From Serendipita indica DSM 11827 (lineage: Eukaryota; Basidiomycota; Agaricomycetes; Sebacinales; Serendipitaceae): a DNA stretch of 64,000 bases. The notes below the pieces were generated by a model. The model saw only the letters and a list, made by a program, of their open reading frames with translations, ran no database searches and was not told the origin of the DNA. Numbering within the stretch: position 1 is the stretch's first letter; every line of letters starts with the position of its first letter. Made by a program: the position numbers and the translations under genes. Below are positions 1-64,000 of the stretch, piece by piece. Location of the stretch: NCBI GenBank assembly GCA_910890315.1, contig CAJVGD010000042.1, forward strand, positions 2,294,001 through 2,358,000. The letters run 5' to 3'.

Positions 1-399
1 CGCATCAGAGACACAACAAGACGAAGTGCCACTTTACATTGGCGGCATCGAGCCGCATCTCTCAGTGGGAGTATAAATATCAGCCTGGCGAGCCGTCTCG
101 ATAAGAAAGAAGACCTCTCTTCCTATCTTAGCAGATGTTCTAGCTCGAATTGACGGGAGTGACATATATTCACTAGAAAATTAATAAGCAATTTCTGCAG
201 ACGAGAATAAGTACATATTAGCAACTGATTCCACTGCTTTGCAGCACCCCGTCTCTGTGCAAGCGCCGCCCTACACGAGGATATTTCCGTGTGTCCGATA
301 GTGTGCACTCATTTTTGGTGCCAGAAGATAGATCTGACGCCTCGAATACGGATGCGAGAATGCCCAGTGCTAAAGTAGATCGCTATTTGTACTTTTCCA

Positions 400-660
400 G
401 GGCCTCCTATGATATTGGACGCTCTCGACCGCAGATAAGGAGGCAATTAGAGAAGCTAATGAAGAAATTCTGCATCATGGCACCACGGCTCTGGGTTCGC
501 GTTTGAATGCGCCTGAGTCCCTCGTCGCAAGGCTTGCAATCTGACCTATCAGAGTTGCCCTCGAGAAGATGATCGACAAGACCAAGTGCAGATTATGCCT
601 CCATTATCTGCCCACCATTCAGGACTTCGATTGGTGCGCATGCGAGGTCTTGATCAAGTC
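400..660 (-). pseudogene. Degenerate DUF6535 gene fragment
   Basis: No long ORF exists here, but the reverse complement reads LGLVDHLLEGNSD, then CKPCDEGL, then MMQNFFISFSNCLLICGR. This aligns with LGRIDHLSEQQRDD, CAHCEKSL and MMENISKFIIGFSDCLLVCDR in the two DUF6535 genes just to the right. The frame soon meets a stop. It is best read as an older, third copy of the DUF6535 C-terminal region, lying beside the two younger tandem copies. The rest of bases 1-790 holds only short, uninformative ORFs. Confidence 0.6.
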
Positions 661-789
661 AAGTTTCACCTACAAACACTAACTCCAGGCGTGTTGGTGC
701 AAACATACCAAAAACAACAGGGTCGCATTCTCACTATGAATTTACATTCAAATTTCCGCAGATGAGGACAAAAATGACGCGAAGGAGAC

Positions 790-3720
790 TGTCATGTACA
801 CGAGATTGAGAGTTGCGCCTTACAGACCCTGGCCCTGTTTCGGAAGTTGAAGATGTTTGGATATACTCGAGTCGGTACGCAAATCGGGAGTACCTCCAGC
901 TGGCTGTCCGCGACTTGGACTTGGACTTGGCTTGCGACTTCCCAACGCACTGGCAATACTTTGGGAACTAGCCTGTCGCGTGGGATCCCTAGGCGTCGGA
1001 TTGCTCTTGACCGTGTTGATGAAGTTGATTGCGGGGTTGAACCATATCCTTGGCAGTTCTCCAGTCCCATTCTTTTTCTGCTCGAGGGCAGATTTCCACA
1101 CGGCTTTCTCCTTATCCCATGGGACAAAGTCGTTGACTTCATTCTTGGGTAAATCAGGAGGCTCCAGGACAGACTTCAGTGCACCTAGCGCCGTTTCACA
1201 CTGCGCTTCACGGTTGCGTCTTATTACGGTCACAAACAAGGAGGCAGTCGGAGAATCCGATAATAAACTTGCTAATGTTTTCCATCATCGCGTTGCGATC
1301 CTGGTTCTTGTCTTGGATACTCGCTAGGCTCTTCTCGCAATGAGCGCACCCCTGGTCGTCACGTTGCTGCTCGGACAAGTGATCGATACGACCAAGTGCG
1401 GAGTACGCTATAACGACGTTTTTGGTATCGCTCTCCTTTACTTGGCCAGTTGGGTTGGGATCACTATACTTTGCTAGAGCAGTCGGCAGTTCTCTCGGGT
1501 CAAAGTTGTCCTTGGTGAGCCGTCCTTTGAGAGCATAACGCTGATCTGAGCACCCTTCAATGGAAAGGAACCATCGCAGGAACTCGCAAAGTAATACTGC
1601 CCTTTTGCGGCGGGTCTCGTCGACTGTTTTCTCACCAGATGCCGGCTGGAGAATGCAACCCTTTGCAAGGAAAATATATACCTCTGTAATAATTTCCTTT
1701 TCGAGGATGATATGGGGGTGTTTGCGCTCCAGTGTAACGAGATTCGGAAGATGCTCGAAACACAAGTCGAGGATCACCCTCTCGGTCGACTTATCCGCTC
1801 GCTTTATCAAAGACGCGATGATATCGAGGTCAAGATCGACCCGCTTGCGCACGAGATCGATCTCCTTTGTCGCTTCCTTGGGAGAATGTCCAAGGTCATT
1901 CTCTAGGCCTGCGTCCGAATTGCTCTCTTTGCCTTCCTCCTTATCTTCCTCGACATTACTCGCCTTGCCATGCTGGGGATGAGAGTGGACATGTATCTTG
2001 TATCCAATCCAGGCGACCCAGCGTCCAACCCAGGAGACAATCCACGAAACCCCCTTCGACAGCGGCGATTGGAAGGGAGCCTCTGGTTGGAAAAGGGGGA
2101 TGAGGCTGGTGACGAAGAAAATGAGAGTCCCAATCCCAGAGACTACGAGTGCGACAATTCCAGCCGCTGGAGCAGTCGCGAATAAAAGTTGAAGGATTCC
2201 GATGGCAGAGATGAATAGGGCGAGATGCATGCAGATCGAGAGGAAGGCGACAAATCCCGATAACTTCCACTTCTTGGCCCCTTTGTATCTGTAGTGGCGG
2301 ATACGTGCACGAAGTTGTGTAGAGGACACAGCTTTGAGGTTGCGTTGATAGCTTCGTGTCCATTGTCTGACGAGGATGCCCAGAAGTGCCACGAAGATGC
2401 TAATAAAGAGACCGGCGAACAGGAAGCAGTTGACACTGGTTATGTATGCCGGTATCTTGAACTGATCCTGACTTGTACTTCCAGGTTGGCGAGTCTCCTG
2501 CAGGATGGCGAGCAAGATATCCCCCTGGTCTGGCTGCAGCTTGGAATACGTGATTTGAATGAACGCAGAGAGCACTGCTGAGAAGAGACCGGCCTAGGCG
2601 GTGGTCAATAAAAGGCGCGGGGGACTAATTGCCAGCACTCACAAATACAAGGAGCACATCTACCGTATTATTCGCGTCCTCTACCAGGTCGTCGTCATAA
2701 TTATGCCCTTTCTGCATGTAGACACTCCAAACTGTCGGTTGAGCTGGGGAGCCTTCAGCATCGATGTTGCTCAAACCCCAACCGGGTGGCAATGCCGTAA
2801 AGCCATTGAGCGTCACACTTCCTAATGCTATAGCTCTTTATCAATAACGCTGCCAGCAGTATGGTCCGAGGTGCATACCATTCTCCTGGTCATAGCGAAC
2901 GCCGTAGTTTCCTGACATTCGTGAGGGATTGAGACCAGAAGCACGAGATAAGGCGAGAAGAACGCGATACTAAGGTTGTGGGCGGAGTCAAGTTGTTAAC
3001 CAGCCGTTAACTCAGCATCCTCGCGAGTTTGGTGCGGCCTTGCCCGCTTTCCCGGGATATTGGTTCTATCAGTCCTTTCTCGGATTTGGTTGTCTATTCC
3101 ACGTGTCTTGTATGAATTCAAGTCGCTAAAGTGGCGCCAACATATTGACCTACGCGTTTGATCTCGAAATATCCAGTTTCCCGGGATTAGACTGTGTCAA
3201 AATCAATTTGACGCGTGATTGAGCTCCTGCACGTAACCCGTCTCTACTCGTTGTCAATACAGCTAAAATATATTCAACTTTGCAATGGCCTCCTATACGA
3301 CGTACTTCTCCTTAAACACAACCCTATGGAACACCCTACTGGGACTAGAGCCATCACCATTGACGATGATACTCTCCTTGGTGGGCGGCATTCTCGTACT
3401 GGTACCGAGCGTTCATTGCAGCATCTTGATCGAGAGAGGGCCGCAAATTCGCACCCAATGGATTCTAATTCGAACTCTTCTCGCAATACTGGCCTCGATA
3501 TTCTTCATTGACCTCCTCTTCGCGCCATACGGAGAGCAAAGCCGCTACTTCAGAGCATCTGGAGTTACCAATGGAATTTACGGGTTGCTCAAGACGTGGG
3601 AAATTTGCTTCTCCTCGCTCATCGATGGCGTACCTCTACCATTATGGGTCAGACTATCCCATCCAGCGTCAAATAGTGCGCACCCTAAAAGCAGCAAGGA
3701 AGAAGAGGCCGGGGAAACTA
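790..3720. repeat. Tandem segmental duplication, left copy
   Basis: Bases of roughly 790-3720 and 4420-7350 are homologous in the same order and orientation: DUF6535 gene on minus, about 360 bp of shared upstream sequence, then the start of a wax-synthase-like gene on plus. The offset is 3640 at the DUF6535 exon 3 start and 3632 at the wax-synthase start. Similarity is high in coding, intronic and intergenic sequence, so the event is fairly recent. The left copy loses homology about 430 bp into the wax-synthase gene. Confidence 0.85.
820..2918 (-). pseudogene. DUF6535-type membrane protein, left tandem copy, frameshifted near the C-terminus
   Basis: Three exons fit the splice signals: 2918-2879 (start MSGNYGVRYD), 2821-2643 and 2593 onward. 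Exon 2 carries the family block TVWSVYMQKGHNYDDDLVED. Exon 3 opens with AGLFSAVLSAFIQITYSKLQ and supplies four hydrophobic helices, for example around VNCFLFAGLFISIFVALLG and SGFVAFLSICMHLALFISA. The soluble C-terminal half has no known function. Compared with the right copy, two bases are missing near 1212, so the frame ends at TQP (about 1208) and the last 125 or so codons continue in another frame down to 820. It could still express a C-terminally shortened protein. DUF6535 proteins are known as large basidiomycete families of membrane proteins without an assigned activity. Confidence 0.75.
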
Positions 3721-3764
3721 GGCCTGAGGTAACAGAGGAAAGAAATACAGCTCGAATTGTCTAG
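3285..3764 (+). pseudogene. 5' fragment of a wax-synthase-like gene
   Basis: The first about 140 codons match the full-length gene at 6917-8350 almost residue for residue (MASYTTYFSLNTTLWNTLLG here, MASYTTSFSLNTTLWNTLLG there). Homology stops near SKEEEAGETR and the reading frame closes after about 15 unrelated residues. The catalytic histidine region of the family lies downstream of the break, so this copy cannot be an acyltransferase. It is the truncated partner in the tandem duplication and sits divergently from the left DUF6535 copy. Confidence 0.8.
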
Positions 3765-4446
3765 TAAGTTATGGGTAGGTCCAATTCTCGGTTGGAGACC
3801 GAAGGTTTCCCCGTGCTGCGAGAGGCAGACAGAGGACAGATAGCGTTACGTATGAGACAATATAAACTCTTGTTGAATCAACGGGCCTGCGTACAGGAGA
3901 TAACTAAGTAGCAGGTAGCAGGCCAAACGAAAGGCATTGCCACAGTGTCGGTGGGCGAATGTCGCGTACCAGCAGAGTTAGCGGGTCGTTTCTACAGAAG
4001 AGCATGGCTAGACCCGTTCCGGCCACCCAGCTCTCTATAAAGAAAAAAGGAGCTACAGATTCGTCCATTGTAGAATAATAGGAAGAGCATAGTTGTCTGC
4101 GATTGTTCGGGGGCACGGGGTCTATGGATACATGCGTAATAGACCTGTATGCATCATATGTGGAGGGAGGGGAGCGACAAATGGGAGAAAACGGGATCTG
4201 GTGGTAGAACGAGCCTAGACTTCAGGTCGAGAATCTGAGCTTCGAGTAGATATGCCTCACCTGAATGTCAATGCATAACGAGTCAGATCGTGATTGTCAG
4301 TCGAATAATCCCACCTCACATACTGCTCTCTCGCTATAATTGTAAGTGTGAATGCTACAACCTTTATCCAATATTCATATTTCGACAGACGTGAACAAGG
4401 AAGACCTGGTAGAGACAGCTACGTACATGAAGTCGAGAGTTAAGAC
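3765..4446. other. Spacer between the duplicated units
   Basis: This stretch lies between the truncated wax-synthase copy and the 3' end of the second DUF6535 copy. I see no supported gene, RNA or obvious repeat. The duplication breakpoint on the left copy must fall near its left edge, at about 3720. Confidence 0.5.
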
Positions 4447-6559
4447 TTATGGCCTTTGGTCTGGTCTCGGAATTACAAGATGTGTCGCGGTACTTGTATC
4501 GGCACGCAAATCGGGAGTGCCTCCAGTCGGTCGTCCGCGGCCTGGACTTCGACTTGGCTTGCGAATTCCCAACGCACTGGCAATACTTTGGGAACTAGCC
4601 TGTCGCGTGGGATCCCTAGGCGTCGGATTGCTCTTGACCGTGTTGATGAAGTCGATTGCGGGGTTGAACCATATCCTTGGCAGTTCTCCAGTCCCATTCT
4701 TTTTCTGCTCGAGGGCAGATTTCCACACGGCTTTCTCCTTATCCCATGGGACAAAGTCGTTGACTGCATTCTTGGGTAAATCAGGAGGCTCCAGGACAGA
4801 TTTCAGTGCACCTAGTGCCGTTTCACACTGCGCTTCACGTGGTTGCGTCTTATTACGGTCACAAACAAGGAGGCAGTCGGAGAATCCGATAATAAACTTG
4901 CTAATGTTTTCCATCCTCGCGTTGCGATCCTGGTTCTTGTCTTGGATACTCGCTAGGCTCTTCTCGCAATGAGCGCACCCCTGGTCGTCACGTTGCTGCT
5001 CGGACAAGTGATCGATACGACCAAGTGCGGAGTACGCTATAACGACGTTTTTGGTATCGCTCTCCTTTACTTGGCCAGTTGGGTTGGGATCACTATACTT
5101 TGCTAGAGCAGTCGGAAGCTCTTTTGGGTCGAAGCTGTCCTTGTTGAGCCGGTCTTTGATAGCATAACGCTGATCTGAGCACCCTTCAATGGAAAGGAAC
5201 CATCGCAGGAACTCGCAAAGTAATACTGCCCTTTTGCGGCGGGTCTCGTCGACTGCTTTCACACCAAATACTGGCTGAGAATGCAACCCTTTGCAAGAAA
5301 GATATAAACCTCGGTAATGATTTCCTTTTCGAGGATGATATGGGGGTGTTTGCGCTCCAGTGTAACGAGATTCGGAAGATGTTCAAAACACAAGTCGAGG
5401 ATCGCCCTCTCGGTTGACTTGTCCGCTCGCTTTATCAGAGAAGCGATGATATCGAGGTCAAGCTCGAGCCGCTTGCGCACGCGACTGATCTCCTTTGTCG
5501 CTTCCTTGGGAGAATGTCCAAGATCATCCTCCAGACCTGCGTCCGAACTGCTCTCTTTGTCTCCCTTCACATTGCCCTCCTTATCTCCCTCGACACCACT
5601 CTCCTTGCCACCCCGCAGATGGGAGGGGACATATATCTTCTGCCCAATCCAGGTAACCTTGCGCCCTACCCAGGTAGAAACCCAGATCAGACCCTTCGAC
5701 AGAGGCGATTGGAAGGGAGCCTCTGGTTGGAAAAGGGGGATGAAACTGGTGACAAAGAAAATGATAGTGCCGATCCCAAAGACTACGAGTGCGACAATTC
5801 CAGCCGCTGGAGCAGTCGCGAATAGCAGTTGGAGTATTCCGACCGCGGACACGAATAGGGCGAGATGCATACAGATCGAGAGGAAGGCGACAAACCCCGA
5901 CAACTTCCACTTCTTGATCCCCTTATATCTGTAATGGCGGATGCGTGCACGAAGTTGTGTAGAGGACACAGCTTTGAGGTTGCGTTGATAGCTTCGGGTC
6001 CATTGTTTGACCAGGATGCCCAGTAGTGCAACAAATATGCTGATGAAGAGACCGGCGAACAGAAAGCAGTTGACACTGACCACATATGCCGGTATCCTGA
6101 ACTTCTCCTGACTTGTACTCCCAGGTCGACGAGTCTCCTGCAGGATGGCGAGCAAGATCTCCCCCTGATCGGGCTGCAGCTTCGGATACGTTATTTGAAT
6201 GAATGCAGAGAGCACTGCTGAGAAGAGACCGGCCTAGACGGTGGTCAAAAGAGAGCGCCGGAGACTAACTGCCAGCACTCACGAAAATGAGAAGTACATC
6301 CACCGTATTATTCGCATCCTTTACTAGGTCATCGTCGTAATTATGTCCTTTCCGCATATAGACACTCCAAACTGTCGGCTGAATCGGGGCGCCTTCAGCA
6401 TCATCGTTGCTCTGAAGCCAACTAGATGGAAATGCCGTCGAGTTGTTGAGCCTTTCGGTTCCTAATGCTATGGCTCTTTCTCAACGACGGTGCCTCTAAT
6501 ATAGGTGCGAGGGGCATACCAGTCTGCGGGTCGTAGTGAGTAGTATATTTACCTGACAT
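4447..6559 (-). pseudogene. DUF6535-type membrane protein, right tandem copy, frameshifted mid-protein
   Basis: The exon structure is identical to the left copy: 6559-6520 (MSGKYTTHYDPQT), 6461-6283 (block TVWSVYMRKGHNYDDDLVKD) and 6233 onward (AGLFSAVLSAFIQITYPKLQ, then the same four hydrophobic helices). Relative to the left copy one base is missing near 5270, so the frame ends in SQYLV at 5259. The remaining C-terminal 270 or so codons lie open in another frame, 5286-4447, ending in RPDQRP. The left copy is intact at this point but broken at a different one, so the two copies decayed independently. Sequencing error cannot be excluded from one assembly. Confidence 0.75.
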
Positions 6560-6916
6560 TGAGACTAGAATTGTGAGATAAGGCGAGAAGAACGCGATAC
6601 AGAGGTTGTGGGCGGAGTCAAGTTGTTAACCAGCCGTCAACCCAGCGTCCTCGCGAGTTTGGTGCGGGGCTTGCCCGCTTTCCCGGGATATTGGTTCTAT
6701 CAGCCTTTTCTCGGATTACGTTGTCTATTCCACGTGTCTCGTGTGAGTTCACATCGTTAAAGTGGCGCCAACATATCGACCTACGCGTTTGATCTCGAAA
6801 CATCCAGTTTCTCGGGTTTAGATCGTGTCAAAAATCCATTTGACGCGTGATCGAGCTCCTGTACGTAACCCGTCTCTACTCGTTGTCAATACAACTGAAA
6901 TGTTTTCAGTTTTGTA
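6560..6916. promoter_or_regulatory. Divergent promoter of the DUF6535 / wax-synthase pair
   Basis: The 357 bp between the two divergent start codons is well conserved with 2919-3284 in the left copy. It contains two ACGCGT hexamers (near 6783 and 6842) that the left copy also has, and a conserved Cys/Ser-free noncoding block around TTGTCTATTCCACGTGTCT. The sharing suggests, but does not prove, that both genes are driven from here. Confidence 0.4.
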
Positions 6917-8350
6917 ATGGCCTCCTATACGACATCTTTCTCCTTGAACACGACACTATGGAACACCCTACTGGGACTAGAGCCATCACCATTGACGATG
7001 ATACTCTCCTTGGTGGGCGGCATTCTCGTACTGGTGCTGAGCGTTCATTGCAGCGTCTTGATCGAGAGAGGGCCGCAAAATCGCACCCAATGGATTCTAA
7101 TTCGAACTCTCCTCGCGATTCTGGCGTCAATACTGTTCATTGACCTCCTCTTCGCGCCATATGGACAGAAGAACCGCTACTTCAGAACGTCTGGAGTTAC
7201 CAATGGGATCTATGGGTTACTTAAGACGTGGGAGATTTGCTTCTCCTCGCTCATCGATGGTGTACCCCTCCCGTCATGGGTCAGACTATCCCATCCAGCG
7301 TCAAATGGTGCGCACCCTAAAAGCGGGAAGGAAGAAGAGACCAGGGAAACTCTTCATTCTATCGATACCCGTGGCTGGTGGTACAGCTTCGACGTCATTT
7401 CCACTCTACGTGGCGTCTCTTGGCTTCCCGACAGGAGATTCGATATCGCAACCCCCAGCTTGGTCCAGAAGATTGCCTCTCGAACTACGCGCGGTCGCTT
7501 CGTTCTCGAGCGCATACTATGGCTCCTCACGTCGCTCTTCGTGATGGATATCATCGATACAGTCTCAAAAGAATGGTCATACATGGATGGACAAGGCCTT
7601 GGACGTATCGCCCAGTCCTATTCATCGACAAAGATTACCACTCTGTACCCAGCGTACGCACATCAAGCCACGAGTAAGCCGTTTTACGGTCAACTCGCAT
7701 TGGTCGCATGTACGGCCCTTTCGACACAATTCTCTGTCGAAATATTCTACACTGCTTTCGGACTCCTCTGCGTCGGAGTCTTCAACGTCAGCCCATCCGC
7801 CTTTCCGCACTTTTTCAACAACCCATTCTACATCCACAACTACACCTCTGTTCGTCACTTCTGGGGTTATCAATGGCACCACATCTTCCGCCAGGTAATG
7901 ACGCGTGTGACGGACCCTTTCCTGCACGTATTTCGTATACCGAAACGCAGCGCACTAGGGACGATTATGCGCGTCGTGATCGCATTTACGCTCTCTGGGC
8001 TCATTCACTGCGTCATTCAAGCACGCGCACAAGCGCTTTATCTTGCGCCCAACGTCGAGCTTGTCGTATTAGATCCGGACACGCTCCGATTCTTCATGTC
8101 TCAGCCACTTGCCATTGCGTTTGAACACCTTTGCATGTTCCCGCTGGTGAGATTCTTGCCACCTCTGGTGAAGAGGACATTGATGGTGGTGTGGACGCTT
8201 GGTTGGCTGACTTGGAGCGCGCGATGGTGGGTGGATGTCTGGATCAAGATGGGAATGTACCAGCCGGAGGAGCGTGTCGTTCTCTTCAGTGTCATACGCG
8301 GACTTTGGAGAGGGGAATGGTATATTGCTGGACTGCCGGCCCCTTCCTAG
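6917..8350 (+). CDS. Wax-synthase-like membrane acyltransferase
   Basis: A single-exon ORF of 477 aa with many hydrophobic segments. Residues about 311-326 read SVRHFWGYQWHHIFRQ and residues 358-364 read TLSGLIH. These match the two signature blocks of the fungal wax-synthase domain (MBOAT-like acyltransferases): the RxFWG..WH motif and a Ser-Gly-x-x-His motif holding a conserved histidine. Family members transfer acyl groups to alcohols or to terpenoid hydroxyls in the ER membrane. The substrate cannot be told from sequence. The start at 6917 is supported by the conserved N-terminus in the truncated copy at 3285. The gene is divergent from a DUF6535 gene. Confidence 0.8.
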   Translation: MASYTTSFSLNTTLWNTLLGLEPSPLTMILSLVGGILVLVLSVHCSVLIERGPQNRTQWILIRTLLAILASILFIDLLFAPYGQKNRYFRTSGVTNGIYGLLKTWEICFSSLIDGVPLPSWVRLSHPASNGAHPKSGKEEETRETLHSIDTRGWWYSFDVISTLRGVSWLPDRRFDIATPSLVQKIASRTTRGRFVLERILWLLTSLFVMDIIDTVSKEWSYMDGQGLGRIAQSYSSTKITTLYPAYAHQATSKPFYGQLALVACTALSTQFSVEIFYTAFGLLCVGVFNVSPSAFPHFFNNPFYIHNYTSVRHFWGYQWHHIFRQVMTRVTDPFLHVFRIPKRSALGTIMRVVIAFTLSGLIHCVIQARAQALYLAPNVELVVLDPDTLRFFMSQPLAIAFEHLCMFPLVRFLPPLVKRTLMVVWTLGWLTWSARWWVDVWIKMGMYQPEERVVLFSVIRGLWRGEWYIAGLPAPS

Positions 8351-8589
8351 CTGTTGGGTATCATTGTTATATACAGTAAGCTTATACAGGACATATTTAA
8401 TACCTATGCAACACTTAAGAGAGCGTACGGTTTCCATGCCTATGATCTGAGTGGGAAGAAAGTCTTTGGTGAATGGGAAGCGGTCGTTGAACGTCGGGGT
8501 TCCACTTTGTTCGTACGTCCTCTACAAATCTCTCCGAGTTCTATTTATTAGCGTGTCAGAGTTGCACGATCCTTTTATGGGTAGACACT

Positions 8590-10289
8590 TACTCTCATTT
8601 GGGTAATGGCGACTGCAGCAAGACGGATATTTTCGCCGTCGGTATACGGCCAGATCTTAAGGAAAAGTTTGTATTCTTCGGTTTCAGGGTTGAGGTACGA
8701 GGCGATAACGTTTCGCGGGACCCCTCCTAGCGCAGGTGAAATCACTCCACACACAAAGTCAAAACGACCCACTCCGTAAGTTCCTTTCGTCATTGCACTG
8801 TATAAGAGGAGTCGGAAGATTGACAAGCATGAACTACAGTCATGTTAGAATCGAATTCCTACCATTTGGATGAAAAGCTCACGCCAAGCAGCCATCCCTT
8901 GTCGACAAAATATCCGTTGACCCCCGTACGTGTGACGGATGCAAGAGCTACATCATGACGTTGGATTTTAGCCAGACAGTTTCCAGGGAAAAGGCGGCTT
9001 TAATACACGTAGCCACTGGCTCAGCTGGATTGACTGAGGAGAAGACCGACTAGGAGAAATTTGGTCAGTAATGATTCCTTTCTGTGAGTTTAAGAACCTA
9101 CTGCGAGTGGTGTCGCATTCTCGTAGTCTGGTAAAAGAATGTCCTTAGCCAATGTCCGGGAACCATTGGGCGCGTCGAGAGGCGAGCCAAAGATGGGAAG
9201 GGTCTCCACTTCCCCGTTCAAGAAATTGATATATCTCGTCGGAGAGAATGGTCCACGTATCATTTCCTCTGATGAGATGTCGGACACCGGACTTAGCGTC
9301 CAAAGCTCTCCCGGCCCGCCACAGTCGATGACGGAGAGAACATCTTGAAATGCCTTTGCCTGAAAATATGTCAATGGAGAAATTGAGTCGAGTAAAGAGA
9401 CCTAACATGTCAGGATAAAACTCGCCCAAGAGGCCTTTAACGGAAGCAAAACGACGCAAATGATGAACACGCAGTTCCTGGAAGACTTTTGAGACATAAT
9501 ATAATACGAGTGGGTGATAGCACTCACGTTCTGCTCTCCCACGTAAAAGCTAAACGCTTTGTCTTTGAGATCGTTGAGTTTGCTGACGGCTCGGCGGTAT
9601 TCTAGGTCTGAATGAGAATAATGAGTACATGTAAATTAAGGTTCTGAGTAGCTCGCCTTCCTCAGGAAGTTGGACGTCAAGCCAACACTTTGCTTCGGAA
9701 ACCCTGGCCCAAAACTCATGGGCATTCAGCTGATCTCTGGCTTGCTCTTTGGCTCGCTTATGTACTTCTTCTTGTGTGTCGATACTTTTGAGCATTTCTT
9801 GAAAGCGGTCCCATTTCTGCGACGTGGTGAGTAGCTTTGGATATGTGAGCAACGGAAAAGTGATGCCTCTGAACTAGGGATCGCGGAAAGCTTCCTGGAT
9901 ATTTTCTCCAGGAAAAGATTCAGTCGGCTGACATCTATACACTCTGTATAATTCAATAGTCCGGGCGATTGCGGTGAGGCTCACCTTGTCTGATCGCTTT
10001 CTCCGTGATATCGAATAGCCCGTTACTTGCATAGGCCATGTCGTCGGTACTTTCGAGTCGGAAATGTTGGAGCATGGCAAGTCTATGAGAATGCTCAATT
10101 ATCCATAGACGGCACACCTGCAAGGGAGTTGACCTCACCTCTTCTGCTCGATGAAGTATCTACCAAACTTATCAATATCAAAGCAAGGCTAAGGGTCTTA
10201 TAGTACCTGGCTCTTATGGCAGCCTCGATTGAACTTAGCTGGCGAGCCTCCCGGCGAAGAGAGGCTATGGGATGTGCTGCTTCAGACAT
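8590..10289 (-). CDS. Multi-exon gene of unknown function, model incomplete
   Basis: Several spliceable coding blocks lie in order on the minus strand. Exon 1 is 10289-10207 (MSEAAHPIASLRREARQL), exon 2 10159-10139, and exon 3 starts at 10082 (LAMLQHFRLESTDDMAYASN). Then come coding-like blocks near 9850-9660 (QLNAHEFWARVSEAKCWLDV), 9620-9410 (SFYVGEQN then ELRVHHLRRFASVKGLLGEF), 9357-9110 (FQDVLSVIDCGGPGELWTL), 8990-8870 and 8850-8590 (ETEEYKLFLKIWPYTDGENI). At two junctions no canonical donor keeps the frame, so the gene may be partly decayed or my exon limits are wrong. I recognise no family. The N-terminus looks helical and polar. Confidence 0.45.
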
Positions 10290-10580
10290 GAGTCAGCTCT
10301 TGGATCTTGGCGAACTCCAACTGTGCAGTTTATTTGTCTCTGGTATCGCGTTAGGGTATCCTCTCACGTCCCGTCTTCCCAACGCGGTCCGTGAAAATCG
10401 GCACAAAATGTGCTCAGGAGAGGAGAAAGGTGCCAGAATGCGTCTCTCATGAAACATTCTGGCTGGTTGCTGGCATGTATCCCTCTTCTGCCATCCAATC
10501 GGCGTCGTTTCTCCAGACACTTTGGCCCTTTATCGGTTAGATGCTCCACGGGTTCTTATCTTCTGTGTTATATGATTATT

Positions 10581-11097
10581 TCAATCACCCTGGTCAACAG
10601 ACTTGTCTTGCCGTCCGCCGGGAGCACATTGCCCCTCGCGTCTTGTTCTGCTGACCAACGAACGTGCGGATTCACCAAACCTTGATTCAAACTGCCATGT
10701 CCATGAAAGCCGCTGGAGTTCACGAACGAGGGGACTGGGCATACTCTGAATCGAATCCATGCTCATACCAAAACCAACACCTGGCCAGGTGCTCATTGGT
10801 GTCAAAGCTTTTAGCATCAATCGCTCTGAAATGTTCACCCATCGAGGCCACTCGCCAGACGTGCATTTCCCACGAGTGTTAGGAATAGAATGTGTTGGCA
10901 TCGTCCAGGAGGCACTCGCTAGCGAGTTTTAGCCAGGCGATGTCGTCACAACTGCCATGGGCGGTCTGGGCTTGACAGTATGACGGTGGATATACACAGT
11001 ACACCTGCACATATGCAAAGGTCGTCCAAAAGATGAAGAAGATCGAGAATATGTCGTAGACCACGCCGGGAGCTATCGATGCTTCCCCGTATAGCAT
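10581..11097 (-). other. Coding-like segments, possibly exons of the upstream gene
   Basis: Two open stretches on the minus strand look coding. One (11097-10879) contains a hydrophobic helix around VVYDIFSIFFIFWTTFAYVQ and a short Cys-containing tail. The other (10901-10581) contains GEWPRWVNISERLMLKAL. The second vaguely resembles the last exon of the paralogous gene at 39905-40785 (EYWSEWAPGAIGPVPFLRAL), so these may be 3' exons of the F-box-like gene at 11207-12434. I could not connect them by splice sites. Confidence 0.3.
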
Positions 11098-11206
11098 TCA
11101 ATCAAACTGTTACGTGTAGAGACTTTCGAGGCGACTAGCACAGGCTAACAATTCAAGATGTTAAGTAGTAATACAAACTCGAAGGATCAAGAAGGAGCCA
11201 ACCCAA

Positions 11207-12434
11207 TTAGCTCATCTCCGCAACTACTACAGTCGCAAAAGAGCATAGGTACGAGAGAATTTCAAAAGCCCCTATAGAGAGAGACAGTGTCCACCAGAAT
11301 CTTCTTCCCATCGTTGCGGGATAGTGCACGTAAGAAAGGCAGAGGACCGACAGAGCTCGTGACCCAATAAGCACATTCAACTGTGTTGTGATAAGAGTAC
11401 GCTCCCGTAGATGGCCAATGAACTCACGATATGTGTCATCACCACCTGGGAAACTCCCATCCTCAAAGTCAAATGTGTCAATAACGCCATAGAAAAAGCC
11501 GCTGATGTCACGGATATCTTCTTCCTGTTCCCTTGTCCACTCTACCGTCTTCCACCTGTCAATCTCAGCATCCGACGTAAAATTAACGGGCATTTGGCCG
11601 TTAATGATGCAAGAGGTCCACCAAAGAATGAATCCACGCTGAAAGTCTGAGATATCCTGACGGGAGAATTTGAGGGACCTTCTGACACGTCAAATATGGA
11701 ATACGCAAGACCGAATCGAAACGTACGGTAGCTCCGCCACGGCCTTTCCGTGGGCAAGCCACTTGTCCCTCGTCAGATAGAGCATCGCTGTGACTTCCAT
11801 AATCTTCTCAACCCATTTTGTAGTGCTGAGCATTCGGGGGTTGTACTTGGGCTGATATTCTTTGAGCCACTGATTTCCGTCGTGGATCTTTGGAGAGTAT
11901 GACCTCTCGTGGATGATGAGGGAGGAGAGTCGAAGAATTGCAAACGCCTGGCTGCCGAAGCAGTTATGAAGAATTTGATCAAATACTTGCTCGCGATGGG
12001 CAACAAAGTAGTCGTAGAAGACATGGCCGGTAAGGATCAAGTTACGGAGTGTAGAGAAGCTAGACAAGAAGAAGAGCAGGGAAACAAGAGTTTCGCTTGC
12101 AAACGCCCTTGGCTGACCCATCGACGGAGTGTCGTTGACGCTTGTCCTATTTGCAGCGACATCAGGAACAGACATCTCTGCTTTTTTCTTGCTCTCTGGG
12201 TTCACGTAGGATGCAATGTCGATACCACAGGCCTAGGTAGGACGTGCAAGAGATGAACAGTCAATCTCGAACAGTACGGACACTAACCTTGATGCGAAGA
12301 AAGACAGATACAGGCTTGTTACTCGGTTTACGAGGCTTTTTAGTACCTTCAGCGGCTTTAGAGGACGTGGCCTTCTTTGGCGGCATGTTCCGTTTCTCGA
12401 GATGATTGCGGCGAGAGCCAACCTTTACTGACAT
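11207..12434 (-). CDS. F-box-like protein of unknown target
   Basis: Exons 12434-12288, 12232-11727 and 11678-11207 join in frame to 374 aa. The start may instead be the in-frame ATG at 12386 (MPPKKATSSK). The core FFLSSFSTLRNLILTGHVFY followed by DYFVAHREQVFDQILHN has the LR-x-L-x-L-T-x-x-x-F-Y pattern of fungal F-box-like proteins, although the leading LP is absent. A paralogue with the same intron positions lies at 39905-40785, sharing blocks such as GNQWLKEYQPKYNPRML versus GDQWLEDYRPEYSTRVL and GFILWWT versus AFITWWT. The C-terminal end (RRFWWTLSLSIGAFEILSY) is hydrophobic, and the true 3' end is uncertain. Role in ubiquitin-ligase recruitment is inference from the motif only. Confidence 0.6.
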
Positions 12435-12508
12435 TGACCTCGGGAACCTTCAACTTCTGCAAGCTAGTCTCATAGATAGAGGTAGATACAAGAAAACTCT
12501 AATCACGA

Positions 12509-15500
12509 TCACGAAAGCGCATCGACTTCTTTCTGAAGCACCGCGACAAACTCGGCCGCTTCCGACTCTTCCTTTAGCTTGATCAGAATCTTGACGAGCT
12601 TTCCGTTATCCGTCGCCGTCATGCGCATAAACTTGGCTTTGGTGTCGTCAATCTTTGGTTCCATCTTGGCAAAAGGAGCAAAGTTCTATAAAGTGTTGGT
12701 GAGTGAAATGCAGAACAGAGAGAAACGTACAAGTATGATGCGACCAGACTTGCTATTCCGTGCAAATATACGCTTCGCACCAGTCTCCTTGTGCTTGTAT
12801 AATCGTATTTGACCTATCCGCAATCAACTCACGCCCGAAAAAGCAAAGGCAAGACGCACCAATACCAAGATCTGCCCACGAGCTTCCAGAGAATCGCATG
12901 ACCTTGCCGCGAACTGTAAACAAACTCTCCTCATTCTCCTCTCCAGGCCCAGGCTGATCAAACTTGTCCTCCCCAAGGGCCAACCCAGTTCCAACTTCTG
13001 GCGCGACATCGCTCTCCTGCGATGTACCAACAGTCGCGCTGACCGTCGCGTCCGTCGCGAGACTAGCATCCGAGCCTCCACTCGGCGTCAACCCTCCGCC
13101 CGGTACAGACACCGTCTCATTTGAACCCGCAGTACCTTTTGTGTCTGTGGAGATTGTCGACCCAAATGATGGCGTCTTTGCAAAAGTGGAACTACCAAAC
13201 GTAGGGGGGGCACCGAAACTGAACCCTCCAGTAGTCGAGGTCGCTCCTGAACTTGTTGGCGCGCCAAAGCTAAACCCTGTCCCGCCGGCTGTCGGCTTTG
13301 AGGGGGCCGCGAAACTAAATCCAGATGATGTCGACCCGGAGGTACCAGTACCGCCAAAGAGCGAGGAACCACTGGTGGAAGTAGTTGAATTCGCGGGGGT
13401 TGCTCCAGAACCAAGCGTACTGCTAAAGGAGAACGGCGCGCTAACTTTCGGCGGCGATGTGAACGGGTTGGGCGCAGCCGCCCCTCCAGATTTCGACGGC
13501 GAGCCAAATGAGAAACCACTCGAGGCAGACTTGGGTGGCTCAGCAAAAGAAAATGACGCTGACGCAGCTTTGGTGGTGGCGGGTGGATCAGCAAAGGAGA
13601 ATGGTGCCTTTGTAGCCTCGGAAGAGGACGATGCTGGTGGTTTTGCGCCCATGCCAAACTTGAATGGACTATCCGCAGCTGGAGCAGGTGCGGTACCGTT
13701 CTTTACGGCCCATGGATTTGCGATTCCAAAGGGCGAGTTGGAAATGGGCGCAACGGGTGGTTGAAGTGGCTTTGCAGACGCCTTTGGCGTCGTCTCGCCC
13801 TCCTTTTTGTCATTGTCATCTGCAGACGGGCTGGGCTCTGTTGCTGGCCACTTGACCGGAGAGACGGCTTTTGGAGGGGGGAAAGCAAACGAAGTAAATG
13901 GCGTCCCAGTGGTTCCGGGGACACCAGGAGCGTTCGAGGAATCGGCTGATTTAGGTGCTGCTGCATAGTGTGAGCAAAACAAGAACGTATTTCAAGGTTT
14001 AAACTCACTGGTGGTAGCCGCAGAGGAGCCAAAGTTAAATCCAGAGCTAGATCTTGCTAAAGTTGCCTTGAATGGATCAGAAGCAGGTGCCCCAAACGAT
14101 GCAAACGACGTCGTGGCTGGTGGATTAGACGAAGCGGCAGGTGCATCCGACTTTGGTTTGCCAAACGAGAAGCCCGAGCTAGTCGACGTTGTAGCCGGTG
14201 CGGCAAACGAGGAGAATGGATTGCTGGGTGCTGCCGGCGTCGGCGCAGCTGGCGCTGTACTCGGTGCAGACGTTTTTTCGGCATCTTTCGAGGTCGTAGA
14301 AGAGAAAGAAGGAGTGAAACCACCAGACAAACCGCTCGGCGTAAAGCCACCAGTAGACGGCTTGAAACCTCCTGCAGTAGAGGCAGGCTTATCTGCTGGC
14401 GGTACAAACGGCGTCGGGGTAAACCCAGTCGGCTTGAACCCACCACCACCAGAGGAAGTTGTGCTACCGAAGGACATGACTTTACCCCCAAAGCTGAATC
14501 CACCTGCCGGAGCCGTTGGCATCGCTGATGGAGGCTGAGATGATTTGGTCGTCGCCGGAGGTGTCTTCTCTTCCTCTACCATAGTCTCTTCTTTGGATGC
14601 AGCATCAGGTGCATTCGCATCCTGCATTTTAGCGTCCTGCGCTTCTCCTTCATACTCATTATACTCTTCGTTATCCTCCTCCGCACCACCAACGTCGAAT
14701 CCATCAACGTCTTCGTCAGCTTCTATACCATTCTCGCGCTGCCAGGTGACCATGTCGGCGATAATCTTCTTTCGATGATCGCGATACGCCTTGAAGAGCA
14801 CAGCAAAATCGTCGAATGGGTCCTTTTTCTGCATCTGCATGACGTCCCGGAGGAAGCTCGCGTTCAGACCGCGGAGATGTACCCAAAAGTGCGTTTCGCG
14901 CGAGTCCCAAGATTGATGGTCCGAGTCGGTATATTGTTTCCGCCTTGCGTCGGAGCTAAACTCGTCCTTGTTGAGTCCGATGTCGTCGCTGAGCTGGTCT
15001 TCGTTTGCAACGAATGTACCGTTAGTCGAGGTCGAGGTGGCGGATGAAGGTGTTGTTGGTTTTGAAGAAGAGGGTTTGGGAGGTGACTCTGGTGTGAGCG
15101 GAGAATCGCCTCCCAAGCCAAATGTTCCCTTTCGGTTCGGCTTAAAGCCTTCATTGCTTGGCGCACTACCAAAGGTGAAAGACGGAGGTTTGGAGCCATT
15201 TGTCGTCGTGGGTGTTGTTGCCTTCTTCGTAGGCTCTGGTTGAGGTGCACTGTTCATGGACGCAAAGATGGAAGACATTGTCTTTGCGGTCTTGGTCATT
15301 CTCTCCCCTGAGGATGCAGCTCCTTTATCTTTTTCGGCTGTTGGATTTGAAGCCGATGTCGAGTTGAACGAGAAGGATGGTGGGCTCCCGGTCGAGCCAA
15401 ACGAGAAGCCGGCTGATGGAGCATTCGGCTTTGCTCCAGCAGACGCGCTGCTCGAAGAGGTAGAGCTATCGGGAAGTTTGAATGAAAAACCAGTCAGAGG

Positions 15501-16019
15501 AGGCAGAGATGGAATCGAGGGTGTCGGAGCGGCGGGCTGTCAGGATAGATGAGCATAGAATCCAGCTTAGTGCTCAGAGAGTGTCTCTCACTTTTGAAGA
15601 TGAACCGGTGAATGTATCTTTACTCGAATCCGATGGAGAAAAGGATGGTGCCGGACTTCCAGAGCCTCCACGACGTTTGGGAAGCGGGCGAATAGTTCGC
15701 TTTGCTAGTTCGTTTTCACTCGCCCGCTGAAAGATTCCTGGGCCATCCTATATCACCAACGACATGTTGAAATCCGGAATAGTTGGTCATCAAGTATTTT
15801 GCGGATCCCGTGTCACAGGAAGGATGTGATTCATGGAGTCAAAGCATGTTAGAAACCCAGCAAAGGGACGCATTTGAGTAGTATAAGATTGAGAATGTGA
15901 AAGTAGCATTGGTCAGCATACAACGAAAAGAATTTAGATGAATACACAAACGCACCGAGCCGCCTTCGTCTTCGTCGGCGTTTTCACGCGTTAATTGAGA
16001 CTCTGCAGAGCGCTTCATG
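12509..16019 (-). CDS. NUP2: FG nucleoporin with C-terminal Ran-binding domain (Nup2/Nup50 type)
   Basis: Six exons join in frame to 1035 aa: 16019-15957, 15747-15592, 15536-14009, 13960-12860, 12813-12731 and 12685-12509. The N-terminus MKRSAESQLTREN, followed by GIFQRASENELAKRTIR, matches the Nup50 N-terminal motif that binds importin-alpha. The middle is a long low-complexity region with many FSFG and GFxFG repeats, as used for karyopherin docking in the pore. The C-terminus EESLFTVRGKVMRFSGSSW then GQIRLYKHKETGAKRIFAR is a RanBP1-type Ran-binding domain. Acidic residues around 14550-14720 interrupt the FG region. Length fits fungal Nup2 proteins. It shares a 250-bp divergent promoter with the dehydratase gene. 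Confidence 0.93.
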
Positions 16020-16268
16020 CCGAATTAATGAGATTATATATCCTTGACCACGCGTATTACAGCGACGCGTCCTGGAGCGCAAGTCGACGCAGAGTCCAAG
16101 CGTGTTGAGTGTCTTTTTGACCCGACCACACCCATCCTCAACTAAAGGCTACTTATATACAGTATATTCAACAGATAAAAAGTATTGAACGTGTGTTTAT
16201 TTCAATCTGCTCTCTCACAATGCGCCGCTCAACATGGATTTTGTGGTTCAGACGACGAAGAGAAGAGA
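16020..16268. promoter_or_regulatory. Divergent promoter with two ACGCGT (MCB-type) hexamers
   Basis: The 249 bp between the nucleoporin start (minus) and the dehydratase start (plus) must hold both promoters. ACGCGT occurs at 16051-16056 and again at 16066-16071, fifteen bases apart. ACGCGT is the MluI cell-cycle box bound by MBF in fungi. Function here is inference. The sequence just upstream of the plus gene contains TATATACAGTATATTC near 16153. Confidence 0.45.
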
Positions 16269-17625
16269 ATGCCGCGCAAATCAACTCGCCACGAACATTC
16301 TCCATCTGAAGATCTCGTTTCCAACTATGACGAACAGCCGGGCGTCGTAGAACGCGTCGAGGCAACTGCAGCCGTCGCACGCGACAAAGGCAAGTTGTCG
16401 CCTTTGACACGTCGTATATATAGGCTAATTTCTTATTTAATCACCCTGTTAAATCTTCTGCCCACCCCGGATATGATGATTTCATATCCAGTCGACGGCG
16501 TCATCGCGCAAACGGGGAACATTGCGAGAAAGTATCTCCCGAGCGCGCTATTCGACCGCAAGCCACATGAATACTATCTAATGGCATACAACTCACTCAA
16601 TTTCATCCTCTGGTCATACCTCCTCGTCCTTGTCTCCGCTCACCTCCTCGAACCAACTCCGCCCGCTACAGTTCTCAACCCGACGCCTGGTCCTACAAAT
16701 ACGGCCGGTACAGCTAGCCAGACGCTGGGAGCCTACCTGAAGAACCTATTCACGCCGTTCTCACACATCAAGACGACACCCACGGGCTTTTCGACTGTTA
16801 CCTCGACCAAGGCAAATGCCCTGCAAAAGGGGACAAATTACCTCACCTCGCTCCTCCATGCATTTGTAGAGCGTAGCAGGACGACCTACAGCGCACGCGG
16901 AATCGGCGTATATACCTTTATTATACAGTCCCTCGCTCTCCTCGAGGTGGTGCACTCCGCTTTGGGACTCGTAAAAAGTCCTGTCCAGACAACCGCCATG
17001 CAAGTCGCGAGCCGTCTCGCCGTCGTCTGGTGGTTCGTCGAAGGCCAGCCCACTGCGCGGATCACCCCATTCTACACGACGATGCTCATCGCGTGGTCGC
17101 TCTCGGAGATGATTCGTACAACGTATTACACTGCGTCGCTCTTCAATGTTGTCCCTCCCCGTCCGACGACAAACCCCTACGTAGCAAAGGCAGTCGATAT
17201 CCTCACCAATATCCGGTACTCTGCATTCTACGTTCTCTATCCTTTGGGATCTGGTAGCGAGTACATGTGCATGCTCAAGGGCTTCCCGTCGTTCCCGAGC
17301 AAGGCTGCTGCGTTGACGAGCAAAGAGGGCTGGAAGGCCATCATCTCTCGCAACCCACCTGCGTGGCGCGTCCTCTTTGAGCGCGTCAAGCTTTGGATCT
17401 ACAACTGGGATGCCGCCGCTTGGACGCGTGTGCCATTCGTCTTCATCTGGCCAGCTGGTGAGTACAATGAGTCCCCTTATAGAAAGCATGCTCATACTAT
17501 CAAAAGGTTTGTACATTCTCATGAGCTATATGCATGTTCAGCGCCGAAAGGCACTTGGACGTGGACCAGGACGTAGCATCAACGGCGGTCGTCTTCGCGA
17601 TGTTGGTGGAAAGAAACGGGTCTGA
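16269..17625 (+). CDS. PHS1: Very-long-chain 3-hydroxyacyl-CoA dehydratase (PHS1/HACD family)
   Basis: Two exons, 16269-17457 and 17507-17625, join in frame to 435 aa. The blocks YLMAYNSLNFILWSYLLVLV, then ALLEVVHSALGLVKSP, then QVASRLAVVWWFV, then AWSLSEMIRTTYY and FYVLYPLGSGSEYMCM follow the HACD/PTPLA order, and exon 2 supplies the typical final helix GLYILMSYMHVQRRKAL. The enzyme performs the third step of very-long-chain fatty acid elongation in the ER membrane. An N-terminal extension of about 100 residues and an insertion of about 90 residues after the second helix (16660-16860) make it longer than yeast Phs1. The Lys/Arg-rich tail could be an ER retention signal. ATG 16269 is the first in-frame ATG; the ORF is open upstream only from a non-ATG codon. 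Confidence 0.9.
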
Positions 17626-18174
17626 GACTCACTCTAGTGAGGGAAAATAAGACGAGTTACGTGGAGATGTCTCGTCGTGTATTGGACTTTAGTGCTGATG
17701 TAAAAGGATACCTCTTTGAATACTATGCTTGCTTTTTACTTGATTATTGTCATGGTCGGTGGACCCCCGGGCTTGAATCCATCCTCATCGGCACTTTGGC
17801 CACAGTCTAGCACGACTTTGAAAAAACCTGCACCTACCTCGCAGGGAATCCAACACTTCCTGCACACGCCATCGTGTGCGTTTCTCCACGCCTATATCGT
17901 CTAGAATCCTCGCGGAAAAGTATTTTGCGGGGTCATAAGATAGCTCTTTCATCGTTAAATCGATCAATAAACTCGAAAAGTCTCCAATAAAAGACGAATC
18001 ACGACCGAAAAGAGCAAAGCCACTCAACAGAGCTGTTGAAAAGTGCTCAATTGCAGAGGGAATCGACTCTAACTAGACCAAACGAGGTGAAAACAGCTTT
18101 TAGTACGTGTATGCAGCAATACATCTTGTCAATCCTGACGCGCCTTCTGCTCTTTTCAGAGCTCGCATTCGAAA
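17626..18174. other. Intergenic: dehydratase 3' flank and RRP12 upstream region
   Basis: No supported gene. It holds the 3' flank of the dehydratase gene and the promoter of RRP12. No TATA-like element is evident close to the RRP12 start, as is usual for ribosome-biogenesis genes. Confidence 0.5.
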
Positions 18175-21100
18175 ATGATGTCGGAAGATTATCCTTCTGC
18201 CCTCGCAAAAATACGACCGCACACGACATCAAAGCAAGCTCATCAACGAAAACCTGCCCAGCTCCTCGTCGCACTCGAGTCGACGCTCGACCAAACAGAC
18301 GCAGAAACAAGCACTCGTCACAATCCGACGGCCTACTTTGCCGCTCTCATCACTACATTAGAAGGATGTCTTTCAAAGGGAGATACTGCACTGGAAGACG
18401 GGGACACACTGCCAGCCGTGCTGTACCTGCTCGCTCTTACCGTCCCGTTCGTTTCATCGACGGTATTGCGCACAAACTCCGCAAGATTACTCCAACTTCT
18501 CCCTTCGATTCTTCCCTTGACGACTCATGATCACGCACCACCTCTTCGCTCAATGATCACCATCTTTGGCGCGATACTCGCCTCGCTGGATCAGGGCATG
18601 ATTCAAGCTACCATCATGACATCAGGTAGCGCCGCAACGAGCACCTCCATTTCTATCCGTCAAATTTTCTCTACCCTCCTCGAGCTGACGCTCGACCCAC
18701 GACCAAAAGTACGCAAACGCGCGGGAGAAGTGGTTAAATCTATCCTCGACACTCCACCTTTCCCACTCGCCGTACATCCCTGGAGTATTCTTGTCGCGGA
18801 GTGGAGCTGTACCGTGGTGGCGCAGAGTGCGGATGCCGTTGGGCAATCTGCGGGAAAGAAAGGTGTTGTCAATGGTGGTACGGAGAGATTAATTCGCCTA
18901 CTGGCGTTCCTCCGTACCACGCCCAGCGTATTCGCTGCACCAAACGAGGAGAGAGGGAAAAGTAGCGAAGGCTCGACATTGGAAACAATGACGCGCTACC
19001 TCCTCGCAATGCCCAAACTATCCAACCCATACCTCACCCAAGCAAGTTACCAACTGTTGACGTCCTTTTTCTCTGTAGAGGACGAAGAAGAGGAAGAGGA
19101 TGTCGCAGAGAGACGGCGGGCGAAGTCCAAAAACGTCCTCTCGACGTTGGTTCAAGCAGCACCTCTGAAAAATGATGTGCAGATTGCACCATATTGGCTC
19201 GCGGTCGTTGCTGCGGCGTGCGCATCTGCCTTCTCCGACACCTACAAATCATCTACGACACCAAAAGAGGTCCTCGATGTCTGGAATCTTATGTGGACGT
19301 ATCTGGATAGTTCTTGTGCTGCAGCGACGCATGAAGCTGCCGCCGACGCCTTGATGCTCCTCGCCTCTAGTGGATGTTTCTCCACTTCCGAACTCCAGAC
19401 AGGCGGAAATGGTGTCAAAGCTATCGTTGAGCTCGTTGAGAAAAGCTTATCTCAACTGGCCTATGCAAGTTCTATTAAGGAAATTCTCGATGTCCTCGCG
19501 GCATTGTTGACTACGTCGTCTCCGTTCGACGCTAAAGCCCGCAAAGTAAACAAGGCGGACCCAACGAAATTGCACAAGAAGATGGAACAGTCCAGCCCGT
19601 TTATCCCACTCCTCGCGGCTATGGTCCGTCTTCGCAATACGAAGGGATTCGAACACAAGGAGGCAATAGATCAAGTTTTGACGGCCTTTGTGAAGACTAT
19701 TGGAGTTGATGGTGTCATTTCCAGGGTACCACTCGGACTTTTGCCCAAGGAACGGTGCGTTATTCTATCCAGCATCAAAAATCAGCTGATGGGCGACCAG
19801 AGCTGCTTCATCTACACAGCCTAATGCGTACCTTCTTCCACTCATTCCATCACAGCATCCCACGCCGCTCTCACATTTCGTTTCGTACTTTATTCCCCTC
19901 TCCGAGTCGCTTTGGGAACTTGCGCAGAATAGTGAGAAAGAAGCGGAGCAAAAGGTGTATCGAGTGTTGATGGATCAGGTTTGGGCCATGTTTCCCAGCT
20001 ATTGTGCAGGATGTTGGGATACCTGCCAGGTGCGCTATTATTCTGTGTGCTGGTTAAGGATAATAACTTGTCTGCAGACATTCAATAACCAATTAGCCGA
20101 ACGACTGACACAGGTGCTCTATAATGAGCCTACTCTTCGACCTCCCATTCTTCGTGGGCTCAAAGCAATCGTCGAAAGCAACCTCATCGTCACCAAGCAG
20201 GCTAATGGGAGTGACTGTGATGACGACCAAGTTACACAAGGTCACATGCTGCCGTTATTCGATGCCCATGTCGCGAGAAAGAACCTGGCGCACTTGAACT
20301 CGCAAGCAAAAAGTTGGCTCGCAGTACTGTTCAACGTCTTTACGAGTGTCGAGAAGGATGGAAGGTCAATGGTTGGAGATGTGATTGGCGTTTGGGCGTC
20401 CATCGCCAACGAGCCGGTGTGTTCTGCTCCTCAACTCGTACGTTGACTCTCCTGACTCTGAGTGATAGGAGCTAGCTGGTGCGTATCGAAACGTCCTCTC
20501 CCACCTCAATCAGAATCTATCCGTCGCGACAAGTCAAAGCAAGGAACAAGAAAAGGCTGTAAAGACACTCACGCAGATGCTTGACATCTTGCTTCTGTTA
20601 TTGCTCTACCTTCCTGCACCTCAGCTCCGCGAAGTGGCCAAATTATGCCTGGAGAAGGGTGTATTGACACACCCGGATGGATCTGTGCAGAAACTCGGGT
20701 ACCGTGTCCTTACGCGCACCATCGTGCGGTTACTGGAGATACCTACAGTGGACGAGGTGGAGAAGCAGACGATGGTCGTCAAAATCTTGACCGACTTGGA
20801 GACGTCGAATGAAGTTGCCGCGGGTGCTGTAAAGGTATGTACGGGTATCAACAACGCGAAGGCAATCGTACTCATGAATTGAACGCTAGGAACGGCTTGG
20901 GTGCCTCTCAGCTCTTATCAGTCACCTCCCCACAAACTCGCTTCATCTCGTTGTCTCTCATCTTATGGAAGCTATCATGGGTGTGAAAGAACATTCAGAA
21001 AAGTCGCGAAAGGCCGCATTCGAGCTTCTCGTCGTTATGGGGCAGAAGATGCGCGAAGGTGGAACGCTACGTATGGACATTGTGGAATCCTCTGCCTCTG

Positions 21101-22657
21101 GCGGAACGGGAGAGGAACGGCAGGCGAACGTGGAAGAGTATATCAAGATGGTTGGTGCCTCGCTCGCCGCTGAGCGTGATCATACAATCAGTGCCGGCGT
21201 TATGAGTCTCTCGAGGGTGCTGTTCGAGTTTAGAAGTACGTCCATTCCATGCATATTCAGCCGAGGCAGAACTAACGGCCGTAGATGACATATCAGAGGA
21301 AACGCAAGGCCAAATCCTCTTGACTGTCTACCCGCTTCTCGCCGTCAAGAATCGTGAAATTGTCAAGTCGGTCTTGGGTTTCGTCAAGCTCACAATTCAT
21401 TCCCTCCCTTCCGACATTGTCCACGCACACTTAGAACTCCTGGTATCCAACCTCATTACATGTCTATCGATACATAAGCATCATTTCAAGGTCAAGATTA
21501 GGCATATCCTCGAGCGGTTGATACGCAAGTTTGGATGGGAAGAGGTTGAGGGACACGCCAGTGCGAGTGCGAGCGGTGAGGGAATGGAGGGTGCTATGAA
21601 GATGCTCGGTAATATGCGGAAGCGTAAGGAGCGAGCTGCGCGGAAACGACGCGAGGCAGCTGCGGGAGAGGGAGACGAGAGCGACGAGGTGAGTGCTGTG
21701 GCTTTAGCCGGTCTCAACATCTTCTCACGAAATGTTGCTGATAAACAACCTAGCACACGAATGCACGCGCCAAGACCGGCGATGCATTTGAAGACGTACT
21801 CTACGGAAGCGACAGCGAGTCGGAAGATAGTGAGGCTGAAGAAAATCAGAAAGAGAAGTCGGCTGCGAGGAGTCGAGACACAACCTCCAAGATACGCAAG
21901 AAGAACTTGATGGATCATGCAACGCGGTTGCGTGCTGACGACGACGAGCCAATGGATCTGCTGGAGGGTGCGGCTGGAAAGCTAGCTAGTACGTCTGGCC
22001 CCTAACATACTATATCTTCCCTTGAGGGAAGAAAGGATAGAAGGAACCAACTCTGATATCTGAGTAGATACCGCTCAAGCACGGCGTCGACAGCCTGGGA
22101 AAGAAGCCTCCAAGTTCCGCGTAGATGAGGATACTGGCAAAATGATCATTCACGAGTCCGACTCGGAGGACGATGAAGCGCGCCTGAAATTAAAGCACAC
22201 CTCGAAGAAGTCAGCAGTCGACGGTCAAAAAGTGTCCATCGAGGATGCTTTGGCTGGCGGAGCATACAAAGATACGCTCATCTCTGTCGATGGCTTTACG
22301 AGAAATCCAAATGGGACGATCAAGTTCCACAAGGACACAAAGAAGCGACGACGGGAGGAGATGGAAATGGGAGACGAGGATGTGGAAATGGCGGATGCCG
22401 AGCACACTGGCAACAAAGGCTCGATTGGAGATGGAAAGGCGGATAAACGACCCAAGAAGCCATTAAAACTTGGACACGAGTTTAAGGCCAAGGTGCGGAG
22501 ATAAGAGTTTCTGGGATAACACTGACTTTCTACTTAGAAAGCTGGTGGGGATGTCAAGAAGAATGGTATCGATCCTTATGGATACGTTTCGCTTAGCCAG
22601 GCGTCTGGTGGAAAGAAGGGACGAGGCAAAAACAAGGTTGCTATCTTGGGGAAGTAA
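18175..22657 (+). CDS. RRP12: Ribosomal RNA processing protein RRP12
   Basis: Nine exons join in frame to 1347 aa: 18175-19754, 19801-20029, 20078-20416, 20469-20834, 20890-21235, 21285-21688, 21754-21988, 22068-22492 and 22538-22657. The body is a HEAT-type helical repeat protein. Conserved RRP12 blocks include KARKAAFELLV-like SRKAAFELLVVMGQKMREGG, SIHKHHFKVKIRHILERLIR, the acidic and basic stretch after it, and the C-terminal VKKNGIDPYGYVSLSQ followed by a Lys/Arg-rich end. In yeast Rrp12 escorts pre-40S and pre-60S particles out of the nucleus with the Ran system and is essential. Length and end motif fit the family. Introns are 46-79 nt. Confidence 0.93.
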
Positions 22658-23126
22658 AACGGATGCTACGCCGCATCGGTAAGCATATTTCCTAGCGATT
22701 GTCGGGATGCGACTCATAGTTCATTAGCTGGACCTTCTAGGTATTATCACTGCTAGCTCGTGTTGGTGAGAGTAGAAGGAAGAAATTCCAGAGACCTGTG
22801 GATTACAGATGCATATAATAATCGAAACCACGAGCGTGCGTCCCTGTTTTGACTACAACACTATCGACCCACCTTTAACCCCGACTGCGACCGTCATATC
22901 CGAAATGATATACTGTCACTGAGGAAAATGTTCAAGGACGCACTCTAGTACGTCTTTAATCTCCGCCTCTCTCCGTTTATATCCGCCTATTCCCGTTTAC
23001 CTCCACTGAAGATGATGCACTGGCTACTAGACTTCACCGCTTCTAGCTTCCCTGGAACGAGGATGATTCAAATTGGAAGAAGGTTTCGATGCGTTATTAC
23101 CGCTTTTTGTTGGCGGAGTGAACCAC
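22658..23126. other. Intergenic region downstream of RRP12
   Basis: No supported gene. Only short ORFs without protein-like composition are present, and near 22960-23000 there are small repeats of CTCCGCCT / CCCGTTTA type. Confidence 0.5.
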
Positions 23127-23330
23127 TCAAGGCCACGCCGCCGATCCTGCGATCCTACGTACCTCAAGTACCTCTTCATCAGCCTTCTTCTCTGCAGCCT
23201 TCACCCTCTTCTGTATAGCTGCAAGTCTTTTCTCCTCTCTGAGATTGTTCCGCTCTCGTACCTCGGCCATGAACTCAGGGTTGGTGAGTTCACGCCCTTT
23301 CCCACCAGGGAAATATGTATGACGCTTTGG
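23127..23330 (-). other. Orphan C-terminus-like coding fragment, possibly a transposase remnant
   Basis: The reverse complement is open for about 64 codons from a stop near 23334 to TGA at 23127. It reads HTYFPGGKGRELTNPEFMAE, followed by a charged helical tail rich in Glu, Lys and Arg. No start codon or gene body is attached. The style, a Pro-Gly-Gly turn, then TNPEF, then a charged coiled tail, recalls the C-terminal ends of fungal DDE transposases, but the fragment is too short to assign. It may be a remnant of a mobile element. Confidence 0.3.
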
Positions 23331-24224
23331 TCAGATTCTTGAGGTTGTTTAGAGAATAATCAATGCGCTAGAATAAGTCCAGATGCGCTAGAATAATCTT
23401 TATGTAGCAATTTGTCACTAAGATAGAGCAATAGAGCTAACCAGACGTCGAACAAAGCTTTGGGCCCACCTGTAGGCTCATTGCATATTCCAAAAATTTA
23501 ATTTTAATTTGGGGGAATTTTTCTGTCCCTGCAGCTGGCAGGACGGAGCCTGGCCAGGTGAGGTGACCGGTGGTGGACTGTAGAATCATTCTATTCAATA
23601 ATTGACCCCGTAAGTGTGCGTTTCTCTCTATTTAGCGGAGATAATCAGCTTGAACCCGACCACGACCGCGATGGAACAGCGGATTGACAATCAAAGCAGG
23701 CAAGAGTCTTGGAATAAAGTTTGACGAACAGACTCTTTTCTTGGTCTCTCGTTGTGATCTCTGCTGGATGTACGCTGCCCGCCAGACTCCACCGCCTAGA
23801 CGAACCACTGAAAGCGGATCAACCACCTTGATACAGGATTTCGACACCTCATCGCCATTTTCTAAGCCCGTAGTGGAGTCGCCCACGGACCACGCTGAGA
23901 CTTCCCATCATAATATCGGAGATACGACTCACGTCGACGAAACATTAGCGACACGACGCCTCGACGGAGATAGTCTAGCATCGCCTTGATTCCTCGAAAT
24001 ATTGTTTCGACAACTCTTTTGGTATATAAACACTTCGCACGGGAGGGATGTTCCATCAGGCTGGCCTTTCTTCTTCTTTTTCGCCTTTGGCTCTGGTTTT
24101 CTTCCTTCTATCTTGTTTATCTCCGGATTCTGACCGAGGTACGCTTCGTCATGATGAGTAAACATGCCTTGACGATCTGACTTCTGACTACAGGCATTGT
24201 CTATCTTATCAACTATCTATCACC
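23331..24224. other. Intergenic region and promoter of the secreted His-rich gene
   Basis: An AT-rich stretch lies at 23490-23520. An open frame at 23684-23989 (+) has no recognisable content. A TATA-like GGTATATAAACAC is at about 24021, and a plausible 5' UTR intron (GTACGC near 24139 to CTACAG at about 24194) precedes the ATG at 24225. Confidence 0.4.
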
Positions 24225-24703
24225 ATGCATCTCTCGTCATTCTCAGCTGTGGTCGTCGTACTAGTATCGACAAACCTTGCCCTCTCCGCACCACTTCCAG
24301 ACCCGCATCCAAGCCCTGCTCCAGTGCCCTCGCCGATTTGGCACTTGATCAAAGTTTACTTTCAAAATCCAAATCCAGCTCTCCTCCATCACACAATCAT
24401 GCTCCGTACCATCATCAAGACCATGGAGCGCCGCCGCACCAAAGCTATGGACCACTGCACCACATGGACCACGAACGACAGCATCACCACTCAGATTTTG
24501 GTCATACAGGCCATCACGATCCTTATGCTCCCTCCAACCCTCACGGCTCGTATAGTCATGAACAATCTCACTGGCAACATGACGAAGAACACCGGTTCAG
24601 CGGCACCCATTCAAGTGGGTACTCGCCGCATGACCACGCTTCATCTCGCCGCATGACCACGCTTCATACCATGGTGGCGGAGGTGGAGGTTATTACAAGC
24701 TGA
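24225..24703 (+). pseudogene. Secreted His-rich protein gene with a frame discontinuity
   Basis: The ATG at 24225 opens a clear signal peptide (MHLSSFSAVVVVLVSTNLAL), then a run of X-Pro dipeptides (APLPDPHPSPAPVPSP). After about 24345 the same frame turns into unlikely sequence, whereas the neighbouring frame, ending at 24703, becomes strongly protein-like and His-rich (HNHAPYHHQDHGAPPHQSYG, then GHTGHHDPYAPSNPHGSYSH). No canonical intron of normal length restores the frame between 24340 and 24390, so the gene is probably frameshifted or contains a sequencing indel. Composition resembles the His-rich precursor at 36338. The function is unknown; metal binding is a guess from composition. Confidence 0.5.
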
Positions 24704-24836
24704 GGCGTACGCTCATCGACGAGCTGGATTAGACCTCGCATGTAGCTTCGTTATGCAAGTCGTTCATTCTTAGTTATTAGAGAGACTGATGGAACACAAC
24801 TTTGATTATTTGAGACGAGCTAGCGGGCTAGGTTGT

Positions 24837-25035
24837 CTACCAGCACTTCGCGCAGGTAGGGCAGCATGGCTCTGCGTCGCTGAACACTTGGTTAGCGTAC
24901 ATACCACCTGGTTCAATAGTTCTAGAGGACGCACGCTTCAGGATTGGGGTTGGCTTCACGAGCGTTGAGGTCGATGATGGGTGCCGCAACGACGGCGCTA
25001 GCGAAGAGGAGCGCAATAAGGGCAGTAAACTTCAT
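24837..25035 (-). CDS. Small secreted cysteine-rich peptide precursor (47 aa)
   Basis: Two exons, 25035-24935 and 24879-24837, join in frame through a 55-nt intron (donor GTGCGT, acceptor GTTCAG). The protein starts with a textbook signal peptide (MKFTALIALLFASAVVAAP), then IIDLNAREANPNPEADAEP, and ends in the Cys-rich tail CCPTCAKCW. Four cysteines in the last nine residues, in a CC-x-x-C-x-x-C pattern, suggest a compact disulfide knot or a metal site. It lacks a CaaX end, so it is not a typical basidiomycete lipopeptide pheromone. No family is recognised. The NPNP before the acidic stretch is of the X-Pro type seen in other secreted precursors in this window. Confidence 0.7.
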
Positions 25036-27273
25036 CTATAGTGCAGTATTAACCAACAGAAATTCCAATTCAGTGTTGCTTACCGTGAATGTAGTCTGCA
25101 AATGAGCAAAGACACAGGAGCAAGGGTGCTGGGGACAGAGACAGAGGTAGCTAGAAGGGTTTATAATTCGTTGAAAGTGGCATAAAACGGCCTTTGGCGT
25201 CCGTTTTACGGGCAGTGGTGACCGTACATCTGACAAGACCCACTAAGTGACATACAGGAAGCCATTGAGCCTAGCGAGTGGCTCCCTGAGAGTCCCAGTT
25301 CGGCTCGCATCTCGGCCGGTAATCCCCCTTCATTTGAATTAGGGTAATAGACCTACTTGGCGTGCATCTGCCTATTGCCATCCTCATCACCCTCGGATAT
25401 TTTCCAATTCGTGGTGACGTCTGCGGAACCATTCTCAGCCAGCGCGTTTTACTGTGGGTATTCAAAACAATGACACGTTGCCGCTTAGTCAGAATTCAAA
25501 CGAAATAATGACACTATCACGGGTTTGTCGAGCCCCCGGCACCCTAATAGTGAGTATACAAAAGATAGCCCGAAGAGAACGGCAAGCCGACGGAGTATTG
25601 TATACTGATCATAGATAGAGATAGAAATATGAGTAAGTAGAAGATTGGCGGTTAATAGTTATGATTCAACCATCGCATATATAGGTATGCATGTGGCAAA
25701 ATAATCATACACCTGCATTTTGCACCTGTATTTGCCAGATAGAATACGATTCAATCGTTAAGGAAATTCATCCGCTGTCGTGAATTAATCGGATTTCCTC
25801 CTAAGGCCACTGTTGGCATTATCCGTCAGTTGCCTCCGATGAGGGTAAATGCTTAGAGGCTGTCACAGTTGCCAGTGCATTACCACTACTCAAGACACAC
25901 AAGCGCCTTCTGGAATGTGTGAAAGGAAAGGGAGTAGTCAGCCATCACACGCTTAGTCGAAGTCTTGAATTCTCACAAGGCGAGCTATCAAATGGGTGAA
26001 GAGTTGACAGCCCAAATAGTATATGAATGAAACCTATTGTAGGTTGTTTAGGCTAGGAGTAAAAGCGACTGTATTCCTATTGGCGACATTCCACTAACGT
26101 ACAAGATACACGGCAATTCAATGCCAGATTTCAATGTTGCGTAACTGTTAGCATTGTATATAATGAGATCGTGGAATATCTCGCATCGAAAGCACTTCGA
26201 ATCGGAATTTATCACCGCTGTTATATAGACCCCGAGCTGTGGCTTTCCATTGGTTCGCTGCTCAAAGTTTTACTTAAATTGAACGTACGGGCTTATCCCC
26301 GGCCCGCCTGTCTATCTAGTCACGCTAATTCTGTAAATCCTCAGGAGCTCGACGGTCAAAGATAAGCTCTAGTTGATTATATTCTTTTTCTGCGCGCTAG
26401 GCAGCCTCGGCGTCTAACCTGGCAGTTTGGTGACATAATAAATTGAACCGGTTCTCCACCCCTGTTCTGTCGCATAGTACAGCCGTTGTCAAAAACCTTG
26501 ACCCCACACGCACTCATTTCGACCAACCGACCCATAAATCGGGGCAGGCCGCTATAAATATAGAAACCCATCTCTAAATTCTCACCTGAGATATTATAGT
26601 TCACTCAAATTATGAGGGGATCTCCTGCTCGGCGGTTCACCCAGAGTGAGAGGACGTGCTTCGGAAACGGTCGGGAGAATCTAGATTGAGACGTTAAATG
26701 TGATCGAACGTATAAAGGAAGTCTAGGAGACTCGCATCTCAATTTTTCTTGATGCCGCCAATCCTCTATTCACCTTTCATCCCGTGGCCGTGAGCTTGGA
26801 TTGTCCAACGTAGTCTTACTATTGAGCTCAAAATGTATGTACACAAAGACTATTTTATTACCATGAATAGCCAATAGCATTTTGGCCCTACTGGATCCCA
26901 CATTGCCACCGAAGACAAATCATGTCGACCAAGGGATTTGGTCCAGGAAAACGTCAGATGGCTACCCAAGAGGGGAAATCAGCTCAAGTCACTTCATTGA
27001 ACCATCTTTGAACGTTGTAATCAAACTGACACACTGTATCGACGCTTCACCAGAGCTACTTGAAGAAAGCGAGGGAAGTACAGCCCCGGAATTTTTTTGG
27101 GAGATTTCTTAGGTTCAAAGAAAGATTAATACATCGAAAGGTTGAATTTTGGAGGGGCGTGAGACATTTTTCTTGGGGCTGGTCGAAATGAGAGCACGTG
27201 GGTTTGTGACAACGGCTGTATTGAACTTGGTTAGCTCCACCACGAGCAGCTGTTCTGCAGAAAGTGTTTCGAA
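25036..27273. other. Gene-poor intergenic region
   Basis: Over 2.2 kb without a supported gene. It contains only short, composition-poor ORFs on both strands, none spliceable into a protein-like chain that I can see. The last 150 bp is the promoter of the first P450 gene. Confidence 0.5.
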
Positions 27274-29299
27274 ATGAACGCAACCACCCTCAGTAATCTT
27301 ATTTCTCAAATCGTGGAGAACCTCCCTGAAAATGTCCGACATTCTCTCAGCAAGGTCACAACGGTGCGTGCAGTCCAAGTTGGACTGGGGCTTGTCATCG
27401 TAGGCCAGTTCTATCGCTCGTGGAAGAACAGGGTACGTTGGAGAACGAGGGAATCGGGTGATAAATGGCACTGAAGTAGCACTAAACAGGTTCCTGTCCC
27501 TAGATACGGTGGAATTGTCTCATTTTCTGTTCTTTTATCGACGATACGAATGATCAGGAGAGGGCCGACTGTTTGGTCAGAGTATTACTCCAAGGTGCTT
27601 GTCTTAGTGCTCACCAATGTGGCACTCATCCTACTTTTAGTATCCTATGGCCATGATGCCAAATGGTAGTCGATGGCTCCTTGTCGTGCGAGACGAATTC
27701 GTAGACGAAGTCAACCGGGCGCCCGACAGCGTGCTATCCTTTGCTTCTGCGACCGAAGAGACCATCCAAATCCCATATACTCTTGGGGCTCAAGTCGCGG
27801 ACAATGAATACCATCATATTGTTATCCGGAACTATGTATGTGATTCCTTTCTTCATCAAACCTGACACTAATTCTTTCATAGATGACTCGTCATCTCCAC
27901 TCCATTTTTCCAGAGGTGTACGACGAGGTTAGACATACGCTTGAGAACGACATTACGCTCAATACGAATGGTACTTCGTCGATTCATTGGTTCAGATGCT
28001 CGAATCTGACAAGCACGCAGAATGGAAAGAACTTCACGTCTTTCCTTGGGTACTTGACGTCATAGCCAAAGCGAGCAACCGCGTTTTTGTCGGCACTCCG
28101 CTTTGCCGGAATCCTGAATGGCTTTCAATCGTGATCGATGGCGCGACATCTGTTGTCAAAACAGCCGCTATCATCAACATGTTCCCTGTCCATCTGCGAG
28201 GGTATGGCCTTTCCCATATACTGATATGGTAATTGAATGTCCCCAGCATTGTCGGATGGCTTGTATCCACTAAGGATGCTCGCAATCGACAAGCGTCAGT
28301 GCTCGCTAAAGATGTGATTGAGGCGCATCTAAACCAAGTTGGCAAAGCCGAAAATGTGCGCTCAATAGTTACTCTACGATTCCATTGACACCTCTACAGG
28401 CAGACTTTCTCGATTCCTTGTTATCCGTTGCTCCCCAGGAGGAACTCAACGTCGAAGATATCACAAGGCGTATCATCACGGTTAATTTTGCGGCGATTCA
28501 TACGAGCTCCCTTGTACGTCTCCCGGAACAAAGACAAAGTCCAAACCAAAATGCTAAATTTCTACAGAACCTTACTCATGCACTCTATTGGATCACCGCT
28601 CGGTATGCTCACAAGCTGCGATTATTACTGGCAACTGATGTCTATAACAGCCCTGAGTATGTGGAACCCATGCGCGAGGAGATTGAGGCTGTGATCACAG
28701 AGATGGGCTGGTCGAAGAACGCGATCAGTCATATGCCCAAAGTCGAGAGCTTTATGAAGGAGTGTATGCGTGTTGTGCCACTTGGTTCAAGTAAGTTATT
28801 TCTTTCGATGAGCGCGCAGCTGCCATCTCACACATAACAAGTTTCGATGGCCAGACGAGTTATCAAACCGTTTACATTTTCCAATGGCATTTCTCCGCCA
28901 ATTGGGACTATCATAGCCGCGCATGTCTATGCAACCCACATGGACGAGGCACACTATGCCAACCCGGGAACATTCGACGGATTCCGCTTCGTCAAGTCAG
29001 GCGCTGATGTAGAAGGGAAACCGAAAGAGACAATGTACTCGACATCAGCAAGCTATATGGCATTTAGCCACGGACGACATGCTTGCCCAGGACGCTTTTT
29101 CGCGTCGATGGAGCTCAAGATCATATTCGCCTATCTTGTTCTGAATTACGACTTCACCTGGCCCTCCGAGGTTACAAGAAACCTCAAACCAGGGGAAAAG
29201 TATCGACCAAAGGATATGTGGTTCGGAAGCACCTTTGTTCCGGACCCGGAGGCCAAGATTTTGGTTCGAAAACGGCAGGCAGAGTCGTCATTTGCATAG
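27274..29299 (+). CDS. Cytochrome P450 monooxygenase, first tandem copy
   Basis: Ten exons join in frame to 527 aa: 27274-27432, 27490-27594, 27641-27835, 27883-27970, 28021-28201, 28247-28355, 28400-28513, 28568-28602, 28651-28790 and 28842-29299. Residues about 32-45 form an N-terminal membrane anchor (AVQVGLGLVIVGQF). The I-helix reads NFAAIHTSS, as in a fungal P450 group that includes ent-kaurene oxidase-like and other terpene oxidases; the ExxR motif is ECMR, the PERF-type motif is FDGFRF, and the heme loop is FSHGRHACPGRFFA with the ligand Cys. It is an ER haem monooxygenase; the substrate is unknown. All key motifs are present, so it looks functional. Confidence 0.9.
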
Positions 29300-29891
29300 G
29301 GACGTTGAAGGGCCTCAACTACCTTAGAGATAGATCGTCAACGACTGGTTGTTTCAACATCCGATCCTTGTGTCGAGTAGGATTATATTGGGATTAAAAG
29401 CATCTTGCGTAGCTCCACATTGTCCAACCTCTACCTCAACTTCGCCCTTGACTTGCCTTTTGGGACGACCGTGTGAACGTATAATGAATTCATCTGCAGC
29501 CGCTACCCTCGTCATATGAATTGGTTCATGCCAACCGCGTATACAGACTCGTCTTGGAAACCAAGCAGCAAGGCGTCATGTGGGTAACACGACGCTGGAG
29601 GACTCCCTGTTGAGAGGGGACCTGTTCGTACGCTTGATCCTCCCACCTTTCCCGCTCCCATCGGGCGCGAGAGACTTCGAAATATACGAAGGTGCTGATG
29701 GCCTGTTATACGCACTTTCGCATTGGCTGGAGGAGCTTCGGCTTTGCTGTCCACGAGGCGGCCACGGCTTCTTATAGAAGAGCTCGGTGGAGATACCAAG
29801 CTGGACTCGTTCTCATCCTCGTCAGAGGCGCAGAAAATTCCTCTCATTATCTTTGCCATCTAGGCGGTACTCATCCACTTCAAGTTTGGGA
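29300..29891. other. Spacer between the tandem P450 genes
   Basis: About 590 bp with the 3' flank of the first P450 and the promoter of the second. Small ORFs here have no support. Confidence 0.5.
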
Positions 29892-31911
29892 ATGAACGGA
29901 ACGATTCTCGACAATCTTGCGTCTCAAATTGTCGACAAACTCCCCGACAATGTTCAAGGACAGCTAAGCAAGGTCACGACAATGCGTGCGGTCCAGGTCG
30001 GACTAGGTTTTGTTGTCCTAGGCCAGATATATCGTTGGTGGGAGAACAGGGTATGTCATATAGCAAAGAAACCGTCGCCAGTAGCAGTGATGATCCGCCG
30101 CTAAACAGATGCCTGTTCCGAGATACGGTGGTATCGTCTCATTTTCGAGCCTCTTATCCACGATACGAATGAGCAAGCGAGGACCAAGCGTTTTGTCAGA
30201 GTATTATTCGCGGGTAATATTTCGTCTTATTGTTCAGAATTATGACACTCACTCTTGCTGTAGTATCCCATGGCCATGATTCCGGCGGGTAGTCAATGGC
30301 AACTCGTCGTGCGCAGCGAATTTATAGATGAAGTCAATCGGGCGCCCGATGACGTTCTGTCGTTCATCTCTGCCACAGAGGAATCGATTCAAGCTGGACA
30401 TACTCTTGGCTCACAAATCGTCGAAAATCATTACCATCACAACGTCATCCGAAACTATGTACGGGGTTCCAGTTTCCATCAGACCTAAAGCTTACTCCGA
30501 ATAGATGACACGCCAACTTCACTCCATCTTTCCAGAGGTGTACGACGAGGTCAAATATACGTTTGAGAATGATGCCACCCTCAACAGTGATGGTATATTG
30601 TCACTTTATTAATTATGATACTCAAATCTAACGATCAGTCAGAGTGGAGGGAGCTCCATGTGTTTCCTTGGATCTTAAAGGTTGTAGCCAAAGCGAGCAA
30701 CCGTGTTTTTGTGGACACCCCGCTCTGCCGAGATCCTCAATGGCTATCAGTAGTAATCGAGGATGCAACCTCTGTCGTCAAGACGGCCACCTTCATCAAC
30801 TTGTTTCCTACGCCATTGCGAGGGTACGACCTTTGCTATTCCCTGTGCTATTTGCTGATAATTTCCTGAGTCTCGTCGGATGGCTCATTTCTGGTAAGAA
30901 AGCGCGTCTTCGACGAGCATCAGCTCTCGCGAAAGATGTCATTGAGGTGCATCTCAGCCGAGCGGGAAAGGATTTAGAAATGGTTGGGCTGATACTCTAC
31001 CTTGCGCCTCGATTGAACTTCTATTTAGCCAGACTTTCTGGACTGGCTCATATCCATTGCTCCTCAGGAGGAACTCAACGTTGAGGATATCACGAGGCGT
31101 ATCGTCGCCGTCAACTTTGCTGCAATTCATACAAGCTCGCTGGTATGCCTTGACGACCAAAGGAAAGAAAAAGTGCTAAATTTCCTTAGAGCCTTACGCA
31201 CGCGCTCTATTGGATCACTGCCAGGTATGCTCGCAAATACACATATACCCGGCAGCTGATGTTTGTAGGCCCGAGTACGTCGAGCCTATGAGGGAGGAGA
31301 TTGAAACCGTGACGAAAGAGATGGGCTGGTCCAAGAATGCGATCGGCCATATGCCAAGAGTCGAGAGTTTTATGAAGGAGTGCATGCGCGTCGTACCACT
31401 CGGTGCCAGTAGGCTCTTCCTCTTAGTCAAAAATTCTATCTCACGCGGTTTAGATACAATGGCTAGGCGGGTCATGAAACCGTTCAGGTTTTCCAACGGG
31501 GTCTCTCCACCTATCGGTACCGTCATCTCTACGCACGTCTATGCAATGCACATGAACGAATCGATCTATCCCAACGCGCATACCTTTGACGGATTTCGAT
31601 TTGTCAAGCCAGACTCTGACACCGAAGGGAAAGCAAAGGAGACAATGTACTCGACGTCGGTGAACTACATGCCCTTTAGCCATGGGCGACATGCCTGCCC
31701 CGGACGCTTTTTCGCATCGATGGAGCTCAAGCTCATGTTCGCCTATCTCGTTTTGCACTACGACTTCACCTGGCCAACCGAAGTTACACAGAAGCTCAAG
31801 CCCGGAGAGAAATACCGGCCAAAGGATATCTGGTTCGGAAACACTTTTATCCCGGATCCCAAAGCCAAGATTCTGGTTCGCAAGAGGCAGACGCGCTCGT
31901 CGCTTGAGTAA
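29892..31911 (+). CDS. Cytochrome P450 monooxygenase, second tandem copy
   Basis: Ten exons with the same boundaries and phases as the first copy join in frame to 528 aa: 29892-30050, 30109-30213, 30264-30458, 30505-30592, 30643-30823, 30871-30982, 31029-31142, 31190-31224, 31269-31408 and 31454-31911. The N-terminal anchor (AVQVGLGFVVLGQIYRWWEN), the I-helix block NFAAIHTSS, ExxR (ECMR), FDGFRF and the heme loop FSHGRHACPGRFFA are all present. The proteins share most residues, while introns and flanks have diverged clearly, so the duplication is older than the DUF6535/wax-synthase one at the left end. No terpene cyclase or other pathway gene is adjacent. Confidence 0.9.
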
Positions 31912-33813
31912 TGGACTTCCATTGCTGCGTAGATGAGGATTGTACCTCGTTTAAACGTCTCAATTTGTGCCAAATAAGAGCAATATTAGAATGGTACGCA
32001 GTTGAATTTGTTAAATTTATTGATCATGCGTGCCTTACAAGGGCGAGGGTCCCATTAGACCTTTGTCGTATTTGCCGTGGAAATGAATTCGCAGTTGCAT
32101 CACAGCCCTGCACTATTTAATCATCTATTCTCCTTATTTTGAATGTATTAACTAACTTTCAATTTCATCAGGGCAAGTGTCAATGAGGTCTCTCTTCTTA
32201 TGGACAGAACCCTATATCTATGCTTTGTTATTGCTCTTGTCAGCGGATACCAGCGATGCCACGGGCAAATACTCCTGTAGCTAATAACCCGCCGATCGGT
32301 AATTGCACCTTTCCCTTAAGAGGACGATATTATAGACAGCCTATACTCAGTTGTACGAGACAATGGATGTGAATATTGGAGCATGAGTAATCAATTGACA
32401 AGGCTGGATGAGAAGCAAGTGACTCGATGCCACGCTCTGTAAATCAAAGACGGCTCGAGTACTCATGAACTTTTGCAAAAGCTCCGTGAGCTTGGCTCGA
32501 AAGGAGAGCTGAGGAAGGAGGGTTATTGTTGGTAAGTATCGAACCGCGCCATAGTTCTATAGTGCTATAGTCTCTGGGATTCTGTCCACCCTCGACGGTC
32601 AATCAGCCGGACCCGAGGTTGTTTGTTGGCGTGCGAGCGAGACTAATATGTGTAGCGACGATATGTTTAGAGTTAATGGCGACTAGGAATCTCTTTCGAA
32701 TGCATGCTCTCGTGTATCCAGGTGCCGGGAATCTGGAGTGATTGGCCCGCAAATGGGTTACCGGCTGAGTCGACACATGGTCTCGTATACAGGTATTCAC
32801 TCTAAATGATTAGATCACGTTCAATCCGGTGACACCAAACATTTCTCGTGACTGTAGAATGTAAAGCCGCAAGCTTCCGTGGCAGCCATCGTTCAAATGT
32901 AGAACAGAAGCATGACTTTCACTATTCCACTCCTACTCGTTGCTGGGTCTGGAGCGGACAGCCAACGTCCATCCGCCCGACGAGCGGGAATAATATTGAC
33001 ATAGCGCTCAAAGCGCATAGAGGGCACTACTCGCTAATTGCAGAGCGCGATGACCGGAAGGATGCATCTCATATATGGGGAGTATAAGCAGGCTGCCGAA
33101 ACTCATCCAAACTTCGAGCCCAACTCTCACTCTTAGCGATTAACAGTCGCGAAACGGGACGTGGCATTAGTACACTCCGCTCTGCTAGTCCCAGTACATC
33201 AAACGTCCTACAACGCCGCTCGCCCATCTCCTAGGAGGAGAAAAGCACGAACGGGTAAGATGTGGGTAGTGGTCGTGGGGAATGGAAAACGAGTAACGAC
33301 AGTGAGCAACAAGGTACGTATACGGAATACGTCGCGTGTTTAGAGAATCGGGTGGACGTTTGTTTGGCGGGAAAGGGGGGTACGACAAGAGTGTACACGT
33401 ACGTTGGGACAGGACGGTTGGTGGGGAGCGGAAAACCATTACAGGTAGTAAATAAACAAGAGGGTCACAGGTCAGGTCGCCGAGGCGGATTATATGTTGC
33501 AAGGGGTGGGTGAGCGGTGGCGGAGGAAAATAGATGTACGCTTGTGAGCGTAGAGCGGTGATACGGCTCGTGCGAGTAGCCACAATCGTGGAGCGGAGGA
33601 GATTGAAACAGGGCAAAACTACTCGCGTAGAAAGCCACGAGCATCGCTCGTACATCTGGGGGGTCAAGCGACTGCGTCGAAAGCAAAATAGTGGACGGCA
33701 GTCGAGGTATCAAACTAGTGGTTGTCATGTCGTAAGAGGGGTGGAGATGTCATGTGAAAGAGTCGAGTCTGGTCGTAGCGTCGCACTTGATGCACGGACG
33801 GAGCGCAACCATC
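31912..33813. other. Gene-poor intergenic region
   Basis: About 1.9 kb with no supported gene. Short ORFs on both strands lack protein-like composition. The right 700 bp probably holds the 3' UTR of the surface-protein gene that ends at 33814. Confidence 0.5.
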
Positions 33814-35410
33814 TTAACTAGCATATCCGTAGCCACCATAGGCCTGCGAATGTCCCTGTCCATAGGGCGTCTGCGCGCCTTGGCTATAGCCCGTGTACGG
33901 ATCATAGTTTTGTGGCCACTGATTGCCCAACCCATTCACTTGCGCATTCGACCCGCTCCCACTCGCACCTGCTGCGCCATATCCGGCACCACGACCCGCT
34001 TGCCCAGGCCCATAGGTGCTCTCGCGCGTCGCGTCGACAAAGCCAGTGCCCGCAAACGGATCATTGCCGAATCCAGACCCAAAGCTCGTGTGATCGCCGG
34101 CACGCTTGGGCGGTGCGAGACCGCCGTTCGAGCCAGAACCAGACGCGGCCGTATATGCGTTTGATCCAGAAGACGAGGCGTATGCATTCGAGTACGCGTT
34201 GTAATCGTATCCTTGTGCATCATAGCCTTGTTGTGCACCATAGCCTTGTTGAGCGCCATAGCCTTGGTGAGAAGCATAAGCTGCCGTGGGTGGAGCCGCC
34301 GGGACAATATCATATGCCGAGTCGCGGGGCCGTTCATAGTTTGTGACAGGCGGCATGGCGAGAAGCTCATCCGGCTCCATCTCGCGCTCGGCACTCTTGC
34401 CGGGCGACGAATGGTTCGACCGCTGACGGGCGAGTTGGCTCGGGAGGGCTTGCGTCTGGGTCCGCGAGCGGGTGAGACCGCCGTGCGTCTGCTCGTCGGC
34501 GAGAGACATGGCAACTGGCGGTGGCGACATGGGCATGCCTGCAACGGGAGGACGAGAAAAGTCTTTCATCGAGGCCTCGTCCCACATGTCCTCCTCGCCC
34601 ATCTTTCCACGGTTATTCTTCCTCTTGATCCAGAATGCGATAAAGATCAGGGCACCAACGACCACAATGACGGCAACGGTCACCGTGGCCGCGACGGCTC
34701 CCTTGTTCGAGGTAAAGCTAGGCTTGTCAGGAGTCTCGGTTTGGTCCGCATTCGACGCAGTACTGCGGGATGTCGTGATTGTGGTCGTCTGACGAACGCT
34801 CGCAAATGTCTGCGATTGGGTATTCCGGATTACAGTGCGGGTATCGGAACTGGAGGATGAAGCAGTGCTTCGTGATGAAGAGGAACTGCTGGAAGAAGAG
34901 CTGGAAGACGTAGAAGAGGTCGAGGTTCTGAACAAGGAACAGGTGAGGAGTGTGTGAATGGCAGTGCGTAAATACTCACGACGTGGTCGAATCTTCCGGA
35001 GGGGGTTGGGGTGCTTGCGTAGAGGTCGTCGTTGTCGAAGTTGAAGTAGGCGTCGGAGTCTGCTCTGGGGTTCTAGACGACGTGGATTCCGACGAGGTAG
35101 ATGTCGAGGACTCGGATTCCCTGTTGTTGCGTCCGCGCCCGCGCCGACAATTTCCCAGTATCATGTTATGAAAGCACAGAAAGTGGAATAATCAGCGCCA
35201 TTACATTTTGCATATTAGATCGAATACGTACGAGTCACCAATGATGATAGGAATGGGCGGTCCCTGGGGCTCACGCTTTGCAAGAGCAGAGTCGAGAGCC
35301 CGCTCAAACGCAGGAGCGTGTCGTTTGCGAATGTCATTTGTGTGTGCTTGGGCCGTGAGCGCGGCAGAGGCGACAAGAAGAGAAACGGAGAGGGTGGTGA
35401 GCGTCTTCAT
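33814..35410 (-). CDS. Single-pass surface protein with Ser/Thr-rich ectodomain (Mid2/WSC-like)
   Basis: Exons 35410-35232, 35120-34980 and 34927-33814 join in frame to 477 aa. A signal peptide (MKTLTTLSVSLLVASAALTA) precedes a short region with two Lys-Arg sites (DIRKR and LAKR, the latter followed by EPQGPP). Next comes a Ser/Thr-rich, probably O-mannosylated stalk, with a run of 18 or so serines and tracts of TSTSTTTTSTQ type. Then comes one membrane helix (VAATVTVAVIVVVGALIFIA) with a basic stop-transfer (WIKRKNNRGK), and a long cytoplasmic tail rich in Gly, Tyr, Gln and Asn (repeats of the GYGAQQ type). This layout is that of fungal cell-wall stress sensors and of SKG6/AXL2-like proteins; no WSC cysteine domain is visible, so the specific role is open. 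Confidence 0.75.
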
Positions 35411-36337
35411 TGTCGGAGTCAATGTAGAAATGCTATTCGAGTGGAATAGACGTTTTAAACAAGTTTAGAGAGCGAGAAAAGAGTGTGGATGCGTGTAGCG
35501 TTGGTGCCGGGTGGGGCGAGTTAATGGATAAGAGGTGAACGGGTTGTAGGCCGTCTACGCTATCGAAAACAGTCTACAGATGCTGCTCGGCGTCGACGAG
35601 GGCAGCGTAGAGGACGGGAGCTGGCGGTTGTCAAGCGGCCGTCGGCTTGGGAAAGGTCCAAGATTGCTTTACGCCGACGGGCCGTGGGAGCCACAACATC
35701 ACGTCCTGGAAATTCCTCGAGGTCATTCCTCTAAATAACATTGCAATCTAAAAGTCAGTCTTTCGAACTCGAGCGCCCATCTGTGGAGGCGACGGACCTA
35801 TACTCCCATAATATCCGTAGAACAGTGCAATCGACCCGGATGTTGCACTCGTCATTGCCTGCTTTGAGCCCAGTTCCAGGCCCTTTTCGAGCATTATCAG
35901 ATCTCTTCCCATTCTCGCAACCTCTGCATGAGAGGCGCTCTTGACATTGGCTGCTCCCAGGGCGCTTCAATTATCTCTACCACAGCCGAAAATCATCGAA
36001 GTCGCTCTACTATGCGGCACTGCCAGGCCCCTTGGCTCGGGTTGGCCCCTCATATTGAAGGGGCGATGCCTCCCCTTCCAACTCGCGCAGCAACAGAAGT
36101 TGGTAGCTGAGAGCAGAAGCGCGCCAATAATCAATGATAGCGATACATTGCTCGCTATAAAACCCCCTTAGATGGCCCTCTTCGTTCACCCAGGCCGGTC
36201 CCTCCTTTTTGACGACAACTTTACTTCGTTCTTCGCTTGTACGTCCCCTTTCACCTCGTCCTCGCGTCTAACTAACAATTCCTCCTAGTTTTTTCTTCTT
36301 TCTTTTATTTGCTTTTCTTTCCAACGAAGAACCCAAG
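35411..36337. promoter_or_regulatory. Upstream region of the His-rich repeat precursor: TATA box and 5' UTR intron
   Basis: A TATA box (TATAAAA, 36156-36162) lies 176 bp before the ATG at 36338. A 5' UTR intron fits 36239-36288 (GTACGT donor, CTAAC branch-like sequence, CTCCTAG acceptor). A strong TATA box with a 5' UTR intron is typical of highly expressed secreted-protein genes. The left half of the interval is the shared upstream region with the divergent surface-protein gene. Confidence 0.55.
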
Positions 36338-37342
36338 ATGCAGATCGTCAATCTCTCTCTCCTCGTCCTCGCGATTCGTCTCGCGTCCGCTGCTCCCATT
36401 CCAGCACCAAACCCAAGTGGACACCTCGTTAAATCTCTTGCACATGGTGCAGCTGCCGTAGCGGATTCCGGTTCCGTCACGGACGGTATTGCCGCAGCAG
36501 TCTCTCATCATCACCACCACTCAAACCCGCATTATGAACACTCACATACACAATCTGAAACCCGCCGTAGCATCGAGCGTCGGGGACCCAAGGGCAAAGG
36601 CAAGGGCGGTGGAGGCGTCAACCTCAATGTAAATGTCGACGCGAGTGTAATCCACCATCATGACAAGCGCTCGCCAGAGCCAGAGCCGCATCATGTTCAC
36701 TTCCATGCTGGAGGTCAAGAACAGCAGAAACGATCATTGAGCACACGATCCCCGACTCACCCTCACTCTCAACACCAGCATCATCCTCACTCACACCACA
36801 TGCATGCTTCTCACTCCGTTGACGAGAGTCAGTCCGGGGGTGGAGATGCAAGCCAAGGAGACGTCCGCAAGCGCTCACCAGAGCCAGAGCCGCATCATGT
36901 TCACTTCCATGCTGGAGGTCAAGAACAGCAGAAACGTTCATTGAGCGCACGATCCCCGACTCACCCTCACTCTCAACACCAGCATCATCCTCACCCACAC
37001 CACATGCACGCTTCTCACTCCGTTGACGAGAGTCAGTCTGGAGGTGGAGATTCAAGCCAAGGAGACGTCCGCAAGCGCTCACCAGAGCCAGAGCCGCATC
37101 ACATTCACTTCCACGCTGGAGGTCAAGAACAGCAGAAACGATCATTGAGCGCACGATCCCCGACTCACCCTCACTCTCAACACCAGCATCATCCTCACCC
37201 ACACCACATGCACGCTTCTCACTCCGTCGACGAGAGTCAGTCCGGGGGTGGAGATGCAAGCCAAGGAGACGTCCGCAAGCGCTCACCAGAGCCAGAGCCG
37301 CATCATATTCACTTCCACGCTGGAGGTCAAGAACAGCAGTAG
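36338..37342 (+). CDS. Secreted His-rich repeat precursor with Kex2-type sites
   Basis: A single-exon ORF of 334 aa. A signal peptide (MQIVNLSLLVLAIRLASA) is followed by four X-Pro dipeptides (APIPAPNP). After a leader come three 68-residue repeats and a partial fourth. Each repeat is KR, a 19-mer (SPEPEPHHVHFHAGGQEQQ or its Ile variant), KR, then a 45-mer starting SLSARSPTHPHSQHQHHPH and ending SQGDVR. Lys-Arg pairs flank every segment, as in Kex2-processed precursors such as yeast alpha-factor and fungal KEP/RiPP precursors. The 19-mer begins with three X-Pro pairs (SP-EP-EP), suitable for dipeptidyl aminopeptidase trimming to a His-rich core (HHVHFHAGGQEQQ). No Cys is present. The products are predicted to be secreted; their function is unknown. 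A TAG ends the ORF right after the fourth 19-mer. Confidence 0.85.
   Translation: MQIVNLSLLVLAIRLASAAPIPAPNPSGHLVKSLAHGAAAVADSGSVTDGIAAAVSHHHHHSNPHYEHSHTQSETRRSIERRGPKGKGKGGGGVNLNVNVDASVIHHHDKRSPEPEPHHVHFHAGGQEQQKRSLSTRSPTHPHSQHQHHPHSHHMHASHSVDESQSGGGDASQGDVRKRSPEPEPHHVHFHAGGQEQQKRSLSARSPTHPHSQHQHHPHPHHMHASHSVDESQSGGGDSSQGDVRKRSPEPEPHHIHFHAGGQEQQKRSLSARSPTHPHSQHQHHPHPHHMHASHSVDESQSGGGDASQGDVRKRSPEPEPHHIHFHAGGQEQQ
36665..37342 (+). repeat. 204-bp in-frame tandem repeat
   Basis: Units begin at the AAG of the Lys-Arg pair at 36665, 36869, 37073 and 37277, exactly 204 bp apart; the last is partial (66 bp). Units differ by only a few bases (for example Val/Ile, Thr/Ala, Ser/Pro and Ala/Ser changes), so they arose recently or are kept alike by recombination. 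Confidence 0.95.
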
Positions 37343-38587
37343 AGGAAACGCTCTCTAGTTCCTGAGCCACCATCCGCGTCTCGTTCACGCAGTGCAGTGC
37401 AACAGTCATAGATATCTACATGATGAATGTGAAAGTTTGCATGCCCTATTGACGTATGACTCTTATGAGATCCTACTGAAATCGGCGAGGTATACCCATA
37501 TTTCATCTGACATGAACTCGATTGTCCGACTTATTATACATTTAGAGGTTTGACCTTGGGTCGAAGCAACGAGAACAATGAATATGCATACCGGAGAATA
37601 TGGGTGCCCCTTGAAATACATCACGCGTATCCATAGTTCAGGTTACCGCCAGAATGATTGAGGATATTCACCCAAAATTTCTATGGTTATGGTGTAATTA
37701 TAGCGGTCTTTATCCAGTCATGTTTGGGATACGCACTGCATGAGCCATACAGAACATACTAGCTACCACCTTCGGCTCTCACTTGCTCAAATGATTCCTC
37801 ATTACTCAACACAGTGTAAGGATTGGTTCACCTTATAGGTCCGAACCCGGCCGGCCAGGTTGGATTACCTGAGTAACGGGGGTACATAGGAAGTGTAACG
37901 CATTAGAGGGAAAAGAGGGACGCTATAGTCTAGTTGTCTAAGGCTAAGTCGGTGCGAATCCGGCTTGTTCCATTTTCCCACCGCTAAACGTTACACACAG
38001 CCCATCAGCATGCCAGAGGCGAGATGGCTCCGACGGGAGGGTGAGGAACGCGAGGGTGCGACTCCAAATGTCATGGTTAGGATTGGAAGCGTGGCAATGC
38101 TACACCAGATGTCATGAGTGGGCATGATTGAAAGCGTAATATTCCCACACCGGAGAGCCTCTAGGGTATCACCAAAGAGTCTTAGGCCGGCTAAATACAC
38201 CCACCTAGTCACGAGATAGGATCCTATACTAGGACGTTGTGATCAGATAGCAATGAATCACATATACGGTGACCGCTTGCTGATGATATGACAAACCCTT
38301 ATTTCAGGTTCATGATGCCATAGTACGAATCATCTTCGCCGGTCGCGGACAGGCTATGTGGCTTGGCGCGCCGCGCTCGGGGTCTGGCGGTGCAACTTGT
38401 ATTGCCAGCGGCCTAAGGCTGACGGTGAAGGATTCTTACTCACACAGACCCGATTTTCCATGCTAGTTGAGAAGACACTATATAATCCTTGTTGCTGACG
38501 CACTACAAACCTCATTCTTCTCAAAACTCATTTCTTTCGATTTCGTGAGGTTATTCATTTCGCCTCCTGGATTCAAACTGATACTTG
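37343..38587. other. Intergenic region with a tRNA-like promoter motif and a TATA box
   Basis: No supported protein gene. Near 37924-37961 a TATAGTCTAGTTGTC segment and a GGTGCGAATCC segment resemble RNA polymerase III A and B boxes, but no tRNA cloverleaf forms, so this is at most a tRNA-derived relic. TATATAAT at 38479-38486 lies about 100 bp before the second precursor's start codon and is its likely TATA box. Confidence 0.4.
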
Positions 38588-39250
38588 ATGCGCAGAATGA
38601 TGCAGGTCATCAGTTTCATTATAATTTTCGCAACATTTGCGGGCAGCTCCCTCGCAGCACCTATGCCTCGCGGTGGTGGAGGACATGGCTCTTACATCCA
38701 CTCGCGAGATCTATCCAATCCATCTCTCGAACGTCGCGAGCCCGGTCCAAGAGGCGGAGGTGGTGCACACGGCTCGTATATCCACTCGCGAGATCTGGCA
38801 GAGGGGTCCCTCGAGCGTCGCGAACCCAATCCAAGAGGAGGCGGCGGTGGACATGGCTCGTATATCCACACGCGAGATCTGGTAGAGGGATTGAAGCTTG
38901 AGCGTCGGGAACCCGAACCGAGAGGAGGTGGTGGTGGTGCACACGGCTCGTACATCCGCGCGCGAGATTTGACAGAGAGGCCACTCGAACGCCGCGAACC
39001 CAGTCCAAGAGGTGGTGGTGGCGGTGGACATGGCTCGTATATCCACTCGCGAGATTTGGCAGAAGGGTCCCTCGAGCGCCGCGAACCCAATCCAAGAGGA
39101 GGAGGCGGTGGACATGGCTCGTATATCCGTTCGCGAGATTTGGCTGAAGGGTTGATGCTTGAGCGTCGGGAACCCAATCCAAGAGGAGGAGGTGGAGGTG
39201 GACATGGCTCGTACTTTCACACACGGGATCTCCCAATAGAGAGTATTTAG
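38588..39250 (+). CDS. Secreted Gly/His/Tyr repeat precursor with dibasic sites
   Basis: A single-exon ORF of 220 aa. A signal peptide (VISFIIIFATFAGSSLA) is followed by seven tandem units of 26-29 aa. Six units end in LERR. The general unit is EPNPRGGGGGHGSYIHSRDL followed by AEGSLERR. HGSY is invariant and followed by Ile or Phe, and RDL is invariant, while spacer residues vary. Arg-Arg is a Kex2-type site. Units 2-7 begin with two X-Pro dipeptides (EPGP, EPNP, EPEP, EPSP), and the first unit, right after the predicted signal cleavage, begins APMP, so all seven would trim to an Arg-Gly-Gly start. This fits a multi-copy peptide pheromone- or RiPP-like precursor. No family is recognised. It neighbours the His-rich precursor, same strand. 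Confidence 0.85.
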   Translation: MRRMMQVISFIIIFATFAGSSLAAPMPRGGGGHGSYIHSRDLSNPSLERREPGPRGGGGAHGSYIHSRDLAEGSLERREPNPRGGGGGHGSYIHTRDLVEGLKLERREPEPRGGGGGAHGSYIRARDLTERPLERREPSPRGGGGGGHGSYIHSRDLAEGSLERREPNPRGGGGGHGSYIRSRDLAEGLMLERREPNPRGGGGGGHGSYFHTRDLPIESI

Positions 39251-39904
39251 CGTCGTGCATTCGACCCTGAGTTCAAACCACTTGAGGGAGTGGCGTGTCT
39301 CACAAGGGTAGAAGATACACTGGGTCATACATTGTCTAGTAGTATTGACGACATGTCGTGATGCTGGTATCTCTTGTATATAGGGATGTAGTCTACAACT
39401 CGATAACGGTGAAGACGAGAAGAGGTCATCCTGTAACCTCATCAGAAGAAACAAAAGATTCCACTATCGGGAGGCAGGATGGTGGAAATCTCATAGTTCC
39501 TCGCGTCATTACTCGAAGACGTCAAATAGTATCGCAAGCAACTAGACCTGTGTGCAGATAGCTTTGTCCAAGTTAATAAGTGCGACTTGAGATAGAAAGG
39601 CTCCTCTCCGACTGCCGAGACCAACACGCAGCAGGTTGGCCTCTGCCGCATCAGCTGGGGTTCGACGAATCAAGCAGGAGCGGCAAACTAGATTTATCCA
39701 ACGTTCAATAAAGTCAGAGAAGAGCTCTGAACTCGAGACAATTGTAATGGGTAAATCCATCCAGGCGCGCGTCGAGGTTAGTCCACCAGCCCGTCCAACA
39801 CATCCTTCCAATTGAAATTCTAGGCATGTGGAATCGAAATTGACCTCCTACTGCGGGAAAGACCTGACAAGAATCCGAAGACGCACTCTAAGCCACCAAA
39901 CTCC
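39251..39904. other. Intergenic region
   Basis: The 3' flank of the Gly/His/Tyr precursor and the promoter of the F-box-like gene. No supported gene or RNA. Confidence 0.5.
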
Positions 39905-40785
39905 ATGGTCAACAACGACAAGCCATTTCCGCCACTTCCATACGACATCCTCTGCTATTTTCTCTTCTTCTTGCCAGACTTTTACACTCTTCGAGACGTT
40001 ATCCTCAGTGGTCGCCCGTTCTACGACGCCTATGTCTCTCGTCGCGAGCGTGTGCTCGGACACATTATGCGTAATCAATTCGGACTCGGTGCACCCGGAG
40101 CGCTACGTCTCGCTGCACTATTACTCGACTTTAAAGCAGAAAAGGCCTCTGTCCGAAATGGAGACCAATGGCTCGAGGATTATCGACCAGAGTACTCGAC
40201 ACGAGTACTCAAGCAGACAAAGTGGATTCACAAAGTCACGCATGCGTGTCTACAGTTGTACTTGACACGTTGGTGCTGGCTTCCTCCTCGCAAGACAATT
40301 TCTCAACCACCGTACGTCCCATATACAATCTCGAGTGAACAAGTCACTCACGTAAGACAGCGTTATCGACTTGTTCAGTGAAGCCGCTGTCAACTTTGAG
40401 CGCGCATTCATCACTTGGTGGACTCTCTGTGTATTTAGAGCACGAAACACCGACTTTGGAAACCTAACGGTACACTGTTTACCTGATGTCGAATGCACTG
40501 AGACGGAGATAAACGACTACCTCTCACTCTGCACCTTTTTCTCTCAAATCCTCTGCGCGTTGACCAAAAAGGAAGATACAAAGGGACTCTGCGAAGTGCA
40601 TTATGGTACGCTCGTCGACTTGAGATAAGGAAGGTGACTGATGCTTTGTAGAATACTGGTCAGAATGGGCTCCAGGTGCTATCGGTCCGGTTCCTTTCTT
40701 GCGCGCTCTCAGCGAGACCACCAAGTCCAAAAGCAGGCGTATACTCTACCGAACGATGCCTGCTTGCGGTCTGTCTACATACTGA
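39905..40785 (+). CDS. F-box-like protein, paralogue of the gene at 11207-12434
   Basis: Exons 39905-40311, 40361-40605 and 40652-40785 join in frame to 261 aa. The N-terminal PFPPLPYDILCYFLFFLPDF then TLRDVILSGRPFYDAYVSRR is a degenerate F-box motif (LP.DIL...L.D...LR...L..R.FY). The middle (GDQWLEDYRPEYSTRVL) and the second exon (VIDLFSEAAVNFERAFITWW) align with the 11207-12434 gene, including an identical intron phase after the QPP or ELP position. The C-terminus is shorter than in the paralogue. It probably acts as a substrate adaptor if the F-box is functional; no target-binding repeats such as LRR or WD40 are visible. Confidence 0.65.
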
Positions 40786-41043
40786 TTCCTCATGCTCTCT
40801 CTCTCGCTTTCTTGTCATGTATCATAGATAGCTACTTATGAAGTCCACTATTGAAAGTACCAAATCAAAGACTCGGACGCCAGACCAACAATGAACTTGA
40901 TTAGCAGGATCTAGATGCCGACATGAGCACTACCAAGTCAGACGAGAAGAGGAGGAAAAAAAGAAAAATCGTAAACAGTGCGTAAAGATTGAATTCCAAG
41001 AGACGGACATTTCCTTTGAGATTTGTTTCCGAGACAAAGACGA

Positions 41044-42653
41044 TTACTGGATATGCGCCGAGAATTCCGTCTCGGGCCAGATACCCTCGGAACGGGCCCA
41101 GTTGATAAACTGGCGGATAGTATCCTCGCAAAAGGAAGGATATGTCATCTTGTATCCAACAATCTACACCCAAACCATTAATAAACCCCATCCCGGCACA
41201 TCCCAAAAATAGAAAGGCGTACCCGTTTCAACTTTTCGTTGTCCATCGCAATCCCGTGCTCGTCGAGAATGTGCAAGTCGACATAGGGTGAGAGTGGCGT
41301 TCGCGGAACAGGCGGGTTCGCCATCTGGATAATCTTTCCCCATTCTTGCATATGGGACTCGTTGACGTCCTCGGCAACATCCCGCATACGCATCCCACTA
41401 ATCACATTCGTAATCGTTCCATGGAATCCGACCTTGATTCCAAACAACCTGCCGACGGCATTGTTCATCGTCTCTTGTGTCGTATCACCGTCGTCGGTAA
41501 TGTTAAAGCACGGGACGAGGATGCCGCCTGCAGATTTTGGTACGGCATCGGGTACGTTCGGTACGTCCTTGTCGCCAGAGGGTGGGAGAATGTCGCCGGC
41601 GAGCGCGTTTGCCGTCGCACGGTCCTTGTCGGCAATCCATTGGGCACACGCCCAGATGGCACCGGCAAGGTCGTAGATGTGAATCGTATTCTTGCGCATG
41701 CGTGGGTTCCACAAAAACTTCATCTCCTTGTCGATGCTCTTGTAGATGAGCCCACAAAGAATCGTAATGCAGGCTTGCGAAATGGCGTCAGTCCCTCTTG
41801 CTTGATAGATAGCAAGTATTGCTGACATTACCTTCTAGTCGAATAATCTCTGGTCCGTATACCGTGGCGCATCGAATGACGACCAAGGGCAGGTTCGGAA
41901 TCGAAGCCACCGCTCTCGCGGCCTCGAGCCACCACGTTCCTCTAGCTCCCCAAGGTCTCCAGCCCTTTTCTTCGCTCTCTTTCCACTTTTTCTTAAAGTC
42001 TGTGTGTTCAGAAAACGGACCAACCATACGGATGTAGGACTGAATGTGCGGACGCTTGGCAGCGGCCTTTGCCAGGGCGACGGCAACACGGAAGGTATGC
42101 TGGATGTGAACCTCTGGCGGGAGATTGTAGGCGAGATTACCAGCAATGTCAATCACATAGGTGTACGGTCGTCCGTCGGGTGCAGGGTCGTCGTAGACCT
42201 TGTCGATGACGCCTGCTGGGGTCGATTAGCCAACGTATTCCCAACAAGACTGTGAGAAGCTGGGTGGGTGAGATGGAAGAGGAACACACCGGGATTCTGA
42301 AGGTTTCCCTGACGATATTCGATATAGTCTTTGCGCTCGCGGAGACGGTCCTGGAAGATTTTGCTGAGATAGGTGGTTGGTGGATTGACAGAATACTTGT
42401 CGACAAGACGGATATGGGACACGAGCGGTTCGGCGGGTGCAGCGGGAACGAGATACTGCACAATTCCAGGCGCGATCGAGTCGACGCCGCCTTTCAGAGG
42501 CAAACAGAATAGATCGACATTCATTGTATGCGTTGATAATTCGTGAAGAATAGACAGAATAAACCATGTCAGCGACTGAATTTCGGGACCAATTAAACAG
42601 AGTCGACATCTAAAAAACTCACCAAAGATGATCACGTTGGGTTTGAGGGACAT
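41044..42653 (-). CDS. NAD(P)-binding SDR/epimerase-like protein, first paralogue
   Basis: Five exons join in frame to 435 aa: 42653-42623, 42490-42290, 42215-41832, 41794-41223 and 41163-41044. The N-terminus PNVIIFGGVDSIAPGIVQYL is a beta-alpha Rossmann start with a shortened glycine motif. Next come HIRLVDKYSV, YVIDIAGN and LPLVVIRCATVYGPEI, which follow the extended-SDR/NAD-dependent epimerase order (strands 2, 4 and 6), then NTIHIYDLAGAIWACAQW, equivalent to the VHVDDLA block. The expected YxxxK pair is replaced by TWWLEAAR, so catalysis by the usual mechanism is doubtful. The substrate is unknown. A paralogue lies at 44451-45991, same strand. Confidence 0.75.
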
Positions 42654-43855
42654 GTCGATATAGAATTCTCTTTGCAGTCTGGGCCAATCCTTCAAATGGG
42701 CAGTCGACGCTGGGACCAAGTTGCTCTCGTGTGTTTTGTTGCGGGTGGGTCACTCTCGACTCGGGTCCGCTGGCGCCGGACGTTATCAAAGGGACAGAAA
42801 AGCGGGCTTGGCTTTTGATGTTTGGTTAGCGTCTGTCTGACGGACAAATCAAAGTCAAAACAACCGTAGCCGCAGACAGAAATGCCTAGCCTCCACCCGA
42901 CAATTATCGGTGACTTTTATTCGACGGAGGGGACGTGGGTCGAGACCAAACCTGCTCTTTACTGGTATGGAGAGATTGATGGGCCATCAGTAGAAGCAAC
43001 CAGAAGACAAGGCAGAATCCGTGGGAATGACAGGTCGAATCCTAAAGGTCGAGCTCGGGTCTCAGCTGCCCACCCACCCCCTCGATAATACGTACCGGAA
43101 ATGAACAATGCTATCATTCCTCTCATCACCAAAGTGCACAGATATCATCAATCTCGGATCTTTCCTGACAGACCGTGGTCTGATGCCCAGCCAGCAAGTA
43201 CCTGGGAACAGCGGACCCTCGACCTCGGGACACAGCTCACGTCACTTGGCACTGGGACAAGGATCAAGAATGAAATCATCGGATGCTGTATATCCAAGTT
43301 GAGGTGGTTCCGTTCCCATCTTCGGTCGCTGTAGCGGCGGAAGAAAGATGCGGTCGTAACAAGTAGTCACAGAGTTAGATTCCAGCGGATTATTCAACTT
43401 TTTTACGGATGTTTCGTGGGGTGGGGAACGTATTCGCCCATGCCACTCCGCATCCTCTAACTGCACATGTCCCGCGGTAGTCTCAGTTTAAAACAAGACT
43501 CTACCAGAGTCTCACCCAGTCTATATCGCCACAGACTGCGTACATTCAACCCGAAGAATGGCCCCGCGACCGGCGCGCTCCGACTCTCGGCGGGGGTCCA
43601 ACGGCAATCATATATCAGTTCGACGACTACGACTACAACGATTCGCATTATTAAACCTCGTTCGCTTTTGAAAAGCAACGTACGTGTCCTAATTGTTGTC
43701 GTCTACCATACTTTGACGCTATGCAGGCTTTCTCTTCTTCTTTCTTTCTTCTTCTCTTTTCTTCTCTTTGCTCTTTCAGTCTCGTCCAAGGTGAGTAAAT
43801 ACGTCGTTCGTCCAGTGTTTTCCCTGATAATCACTCACAATCTCCTAGAGTCATC
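42654..43855. other. Intergenic region with a probable 5' UTR intron
   Basis: No supported gene over about 1.2 kb. Near the right end, a GTGAGT donor at about 43791 and an acceptor at about 43849 (TCTCCTAG) fit a 5' UTR intron of the small secreted-protein gene that starts at 43856. A pyrimidine-rich tract (43725-43770) precedes it. Confidence 0.45.
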
Positions 43856-44152
43856 ATGCAAATCACCAAGATTCTACTCACAGCAAGCGCATTCGCCATC
43901 GCATCCTCTTTGGCTATACCCGTCGCCCAGCCAAACGCTCTCAACAAAGGGGCAGCAGGCCACGAAGATGGAAAGCATCCTTCGACCGTGACCTGGGTGG
44001 CCGCTACGAATCCAAACGCACCGACATCTCACGAGCACAACTCGGTAGAAGGAATGTCCATCGTCAAGAGAAATCCAAGTTTCTTTGGCAATCGCTTCCG
44101 AGCGGCTTTTCGTCGCCTGTTGTGTGGAAGTGGTGACTTTATGTGGTGTTAG
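43856..44152 (+). CDS. Small secreted protein with a cationic C-terminal peptide behind a Kex2-type site
   Basis: A 98-aa ORF. A signal peptide (MQITKILLTASAFAIASSLA) is followed by a His- and Asn-containing leader and, at residues 71-72, a Lys-Arg pair (MSIVKR). The last 26 residues would be released. They begin NP (an X-Pro pair), are rich in Arg and Phe (FGNRFRAAFRRLL) and end with two Cys (CGSGDFMWC) that could close a nine-residue disulfide loop. This looks like a processed cationic peptide, antimicrobial or signalling, but no family is recognised. A 5' UTR intron precedes the start. Confidence 0.7.
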   Translation: MQITKILLTASAFAIASSLAIPVAQPNALNKGAAGHEDGKHPSTVTWVAATNPNAPTSHEHNSVEGMSIVKRNPSFFGNRFRAAFRRLLCGSGDFMWC

Positions 44153-44450
44153 AGCTCCTTGTTAAATTTATTCAATATGGCATAGATTCGGGTTGAATGA
44201 CAAGGTCCCTTTGAGAGTTTCAGAGACTTTGTCGGGGCTCCGCTTTAGAAGTGCGATTACAATGTTCATTATTATCAACAACACGAGTATACAATATGAA
44301 AAGGCAAGAGCAGGAGATTCCAGCACTATTGAAACTTTGAGAAAAGTGTTCGCAAACAGATGTATCCCAAACGACGAGATTAGGTGGGAGAAAGGATTCC
44401 CAAAGTTGGACCGATGGACAAGAGGCAAGTTTGGAGATAAGAGAAATGGC

Positions 44451-45991
44451 CTAAGGCCATACTCCCTCTGCGCGACACCACTCGACGTACAAGCGCACCG
44501 CCTGTTCGTCAAACTTGCCGCGTGTAGGCTTGAATCCAAGGACCTATCGCATATCAGCACAGTTCACCACCCGTACAAAGAGACTTACATCTCTAATCTT
44601 GCTACCATCCAACGAGCACCCATGTTCCTCGACTTGATGCGCTTCAGTGTAAGGACTAATCGGCGTCTCCTTTATTCGGGGCGTCGCCTCGCGAACCATG
44701 GCATCCCACGCACCCACATGCACGTCATTCACGTCCTCGGTAAACTTTTGCAACTTTGCACCGCTCAACTCTGTCAGCCGTTCGTCTAACCAGACGGCCT
44801 GGATGCCAAAATAGGCAGAGATGGCGTCCGAAATGGCGCCCTGTGTCGTATCGGATCCGTCGACGACGTTGAATACGGGGACGGTGATCGACTCTGTGGG
44901 AGGGGGCAGCGGTGTGCTGAGAGTGCTCGTGTTAGCAGGAGTGACGAGAGGAGACTGGGATGGTGGGATGGGGACGCCAATCAGAGCATCGGCATTGTTG
45001 CGCCCCGTGGATGCTATCCATCTAAAGTGCGGTTTAGAGCGTGCGCCACGTAAAAAGAGATAGGACTCACTCCGCAGCCATCCAATGAGCTCGCGCTAGA
45101 TCCTCGATGTGGATTGTATTCTTTCTGAGATTCCGCGACCAGTACAGCTTCATCTCGGTCTTTAGCTCCTTGTAGACCGCGCCAAGCGCAATTGCCGACG
45201 TGCCTGTCTGACGTTAGTCGAGATATCACGCCATCAATGACGAATCACGTACACTCCGAATAGACCAGTCCTTCGCCATAATAGTAACCGGCCCGGAGGA
45301 CGACGAGCGGCAAATCCTTGATGTTCCCGATAGCGCGTACACTCTCGTGCCACCAAATGCCACGATTACCAAGCGGCTTCCACGCTCGGTCGTCGCCCTC
45401 CTTGTACTTTTCGGGTGGATCCTTGTGATTGTAAAAGGGAGGGAGGCCGCGCACGTACGCCTTGACGGTACCTATCCCAGCCCAAGTTAGCGAGACTGAA
45501 TGGGATCAAGTTACGACTGACTTGGATTAGCGGCGTTTGTTGCCGCGACGGCCTGCGCAATATTGAGCGAGGGCTTGAGGGATTGCTCGACATGAACCTC
45601 GGACGGAAGGTTGTAGTAAAAGTTGCCACTGTTGTCGAACACATAGGTGTACGGTCGCCCATCCGGCGCAGGATCTTCAACGCATTTCTGTACGACGGCT
45701 GGGACGGTTAGGTTGGCCTGTCGGTATTCGATGACACCTTTTTTCGATTCGAGCAGATTACGAAAGGACTTGATAAGGTATGTCGTGGGCGGGTGAATGG
45801 AATACTTGTCTACGATCCGAACGTGTGCTACGAGCGGCTCTTTGCCCTCTGGGAAAAGCGAGCAGACGAGCACGGGCGTAAAGGAGTGGAGCGCGCCTAT
45901 TTGATACTCTATTGTTAGTACACGCTAGGCCTAGGGCCCAGATAGATAGCCGAGGCGTACCGAAAATGATGGCATTTGGTTTGGCGGACAT
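44451..45991 (-). CDS. NAD(P)-binding SDR/epimerase-like protein, second paralogue
   Basis: Six exons join in frame to 431 aa: 45991-45961, 45908-45522, 45471-45253, 45203-45071, 45021-44589 and 44543-44451. It aligns with the gene at 41044-42653 from start (MSAKPNAIIF) to end (VEWCRAEGVWP versus INWARSEGIWP), with shared blocks VAHVRIVDKYSIHPPTTYL, DPAPDGRPYTYVFDNSGN and NTIHIEDLARAHWMAAE. The glycine-rich loop reads FEYQIGALHSF, even less canonical than in the first paralogue, and the YxxxK position reads IWWHESVR. NAD(P) binding and catalysis are therefore doubtful. The pair flanks the small secreted-protein gene at 43856. Gene pairs of this kind arise by local duplication; introns have diverged in number. 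Confidence 0.75.
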
Positions 45992-46434
45992 GAGAGCGCG
46001 TGTGCGGTATTACACGGGATCCTGAGACTATTCTTTTGGAAGATTACAGAGAATGGGTGCTGAGAGTACGAAAAGTGGCCGATCAGACTTGATCCCACTC
46101 AATCAGACGAATAGACACGCCGTCACGTCGTCTTTATACAAATATTCAATCTCTTTGAGGAGATTATACGTGTCTGGTAGCGATTAGAGGTGCCTTCGGA
46201 GCGGACAGAGGTGCGGTCGGTGGGCGTCGAGACCAAGGATGGCGATGTGTGGGGCAACGGAGTCGGAACGGGGTTACGTAACAAAGGTAGATAGATGTAC
46301 AGGAAATAAATACAAATAACAAGTGTGATTGAATGCCGACATGGACACTATGCGACTATGCTCGATCAAGATGGTCTCCGAATAGACAACTACGTAAAAT
46401 CCGACGGCGACACTGTAAAGGATAGATTGACCTT
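45992..46434. other. Intergenic region
   Basis: The promoter of the second SDR-like gene and the 3' flank of the secreted protein ending at 46435. No supported gene. Confidence 0.5.
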
Positions 46435-46902
46435 TTAGACGACCGGAGGTAATGCAATCCGCGGTACCATCCCGGGGACAAGCTTTCGCATCTCATCACT
46501 GGGCATATGTGCAACAGCTGCCTCCATCTCTCGCTTTGCTTGCATGGTTCGTCGAATAAACCGATGCAGCGCTGCTCCCAATGAGAGTGTATCCCGCCGC
46601 GAAAGCGCCACGGCATCTAATTGAGCAAGCGCCGCGTCTCGTCGGCTAATGAACGAGTCGGGGACACTTCGAGCTTGGAGGTCCGGGGACTCTACAAGAG
46701 CTCGACGAGCGAGTGCGGGGGATGGCGACTCGGAGGACAGTTCGTGGGCGACAATATGCGCTTGTTTTTCTCCGGGTGTTCGGTGACCCACAATTGTGCG
46801 TGCGACGAGCTCATTCCCGCCAGGTCGACCATAGACCGGTGCTCCAATCACGCCTACAGTAAAGTAGGCAAGGACAAGGACAAACAGATGTTGAAAGTGC
46901 AT
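46435..46902 (-). CDS. Secreted protein with several dibasic sites
   Basis: The ATG at 46902 opens a 155-aa frame with a signal peptide (MHFQHLFVLVLAYFTVGVIG) followed by AP. The mature part has four Arg-Arg pairs (ALARR, FISRR, ALSRR, RFIRR) and one Lys-Arg (MQAKR), spaced 6-20 residues apart, without obvious repeats between them. A precursor cut at these sites would give several short peptides, for example DAALAQLDAVALS. It has no Cys and no recognised domain. Alternatively it is simply a helical secreted protein. An upstream in-frame extension is open but the ATG chosen gives the signal peptide. Confidence 0.6.
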   Translation of the reverse strand: MHFQHLFVLVLAYFTVGVIGAPVYGRPGGNELVARTIVGHRTPGEKQAHIVAHELSSESPSPALARRALVESPDLQARSVPDSFISRRDAALAQLDAVALSRRDTLSLGAALHRFIRRTMQAKREMEAAVAHMPSDEMRKLVPGMVPRIALPPVV

Positions 46903-47084
46903 CGTGGACCAGGTAATCAAAAAATGGAAAAAAAAGTTTAACAAACTTAAGGATTCGTCAGTGACCAGTCGACCGGATTCACGAGTACGTACAAGGCACC
47001 TGGCCAATCGAACAACTGCAGAAAGAGAAAGAAAGTGGAGCAAAAGGCGCTACGGGTGCGCAATGCGGCGAACACCGTCTTTTA

Positions 47085-47377
47085 TCAGCCATGGGAGCAG
47101 AGGCAGTGGACCGTGGCATCGCGCACCGCTTCCATTGGCGCGCCGTGTATGATAGTTCACTGGGTGAAAATACTTATATGTCGTGTAGAACTCGTCCACA
47201 CCGCATCCGCCGTGAGCGGTGACGCCTCCCTCCAGTCGCCCATCTTACATGATGAGACGCAGCCATCTTACCAGGCACCCAGCAAGCTCAGGACGTGAAA
47301 AAATATGCCATAGGTATCACATACGCATATACAACTCGAGGTTGATACTCCAAACAGACGTCGAGGCCGGCCCTAGC
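47085..47377. repeat. Dispersed 0.3-kb repeat, copy 1
   Basis: Starting at CCGTCTTTTATCAGCCATG, about 290 bp match 54188-54498 in the same orientation with only scattered differences. Shared landmarks are GAAAATACTTATATGTCGTG and CATCCGCCGTGAGCGGTGAC. It begins in the upstream region of the secreted-protein gene at 46902 and ends 7 bp from the stop of the DUF6535 gene at 47384. It contains no ORF of note. It could be a small mobile element or the conserved 3' flank of a DUF6535 duplication unit. Confidence 0.8.
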
Positions 47378-47383
47378 TACATA

Positions 47384-50048
47384 TTAGATATCATCATCGG
47401 AAGGCTGGAGATAATGAATGTAAGTGCTGTTAAGGGGATCGTTGGAAGACCGAAGGGGAACGTCAGGAGACGAATTTAAAGCCCTATAAACGCTGGAAAG
47501 TTGCGTCGTCATCGAGGCGTCGAGGGCAGTCGAGTAGTCTTTGGGAACTTTTCCTGGTTCCTCTTCTGAAGACGACGTAGAAAAGGGAGCAAGCGGTATC
47601 GAGTGCATTGTGGGCGCAATGACAACATCCCGCGTGGCTTTGTGACTCCAAGTAACAGAGTCTTTTTCTGCTACCATTGCCGCAGTTGGTTGCTGGAAAG
47701 GATTGGCCGAGGCGTCTTGTATCACCCTGGCCCGATGTCCAGCAATAGCCCCCGTATTATAGGACGCGGCAGTTGTATAAGATGGCGGGCGGGGTTGTTG
47801 GGAAGACTTGGCCTCGATGGCCTCTGCCCTTGGAGAGGAGATGGTTGGTAGGGGTTCCGCATGGGCAGACACCTGATTGACAGACCGATAGCGGTCGCTA
47901 AGTTGGTTGTTTGTTGCTTGGGGTTGGGTAGTGGGTGGCGGTAGTTTGTGTTTAGTTGAGGTAGATAGCCGGCCAGAGTTATTTTCGTTCGGGCGAGTCA
48001 CCGGAATAATAGCCTCCCGAGCGGTAGGAGCGGGAGTTTCGGGGGTCTCTGAGGAGTTAATTGAGCGAACAAAACCCAAGAGGGGTCTAAACCATATCTC
48101 TTTTGCCCCTTCACTGGCTCGAGTGCTCCGTGTCTCCAGAATTCTCAATAGTATATGTATCTCGTCTTGAGAAGGTCTGTAAAATGTACTATACAGCCAC
48201 TGTTTGATGAGCAGCACTATTTCTTCAGATTCAATTTCGAATGCGCATCCGGTTAGTTCACGCATGCAATCACCGCGCATTGAGAGAAGCGCCACAATTG
48301 CCTGAAATAATGCAAGAGTATGTGGCTGTTTGGGTTCGCTTGTACAAGGGACTTCAGGAACCTTAGTTACTGCCCCTCTGAGATCTTCCAGTCTCCGCGA
48401 ACAGGGCCCACAGTGAGTCGTGAAGCTTGTAGTGTCATCATTGTCGATTGGAATGTGCTCGAGGAGACCAATGGCGCTATACGCAGTGCATACTGCTGTA
48501 ATGAGACTTTCTTTGGTTGCGACATGCTCGGGAGTTGGTTTAAGGCTTGATAGAGCACTCAAGGCGTGCCGGCCATGTTCGCGAACCAGATTCATCCATG
48601 GCGTTATTAAAGCTGGATCCTGAGCCTTTGAACGGAACGCTCCGGAATCCAGCCAGAGGAACCATACAATAAACTGGGCCAGCGTCTGCGCACGCTCGAA
48701 ACGTGTGGGCACCAGTGCATTGTCGCCTTTGTTCGGTGCAGCTTGCACACAGGTCTTGGTGAGGAAGACACTTGTGCCAAGAATAACAGGGTGCGAGAGA
48801 ATCCCACTAGTCTTGACGTTCTCCGACACCCATGTAAGGGAGGGGATTTTCTTGAAGCAACGGTCGAGAAGCCAGCGCTCGGTTGTCTTATCGGCTTGAA
48901 GCATGTTATGAATAATGATCTCGAGGTCGAGTTCAGCACGTGACTTGACATATTCTTTGATAGCGTTGCCGCGCTCTCCCGAGTTGTCCGTATTTGGGGT
49001 GAGTAGCAGTGGTAAGAGGTTGTATTTCCTCTTTTGCCGCTTTACCGGCATATTGCGCAAGATTCCAAGTAGAGCTCCCAAAACTCGAGAGAGGGGAGAC
49101 CGAAAAGGGGCGTCGGGGTGTTGAATAGCTTGCAAGGTACGCCATAGAACTATACCTATGCCTAAGGTGAACGATATAACGGGAATATATCCAACATGAG
49201 GACAAGTAGAGAAGATGAGGTCGAAAATGCCAATCATAGCAAGAAAGACGGCAAGAAGCATGATGACAGAGAGCCAGTCGAGGAAGGCAATGAAATCGTA
49301 TCGCTTCATACCCCGATGGAGAACAAAACGGGCACGAGCTTCATGATGAGGTGATGAGTATTGAGTGGCGATCTCACGTTGATAGTTGCGTGCCCACTGA
49401 TTTATAAAGATGCAGAGTACCGCGACAACCAGAGCGACGCTCAGAGCCCCGAATAGAAAAGCGTTGACACGAATACCGTACACTGGCGGCTTTTGGATTG
49501 TAATGCTTGGCTGTCCACCTTGACTCAAAACTTGAAGGATAGCCACGAGGGTGTCGTTTGGGTCTGCCGACAATTTTGGGAAAGCAATAGCAATAAATGC
49601 CGCGACAGCGGCCGAGAATAGACCCGCCTGAATAAAGGTAGGTTACCTATATCCGGCGATGTGAGAACTTACAAATGTCAGGAGAATCCCCGCAGTCTCG
49701 TTTGCTTCCGTAAGGATGTCCGCGTCAGTTTTGGCTGCATGTTCATTGTAATAATCCCAGACACTAATCGAATCTTGGTTATTACCATAATGGTCGTTTT
49801 GATCCTTGATACTCTCCAGCGGTTCCTCGCTAAAGCTCATCTCGTAGCGAGGAGCGCGGACGTATATGAGGGACCTTTCTTTTCGAGGAGGAGGAGGCCC
49901 CGAGCAGGCTGGGTAGGTGTCGTCGTACCAGGTTGGACCCAGGGGTTGGACCCAACGCTCTACGCCTAGTCCTTTGAGAGGCCAACTCGTAGCTCACAAG
50001 AAAAAAGGGCATACCTCCAGGCGTATCAGTATCCACTACATAGGCCAT
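47384..50048 (-). CDS. DUF6535-type membrane protein, array member 1 (intact)
   Basis: Exons 50048-50015, 49965-49673 and 49627-47384 join in frame to 856 aa. The start is MAYVVDTDTPG; exon 2 carries WDYYNEHAAKTDADILTEAN, the family block before the first helix; exon 3 opens AGLFSAAVAAFIAIAFPKL and contains four hydrophobic helices (for example FLFGALSVALVVAVLCIFIN and LSVIMLLAVFLAMIGIFDL). A long soluble region follows, then a Pro/Ser/Thr-rich tail absent from the copies at the left end. No function is known for the family. It is the only member in the window with a complete frame and a long tail. Confidence 0.8.
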
Positions 50049-50309
50049 GTCGGACTACAAGGCAAAAGGCGTTTCGAAACACCGTCACGAGCTCCTTTTG
50101 ATAAGACTCGAGTGCTGGCACACTGGGTATACCTCCGTTCTGTACAGCGAGCCAGCTATAAGGCTGTGTGCCGAGAGGATGTTTCGCCGGCTCCACACAA
50201 AAACCGGTTTTGACTCAATCGAGAGATTGGCTTCGATCAGTAGGTAAATACTCCCATTCGGTGAGAGGATGGGCACGGTCAGATATCCACGAACCGCGAA
50301 ATTGACTGA

Positions 50310-50625
50310 TAAAGCCCACAATCAAGCGCTGCAATTCGAAGAAGTGGCGGTCACTGGGAAAGAAAATGCAAAGAATGTTGCAAAAGGAGTACACACCTTG
50401 TTTAACTTGGCGGGCATATCCCTGATAGCAGCCTCGAATTTGATCTAGACTAGATAACGACCAGTCAAGGGAAGGATCGATGCCACCGCGGTGAAGGTAC
50501 AAGTTGATGTTAGCAAGGGTATGATATTCAATGACAATTTTGACACGTTTGACGTCGATACCGCATCCAAAGATGTCAGTCTCTACGAGGATGCACTTCT
50601 CAAAGGTTTTAAACTCTTTGCAACA
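50310..50625 (-). pseudogene. Degenerate 3' fragment of the SUB2 gene, oldest relic
   Basis: Noncoding now, but aligned by eye with the 3' end of the SUB2 gene at 57481-57930. Shared stretches include the antisense of the final exon (GGCGGGCATATCCCTGATAG here, GGCGGGCATCTCCGTGATAG there) and the block around TCGATACCGCATCCAAAGAT. It is highly diverged, with an internal deletion between the last and the penultimate coding exons. It lies between two DUF6535 genes, in the same relative position as the younger SUB2 relic and the intact gene. Confidence 0.7.
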
Positions 50626-50711
50626 CTAGATACAACAAAAAAGCCAAGTTGATTAAAAAGGAGATTAGGATTTTATCATTCGGAGATGATGAAGATGTGA
50701 TTTGAGGCTAC

Positions 50712-52775
50712 TCATGACCCTATGGGAGAGGTGGTCATGATAGTCAACGATTGCACAACGTTAACCAGCAGTGCAAACCACAATCTATGTTCCGTCTCAC
50801 CAACCTTCATCTTGCGTTCTTTCAGAATCTTCAGCAAGATCCTCTTCTCTTCCTCAGAGACTGTGTAAAAGGCCTCTGAGGTGGTGATTGCCTCCGATGC
50901 AAACCTTTTCGTCACAAGAGACGCGATTTCACCGGGCTCGTTGTCCAGCCACGATCCATACGGCCCTACTATGCAGTCGCAGCGCATAGTAAGGAACCCC
51001 AGGAGCGCTGCAAATAAGATCTGTTTATTTTTGGCCTCTTCTAAATCATTTAAATCCTCTTTTTTCGAACTGTCAATGTCCCGTTGCACGGCCTGCCTTA
51101 GATTGGTCAATCCAGATTCGCAGACTGAGCAAGGGTTTAGCGAATGTGCATTAAATTGAAACCGATGCGCAAGGAGACCAAGGGCAGTATAGGCCGTACA
51201 TACTGCCTTGATGAGCCGCTCCACATCGACGGAGTTGTCAGAAGGGCGCCCTTTCATCCCTAGCGTGCTGAGTGCGTACCAGCTGTATGCGTGCAACATA
51301 TCCATCCATGGCGTGACCAAATCCTCATCGCATAATTTCGTTCGCAGCTCAGCAGAGGCCAGCGGGAGAAGCCAAACGAGAAACTCGCTCAAGGTTTCCG
51401 CACGTTGAAAGCGACCAGGCACCAACGTCTTGGACTCTGATCCCGGCGATTCCGATGTCTTTTTTATGCAGGTCTTTGCGAGGAAGATGCTCCTCTTGAG
51501 GATGGATGGGTACAAGAGCATCTCGTTTTGTTGAAAATTGCATGTGAGCCACTCGAGTGAAGGAAGCTTTTTGAAGCAAAGGTCGAGGAGCCAACGCTCA
51601 GTTGCAGTGTCAGCTTGATGCATGATTTGACTGATGATGTCCAGGTCGAGCTGATCGTACGACTTGACATACTGCTTTATACTTGTGTGATCCTCATCAA
51701 TTGCTTCATCGTATACTCCAGATGTCTGTAAGGCTCGTGAGTGTGTACTCGCTCTGTTTATTAGCGTAGAGTGACGTTTTTTGAGTACATGTCCTTTATT
51801 TCGTCGGTTTACTGGTATTGGGCTGATCGTCTTGAGTATCCGTGTTAGCACGTGAGATAAGGGAGACCGAAAGGGAGCATCAGGATGGAGATAGGCTTGA
51901 ATAGTTTTCCACAAGACAAAGGCCATGCATAGGGCAAATGATATGACCGGAATGTACCCGATGCGAGGGCATGTGGAGAAGATGAGGTCAGAGATGCCAA
52001 CCATGGCAAGGAGGACAGCCAGAAGCATCAAGAGAGAAAGCCAGTCTACGATGCCTATGAAGTCATACCACTCAATCCCACTATGCAGGAAATAGTGCGC
52101 GCGAGCTCGATGATGTGGGGAAGAGAAGGCAGATACGATCTCGCGTTGATAGTTGGATGCCCATTGGTTAACCAAGATGCAGAGTACGGCCACACCCAGG
52201 GCGATACTAATGGCGCCAAAGAGAAAAATGTTTACGCGGATACCAAATGCGGGTGGTGGTTGAATCCTTGAGCTTGGACTTTCACCATTATTCAAGGATT
52301 CGAAGATTCCGAGTAGAATTTCGTTCGGATCTGGCGATAGCTTGGAGAAGGTGATGGGGATGAAGGCTGCGACGGCAGCTGAGAACAGACCAGCCTAATC
52401 GAATAAGCATAATATCACATTGTGGTTGAATGGCTTACAAAAGTGAGCAGAACCTGTGCAGTATCATTCGCATCCTTGATCGTGTCTGCGTCCATCCTTG
52501 CCGCGTTCGCGTTATAGTAGTCCCAGATGGTAATGATTTCTTCATCGTCTCCAATCAAATCTTGATGCGTTTCTGGTGTGAAAAAATGTGGAAGTGGCGC
52601 CGCACGAGATGGAATTGACGGCAAAGCACGCACAACCAGAGGTGCACTCACTGGGGCCGGCGTTGGGCCCGGCCCTCGTTCCATGCGCACCCAACGCTCC
52701 ACTGTTATTCTATTATCAGCCGAACGAAGCTGATAGGAGATGCATACCGCCGTGTCCCTCCGCTATAAAGGGCAT
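50712..52775 (-). CDS. DUF6535-type membrane protein, array member 2 (intact)
   Basis: Exons 52775-52748, 52701-52439 and 52394-50712 join in frame to 657 aa. The start MPFIAEGHG is followed by VERWVRMERGPGPTPAP, matching the MERW/VERW block of the neighbours. Exon 2 ends DAND-TAQVLLTF and exon 3 begins AGLFSAAVAAFIPITFSKL. Helices include FLFGAISIALGVAVLCILVN and LSLLMLLAVLLAMVGISDL. It lacks the Pro/Ser/Thr-rich tail of array member 1. Function unknown. The reading frame is complete, so it is probably expressed. Confidence 0.8.
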
Positions 52776-53009
52776 CTGATCTCGACGAAATGTGGGGGCG
52801 TCCTATCTATCAATCAACAGTATTCGGAAGTCACTGTTCATTATCTAGGTAAAGAAGAGAGGTCTAGACGGAGATCTAGACGAGTCGTGGCAGCTCAGGA
52901 TTTTGCATCTAATTGATAAGACATCTCAACCCGCCTCGACCAGACAACACATGACCTCTCTTCAAAAGGTGGTTAAGACGACGAGATCGTGTCAAGAGAA
53001 CGTTGCATT

Positions 53010-54175
53010 CTGAGATAAATCCAGGATCGAGCGCTACAAACTTAAGAAGAGCCAGAGAGAAGGGTTCAACATCTCGGTAACCGTCACAATGAGCTACACG
53101 TACTGTACGTAGTCTTGTCCAACTCTGCAGGCATCCCCGTGATAGCAATCTCGAACCTGCTCTGAATTTGCTCCAACACGTCCAGATCGGCCTGTGACGA
53201 GACAAATGTGAGGGCTAGACCTTTGGTACCGAAGCGACCAGCTCGCCTATACGATGGTCAGTCAAAAAAGTTGCGATGATCGAGCTACGCACCCGACACG
53301 GTGAAGGTACGAGTCGGCGTCTGCGGGAGTATCGTAGTTGATGACAATGTTGACACGTTCGACATCGATACCGCATCCAAAGATGTCAGTCGCGACGAGG
53401 ATACGCTTTCAAAGTTCTTAAACTCTTTATAGCGTGAGATACTATGGCAATGGTCAAAGGTATTCGTAAAGGGTCGTGATGACTTACCGCTCCTCTTGAG
53501 AGAGACCAGAGTGCACGGTAGTACCCGGGAAGCCACATTCTCGGAGCAACTTGTCCAATTCGACCGCACGTCCGACGCTCTTGACAAAGATGACAACTTG
53601 GTTAAAGTCAAGGGTGTCGAGGAGGTCGTTGAGCTTGCGGTTCTTTTGCGTCTCCTCGAGGCGAAGGAAGTATTGCTGGAGATCGTGCAATGTGAGCTTT
53701 GACTCGCCATCGATGAAAATTTCCAGTGGCTATCGCAGCATTAGCAGGAGTCCATATACGACGAGGATACGGACGTTATTCATAAACTTTTTGCACGTAA
53801 CGCGAATCTCTTTCGAGAGCGTTGCGCTAAACATCATGACTTGCTTGCTGTGAGGGGTGATTCGGAAGATTTCCTGGACGTCGCGCCGCATATCTGGTTG
53901 AGCATGCCGGAAGGACCGCATGGTGGTGAAGAAAAGAGTAGGTAAGAACGTTGTCGAATGACGGAGAGCGCAAGCAAGAGAGAGTCCACCCAGTCTATTC
54001 CCCAGAAAACACCTCTGACAACTCCTCAACACGGGACTAGACATGGAGGTGTCCAGCGAAAGGGTGAGCCGGTCAAATGTCGCACGACTGGTGGTTCTGA
54101 TGGTGGCGAAAAAAGAGGAGTCGAAGTGAGACTAACCGAGCTGCTCGAGCATTTTATCACACTCGTCGAGGACGA
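53010..54175 (-). pseudogene. Truncated SUB2 copy, younger relic
   Basis: This segment is nearly identical to 57560-58672 of the intact SUB2 gene, covering the end of exon 3 through the last exon, introns included. It lacks the first two and a half exons, hence the start codon, Q motif, P-loop and most of the DECD motif. A single-base loss in the antisense of LVATDIFGR (near 53408) breaks the frame of what remains, and the intron hairpin stem described at 58525 has lost a pair. Its upstream end abuts copy 2 of the 0.3-kb repeat. It cannot encode a helicase. Confidence 0.85.
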
Positions 54176-54187
54176 AATGCTAGACTC

Positions 54188-54498
54188 CCGTCTTTTATCA
54201 GCCATGGAAGCAGAGGCAGTGGACCGTGGCATCGCGCACCGCTTCCATTAGAGCTCCGTGTATGATAGTTCAGTGGGTGAAAATACTTATATGTCGTGTA
54301 GAACTCGTCCACATCGCATCCGCCGTGAGCGGTGACGCCTCCCTTGCAGTCGCCCATCTTACATGATGAAACGCAGCCATATTACCAGGCACCCTACGAG
54401 CTTAGGGCGTGAGCGAGACTAGTATGGTGTGACTATCATTTATACTTGCACAACTCGAGGTTTACATTGGAGAAACAGTCACTCGGGGCCGGCTTCAG
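54188..54498. repeat. Dispersed 0.3-kb repeat, copy 2
   Basis: Copy 2 of the repeat at 47085-47377, same orientation. Its left edge coincides with the truncation point of the SUB2 relic, so it marks a rearrangement junction. It differs from copy 1 at scattered bases and small indels near its right end. Confidence 0.8.
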
Positions 54499-54683
54499 GC
54501 CATCTCATGACATATCGAATTTGTCACCGACATAGAGTTGCGAACACAGAGGCTTTCACCAGCACACTACACGCGAATCTGTTGTTGAATTGTAGCATCC
54601 TGTGGTTGCGCTCATCAATAGGGCGAATCGTCAGAGCAAACTTGAATTGCGCACCATTGTCCATGTCTTGGCTTAGATAAATT

Positions 54684-57251
54684 TCATCGTGATCTTGTCG
54701 AGATCGAGCACACGAGGTCTAAGATGGGTGTGAACCAGAGCTGTCTAGCCAAGTCGCTGGCGTCCGCGCTATGCGCTTTTAGGATTCGCAAGAGTATCTG
54801 AGCCTCGTCTGGAATGTATACATAGGAGCGTGATGGACTGCGGGAGGGCGAAAGAAACCATTGTCGTATGACGGACATAATGTCATCGCATTCCGACATG
54901 ATTGAACCCGGTGGTGTCTGTATACAGTTGCTGCGCGTGCATAGAAATGCTAAGATCGCCTTAAAGATTGCTGGTACATGATCTTCATTTTCAGGTTGCG
55001 TATTGGACACGTGAGAAGCCGCATTTGCGATCATCATGAGATTTTGAAGTCGCAAAGAACATGTCGTGCACTCGATAGGGAGAGGTCCCTGTAGGTGCTC
55101 GACTAGGCCGAGGGCATTATATGCGCTACATGATGCCTGAATAAGCCGTTCTCTACTGATTGGGTATTCGCTAGGCGGTGTATCCTCTGATAGGCACCAA
55201 GCGCGTACGAGCCAAGTGAATGTAGCATTTTTCTCCAGTGTGTTATCGAGGTTGGGTTTTGTGGTTTCCAGCGGTATGCTTGAGAGTCCAACGAGAGAAA
55301 CCATACGAGAAACTCGCTCAAAATCAGTGCGCGTTCGAAGCGAGTAGATACCAGTGATATCTCTCCGACACTTGACGCATCTTGTACGCAAGTCGTAGCA
55401 AGGAAAACGCTGGCATCGAGAGCAACTGGTTGCGAGAGAATCTCGCTAGCGGCTACATTTTCCGCCACCAACGTGAGTGAAGGGATTTTCTTGAAACAGC
55501 TGTCCATAAGTCCGCGTTCCGTTGTCCTGTCAGCTTGGCGCAGGATTTGGATGATGATCTCCAGATCGAGCTCAAAACACGATTTGACGTATTCCTTTAC
55601 ATTCCTGTGGATCTCATTCGAGTGATCCAAAGTCTCCAAGTTACTGCGCCTGATCCGCCATATGCTGCCTGACATGCTGTCAATTATCCTGAGACTACCC
55701 CCTAAAACTTGGGATAAAGGAGACCGGAATGGAGCATCTAGATGCTGAATGGACTGAAAGGTTTGCCACAGAATAAAGACCATGCTCAGGATGAAGGTCA
55801 GGACAGGAATCGTTCCAACCCCGGGTGAGATGGAGAATATGAGGTCGAACATACCAACCATGGCGAGGAAAACCGCTAGGAGCATCAGGACGGAGAGCCA
55901 GTCCACAATGACTACGAAGTTGTATCGCTCTACGCCACGATGGAGGAAGTAGCGGACCCGAGCTTGATGATGTGGAGAGGAGAAGTGCGTTGCAATCTCT
56001 CTTGATAGCTACGAGCCCATTGATTAACGAAAATGCAGAGTACGGCAACAACCATGGCGACGCTGATGGCACCAAAGAGAAATGCATTGACTCGGGCACC
56101 GTATGATGGCGATTTTTGGATATTTGGCATTGAAATGCTGTCGTTTTTCAAGGTTGTGAGGACGGCCAGGAGGGTTTCGTTAGGATCCGGGGATAGTTTT
56201 GCAAAAGCGATGGCGATGAAAGCCGCGAGAGCAGCTGAGAGGAGACCAGCCTACTCGAGTAAATACATGGACTTGATCGTTGTGACGAGAGACTTACAAA
56301 GGTAAGGAGAAGCTGTGCTGTATCATTTGCGTCCTTGATGAGATCTGCATCTACCTTCGTCGCCCTTACGTTGTAATGATCCCAAATGGTATAGGGCCTG
56401 TCATACGTCGTACTTGGATCGCATTGGTTCACTGCGATTGGTGGAGCACCTTGGTCGCCCTTAACGTAGTTCGGTATGCGAGGGCTACGCAAGGCAAAAT
56501 GGGTCCCCATGGGACTGATCAGATAACTGGTGCTTAAAGCTGTCGTCTCCTTAAGAGGTGGCACGCTTCTCGTGTCACTTGGGAGTGTGGTGCTTGCTTC
56601 ATTGATGGAGGGGTCGATATTCTGCTGGTTTTCTATGCGATCCGACACTCCATGAGCCTGGTTGAGGTCCACCTCATTGGTAGATGGTTGAGTATATGCA
56701 TTGTTGCCTGCTTGTTGGGTGCCCGACTGATCACTCGGGCAAGGAAGCGGGGCATCTGTGTTACTGACGAAAGACTGGACAATCGGATGTCCCTGTGCTG
56801 TGTCATCTGAGGCAATATGATCATCCCTGGCGGGCGCTTCGTCGGGAGGCGGTTGATTGATTGCTTTGTCGCTTGGGAGAGGGGAGTTGGGCCCGTTGCC
56901 GGATATTAATTCACGCGCGGATGGAAGGGTGGTTGCATCACCGGAAAGTAATGTATGGACCTCCCGGGGGGTCGCAGAACTACCAGAGGATCGGTTGATC
57001 AGGTCGTTACCAGACGGGTGCTTACTTGTATTCGGGCCATACATTGGAGGGGGTGGGGGTACTTATCCAGGGGGTAGTTCGTTGTGGTCCCGTAACTGTA
57101 ACTGTCCGGCCCCGAGGGAGAGCCCCTTGGCGTTCTGCCCGAGAGACCTACCCAACGCTCCATAGCTAGTCTTATTAGAATTTGATTATTAGGGAACTAA
57201 GATGAGCACACCTCCAGGCGTAGCCTTATCCACTGTAAAACGTCCGGCCAT
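54684..57251 (-). pseudogene. DUF6535-type membrane protein, array member 3, frameshifted
   Basis: The gene starts at 57251 (MAGRFTVDKATPG), with the family block TIWDHYNVRATKVDADLIKD and LLLTF ending an unusually long exon near 56300. Exon 3 starts AGLFSAALAAFIAIAFAKL. The frame is broken at least twice: near 56000 just after NQWARSYQE, where continuation is found in the frame running 55906-55103 (MDWLSVLMLLAVFLAMVGMF), and again near 55190, where it moves to the frame ending at 54684. A third shift or unseen intron is needed near 57050. Compared with member 1, all blocks are recognisable, so inactivation is recent. Confidence 0.75.
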
Positions 57252-57521
57252 GTTGGATGAAACACAAGTGAGAATGGCGGGTGCAACGAGAGCCCCCTCC
57301 TTTTATCCAGTCACACATGACGGTTTAAATCGTGCTGGCAATTTACTGGTAGACGCCGCTGACATCTCCGACTTGCAACAGAATGGCGTCGAACCAACCA
57401 GCTTCGCGTGCTGAAGGAAATTACCTTACTCGGAAATAGGCTCGACGTTGATAAAACCATACAAGGTGTTGACAGATCTCGTTATATTGGAAGATAAAGT
57501 CCACAATCAAGTGCTACAACT

Positions 57522-59409
57522 TTAAGAAGAGCCGGTCACTGGAAAAGAACCGGGTCAATGTCACGGTAACGTCACAATGAGCTACACGTACTGTACGTCG
57601 TCTTGTCCAACTCGGCGGGCATCTCCGTGATAGCAACCTCGAATCTGCTCTGAATCTTCTCCAACACGTCCAGATCGGCCTGGGACGAGACAAACGTAAG
57701 GGCTAGACCTTTGGTACCGAAGCGACCAGCTCGCCTATACGATGGTCAGTCAAAAAGTTGCGATCATCGAGCTACGCACCCGACACGGTGAAGGTACGAG
57801 TCGGCGTCTGCGGGAGTGTCGTAGTTGATGACAATGTTGACACGTTCGACATCGATACCGCGTCCAAAGATGTCAGTCGCCACGAGGATACGCTTTTCAA
57901 AGTTCTTAAACTCTTTATAGCGTGAGATACTATGGCAATGGTCAAAGGTATTCGTAAAGGGTCGTGATGACTTACCGCTCCTCTTGAGAGAGACCAGAGT
58001 GCACGGTAATGCACGGGAAGCCACATTCTCGGAGCAACTTGTCCAATTCGACCGCACGTCCGACGCTCTTGACAAAGATGACAACCTGGTTAAAGTCGAG
58101 GGTGTCGAGGAGGTCGTTGAGCTTGCGGTTCTTTTGGGTCTCCTCGAGGCGAAGGAAGTGTTGTTGGAGACCGTGTAATGTGAGCTTTGACTCGTCGTCG
58201 ATGAAAATTTCGAGCGGCTGTCGCAACGTTAGTAGAAGTCTATATAAGACGAGGATACGCACGTTGTTCATAAACTTTTTGCACGTAACGCGAATCTCTT
58301 TCGAGAGCGTTGCGCTGAACATCATGACTTGCTTGCTGTGAGGGGTGATTCGGAAGATTTCTTGAACGTCGCGCCGCATATCTGGTTGAGCATGCCGGAA
58401 GGACCGCATGGTGGTGAAGAAAAGAGTAGGTAAGAACGTTGTCGAATGACGGAGAGCGCAAGCAAGAGAGAGTCCACCCAGTCTATTCCCCAGAAAACAC
58501 CTCTGACAACTCCTCAACACGGGACTGGACATGGAGGTGTCCAGCGAAAGGGTGAGCCGGTCAAATGTCGCACGACTGGTGGTTCTGATGGTGGCGAAAA
58601 AAGAGGAGTCGAAGTGAGACTAACCGAGCTGCTCGAGCATTTTATCACACTCGTCGAGGACGAAATGTTTGACTCCACTTGCGTTGAGACTCTTGTCGCG
58701 TGCGAGCGCGTTGAGTCGACCAGGGGTAGCGACGATGATATGCGGGACCTCTGCACTCTTGAGGAGCTCCTGATCCTTTTGGACAGGCGTTCCACCGTAA
58801 AAGACGGCGGTGCGGACGTCGGGCATGTATCGCGCAAAACGGCTGTATTCGTTTTTGATCTGGAATGCCAGTTCGCGCGTGTGGCAGAGGACAATGACGG
58901 AGACTTTGTTTTCCGACGTGTCGAGCTGCTGCAGCGTCGCGAGGACGAAGACGGCCGTCTTGCCATGTCCAGACTTTGCCTGACAGAGCACGTCCATGCC
59001 AAGAATTGCTTGTGGAATGCATTCTTGTTGAACTAGACGAGCAAAACGCGTCAGCACCGGTCAAGGAGACGGAGAAAAAGTTTGCAAAGGACAAGAAGAG
59101 ACGCGCGGCGTACCTTCTGACGGATGCTCGAATCCAAGGTCAGAAATGGCTCTCAGGAGCTCTTGTTTGAGCAAAAAGTCTCTGTTGACCAAGACCAAAT
59201 GGGATATGCGTCAGCAGCAGTCTCCAGCGAGGCGACTATGCCCGTAAAGAAGCGAGCTGAGAGAGTACTGACCTGAATCCAGAGGAGTGGATACCTGCAT
59301 AGTTCTTCTTGTCTCCTTCTTCAGTCCCTGCGACGGCACCAGCGCCCGCTCCAGCAACGGTCGGGTATTCTGGCTCATCTTCGTAATCGGCGAGCTCGTG
59401 ATCAGCCAT
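57522..59409 (-). CDS. SUB2: ATP-dependent RNA helicase SUB2 (UAP56, DECD-box)
   Basis: Eight exons join in frame to 427 aa: 59409-59273, 59181-59114, 59032-58625, 58381-58263, 58217-57976, 57929-57780, 57734-57592 and 57538-57522. Motifs run in order: IHSSGFRDF and [11 protein letters not shown] (Q motif), [12 protein letters not shown] (P-loop), VLDECDKML (DECD), [10 protein letters not shown] (SAT), [20 protein letters not shown], and YLHRVGRAGRFG (motif VI). SUB2 remodels the branch site during spliceosome assembly and loads mRNA export factors (TREX). The P-loop has His where yeast and human have Leu or Met. Intron 3 (58624-58382) is 243 nt, five times the usual size here. The last exon (giving YMTGSS) is the least certain; an alternative stop follows CSSL near 57574. 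Two decayed copies lie at 50310 and 53010. Confidence 0.93.
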
Positions 59410-59556
59410 TTTACAGAGTTGATACTAGAACTGTCGAGGTTTCTGAAGCAAAGAGAAGAAAACACGGTCGTGGCACGGTCCAAAACAAAGATCCACGCTG
59501 CCACCAGGAGTCGCAAAAGTATACGCCAAAAAAATTAGACAAACCACTAAAAGAAC

Positions 59557-59627
59557 TCCGAATCGGGGAATCGAACCCCGACCGCCCCGGTGAAAGCGGG
59601 GTATCCTAACCATTGGACCAATTCGGA
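59557..59627 (-). tRNA. tRNA-Glu (UUC)
   Basis: The reverse complement folds as a 71-nt cloverleaf. Acceptor TCCGAAT pairs with ATTCGGA. The D-stem is GTCC/GGAT, the anticodon stem CCCCG/CGGGG with loop CTTTCAC (anticodon TTC), and the T arm CGGGG-TTCGATT-CCCCG. No intron. A T-run follows on the transcribed strand (TCTTTTAG, then AATTTTTTT). The gene sits 148 bp upstream of the SUB2 start. Confidence 0.95.
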
Positions 59628-59760
59628 TGGATATAGCTTAGTTGACTATTAACTTATACAACATACTTAACAGCTAACGGCGCGGTCCAACAAAATTCGC
59701 ATTCTATCTTCGAGACTAGGTATACAGAAAAGGATACAAAAGTGTCCAATTTGAACGAAA

Positions 59761-60440
59761 TTACTGCAGAGACGAGGATATTGTCCGTCGGCGAGGCAAG
59801 AGGTGGCCAGGAGTAAGCTTGATGGAGTGCATATTCCCCATAAACCGAGCTCGTGGCAACAGTATAGTCATTCCATCCTCCTCATCTTCTTCAATCGGGC
59901 TCATTCTCGCCTTGGCTAACACCTGCGAGATGGCAGACCGCGGGGGGTCCAGGATATCTTTTGTGGGAACGGTGTCGGGTAACGGTGATGGATCTCCTTC
60001 GTTATCGCTGCGTAGATAACTTGAAAGGAGAGGGGTGTGGGAATCGAAACTGGGGGAAGTGGTAAAGAGAAGTGGGGAGAGCTCGTCGATAGTGCCCGTC
60101 CCGTAGAGTGAGTAGAGCGACAGAGTCCCAATAGACTCTATCGTACTAGGTGTATCCGGTTCAACAGTCGGATAGGTATAAGCTGAAGGAGCTTCCTCGA
60201 CGATGACGAGTTTCCAACTCGTCCAGTCGTCTTTTAGGTCTAGACTGTGCTTCTCCTTTTCCTCATATGCGGGTTTAGGGAGCTCAGACTTTGAAAACAC
60301 GCGACTGATGGCCGCGAGCCGTCGCCTCCCCTTTCGTCGTAGCCACGCTATTCGGCGCCCTACAAGTATCCGTCAGATTCATAAATCGCATCAAACATGC
60401 GCTACGCACATAATGAAATGACGTTGATCCGTCGACACAT
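59761..60440 (-). CDS. Hypothetical protein, basic N-terminus and disordered body
   Basis: Exons 60440-60410 and 60359-59761 join in frame to 209 aa. The start MCRRINVIS leads into a strongly basic stretch (WRRIAWLRRKGRRRLAAISR). The body is acidic, rich in Pro, Ser and Thr and probably disordered, ending near MSPIEEDEEDGMTILLPRA and a basic tail (LLPRRRTISSSL). No domain is recognised. It lies directly downstream, on the same strand, of two CRIB-domain genes, but nothing in it looks like CRIB. Confidence 0.55.
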
Positions 60441-60824
60441 TGGGAACAGCGTCGCGGCAATGGAACAAAAAGCTGAGGACGGACAACGGGGGGCGTATGG
60501 TAGCTTGTCCGTGTTGCTCATGGTATTTTAATAAAGCACCGTGTGCCCCAGGTTGCCCGCGGAGAATGAGAGTAACCAAGGCACTCGTGGTAACCGAGCG
60601 AGGTCGCACCGACGAATCATCATGGGAACTCGTCCTCGGTAAACTTTCATCCTAAGGATCCATTGATTCCAGTAGCAAATGAGAGGGCTAGACTACAACC
60701 ACTTCGAAACGAGAGGGGGAGCTACGAAAGGACCGGCCTTGAAACGACTGCGTACATACTTAATCGTCGGTAGGAAGAGGGGGCAGCGGCTTGTTCAACC
60801 GCTGCAGCATCGTACCAGATACGG

Positions 60825-62430
60825 TTACACTTCGAGTACGCGTTCGGACGGCGGGAGGAGACGGAGTGGGTTGATAAGATGGTTACGCTTATGGCGCGAC
60901 GAGGTGGCATTACTTGGTTTCCTTTCAGAAGGTGAGAGCATGGGAGCGGGCTTTCTATGGCTAGTAGTATGCGTCGTTGACGGCTCCTTTGTCGAGGGGC
61001 CAGGAGTGGGAGGGACAGCCTCGTGGGACTCTGTGGGCTCGGAGATGGGGACATAGGACACCCTTTCCTCGGGTGGCGAGTGAATAGCATCCGGGATCGG
61101 CGCTGGCTTGAGATAGCGGCTCAGGCTCGAGGCGGAGATGACTTCGGAAATGATGACCGACTGGTGATGACGACGACGGCCGTTTGCCTTTTCTTGGCCA
61201 TTGCTCCACTCTGAGGGCATCCCTACCAGGCGTCCGGTTAGGGGATCGCTCTTGACGCTGACAGGGTGTCCAACATTGAACGGTGTGCTGATTGGATGGG
61301 GCTCGCTCGACGGAAAGACCACGTCTTCCGGGGTCGACACCTCGACTATACCAATGTGAGTAGATGCCATGGGAAAAGTAGCGACGTACCTGTGAAAGAT
61401 GCCGGCACTCTTGCCCCAGCGCTACCAATAAGCTCGGCCAGCTTTTGTCCAATCCTTCGAAGAATTGCACTTTTCTCAGAGGCCTGCTTTTGCGACTCTT
61501 CTCCAGCAAACGGATGTTCCGAGATTTGATGATTCTGGAATGGATCCGATGAACTAGTCGGGAAGAAATTTCGCCAGTTCTCGAGCCCGGTCACTCGGCG
61601 GGTCGCAGGGTCATAGGAGAAGCGTAGAATATTTGAATCTATTGGCGTGTTTTCCTGTATCGGCGCCGTCATAGGGACGGTTTCGGGCTGCTTCTCGCGG
61701 TCACCCCTGACAAAGTTGGTCACTAGCGACAGTTCAGCAATATGAAAAGCCAAAAGTGCAGCACTCTACCTCGACGGAATGAGGGACTCTTTGGGGAGAG
61801 CATTGCCGGGATTCCCTTGAGCCCCTTGACGAATCGCTTCATCCCGTTTGACGTCTCGGCTGTCGGAGAGGGGAGATCCATGATATTTGGGGAGATCATC
61901 GGAGGCTCTGCGCGCTCATCCTCGCTACCGTAGATTGTGGCGGCGTATTCCGACTCGCCAGAGGGCCTGGGCGTAACTCCAGCTGTCCTCCCTTCAATTT
62001 CAGTGGCCGTGTTGGGCGATCGTACATCCTGCTTGCTCTTGAAAGGCCGATAGATAAACTGTGTCGGCCCATTCGCAGACGGCGTCGCTAGCGGGATGCG
62101 CAACTTTGAAAACGAGGCCAATCGTTGGCGAAACGGGATTGACGTCGTCGGCGCCGGCGTCGGATTACCTCCGCTGGCTGGATAGATGGAAAGCTTTGCT
62201 TGTTTGGCACTCGTAGATGTCGAAGTCGATGGTCGGTGGTTTGGTGTTGCCAAAAGGTCGTCCTTTGTTGGTGGAGGTAGTGGCTTTGGGTGTTGTTGAG
62301 ACGGAGACCAGCCGGAAAAGGATCGTGAGCGTCGTCTAGACACGTTTCCTGGTCGCAGACGCAGAGGAAACTTGGACGAAGTCGCAGATAAAGGCAGCGG
62401 CCCAGCGCGGTCATTTGTCGTAAAAGACAT
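60825..62430 (-). CDS. CRIB (p21-Rho-binding) domain protein without kinase
   Basis: Exons 62430-61770, 61722-61390 and 61345-60825 join in frame to 504 aa. The first 220 residues are Pro/Ser-rich and basic (LRPGNVSRRRSRSFSGWSPS). Around residue 345, EPHPISTPFNVGHPVSVKSD followed by PLTGRLVGMPSEW matches the CRIB consensus (ISxPxxFxHxxHVxxDxxTGxFxGLPxxW), with the second His of the core replaced by Ser-Val. An earlier segment (ILRFSYDPATRRVTGLENW) looks like a further degenerate CRIB tail. CRIB modules bind GTP-loaded Cdc42/Rac. No kinase domain follows, so this is more like an effector adaptor than a PAK kinase. The neighbour at 62723 is of the same type. Confidence 0.7.
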
Positions 62431-62722
62431 TTGGTGGATGGGACCAAATGCTCGTCGTAGTCGTCAAATTTGGGTTTCGTCAAGGAAATATAAATGAGAA
62501 AATGTTACAGAGAAACGAAAGATGGGAGATGGATCCAAGTTTGTGGCAGACGCTCGCCACCTATGCCCGCCTTGGTTCGCCTCGTGGCCAGGAAAAGCTG
62601 CCACATACCATTTGTATAGCGCTAGATAACGTAATATATTATCAAGCAATACAATAAACCTATCCAACCATCCGTATATTGGAAAAGAACCCACGAGGAG
62701 GACACATCAAGGAGTAGAACTG

Positions 62723-63885
62723 TCAGGGAAGGGGCATATGCGGTAATGGTCGAGGAGTTCTCGCAGGTGGTGTGCTGGTAATCTCCGAGTTCCCACTGGT
62801 TCTTGGAAGACTAGGACCAGACAAGACCTCACCATCTCCAGATGTCTCCTCTGTATCATCAAGTGGCAGGGATTCGACGGTAGACGTGAAAGACTCGGGA
62901 CGCTCTGCAGGCCGTTGATATCTCGATTCTTCCGTCAGCAACGAGTCAGCCACAGAAGTCATTGTCATTCGATAAGGATTCTGCAATTCTCTGACGTCGT
63001 CAAAGCTGGCAGTCCTGTATAGAGTTGGGCTATGAGGGGAAGGGTTGGCGAGCAAGGTCCCCCAACGGTCCTCACTCGTCTCCCGGAGAATGTCTTCCCA
63101 CTCCTTTGGAAGATTCAGAAACCGACCAGTATCTCCGTCATATGTGACGTGGTGAATATGCCGCGCATTGAAAGCGCGACTAATTGACACCTTTTGCTTC
63201 CGAGAACCACTAAATACTGTATAGAGTGAGTGAAATGGCGGAAATAGACGCAAATCACCCACATCGAATCAAGGTACTTTGTTTAATCTTTCCTGGCAAA
63301 GTTTCGACAAGAGTTTTGCCCGAATCCTGGCGGTGCGGCTCCAAACCAGGGCGAATGGGTAGCTCTTGGTCCCATTCGGAGGAAGAGTGACTTCTCTTCC
63401 GGTAGTAGTTTCTCAAATCCGAGTCGAACGAATACCGCTGAGGGGAAACGTCACCTTTAGACTTGTCGGGAACCAGCTCGGGGAATGGTTCTGCAAGCTA
63501 TCCGAATCGATTTTAATGACTCCGGACAGCATAGTACTTGTAGGCACGTACCGTTAGCAGAGTTGTCTCTCTCGACGCAGAAAGGTGCCGTTGATGTGAC
63601 GGGTCTAGCTGCGTGGGCTTGGATTGCAGCGACATCTACTGTCGGATTAGAAAATATGTCACTGTTTCTGCATATTAAACGTACTACTTGGGGCGTCAAG
63701 CCAGCCATGGCGACATGCGACACCGCATCTGGGGCGCTTGACTTTCGAGGGCGCGAAGGGAAACCGTCGCGCGCGTTCTCATTCCCTCCTGGCTCTTCCA
63801 CTCGTTTAAGTCCAACATAGGGCCCAACTACAACCAGCCCCGCGCGCTGTTCAGGATGCGACCGGGGATGCTGAGCGAAATCCAT
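62723..63885 (-). CDS. CRIB (p21-Rho-binding) domain protein, second gene
   Basis: Exons 63885-63552, 63490-63278 and 63216-62723 join in frame to 346 aa. Residues about 190-220 read VSISRAFNARHIHHVTYDGD then TGRFLNLPKEWEDIL, a near-complete CRIB motif including the HxxHV core and the final W. The N-terminal third is Pro/Arg-rich with two Cys; the C-terminal third is Ser/Thr/Pro-rich and disordered. There is no kinase domain. It probably binds Cdc42/Rac-GTP and acts in polarity signalling (inference from the motif). It is the upstream neighbour of the other CRIB gene, separated by 292 bp, same strand. Confidence 0.7.
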
Positions 63886-64000
63886 TTTCGGTTCACGTGG
63901 CAGTCCGATTTAGAGGTACCGGATGACTATCGACTAGAAATAGTACAATGGTTGTGCCCACAGGTGTCCAGGATGGACGCGAGAAAGAGAGCCGTGACAG

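What the first reader, a model, noticed from the sequence alone, without database searches (positions are those of the whole stretch)
36338..39250. Two adjacent multi-copy peptide precursors with Kex2 sites followed by X-Pro trimming dipeptides
Both ORFs have a signal peptide and tandem repeats bounded by KR or RR. Most segments after a dibasic site begin with X-Pro pairs: SP-EP-EP before the His core in the first gene, EP-xP in the six units of the second that follow a dibasic site, plus AP-MP after signal cleavage in both. This is the alpha-factor type maturation grammar: Kex2, then a Ste13-like dipeptidyl aminopeptidase that removes X-Pro/X-Ala. Two unrelated peptide families made side by side with the same grammar suggest a dedicated secreted peptide locus. 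That they are functional is inference.
Basis: partly seen in the sequence, partly recalled or inferred. Interest (0 to 1): 0.85.

Follow-up and report, generated by a model that had tools for sequence, protein, structure and literature searches.

The report
Two neighbouring fungal multi-peptide precursor genes
A root-dwelling fungus carries, side by side, two different genes that each look like a string of secreted peptides to be cut apart and trimmed by enzymes like those that mature yeast mating factor; the kind of gene is already known in mushrooms and their relatives, and what this pair does remains to be tested.

Summary
The window is from Serendipita (Piriformospora) indica. Gene 1 (36338-37342, +) and gene 2 (38588-39250, +; start probably 38597) each encode a signal-like N-terminus and tandem units bounded by KR/RR. 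X-Pro runs follow the dibasic site in 4 of 9 segments of gene 1 (SP-EP-EP) and 6 of 6 of gene 2 (EP-xP). In 304 kb around them no other unspliced open frame is built like this. Among the seven units of gene 2 the Pro columns and E-R-R differ only synonymously, while the X between the prolines changes freely. The genome has two kexins and a DPP4-like enzyme. 'Kex2, then X-Pro trimming' is well supported as architecture; transcripts, peptides and function are not shown. The kind is known: Kex2-processed repeat proteins (KEPs) with STE13 signatures, reported in Basidiomycota in 2019 and 2022 (PMC6339444, PMC9769878). No relative of either gene was found. Particular here: the adjacent pair, the histidine-rich core, the selection pattern.

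The parts
36239..36288 (+). probable 5'UTR intron of gene 1 (50 nt, GTACGT...CTAAC...CTAG)
   Evidence: read from sequence; inference, no transcript data
36338..37342 (+). gene 1: histidine-rich Kex2-processed repeat precursor, 334 aa, 59 His
   Evidence: one match in the genome; pN/pS among three full repeat units 0.14 on few changes
36338..36391 (+). signal-peptide-like N-terminus of gene 1
   Evidence: crude rule; SignalP not available
36392..36415 (+). AP-IP-AP-NP run after the predicted signal cleavage
   Evidence: sequence
36671..36727 (+). gene 1 copy 1: SPEPEP + HHVHFHAGGQEQQ
36734..36865 (+). gene 1 44-residue His-rich peptide, copy 1 (starts SLST, no X-Pro start)
36875..36931 (+). 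gene 1 copy 2: SPEPEP + HHVHFHAGGQEQQ
36938..37069 (+). gene 1 44-residue His-rich peptide, copy 2
37079..37135 (+). gene 1 copy 3: SPEPEP + HHIHFHAGGQEQQ
37142..37273 (+). gene 1 44-residue His-rich peptide, copy 3
37283..37339 (+). gene 1 copy 4: SPEPEP + HHIHFHAGGQEQQ; the stop follows at the end of the mature peptide
38545..38595 (+). probable 5'UTR intron of gene 2 (51 nt, GTGAGG...CTGAT...GCAG); if spliced, translation starts at ATG 38597
   Evidence: read from sequence; inference
38588..39250 (+). gene 2: glycine-rich Kex2-processed repeat precursor, 220 aa as listed, 7 units
   Evidence: one match in the genome; pN/pS among units 0.33
38657..38737 (+). gene 2 unit 1: AP-MP + RGGGGHGSYIHSRDLSNPSLE + RR, freed at its front by signal cleavage instead of Kex2
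38738..38821 (+). gene 2 unit 2: EP-GP + core + RR
38822..38908 (+). gene 2 unit 3: EP-NP + core + RR
38909..38995 (+). gene 2 unit 4: EP-EP + core + RR
38996..39082 (+). gene 2 unit 5: EP-SP + core + RR
39083..39169 (+). gene 2 unit 6: EP-NP + core + RR
39170..39247 (+). gene 2 unit 7: EP-NP + core, diverged end, no RR

Best explanation
Two KEX2-processed repeat proteins (KEPs) of Serendipita indica, each found once in the genome and probably specific to its lineage. Each precursor enters the secretory pathway. A kexin cuts after KR/RR, a Kex1-type carboxypeptidase removes the basic residues, and a DPP4/Ste13-type membrane enzyme takes off the leading X-Pro pairs. Gene 1 would release four copies of HH(V/I)HFHAGGQEQQ, with a free N-terminal His-His, and three 44-residue His-rich peptides. 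Gene 2 would release seven 21-23-residue peptides of the type RGGGG(G)HGSYIHSRDL.... The products are most likely linear. Shown here: architecture, constraint on the grammar of gene 2, presence of kexins, a DPP4-like enzyme and S10 carboxypeptidases. Inferred: secretion, cutting, trimming. Guess at function: gene 1 peptides bind metal ions (Zn/Cu/Ni) outside the cell, about 0.4; gene 2 peptides act as signal or interaction peptides, about 0.35.
For: Repeat arrays and dibasic sites. The only two such unspliced ORFs in 304 kb, and adjacent. Seven units of gene 2: pN/pS 0.33 overall, 0.00 at both Pro columns (17.0 synonymous and 0 non-synonymous pairwise differences), 0.00 at E-R-R, 0.16 in the core, 0.68 in the spacer, 0.78 at the X columns; the two other + frames give 1.30 and 2.44. 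Unit 1 keeps both prolines although it lies behind a signal-like sequence and not behind RR. Enzymes: two kexin paralogs on contig C1, both with S8 and P-domain matches, one of the two compared with the PDB (best match kexin 1ot5, E 1.6e-83); one DPP4-like gene with DPPIV_N and S9 pieces and, by eye, a hydrophobic segment near its N-terminus (best PDB match DPP4, E 5.9e-18); S10 carboxypeptidases. No UstYa match. Literature (passages and named sections): KEPs with STE13 signatures occur in Basidiomycota (PMC6339444); in PMC9769878 a C. cinerea KEP expressed in Pichia gave peptides with the XA/XP motif removed, and Pleurotus peptides were found that are consistent with the same step.
Against: No transcript, peptide or knockout data. 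4 of 9 segments of gene 1 have no X-Pro start. No relative in any other species was found, so no cross-species conservation. The number of independent changes at the Pro columns is small (about three, my count). One reverse-strand frame also gives a low ratio (0.38), as expected where third positions coincide, so the ratio alone does not fix the strand. No genome-wide enrichment of the single motif. Kex1 itself was not singled out among S10 carboxypeptidases. Signal peptides rest on a crude rule. The metal-binding reading rests on composition only.
Confidence: 0.8

Rival explanations
1. Rep1-like role: the fragments are cut by kexin but stay on the hyphal surface as structural, water-repellent or adhesive peptides.
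For: Predicted repeat peptides of 13-44 residues bounded by Kex2 sites; Ustilago Rep1 peptides of 35-53 residues form amyloid-like fibrils (PMC4617103, passages).
Against: Rep1 is reported to lack the STE13 signature (PMC6339444); these peptides are His/Gly-rich and look polar by eye, not amphipathic.
Confidence: 0.1
2. The proteins act uncut: gene 1 as a His-rich metal-binding secreted protein like the DELD proteins, gene 2 as a Gly-rich wall protein; dibasic sites are incidental.
For: S. indica encodes a family of predicted secreted His/Ala-rich small proteins (DELD, PMC3192844, passages); one S. indica effector, Dld1, is listed with metal ion homeostasis (PMC9610748, table passage).
Against: E-R-R and the Pro columns of gene 2 vary only synonymously while neighbouring columns vary freely; gene 1 lacks the RSIDELD end.
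Confidence: 0.07
3. Dikaritin-type precursor (ustiloxin class): the conserved Tyr in gene 2 units is cyclised by UstYa-type oxidases.
For: Tyr in 7 of 7 gene 2 units; P450 pieces at 28-32 kb.
Against: No UstYa/DUF3328 match in the whole genome (its control genomes were silent too, so weaker than it looks); PMC6339444 says STE13 is not predicted to process such precursors.
Confidence: 0.02
4. Tandem-repeat DNA with chance open frames, or decayed genes.
For: Long open frames exist on the other strand over the same repeats (261 and 243 aa), one reverse frame of gene 2 has a low ratio (0.38); gene 1's frame continues for 22 codons beyond the TAG; no match among S. indica proteins in the protein database.
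Against: Low pN/pS in the + frame against more than 1 in the other + frames; signal-like sequence, 5'UTR intron signals and TATA-like boxes in place.
Confidence: 0.03

Closest known systems
KEX2-processed repeat proteins (KEPs) with STE13 signature in Basidiomycota (PMC6339444; C. cinerea and Pleurotus examples in PMC9769878)
   Same: Signal sequence, tandem units, KR/RR, X-Pro/X-Ala pairs right after the dibasic site, X often acidic, cores without known function
   Different: Core sequences; two dissimilar precursors 1.25 kb apart; His-rich core; two alternating peptide types in gene 1 (77 of 1193 KEPs are reported to have two motif types)
Ascomycete alpha-pheromone precursors (MF-alpha1 type)
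   Same: Order of cuts; the last copy ends at the stop without a dibasic site (for yeast this is recalled)
   Different: Core unrelated by eye; no Ste2 receptor match in this genome while Ste3 is found
Dikaritin RiPP precursors (ustiloxin, phomopsin class)
   Same: Kex2 repeats, Tyr in gene 2 core
   Different: X-Pro pairs; no UstYa found
DELD proteins of S. indica (PMC3192844)
   Same: Secreted, His-rich; a DELD-like gene lies 11.6 kb away in the window
   Different: No RSIDELD end; Kex2 repeats; not Ala-rich in the repeats

Membership tests
KEP (definition of PMC6339444, section 24 read) | N-terminal signal peptide | tested here: inconclusive
   crude hydrophobicity and small-x-small rule met by both; SignalP not available
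KEP (definition of PMC6339444, section 24 read) | no transmembrane segment besides the signal | not tested
   TMHMM not run; no second hydrophobic stretch seen by eye
KEP (definition of PMC6339444, section 24 read) | at least four KR/RR fragments, at least three similar | tested here: met
   gene 1: largest group of similar fragments 4; gene 2: 7; the original pipeline (Fimo) was not run
KEP (definition of PMC6339444, section 24 read) | motif size times repeat number at least 15% of the protein | tested here: met
   from fragment lengths: gene 1 shorter motif 19 x 4 / 334 = 23%; gene 2 26 x 7 / 220 = 83%
KEP with STE13 signature | XA/XP pairs directly after the dibasic site | tested here: met
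   gene 2: 6 of 6; gene 1: all 4 copies of one of two peptide types, 4 of 9 segments overall
KEP with STE13 signature | peptides released and trimmed | not testable with these tools
   needs peptidomics
alpha-type mating pheromone | cognate Ste2-type receptor in the genome | tested here: not met
   PF02116: no match in the own genome, control genomes silent; PF02076 (Ste3) gives 17 exon matches in the same genome by the same method
dikaritin RiPP | UstYa (DUF3328) enzyme encoded nearby | tested here: not met
   PF11807: 0 matches in the whole genome (control genomes silent)
DELD | C-terminal RSIDELD | tested here: not met
   gene 1 ends GGQEQQ, gene 2 ends PIESI

The most novel reading that the evidence does not exclude
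A paired locus in a root endophyte in which X-Pro trimming unmasks a metal-binding end: the SP-EP-EP cap of gene 1 is removed during secretion to expose the N-terminal His-His of HHVHFH, so the fungus exports multi-copy metal-chelating peptides whose activity is switched on by the Ste13-type step, beside a second precursor of signal peptides made by the same enzymes.
Probability: 0.1. Interest if true: 0.7.

Novelty: new member of a known kind. Interest (0 to 1): 0.42.

Why it matters
[quoted passage not shown] what these peptides do is left open in PMC6339444 and PMC9769878. Here is an adjacent pair in an endophyte, with predicted masses and a unit-level selection pattern, so the trimming can be tested directly by peptidomics. 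The histidine-rich core adds metal binding as a concrete function to test. It also suggests that such genes can be missing from the deposited protein set of a sequenced fungus.

Tried and rejected
Homologs: full-length searches of both proteins against 5.8 billion proteins gave none at E 0.1 or better. The database does hold S. indica and other Serendipita proteins, and an identical protein should have shared the most words, so the two genes are apparently not among the deposited S. indica proteins at similar length (inference). Distant relatives could have been missed, because poly-Gly and His-rich words can fill the capped candidate list (7986 and 7991 candidates scored).

Genome-wide motif enrichment: none. 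Only the first places are listed there, up to C5:1484628; among the listed ones I saw no run of three within 1 kb; the rest of the genome was not seen place by place. Similarity between the two precursors: none. Other copies in the genome: none reported (the tool calls its counts lower bounds). Pfam: no family for gene 2; for gene 1 only a match to Zf-Nsp1alpha over a His-rich stretch, E 1.6e-05 but 24.8 bits against a cut-off of 27, taken as composition. A bacterial promoter scan near gene 1 is not informative for a fungus. Literature: two searches joining the species with Kex2 and one joining histidine-rich with KEX2 and copper listed 8 papers, none on these genes by title and abstract; I opened one of the 8 (PMC4617103, passages). 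The supplementary KEP tables of PMC6339444 and PMC7329392 could not be looked up, so these genes may be listed there. P. indica genome and secretome papers were seen in passages only.
Full report
What is there. Two open frames on the + strand, 1.25 kb apart. Gene 1 (36338-37342) codes for 334 residues, 59 of them histidine; its repeat is 204 nt with 96% matches. Gene 2 (38588-39250) codes for 220 residues with seven units of 26-29 residues. A splice-like pair, GTGAGG at 38545 and GCAG ending at 38595, would remove the first ATG of gene 2 and put the start at 38597 (MMQVISF...). Gene 1 has a similar 50-nt intron at 36239-36288. Both have a TATA-like box upstream (tataaaa at 36156, tatataa at 38479; read by eye). 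These are readings of sequence; there are no transcript data.

Organism. One primer of the P. indica TEF pair, present in 5 papers that also name that species, matches the window's genome exactly at one place. The partner, recalled, matches exactly on the other strand within the 3020-base locus around it; one paper prints it with an extra G. The ORF at 16179-17573 is 99% identical over 86% of its length to PIIN_10030 of Serendipita indica DSM 11827. The held genome has 24.7 Mb and the window 50.5% GC, against 24.98 Mb and 50.68% published for the genome (PMC3192844, passages). The window is C40:2294001-2358000 of a contig of 2398954 bases, so the pair is 66-69 kb from a contig end.

The grammar. 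After KR/RR, 4 of 9 segments of gene 1 begin SP-EP-EP; 1 begins GP; 3 begin SLS and 1 SIE. In gene 2, 6 of 6 begin EP-xP. After the signal-like sequence gene 1 has AP-IP-AP-NP and gene 2 AP-MP. Such a start is not general: 4 of 66 ORFs with a crude signal peptide in 304 kb have [A/S]P-x-P at residues 13-34, namely the two genes, a DELD-like gene and a frame at -4991 that resembles the DUF6535 genes. A single (K/R)R-(E/D)P-xP motif is no more frequent genome-wide than its reversed control (362 against 415). A repeated one is rare: among 3186 open stretches of 50 aa or more in 304 kb, only these two have three or more dibasic sites followed by X-[P/A]-X-[P/A], and of the 66 ORFs only these two have three or more similar Kex2 fragments. 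The scans read unspliced frames, and the signal rule misses some likely secreted proteins. By composition alone, the chance of xPxP at a given site is about 0.0075 in gene 1 and 0.0060 in gene 2; copies of one unit are not independent, so each family counts about once.

Selection. Comparing the seven units of gene 2 codon by codon, pN/pS is 0.33 overall. It is 0.00 at the two Pro columns and at E-R-R, 0.16 in the core, 0.68 in the spacer and 0.78 at the X columns. The other two + frames give 1.30 and 2.44; the three reverse frames give 1.40, 0.38 and 1.45. The second X is M, G, N, E, S, N, N while the prolines around it never change. That is what an enzyme reading only the Pro would allow. Limits: few independent changes, possible gene conversion between units, one species. 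Gene 1 units differ too little for more than a consistent result (8 non-synonymous and 16 synonymous pairwise differences, ratio 0.14; reverse frame 1 gives 0.27).

Ends. The stop of gene 1 sits exactly at the mature end of the fourth HH(V/I)HFHAGGQEQQ, and the frame goes on beyond it with RKRSLVPEPP... for 22 codons. This may be a shortened array whose last copy needs no carboxypeptidase; as recalled, yeast alpha-factor's last copy also ends at the stop. The last unit of gene 2 has a changed end and no RR.

Machinery. Two kexin paralogs lie on contig C1 about 20 kb apart (one of the two was compared with the PDB). One DPP4-like gene lies on C2, with a hydrophobic segment near its N-terminus (by eye) and DPPIV_N and S9 pieces. 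S10 carboxypeptidases are present (17 exon matches); Kex1 was not singled out. UstYa: no match; Ste2: no match. Neither has a positive among the control genomes, but Ste3 gives 17 exon matches in this genome by the same method, which makes the Ste2 result more credible.

Relatives. None at E 0.1 or better for either protein, although the database holds S. indica, S. vermifera and other Serendipita proteins. Each gene has one match in the genome, and the two precursors are not detectably similar. I read this as fast-changing, lineage-specific genes, probably missing from the deposited annotation. Distant relatives may have been missed because simple-sequence words can fill the candidate list.

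Surroundings. P450 pieces at 28.3-29.3 and 31.2-31.9 kb; a divergent S/T-rich membrane protein at 33.8-35.4 kb with a sub-threshold Psg1 match (16.6 bits, cut-off 30.1) and its own KR|HAPA and KR|EP sites; DUF6535, MBOAT, PTPLA and RRP12 genes further out. No peptidase, receptor or UstYa was recognised among the 20 window ORFs scanned (the two genes among them; other ORFs were not scanned). Thus 'locus' here means two genes.

What is known. KEPs were defined by PMC6339444 in 2019 (passages and sections 9 and 24): 1193 KEPs in 226 species, with clear STE13 signatures in some Basidiomycota, taken there as candidate hormones or effectors. PMC7329392 (2020, passages) counted 7878 KEPs. PMC9769878 (2022, passages) detected KEP peptides in mushrooms and found the XA/XP motif removed after expression in Pichia; knockouts of six KEPs in C. 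cinerea had no apparent phenotype. PMC3708536 (passages) found internal repeats in 110 P. indica small secreted proteins without Pfam domains and no evidence of gene clustering. At a mean of about five KEPs per species, two neighbours by chance would be unlikely (inference), so the pairing may matter, but the finding was picked for being a pair.

Verdict. Membership: KEP with STE13 signature, on the features tested here; a formal signal-peptide and membrane-segment prediction is missing. Not an alpha pheromone, dikaritin or DELD protein on the features tested. Function is open; gene 1's histidines make metal binding the first thing to test.

Noticed in passing
window 24225-24732 (+): A secreted His-rich frame starting APLPDPHPSPAPVP after its signal-like sequence and, in another frame, an end reading LRRTLIDELD (by eye): looks like a member of the S. 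indica DELD family. A 23-bp tandem duplication at 24622-24667 (2 copies, 100% match) lies between the two frames; described only.
   Followed up: partly
window 43856-44152 (+): Small protein MQITKILLTASAFAIASSLAIPVAQPNALNK... with a signal-like start and one KR followed by NP and then a cationic, two-Cys C-terminal peptide (SFFGNRFRAAFRRLLCGSGDFMWC); a single-copy Kex2 plus X-Pro layout 4.6 kb beyond gene 2; 5'UTR intron signals present.
   Followed up: partly
window 33814-35410 (-): Divergent neighbour: signal-like sequence, KR|HAPAFERALDSALAKR|EPQGPP, S/T-rich stretch, transmembrane-like segment, tail; weak Psg1 match (E 0.007, below cut-off). Dibasic sites followed by X-Ala/X-Pro again.
   Followed up: partly
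window 37340-37411 (+): In-frame continuation RKRSLVPEPPSASRSRSAVQQS beyond the TAG of gene 1.
   Followed up: partly
own genome C1:949500-953500 (L011) and C1:968500-974000 (L010): Two similar-looking kexin genes in opposite orientation about 20 kb apart; apparently a duplicated Kex2.
   Followed up: partly
own genome C36, C1, C13, C40, C43: Ste3-type receptor matches at about seven places on five contigs (17 exon matches).
   Followed up: no
window 1211-2593, 47387-49642, 50715-52394 (-): Three DUF6535 ORFs, with further similar-looking frames in the window, apparently a locally repeated family.
   Followed up: no
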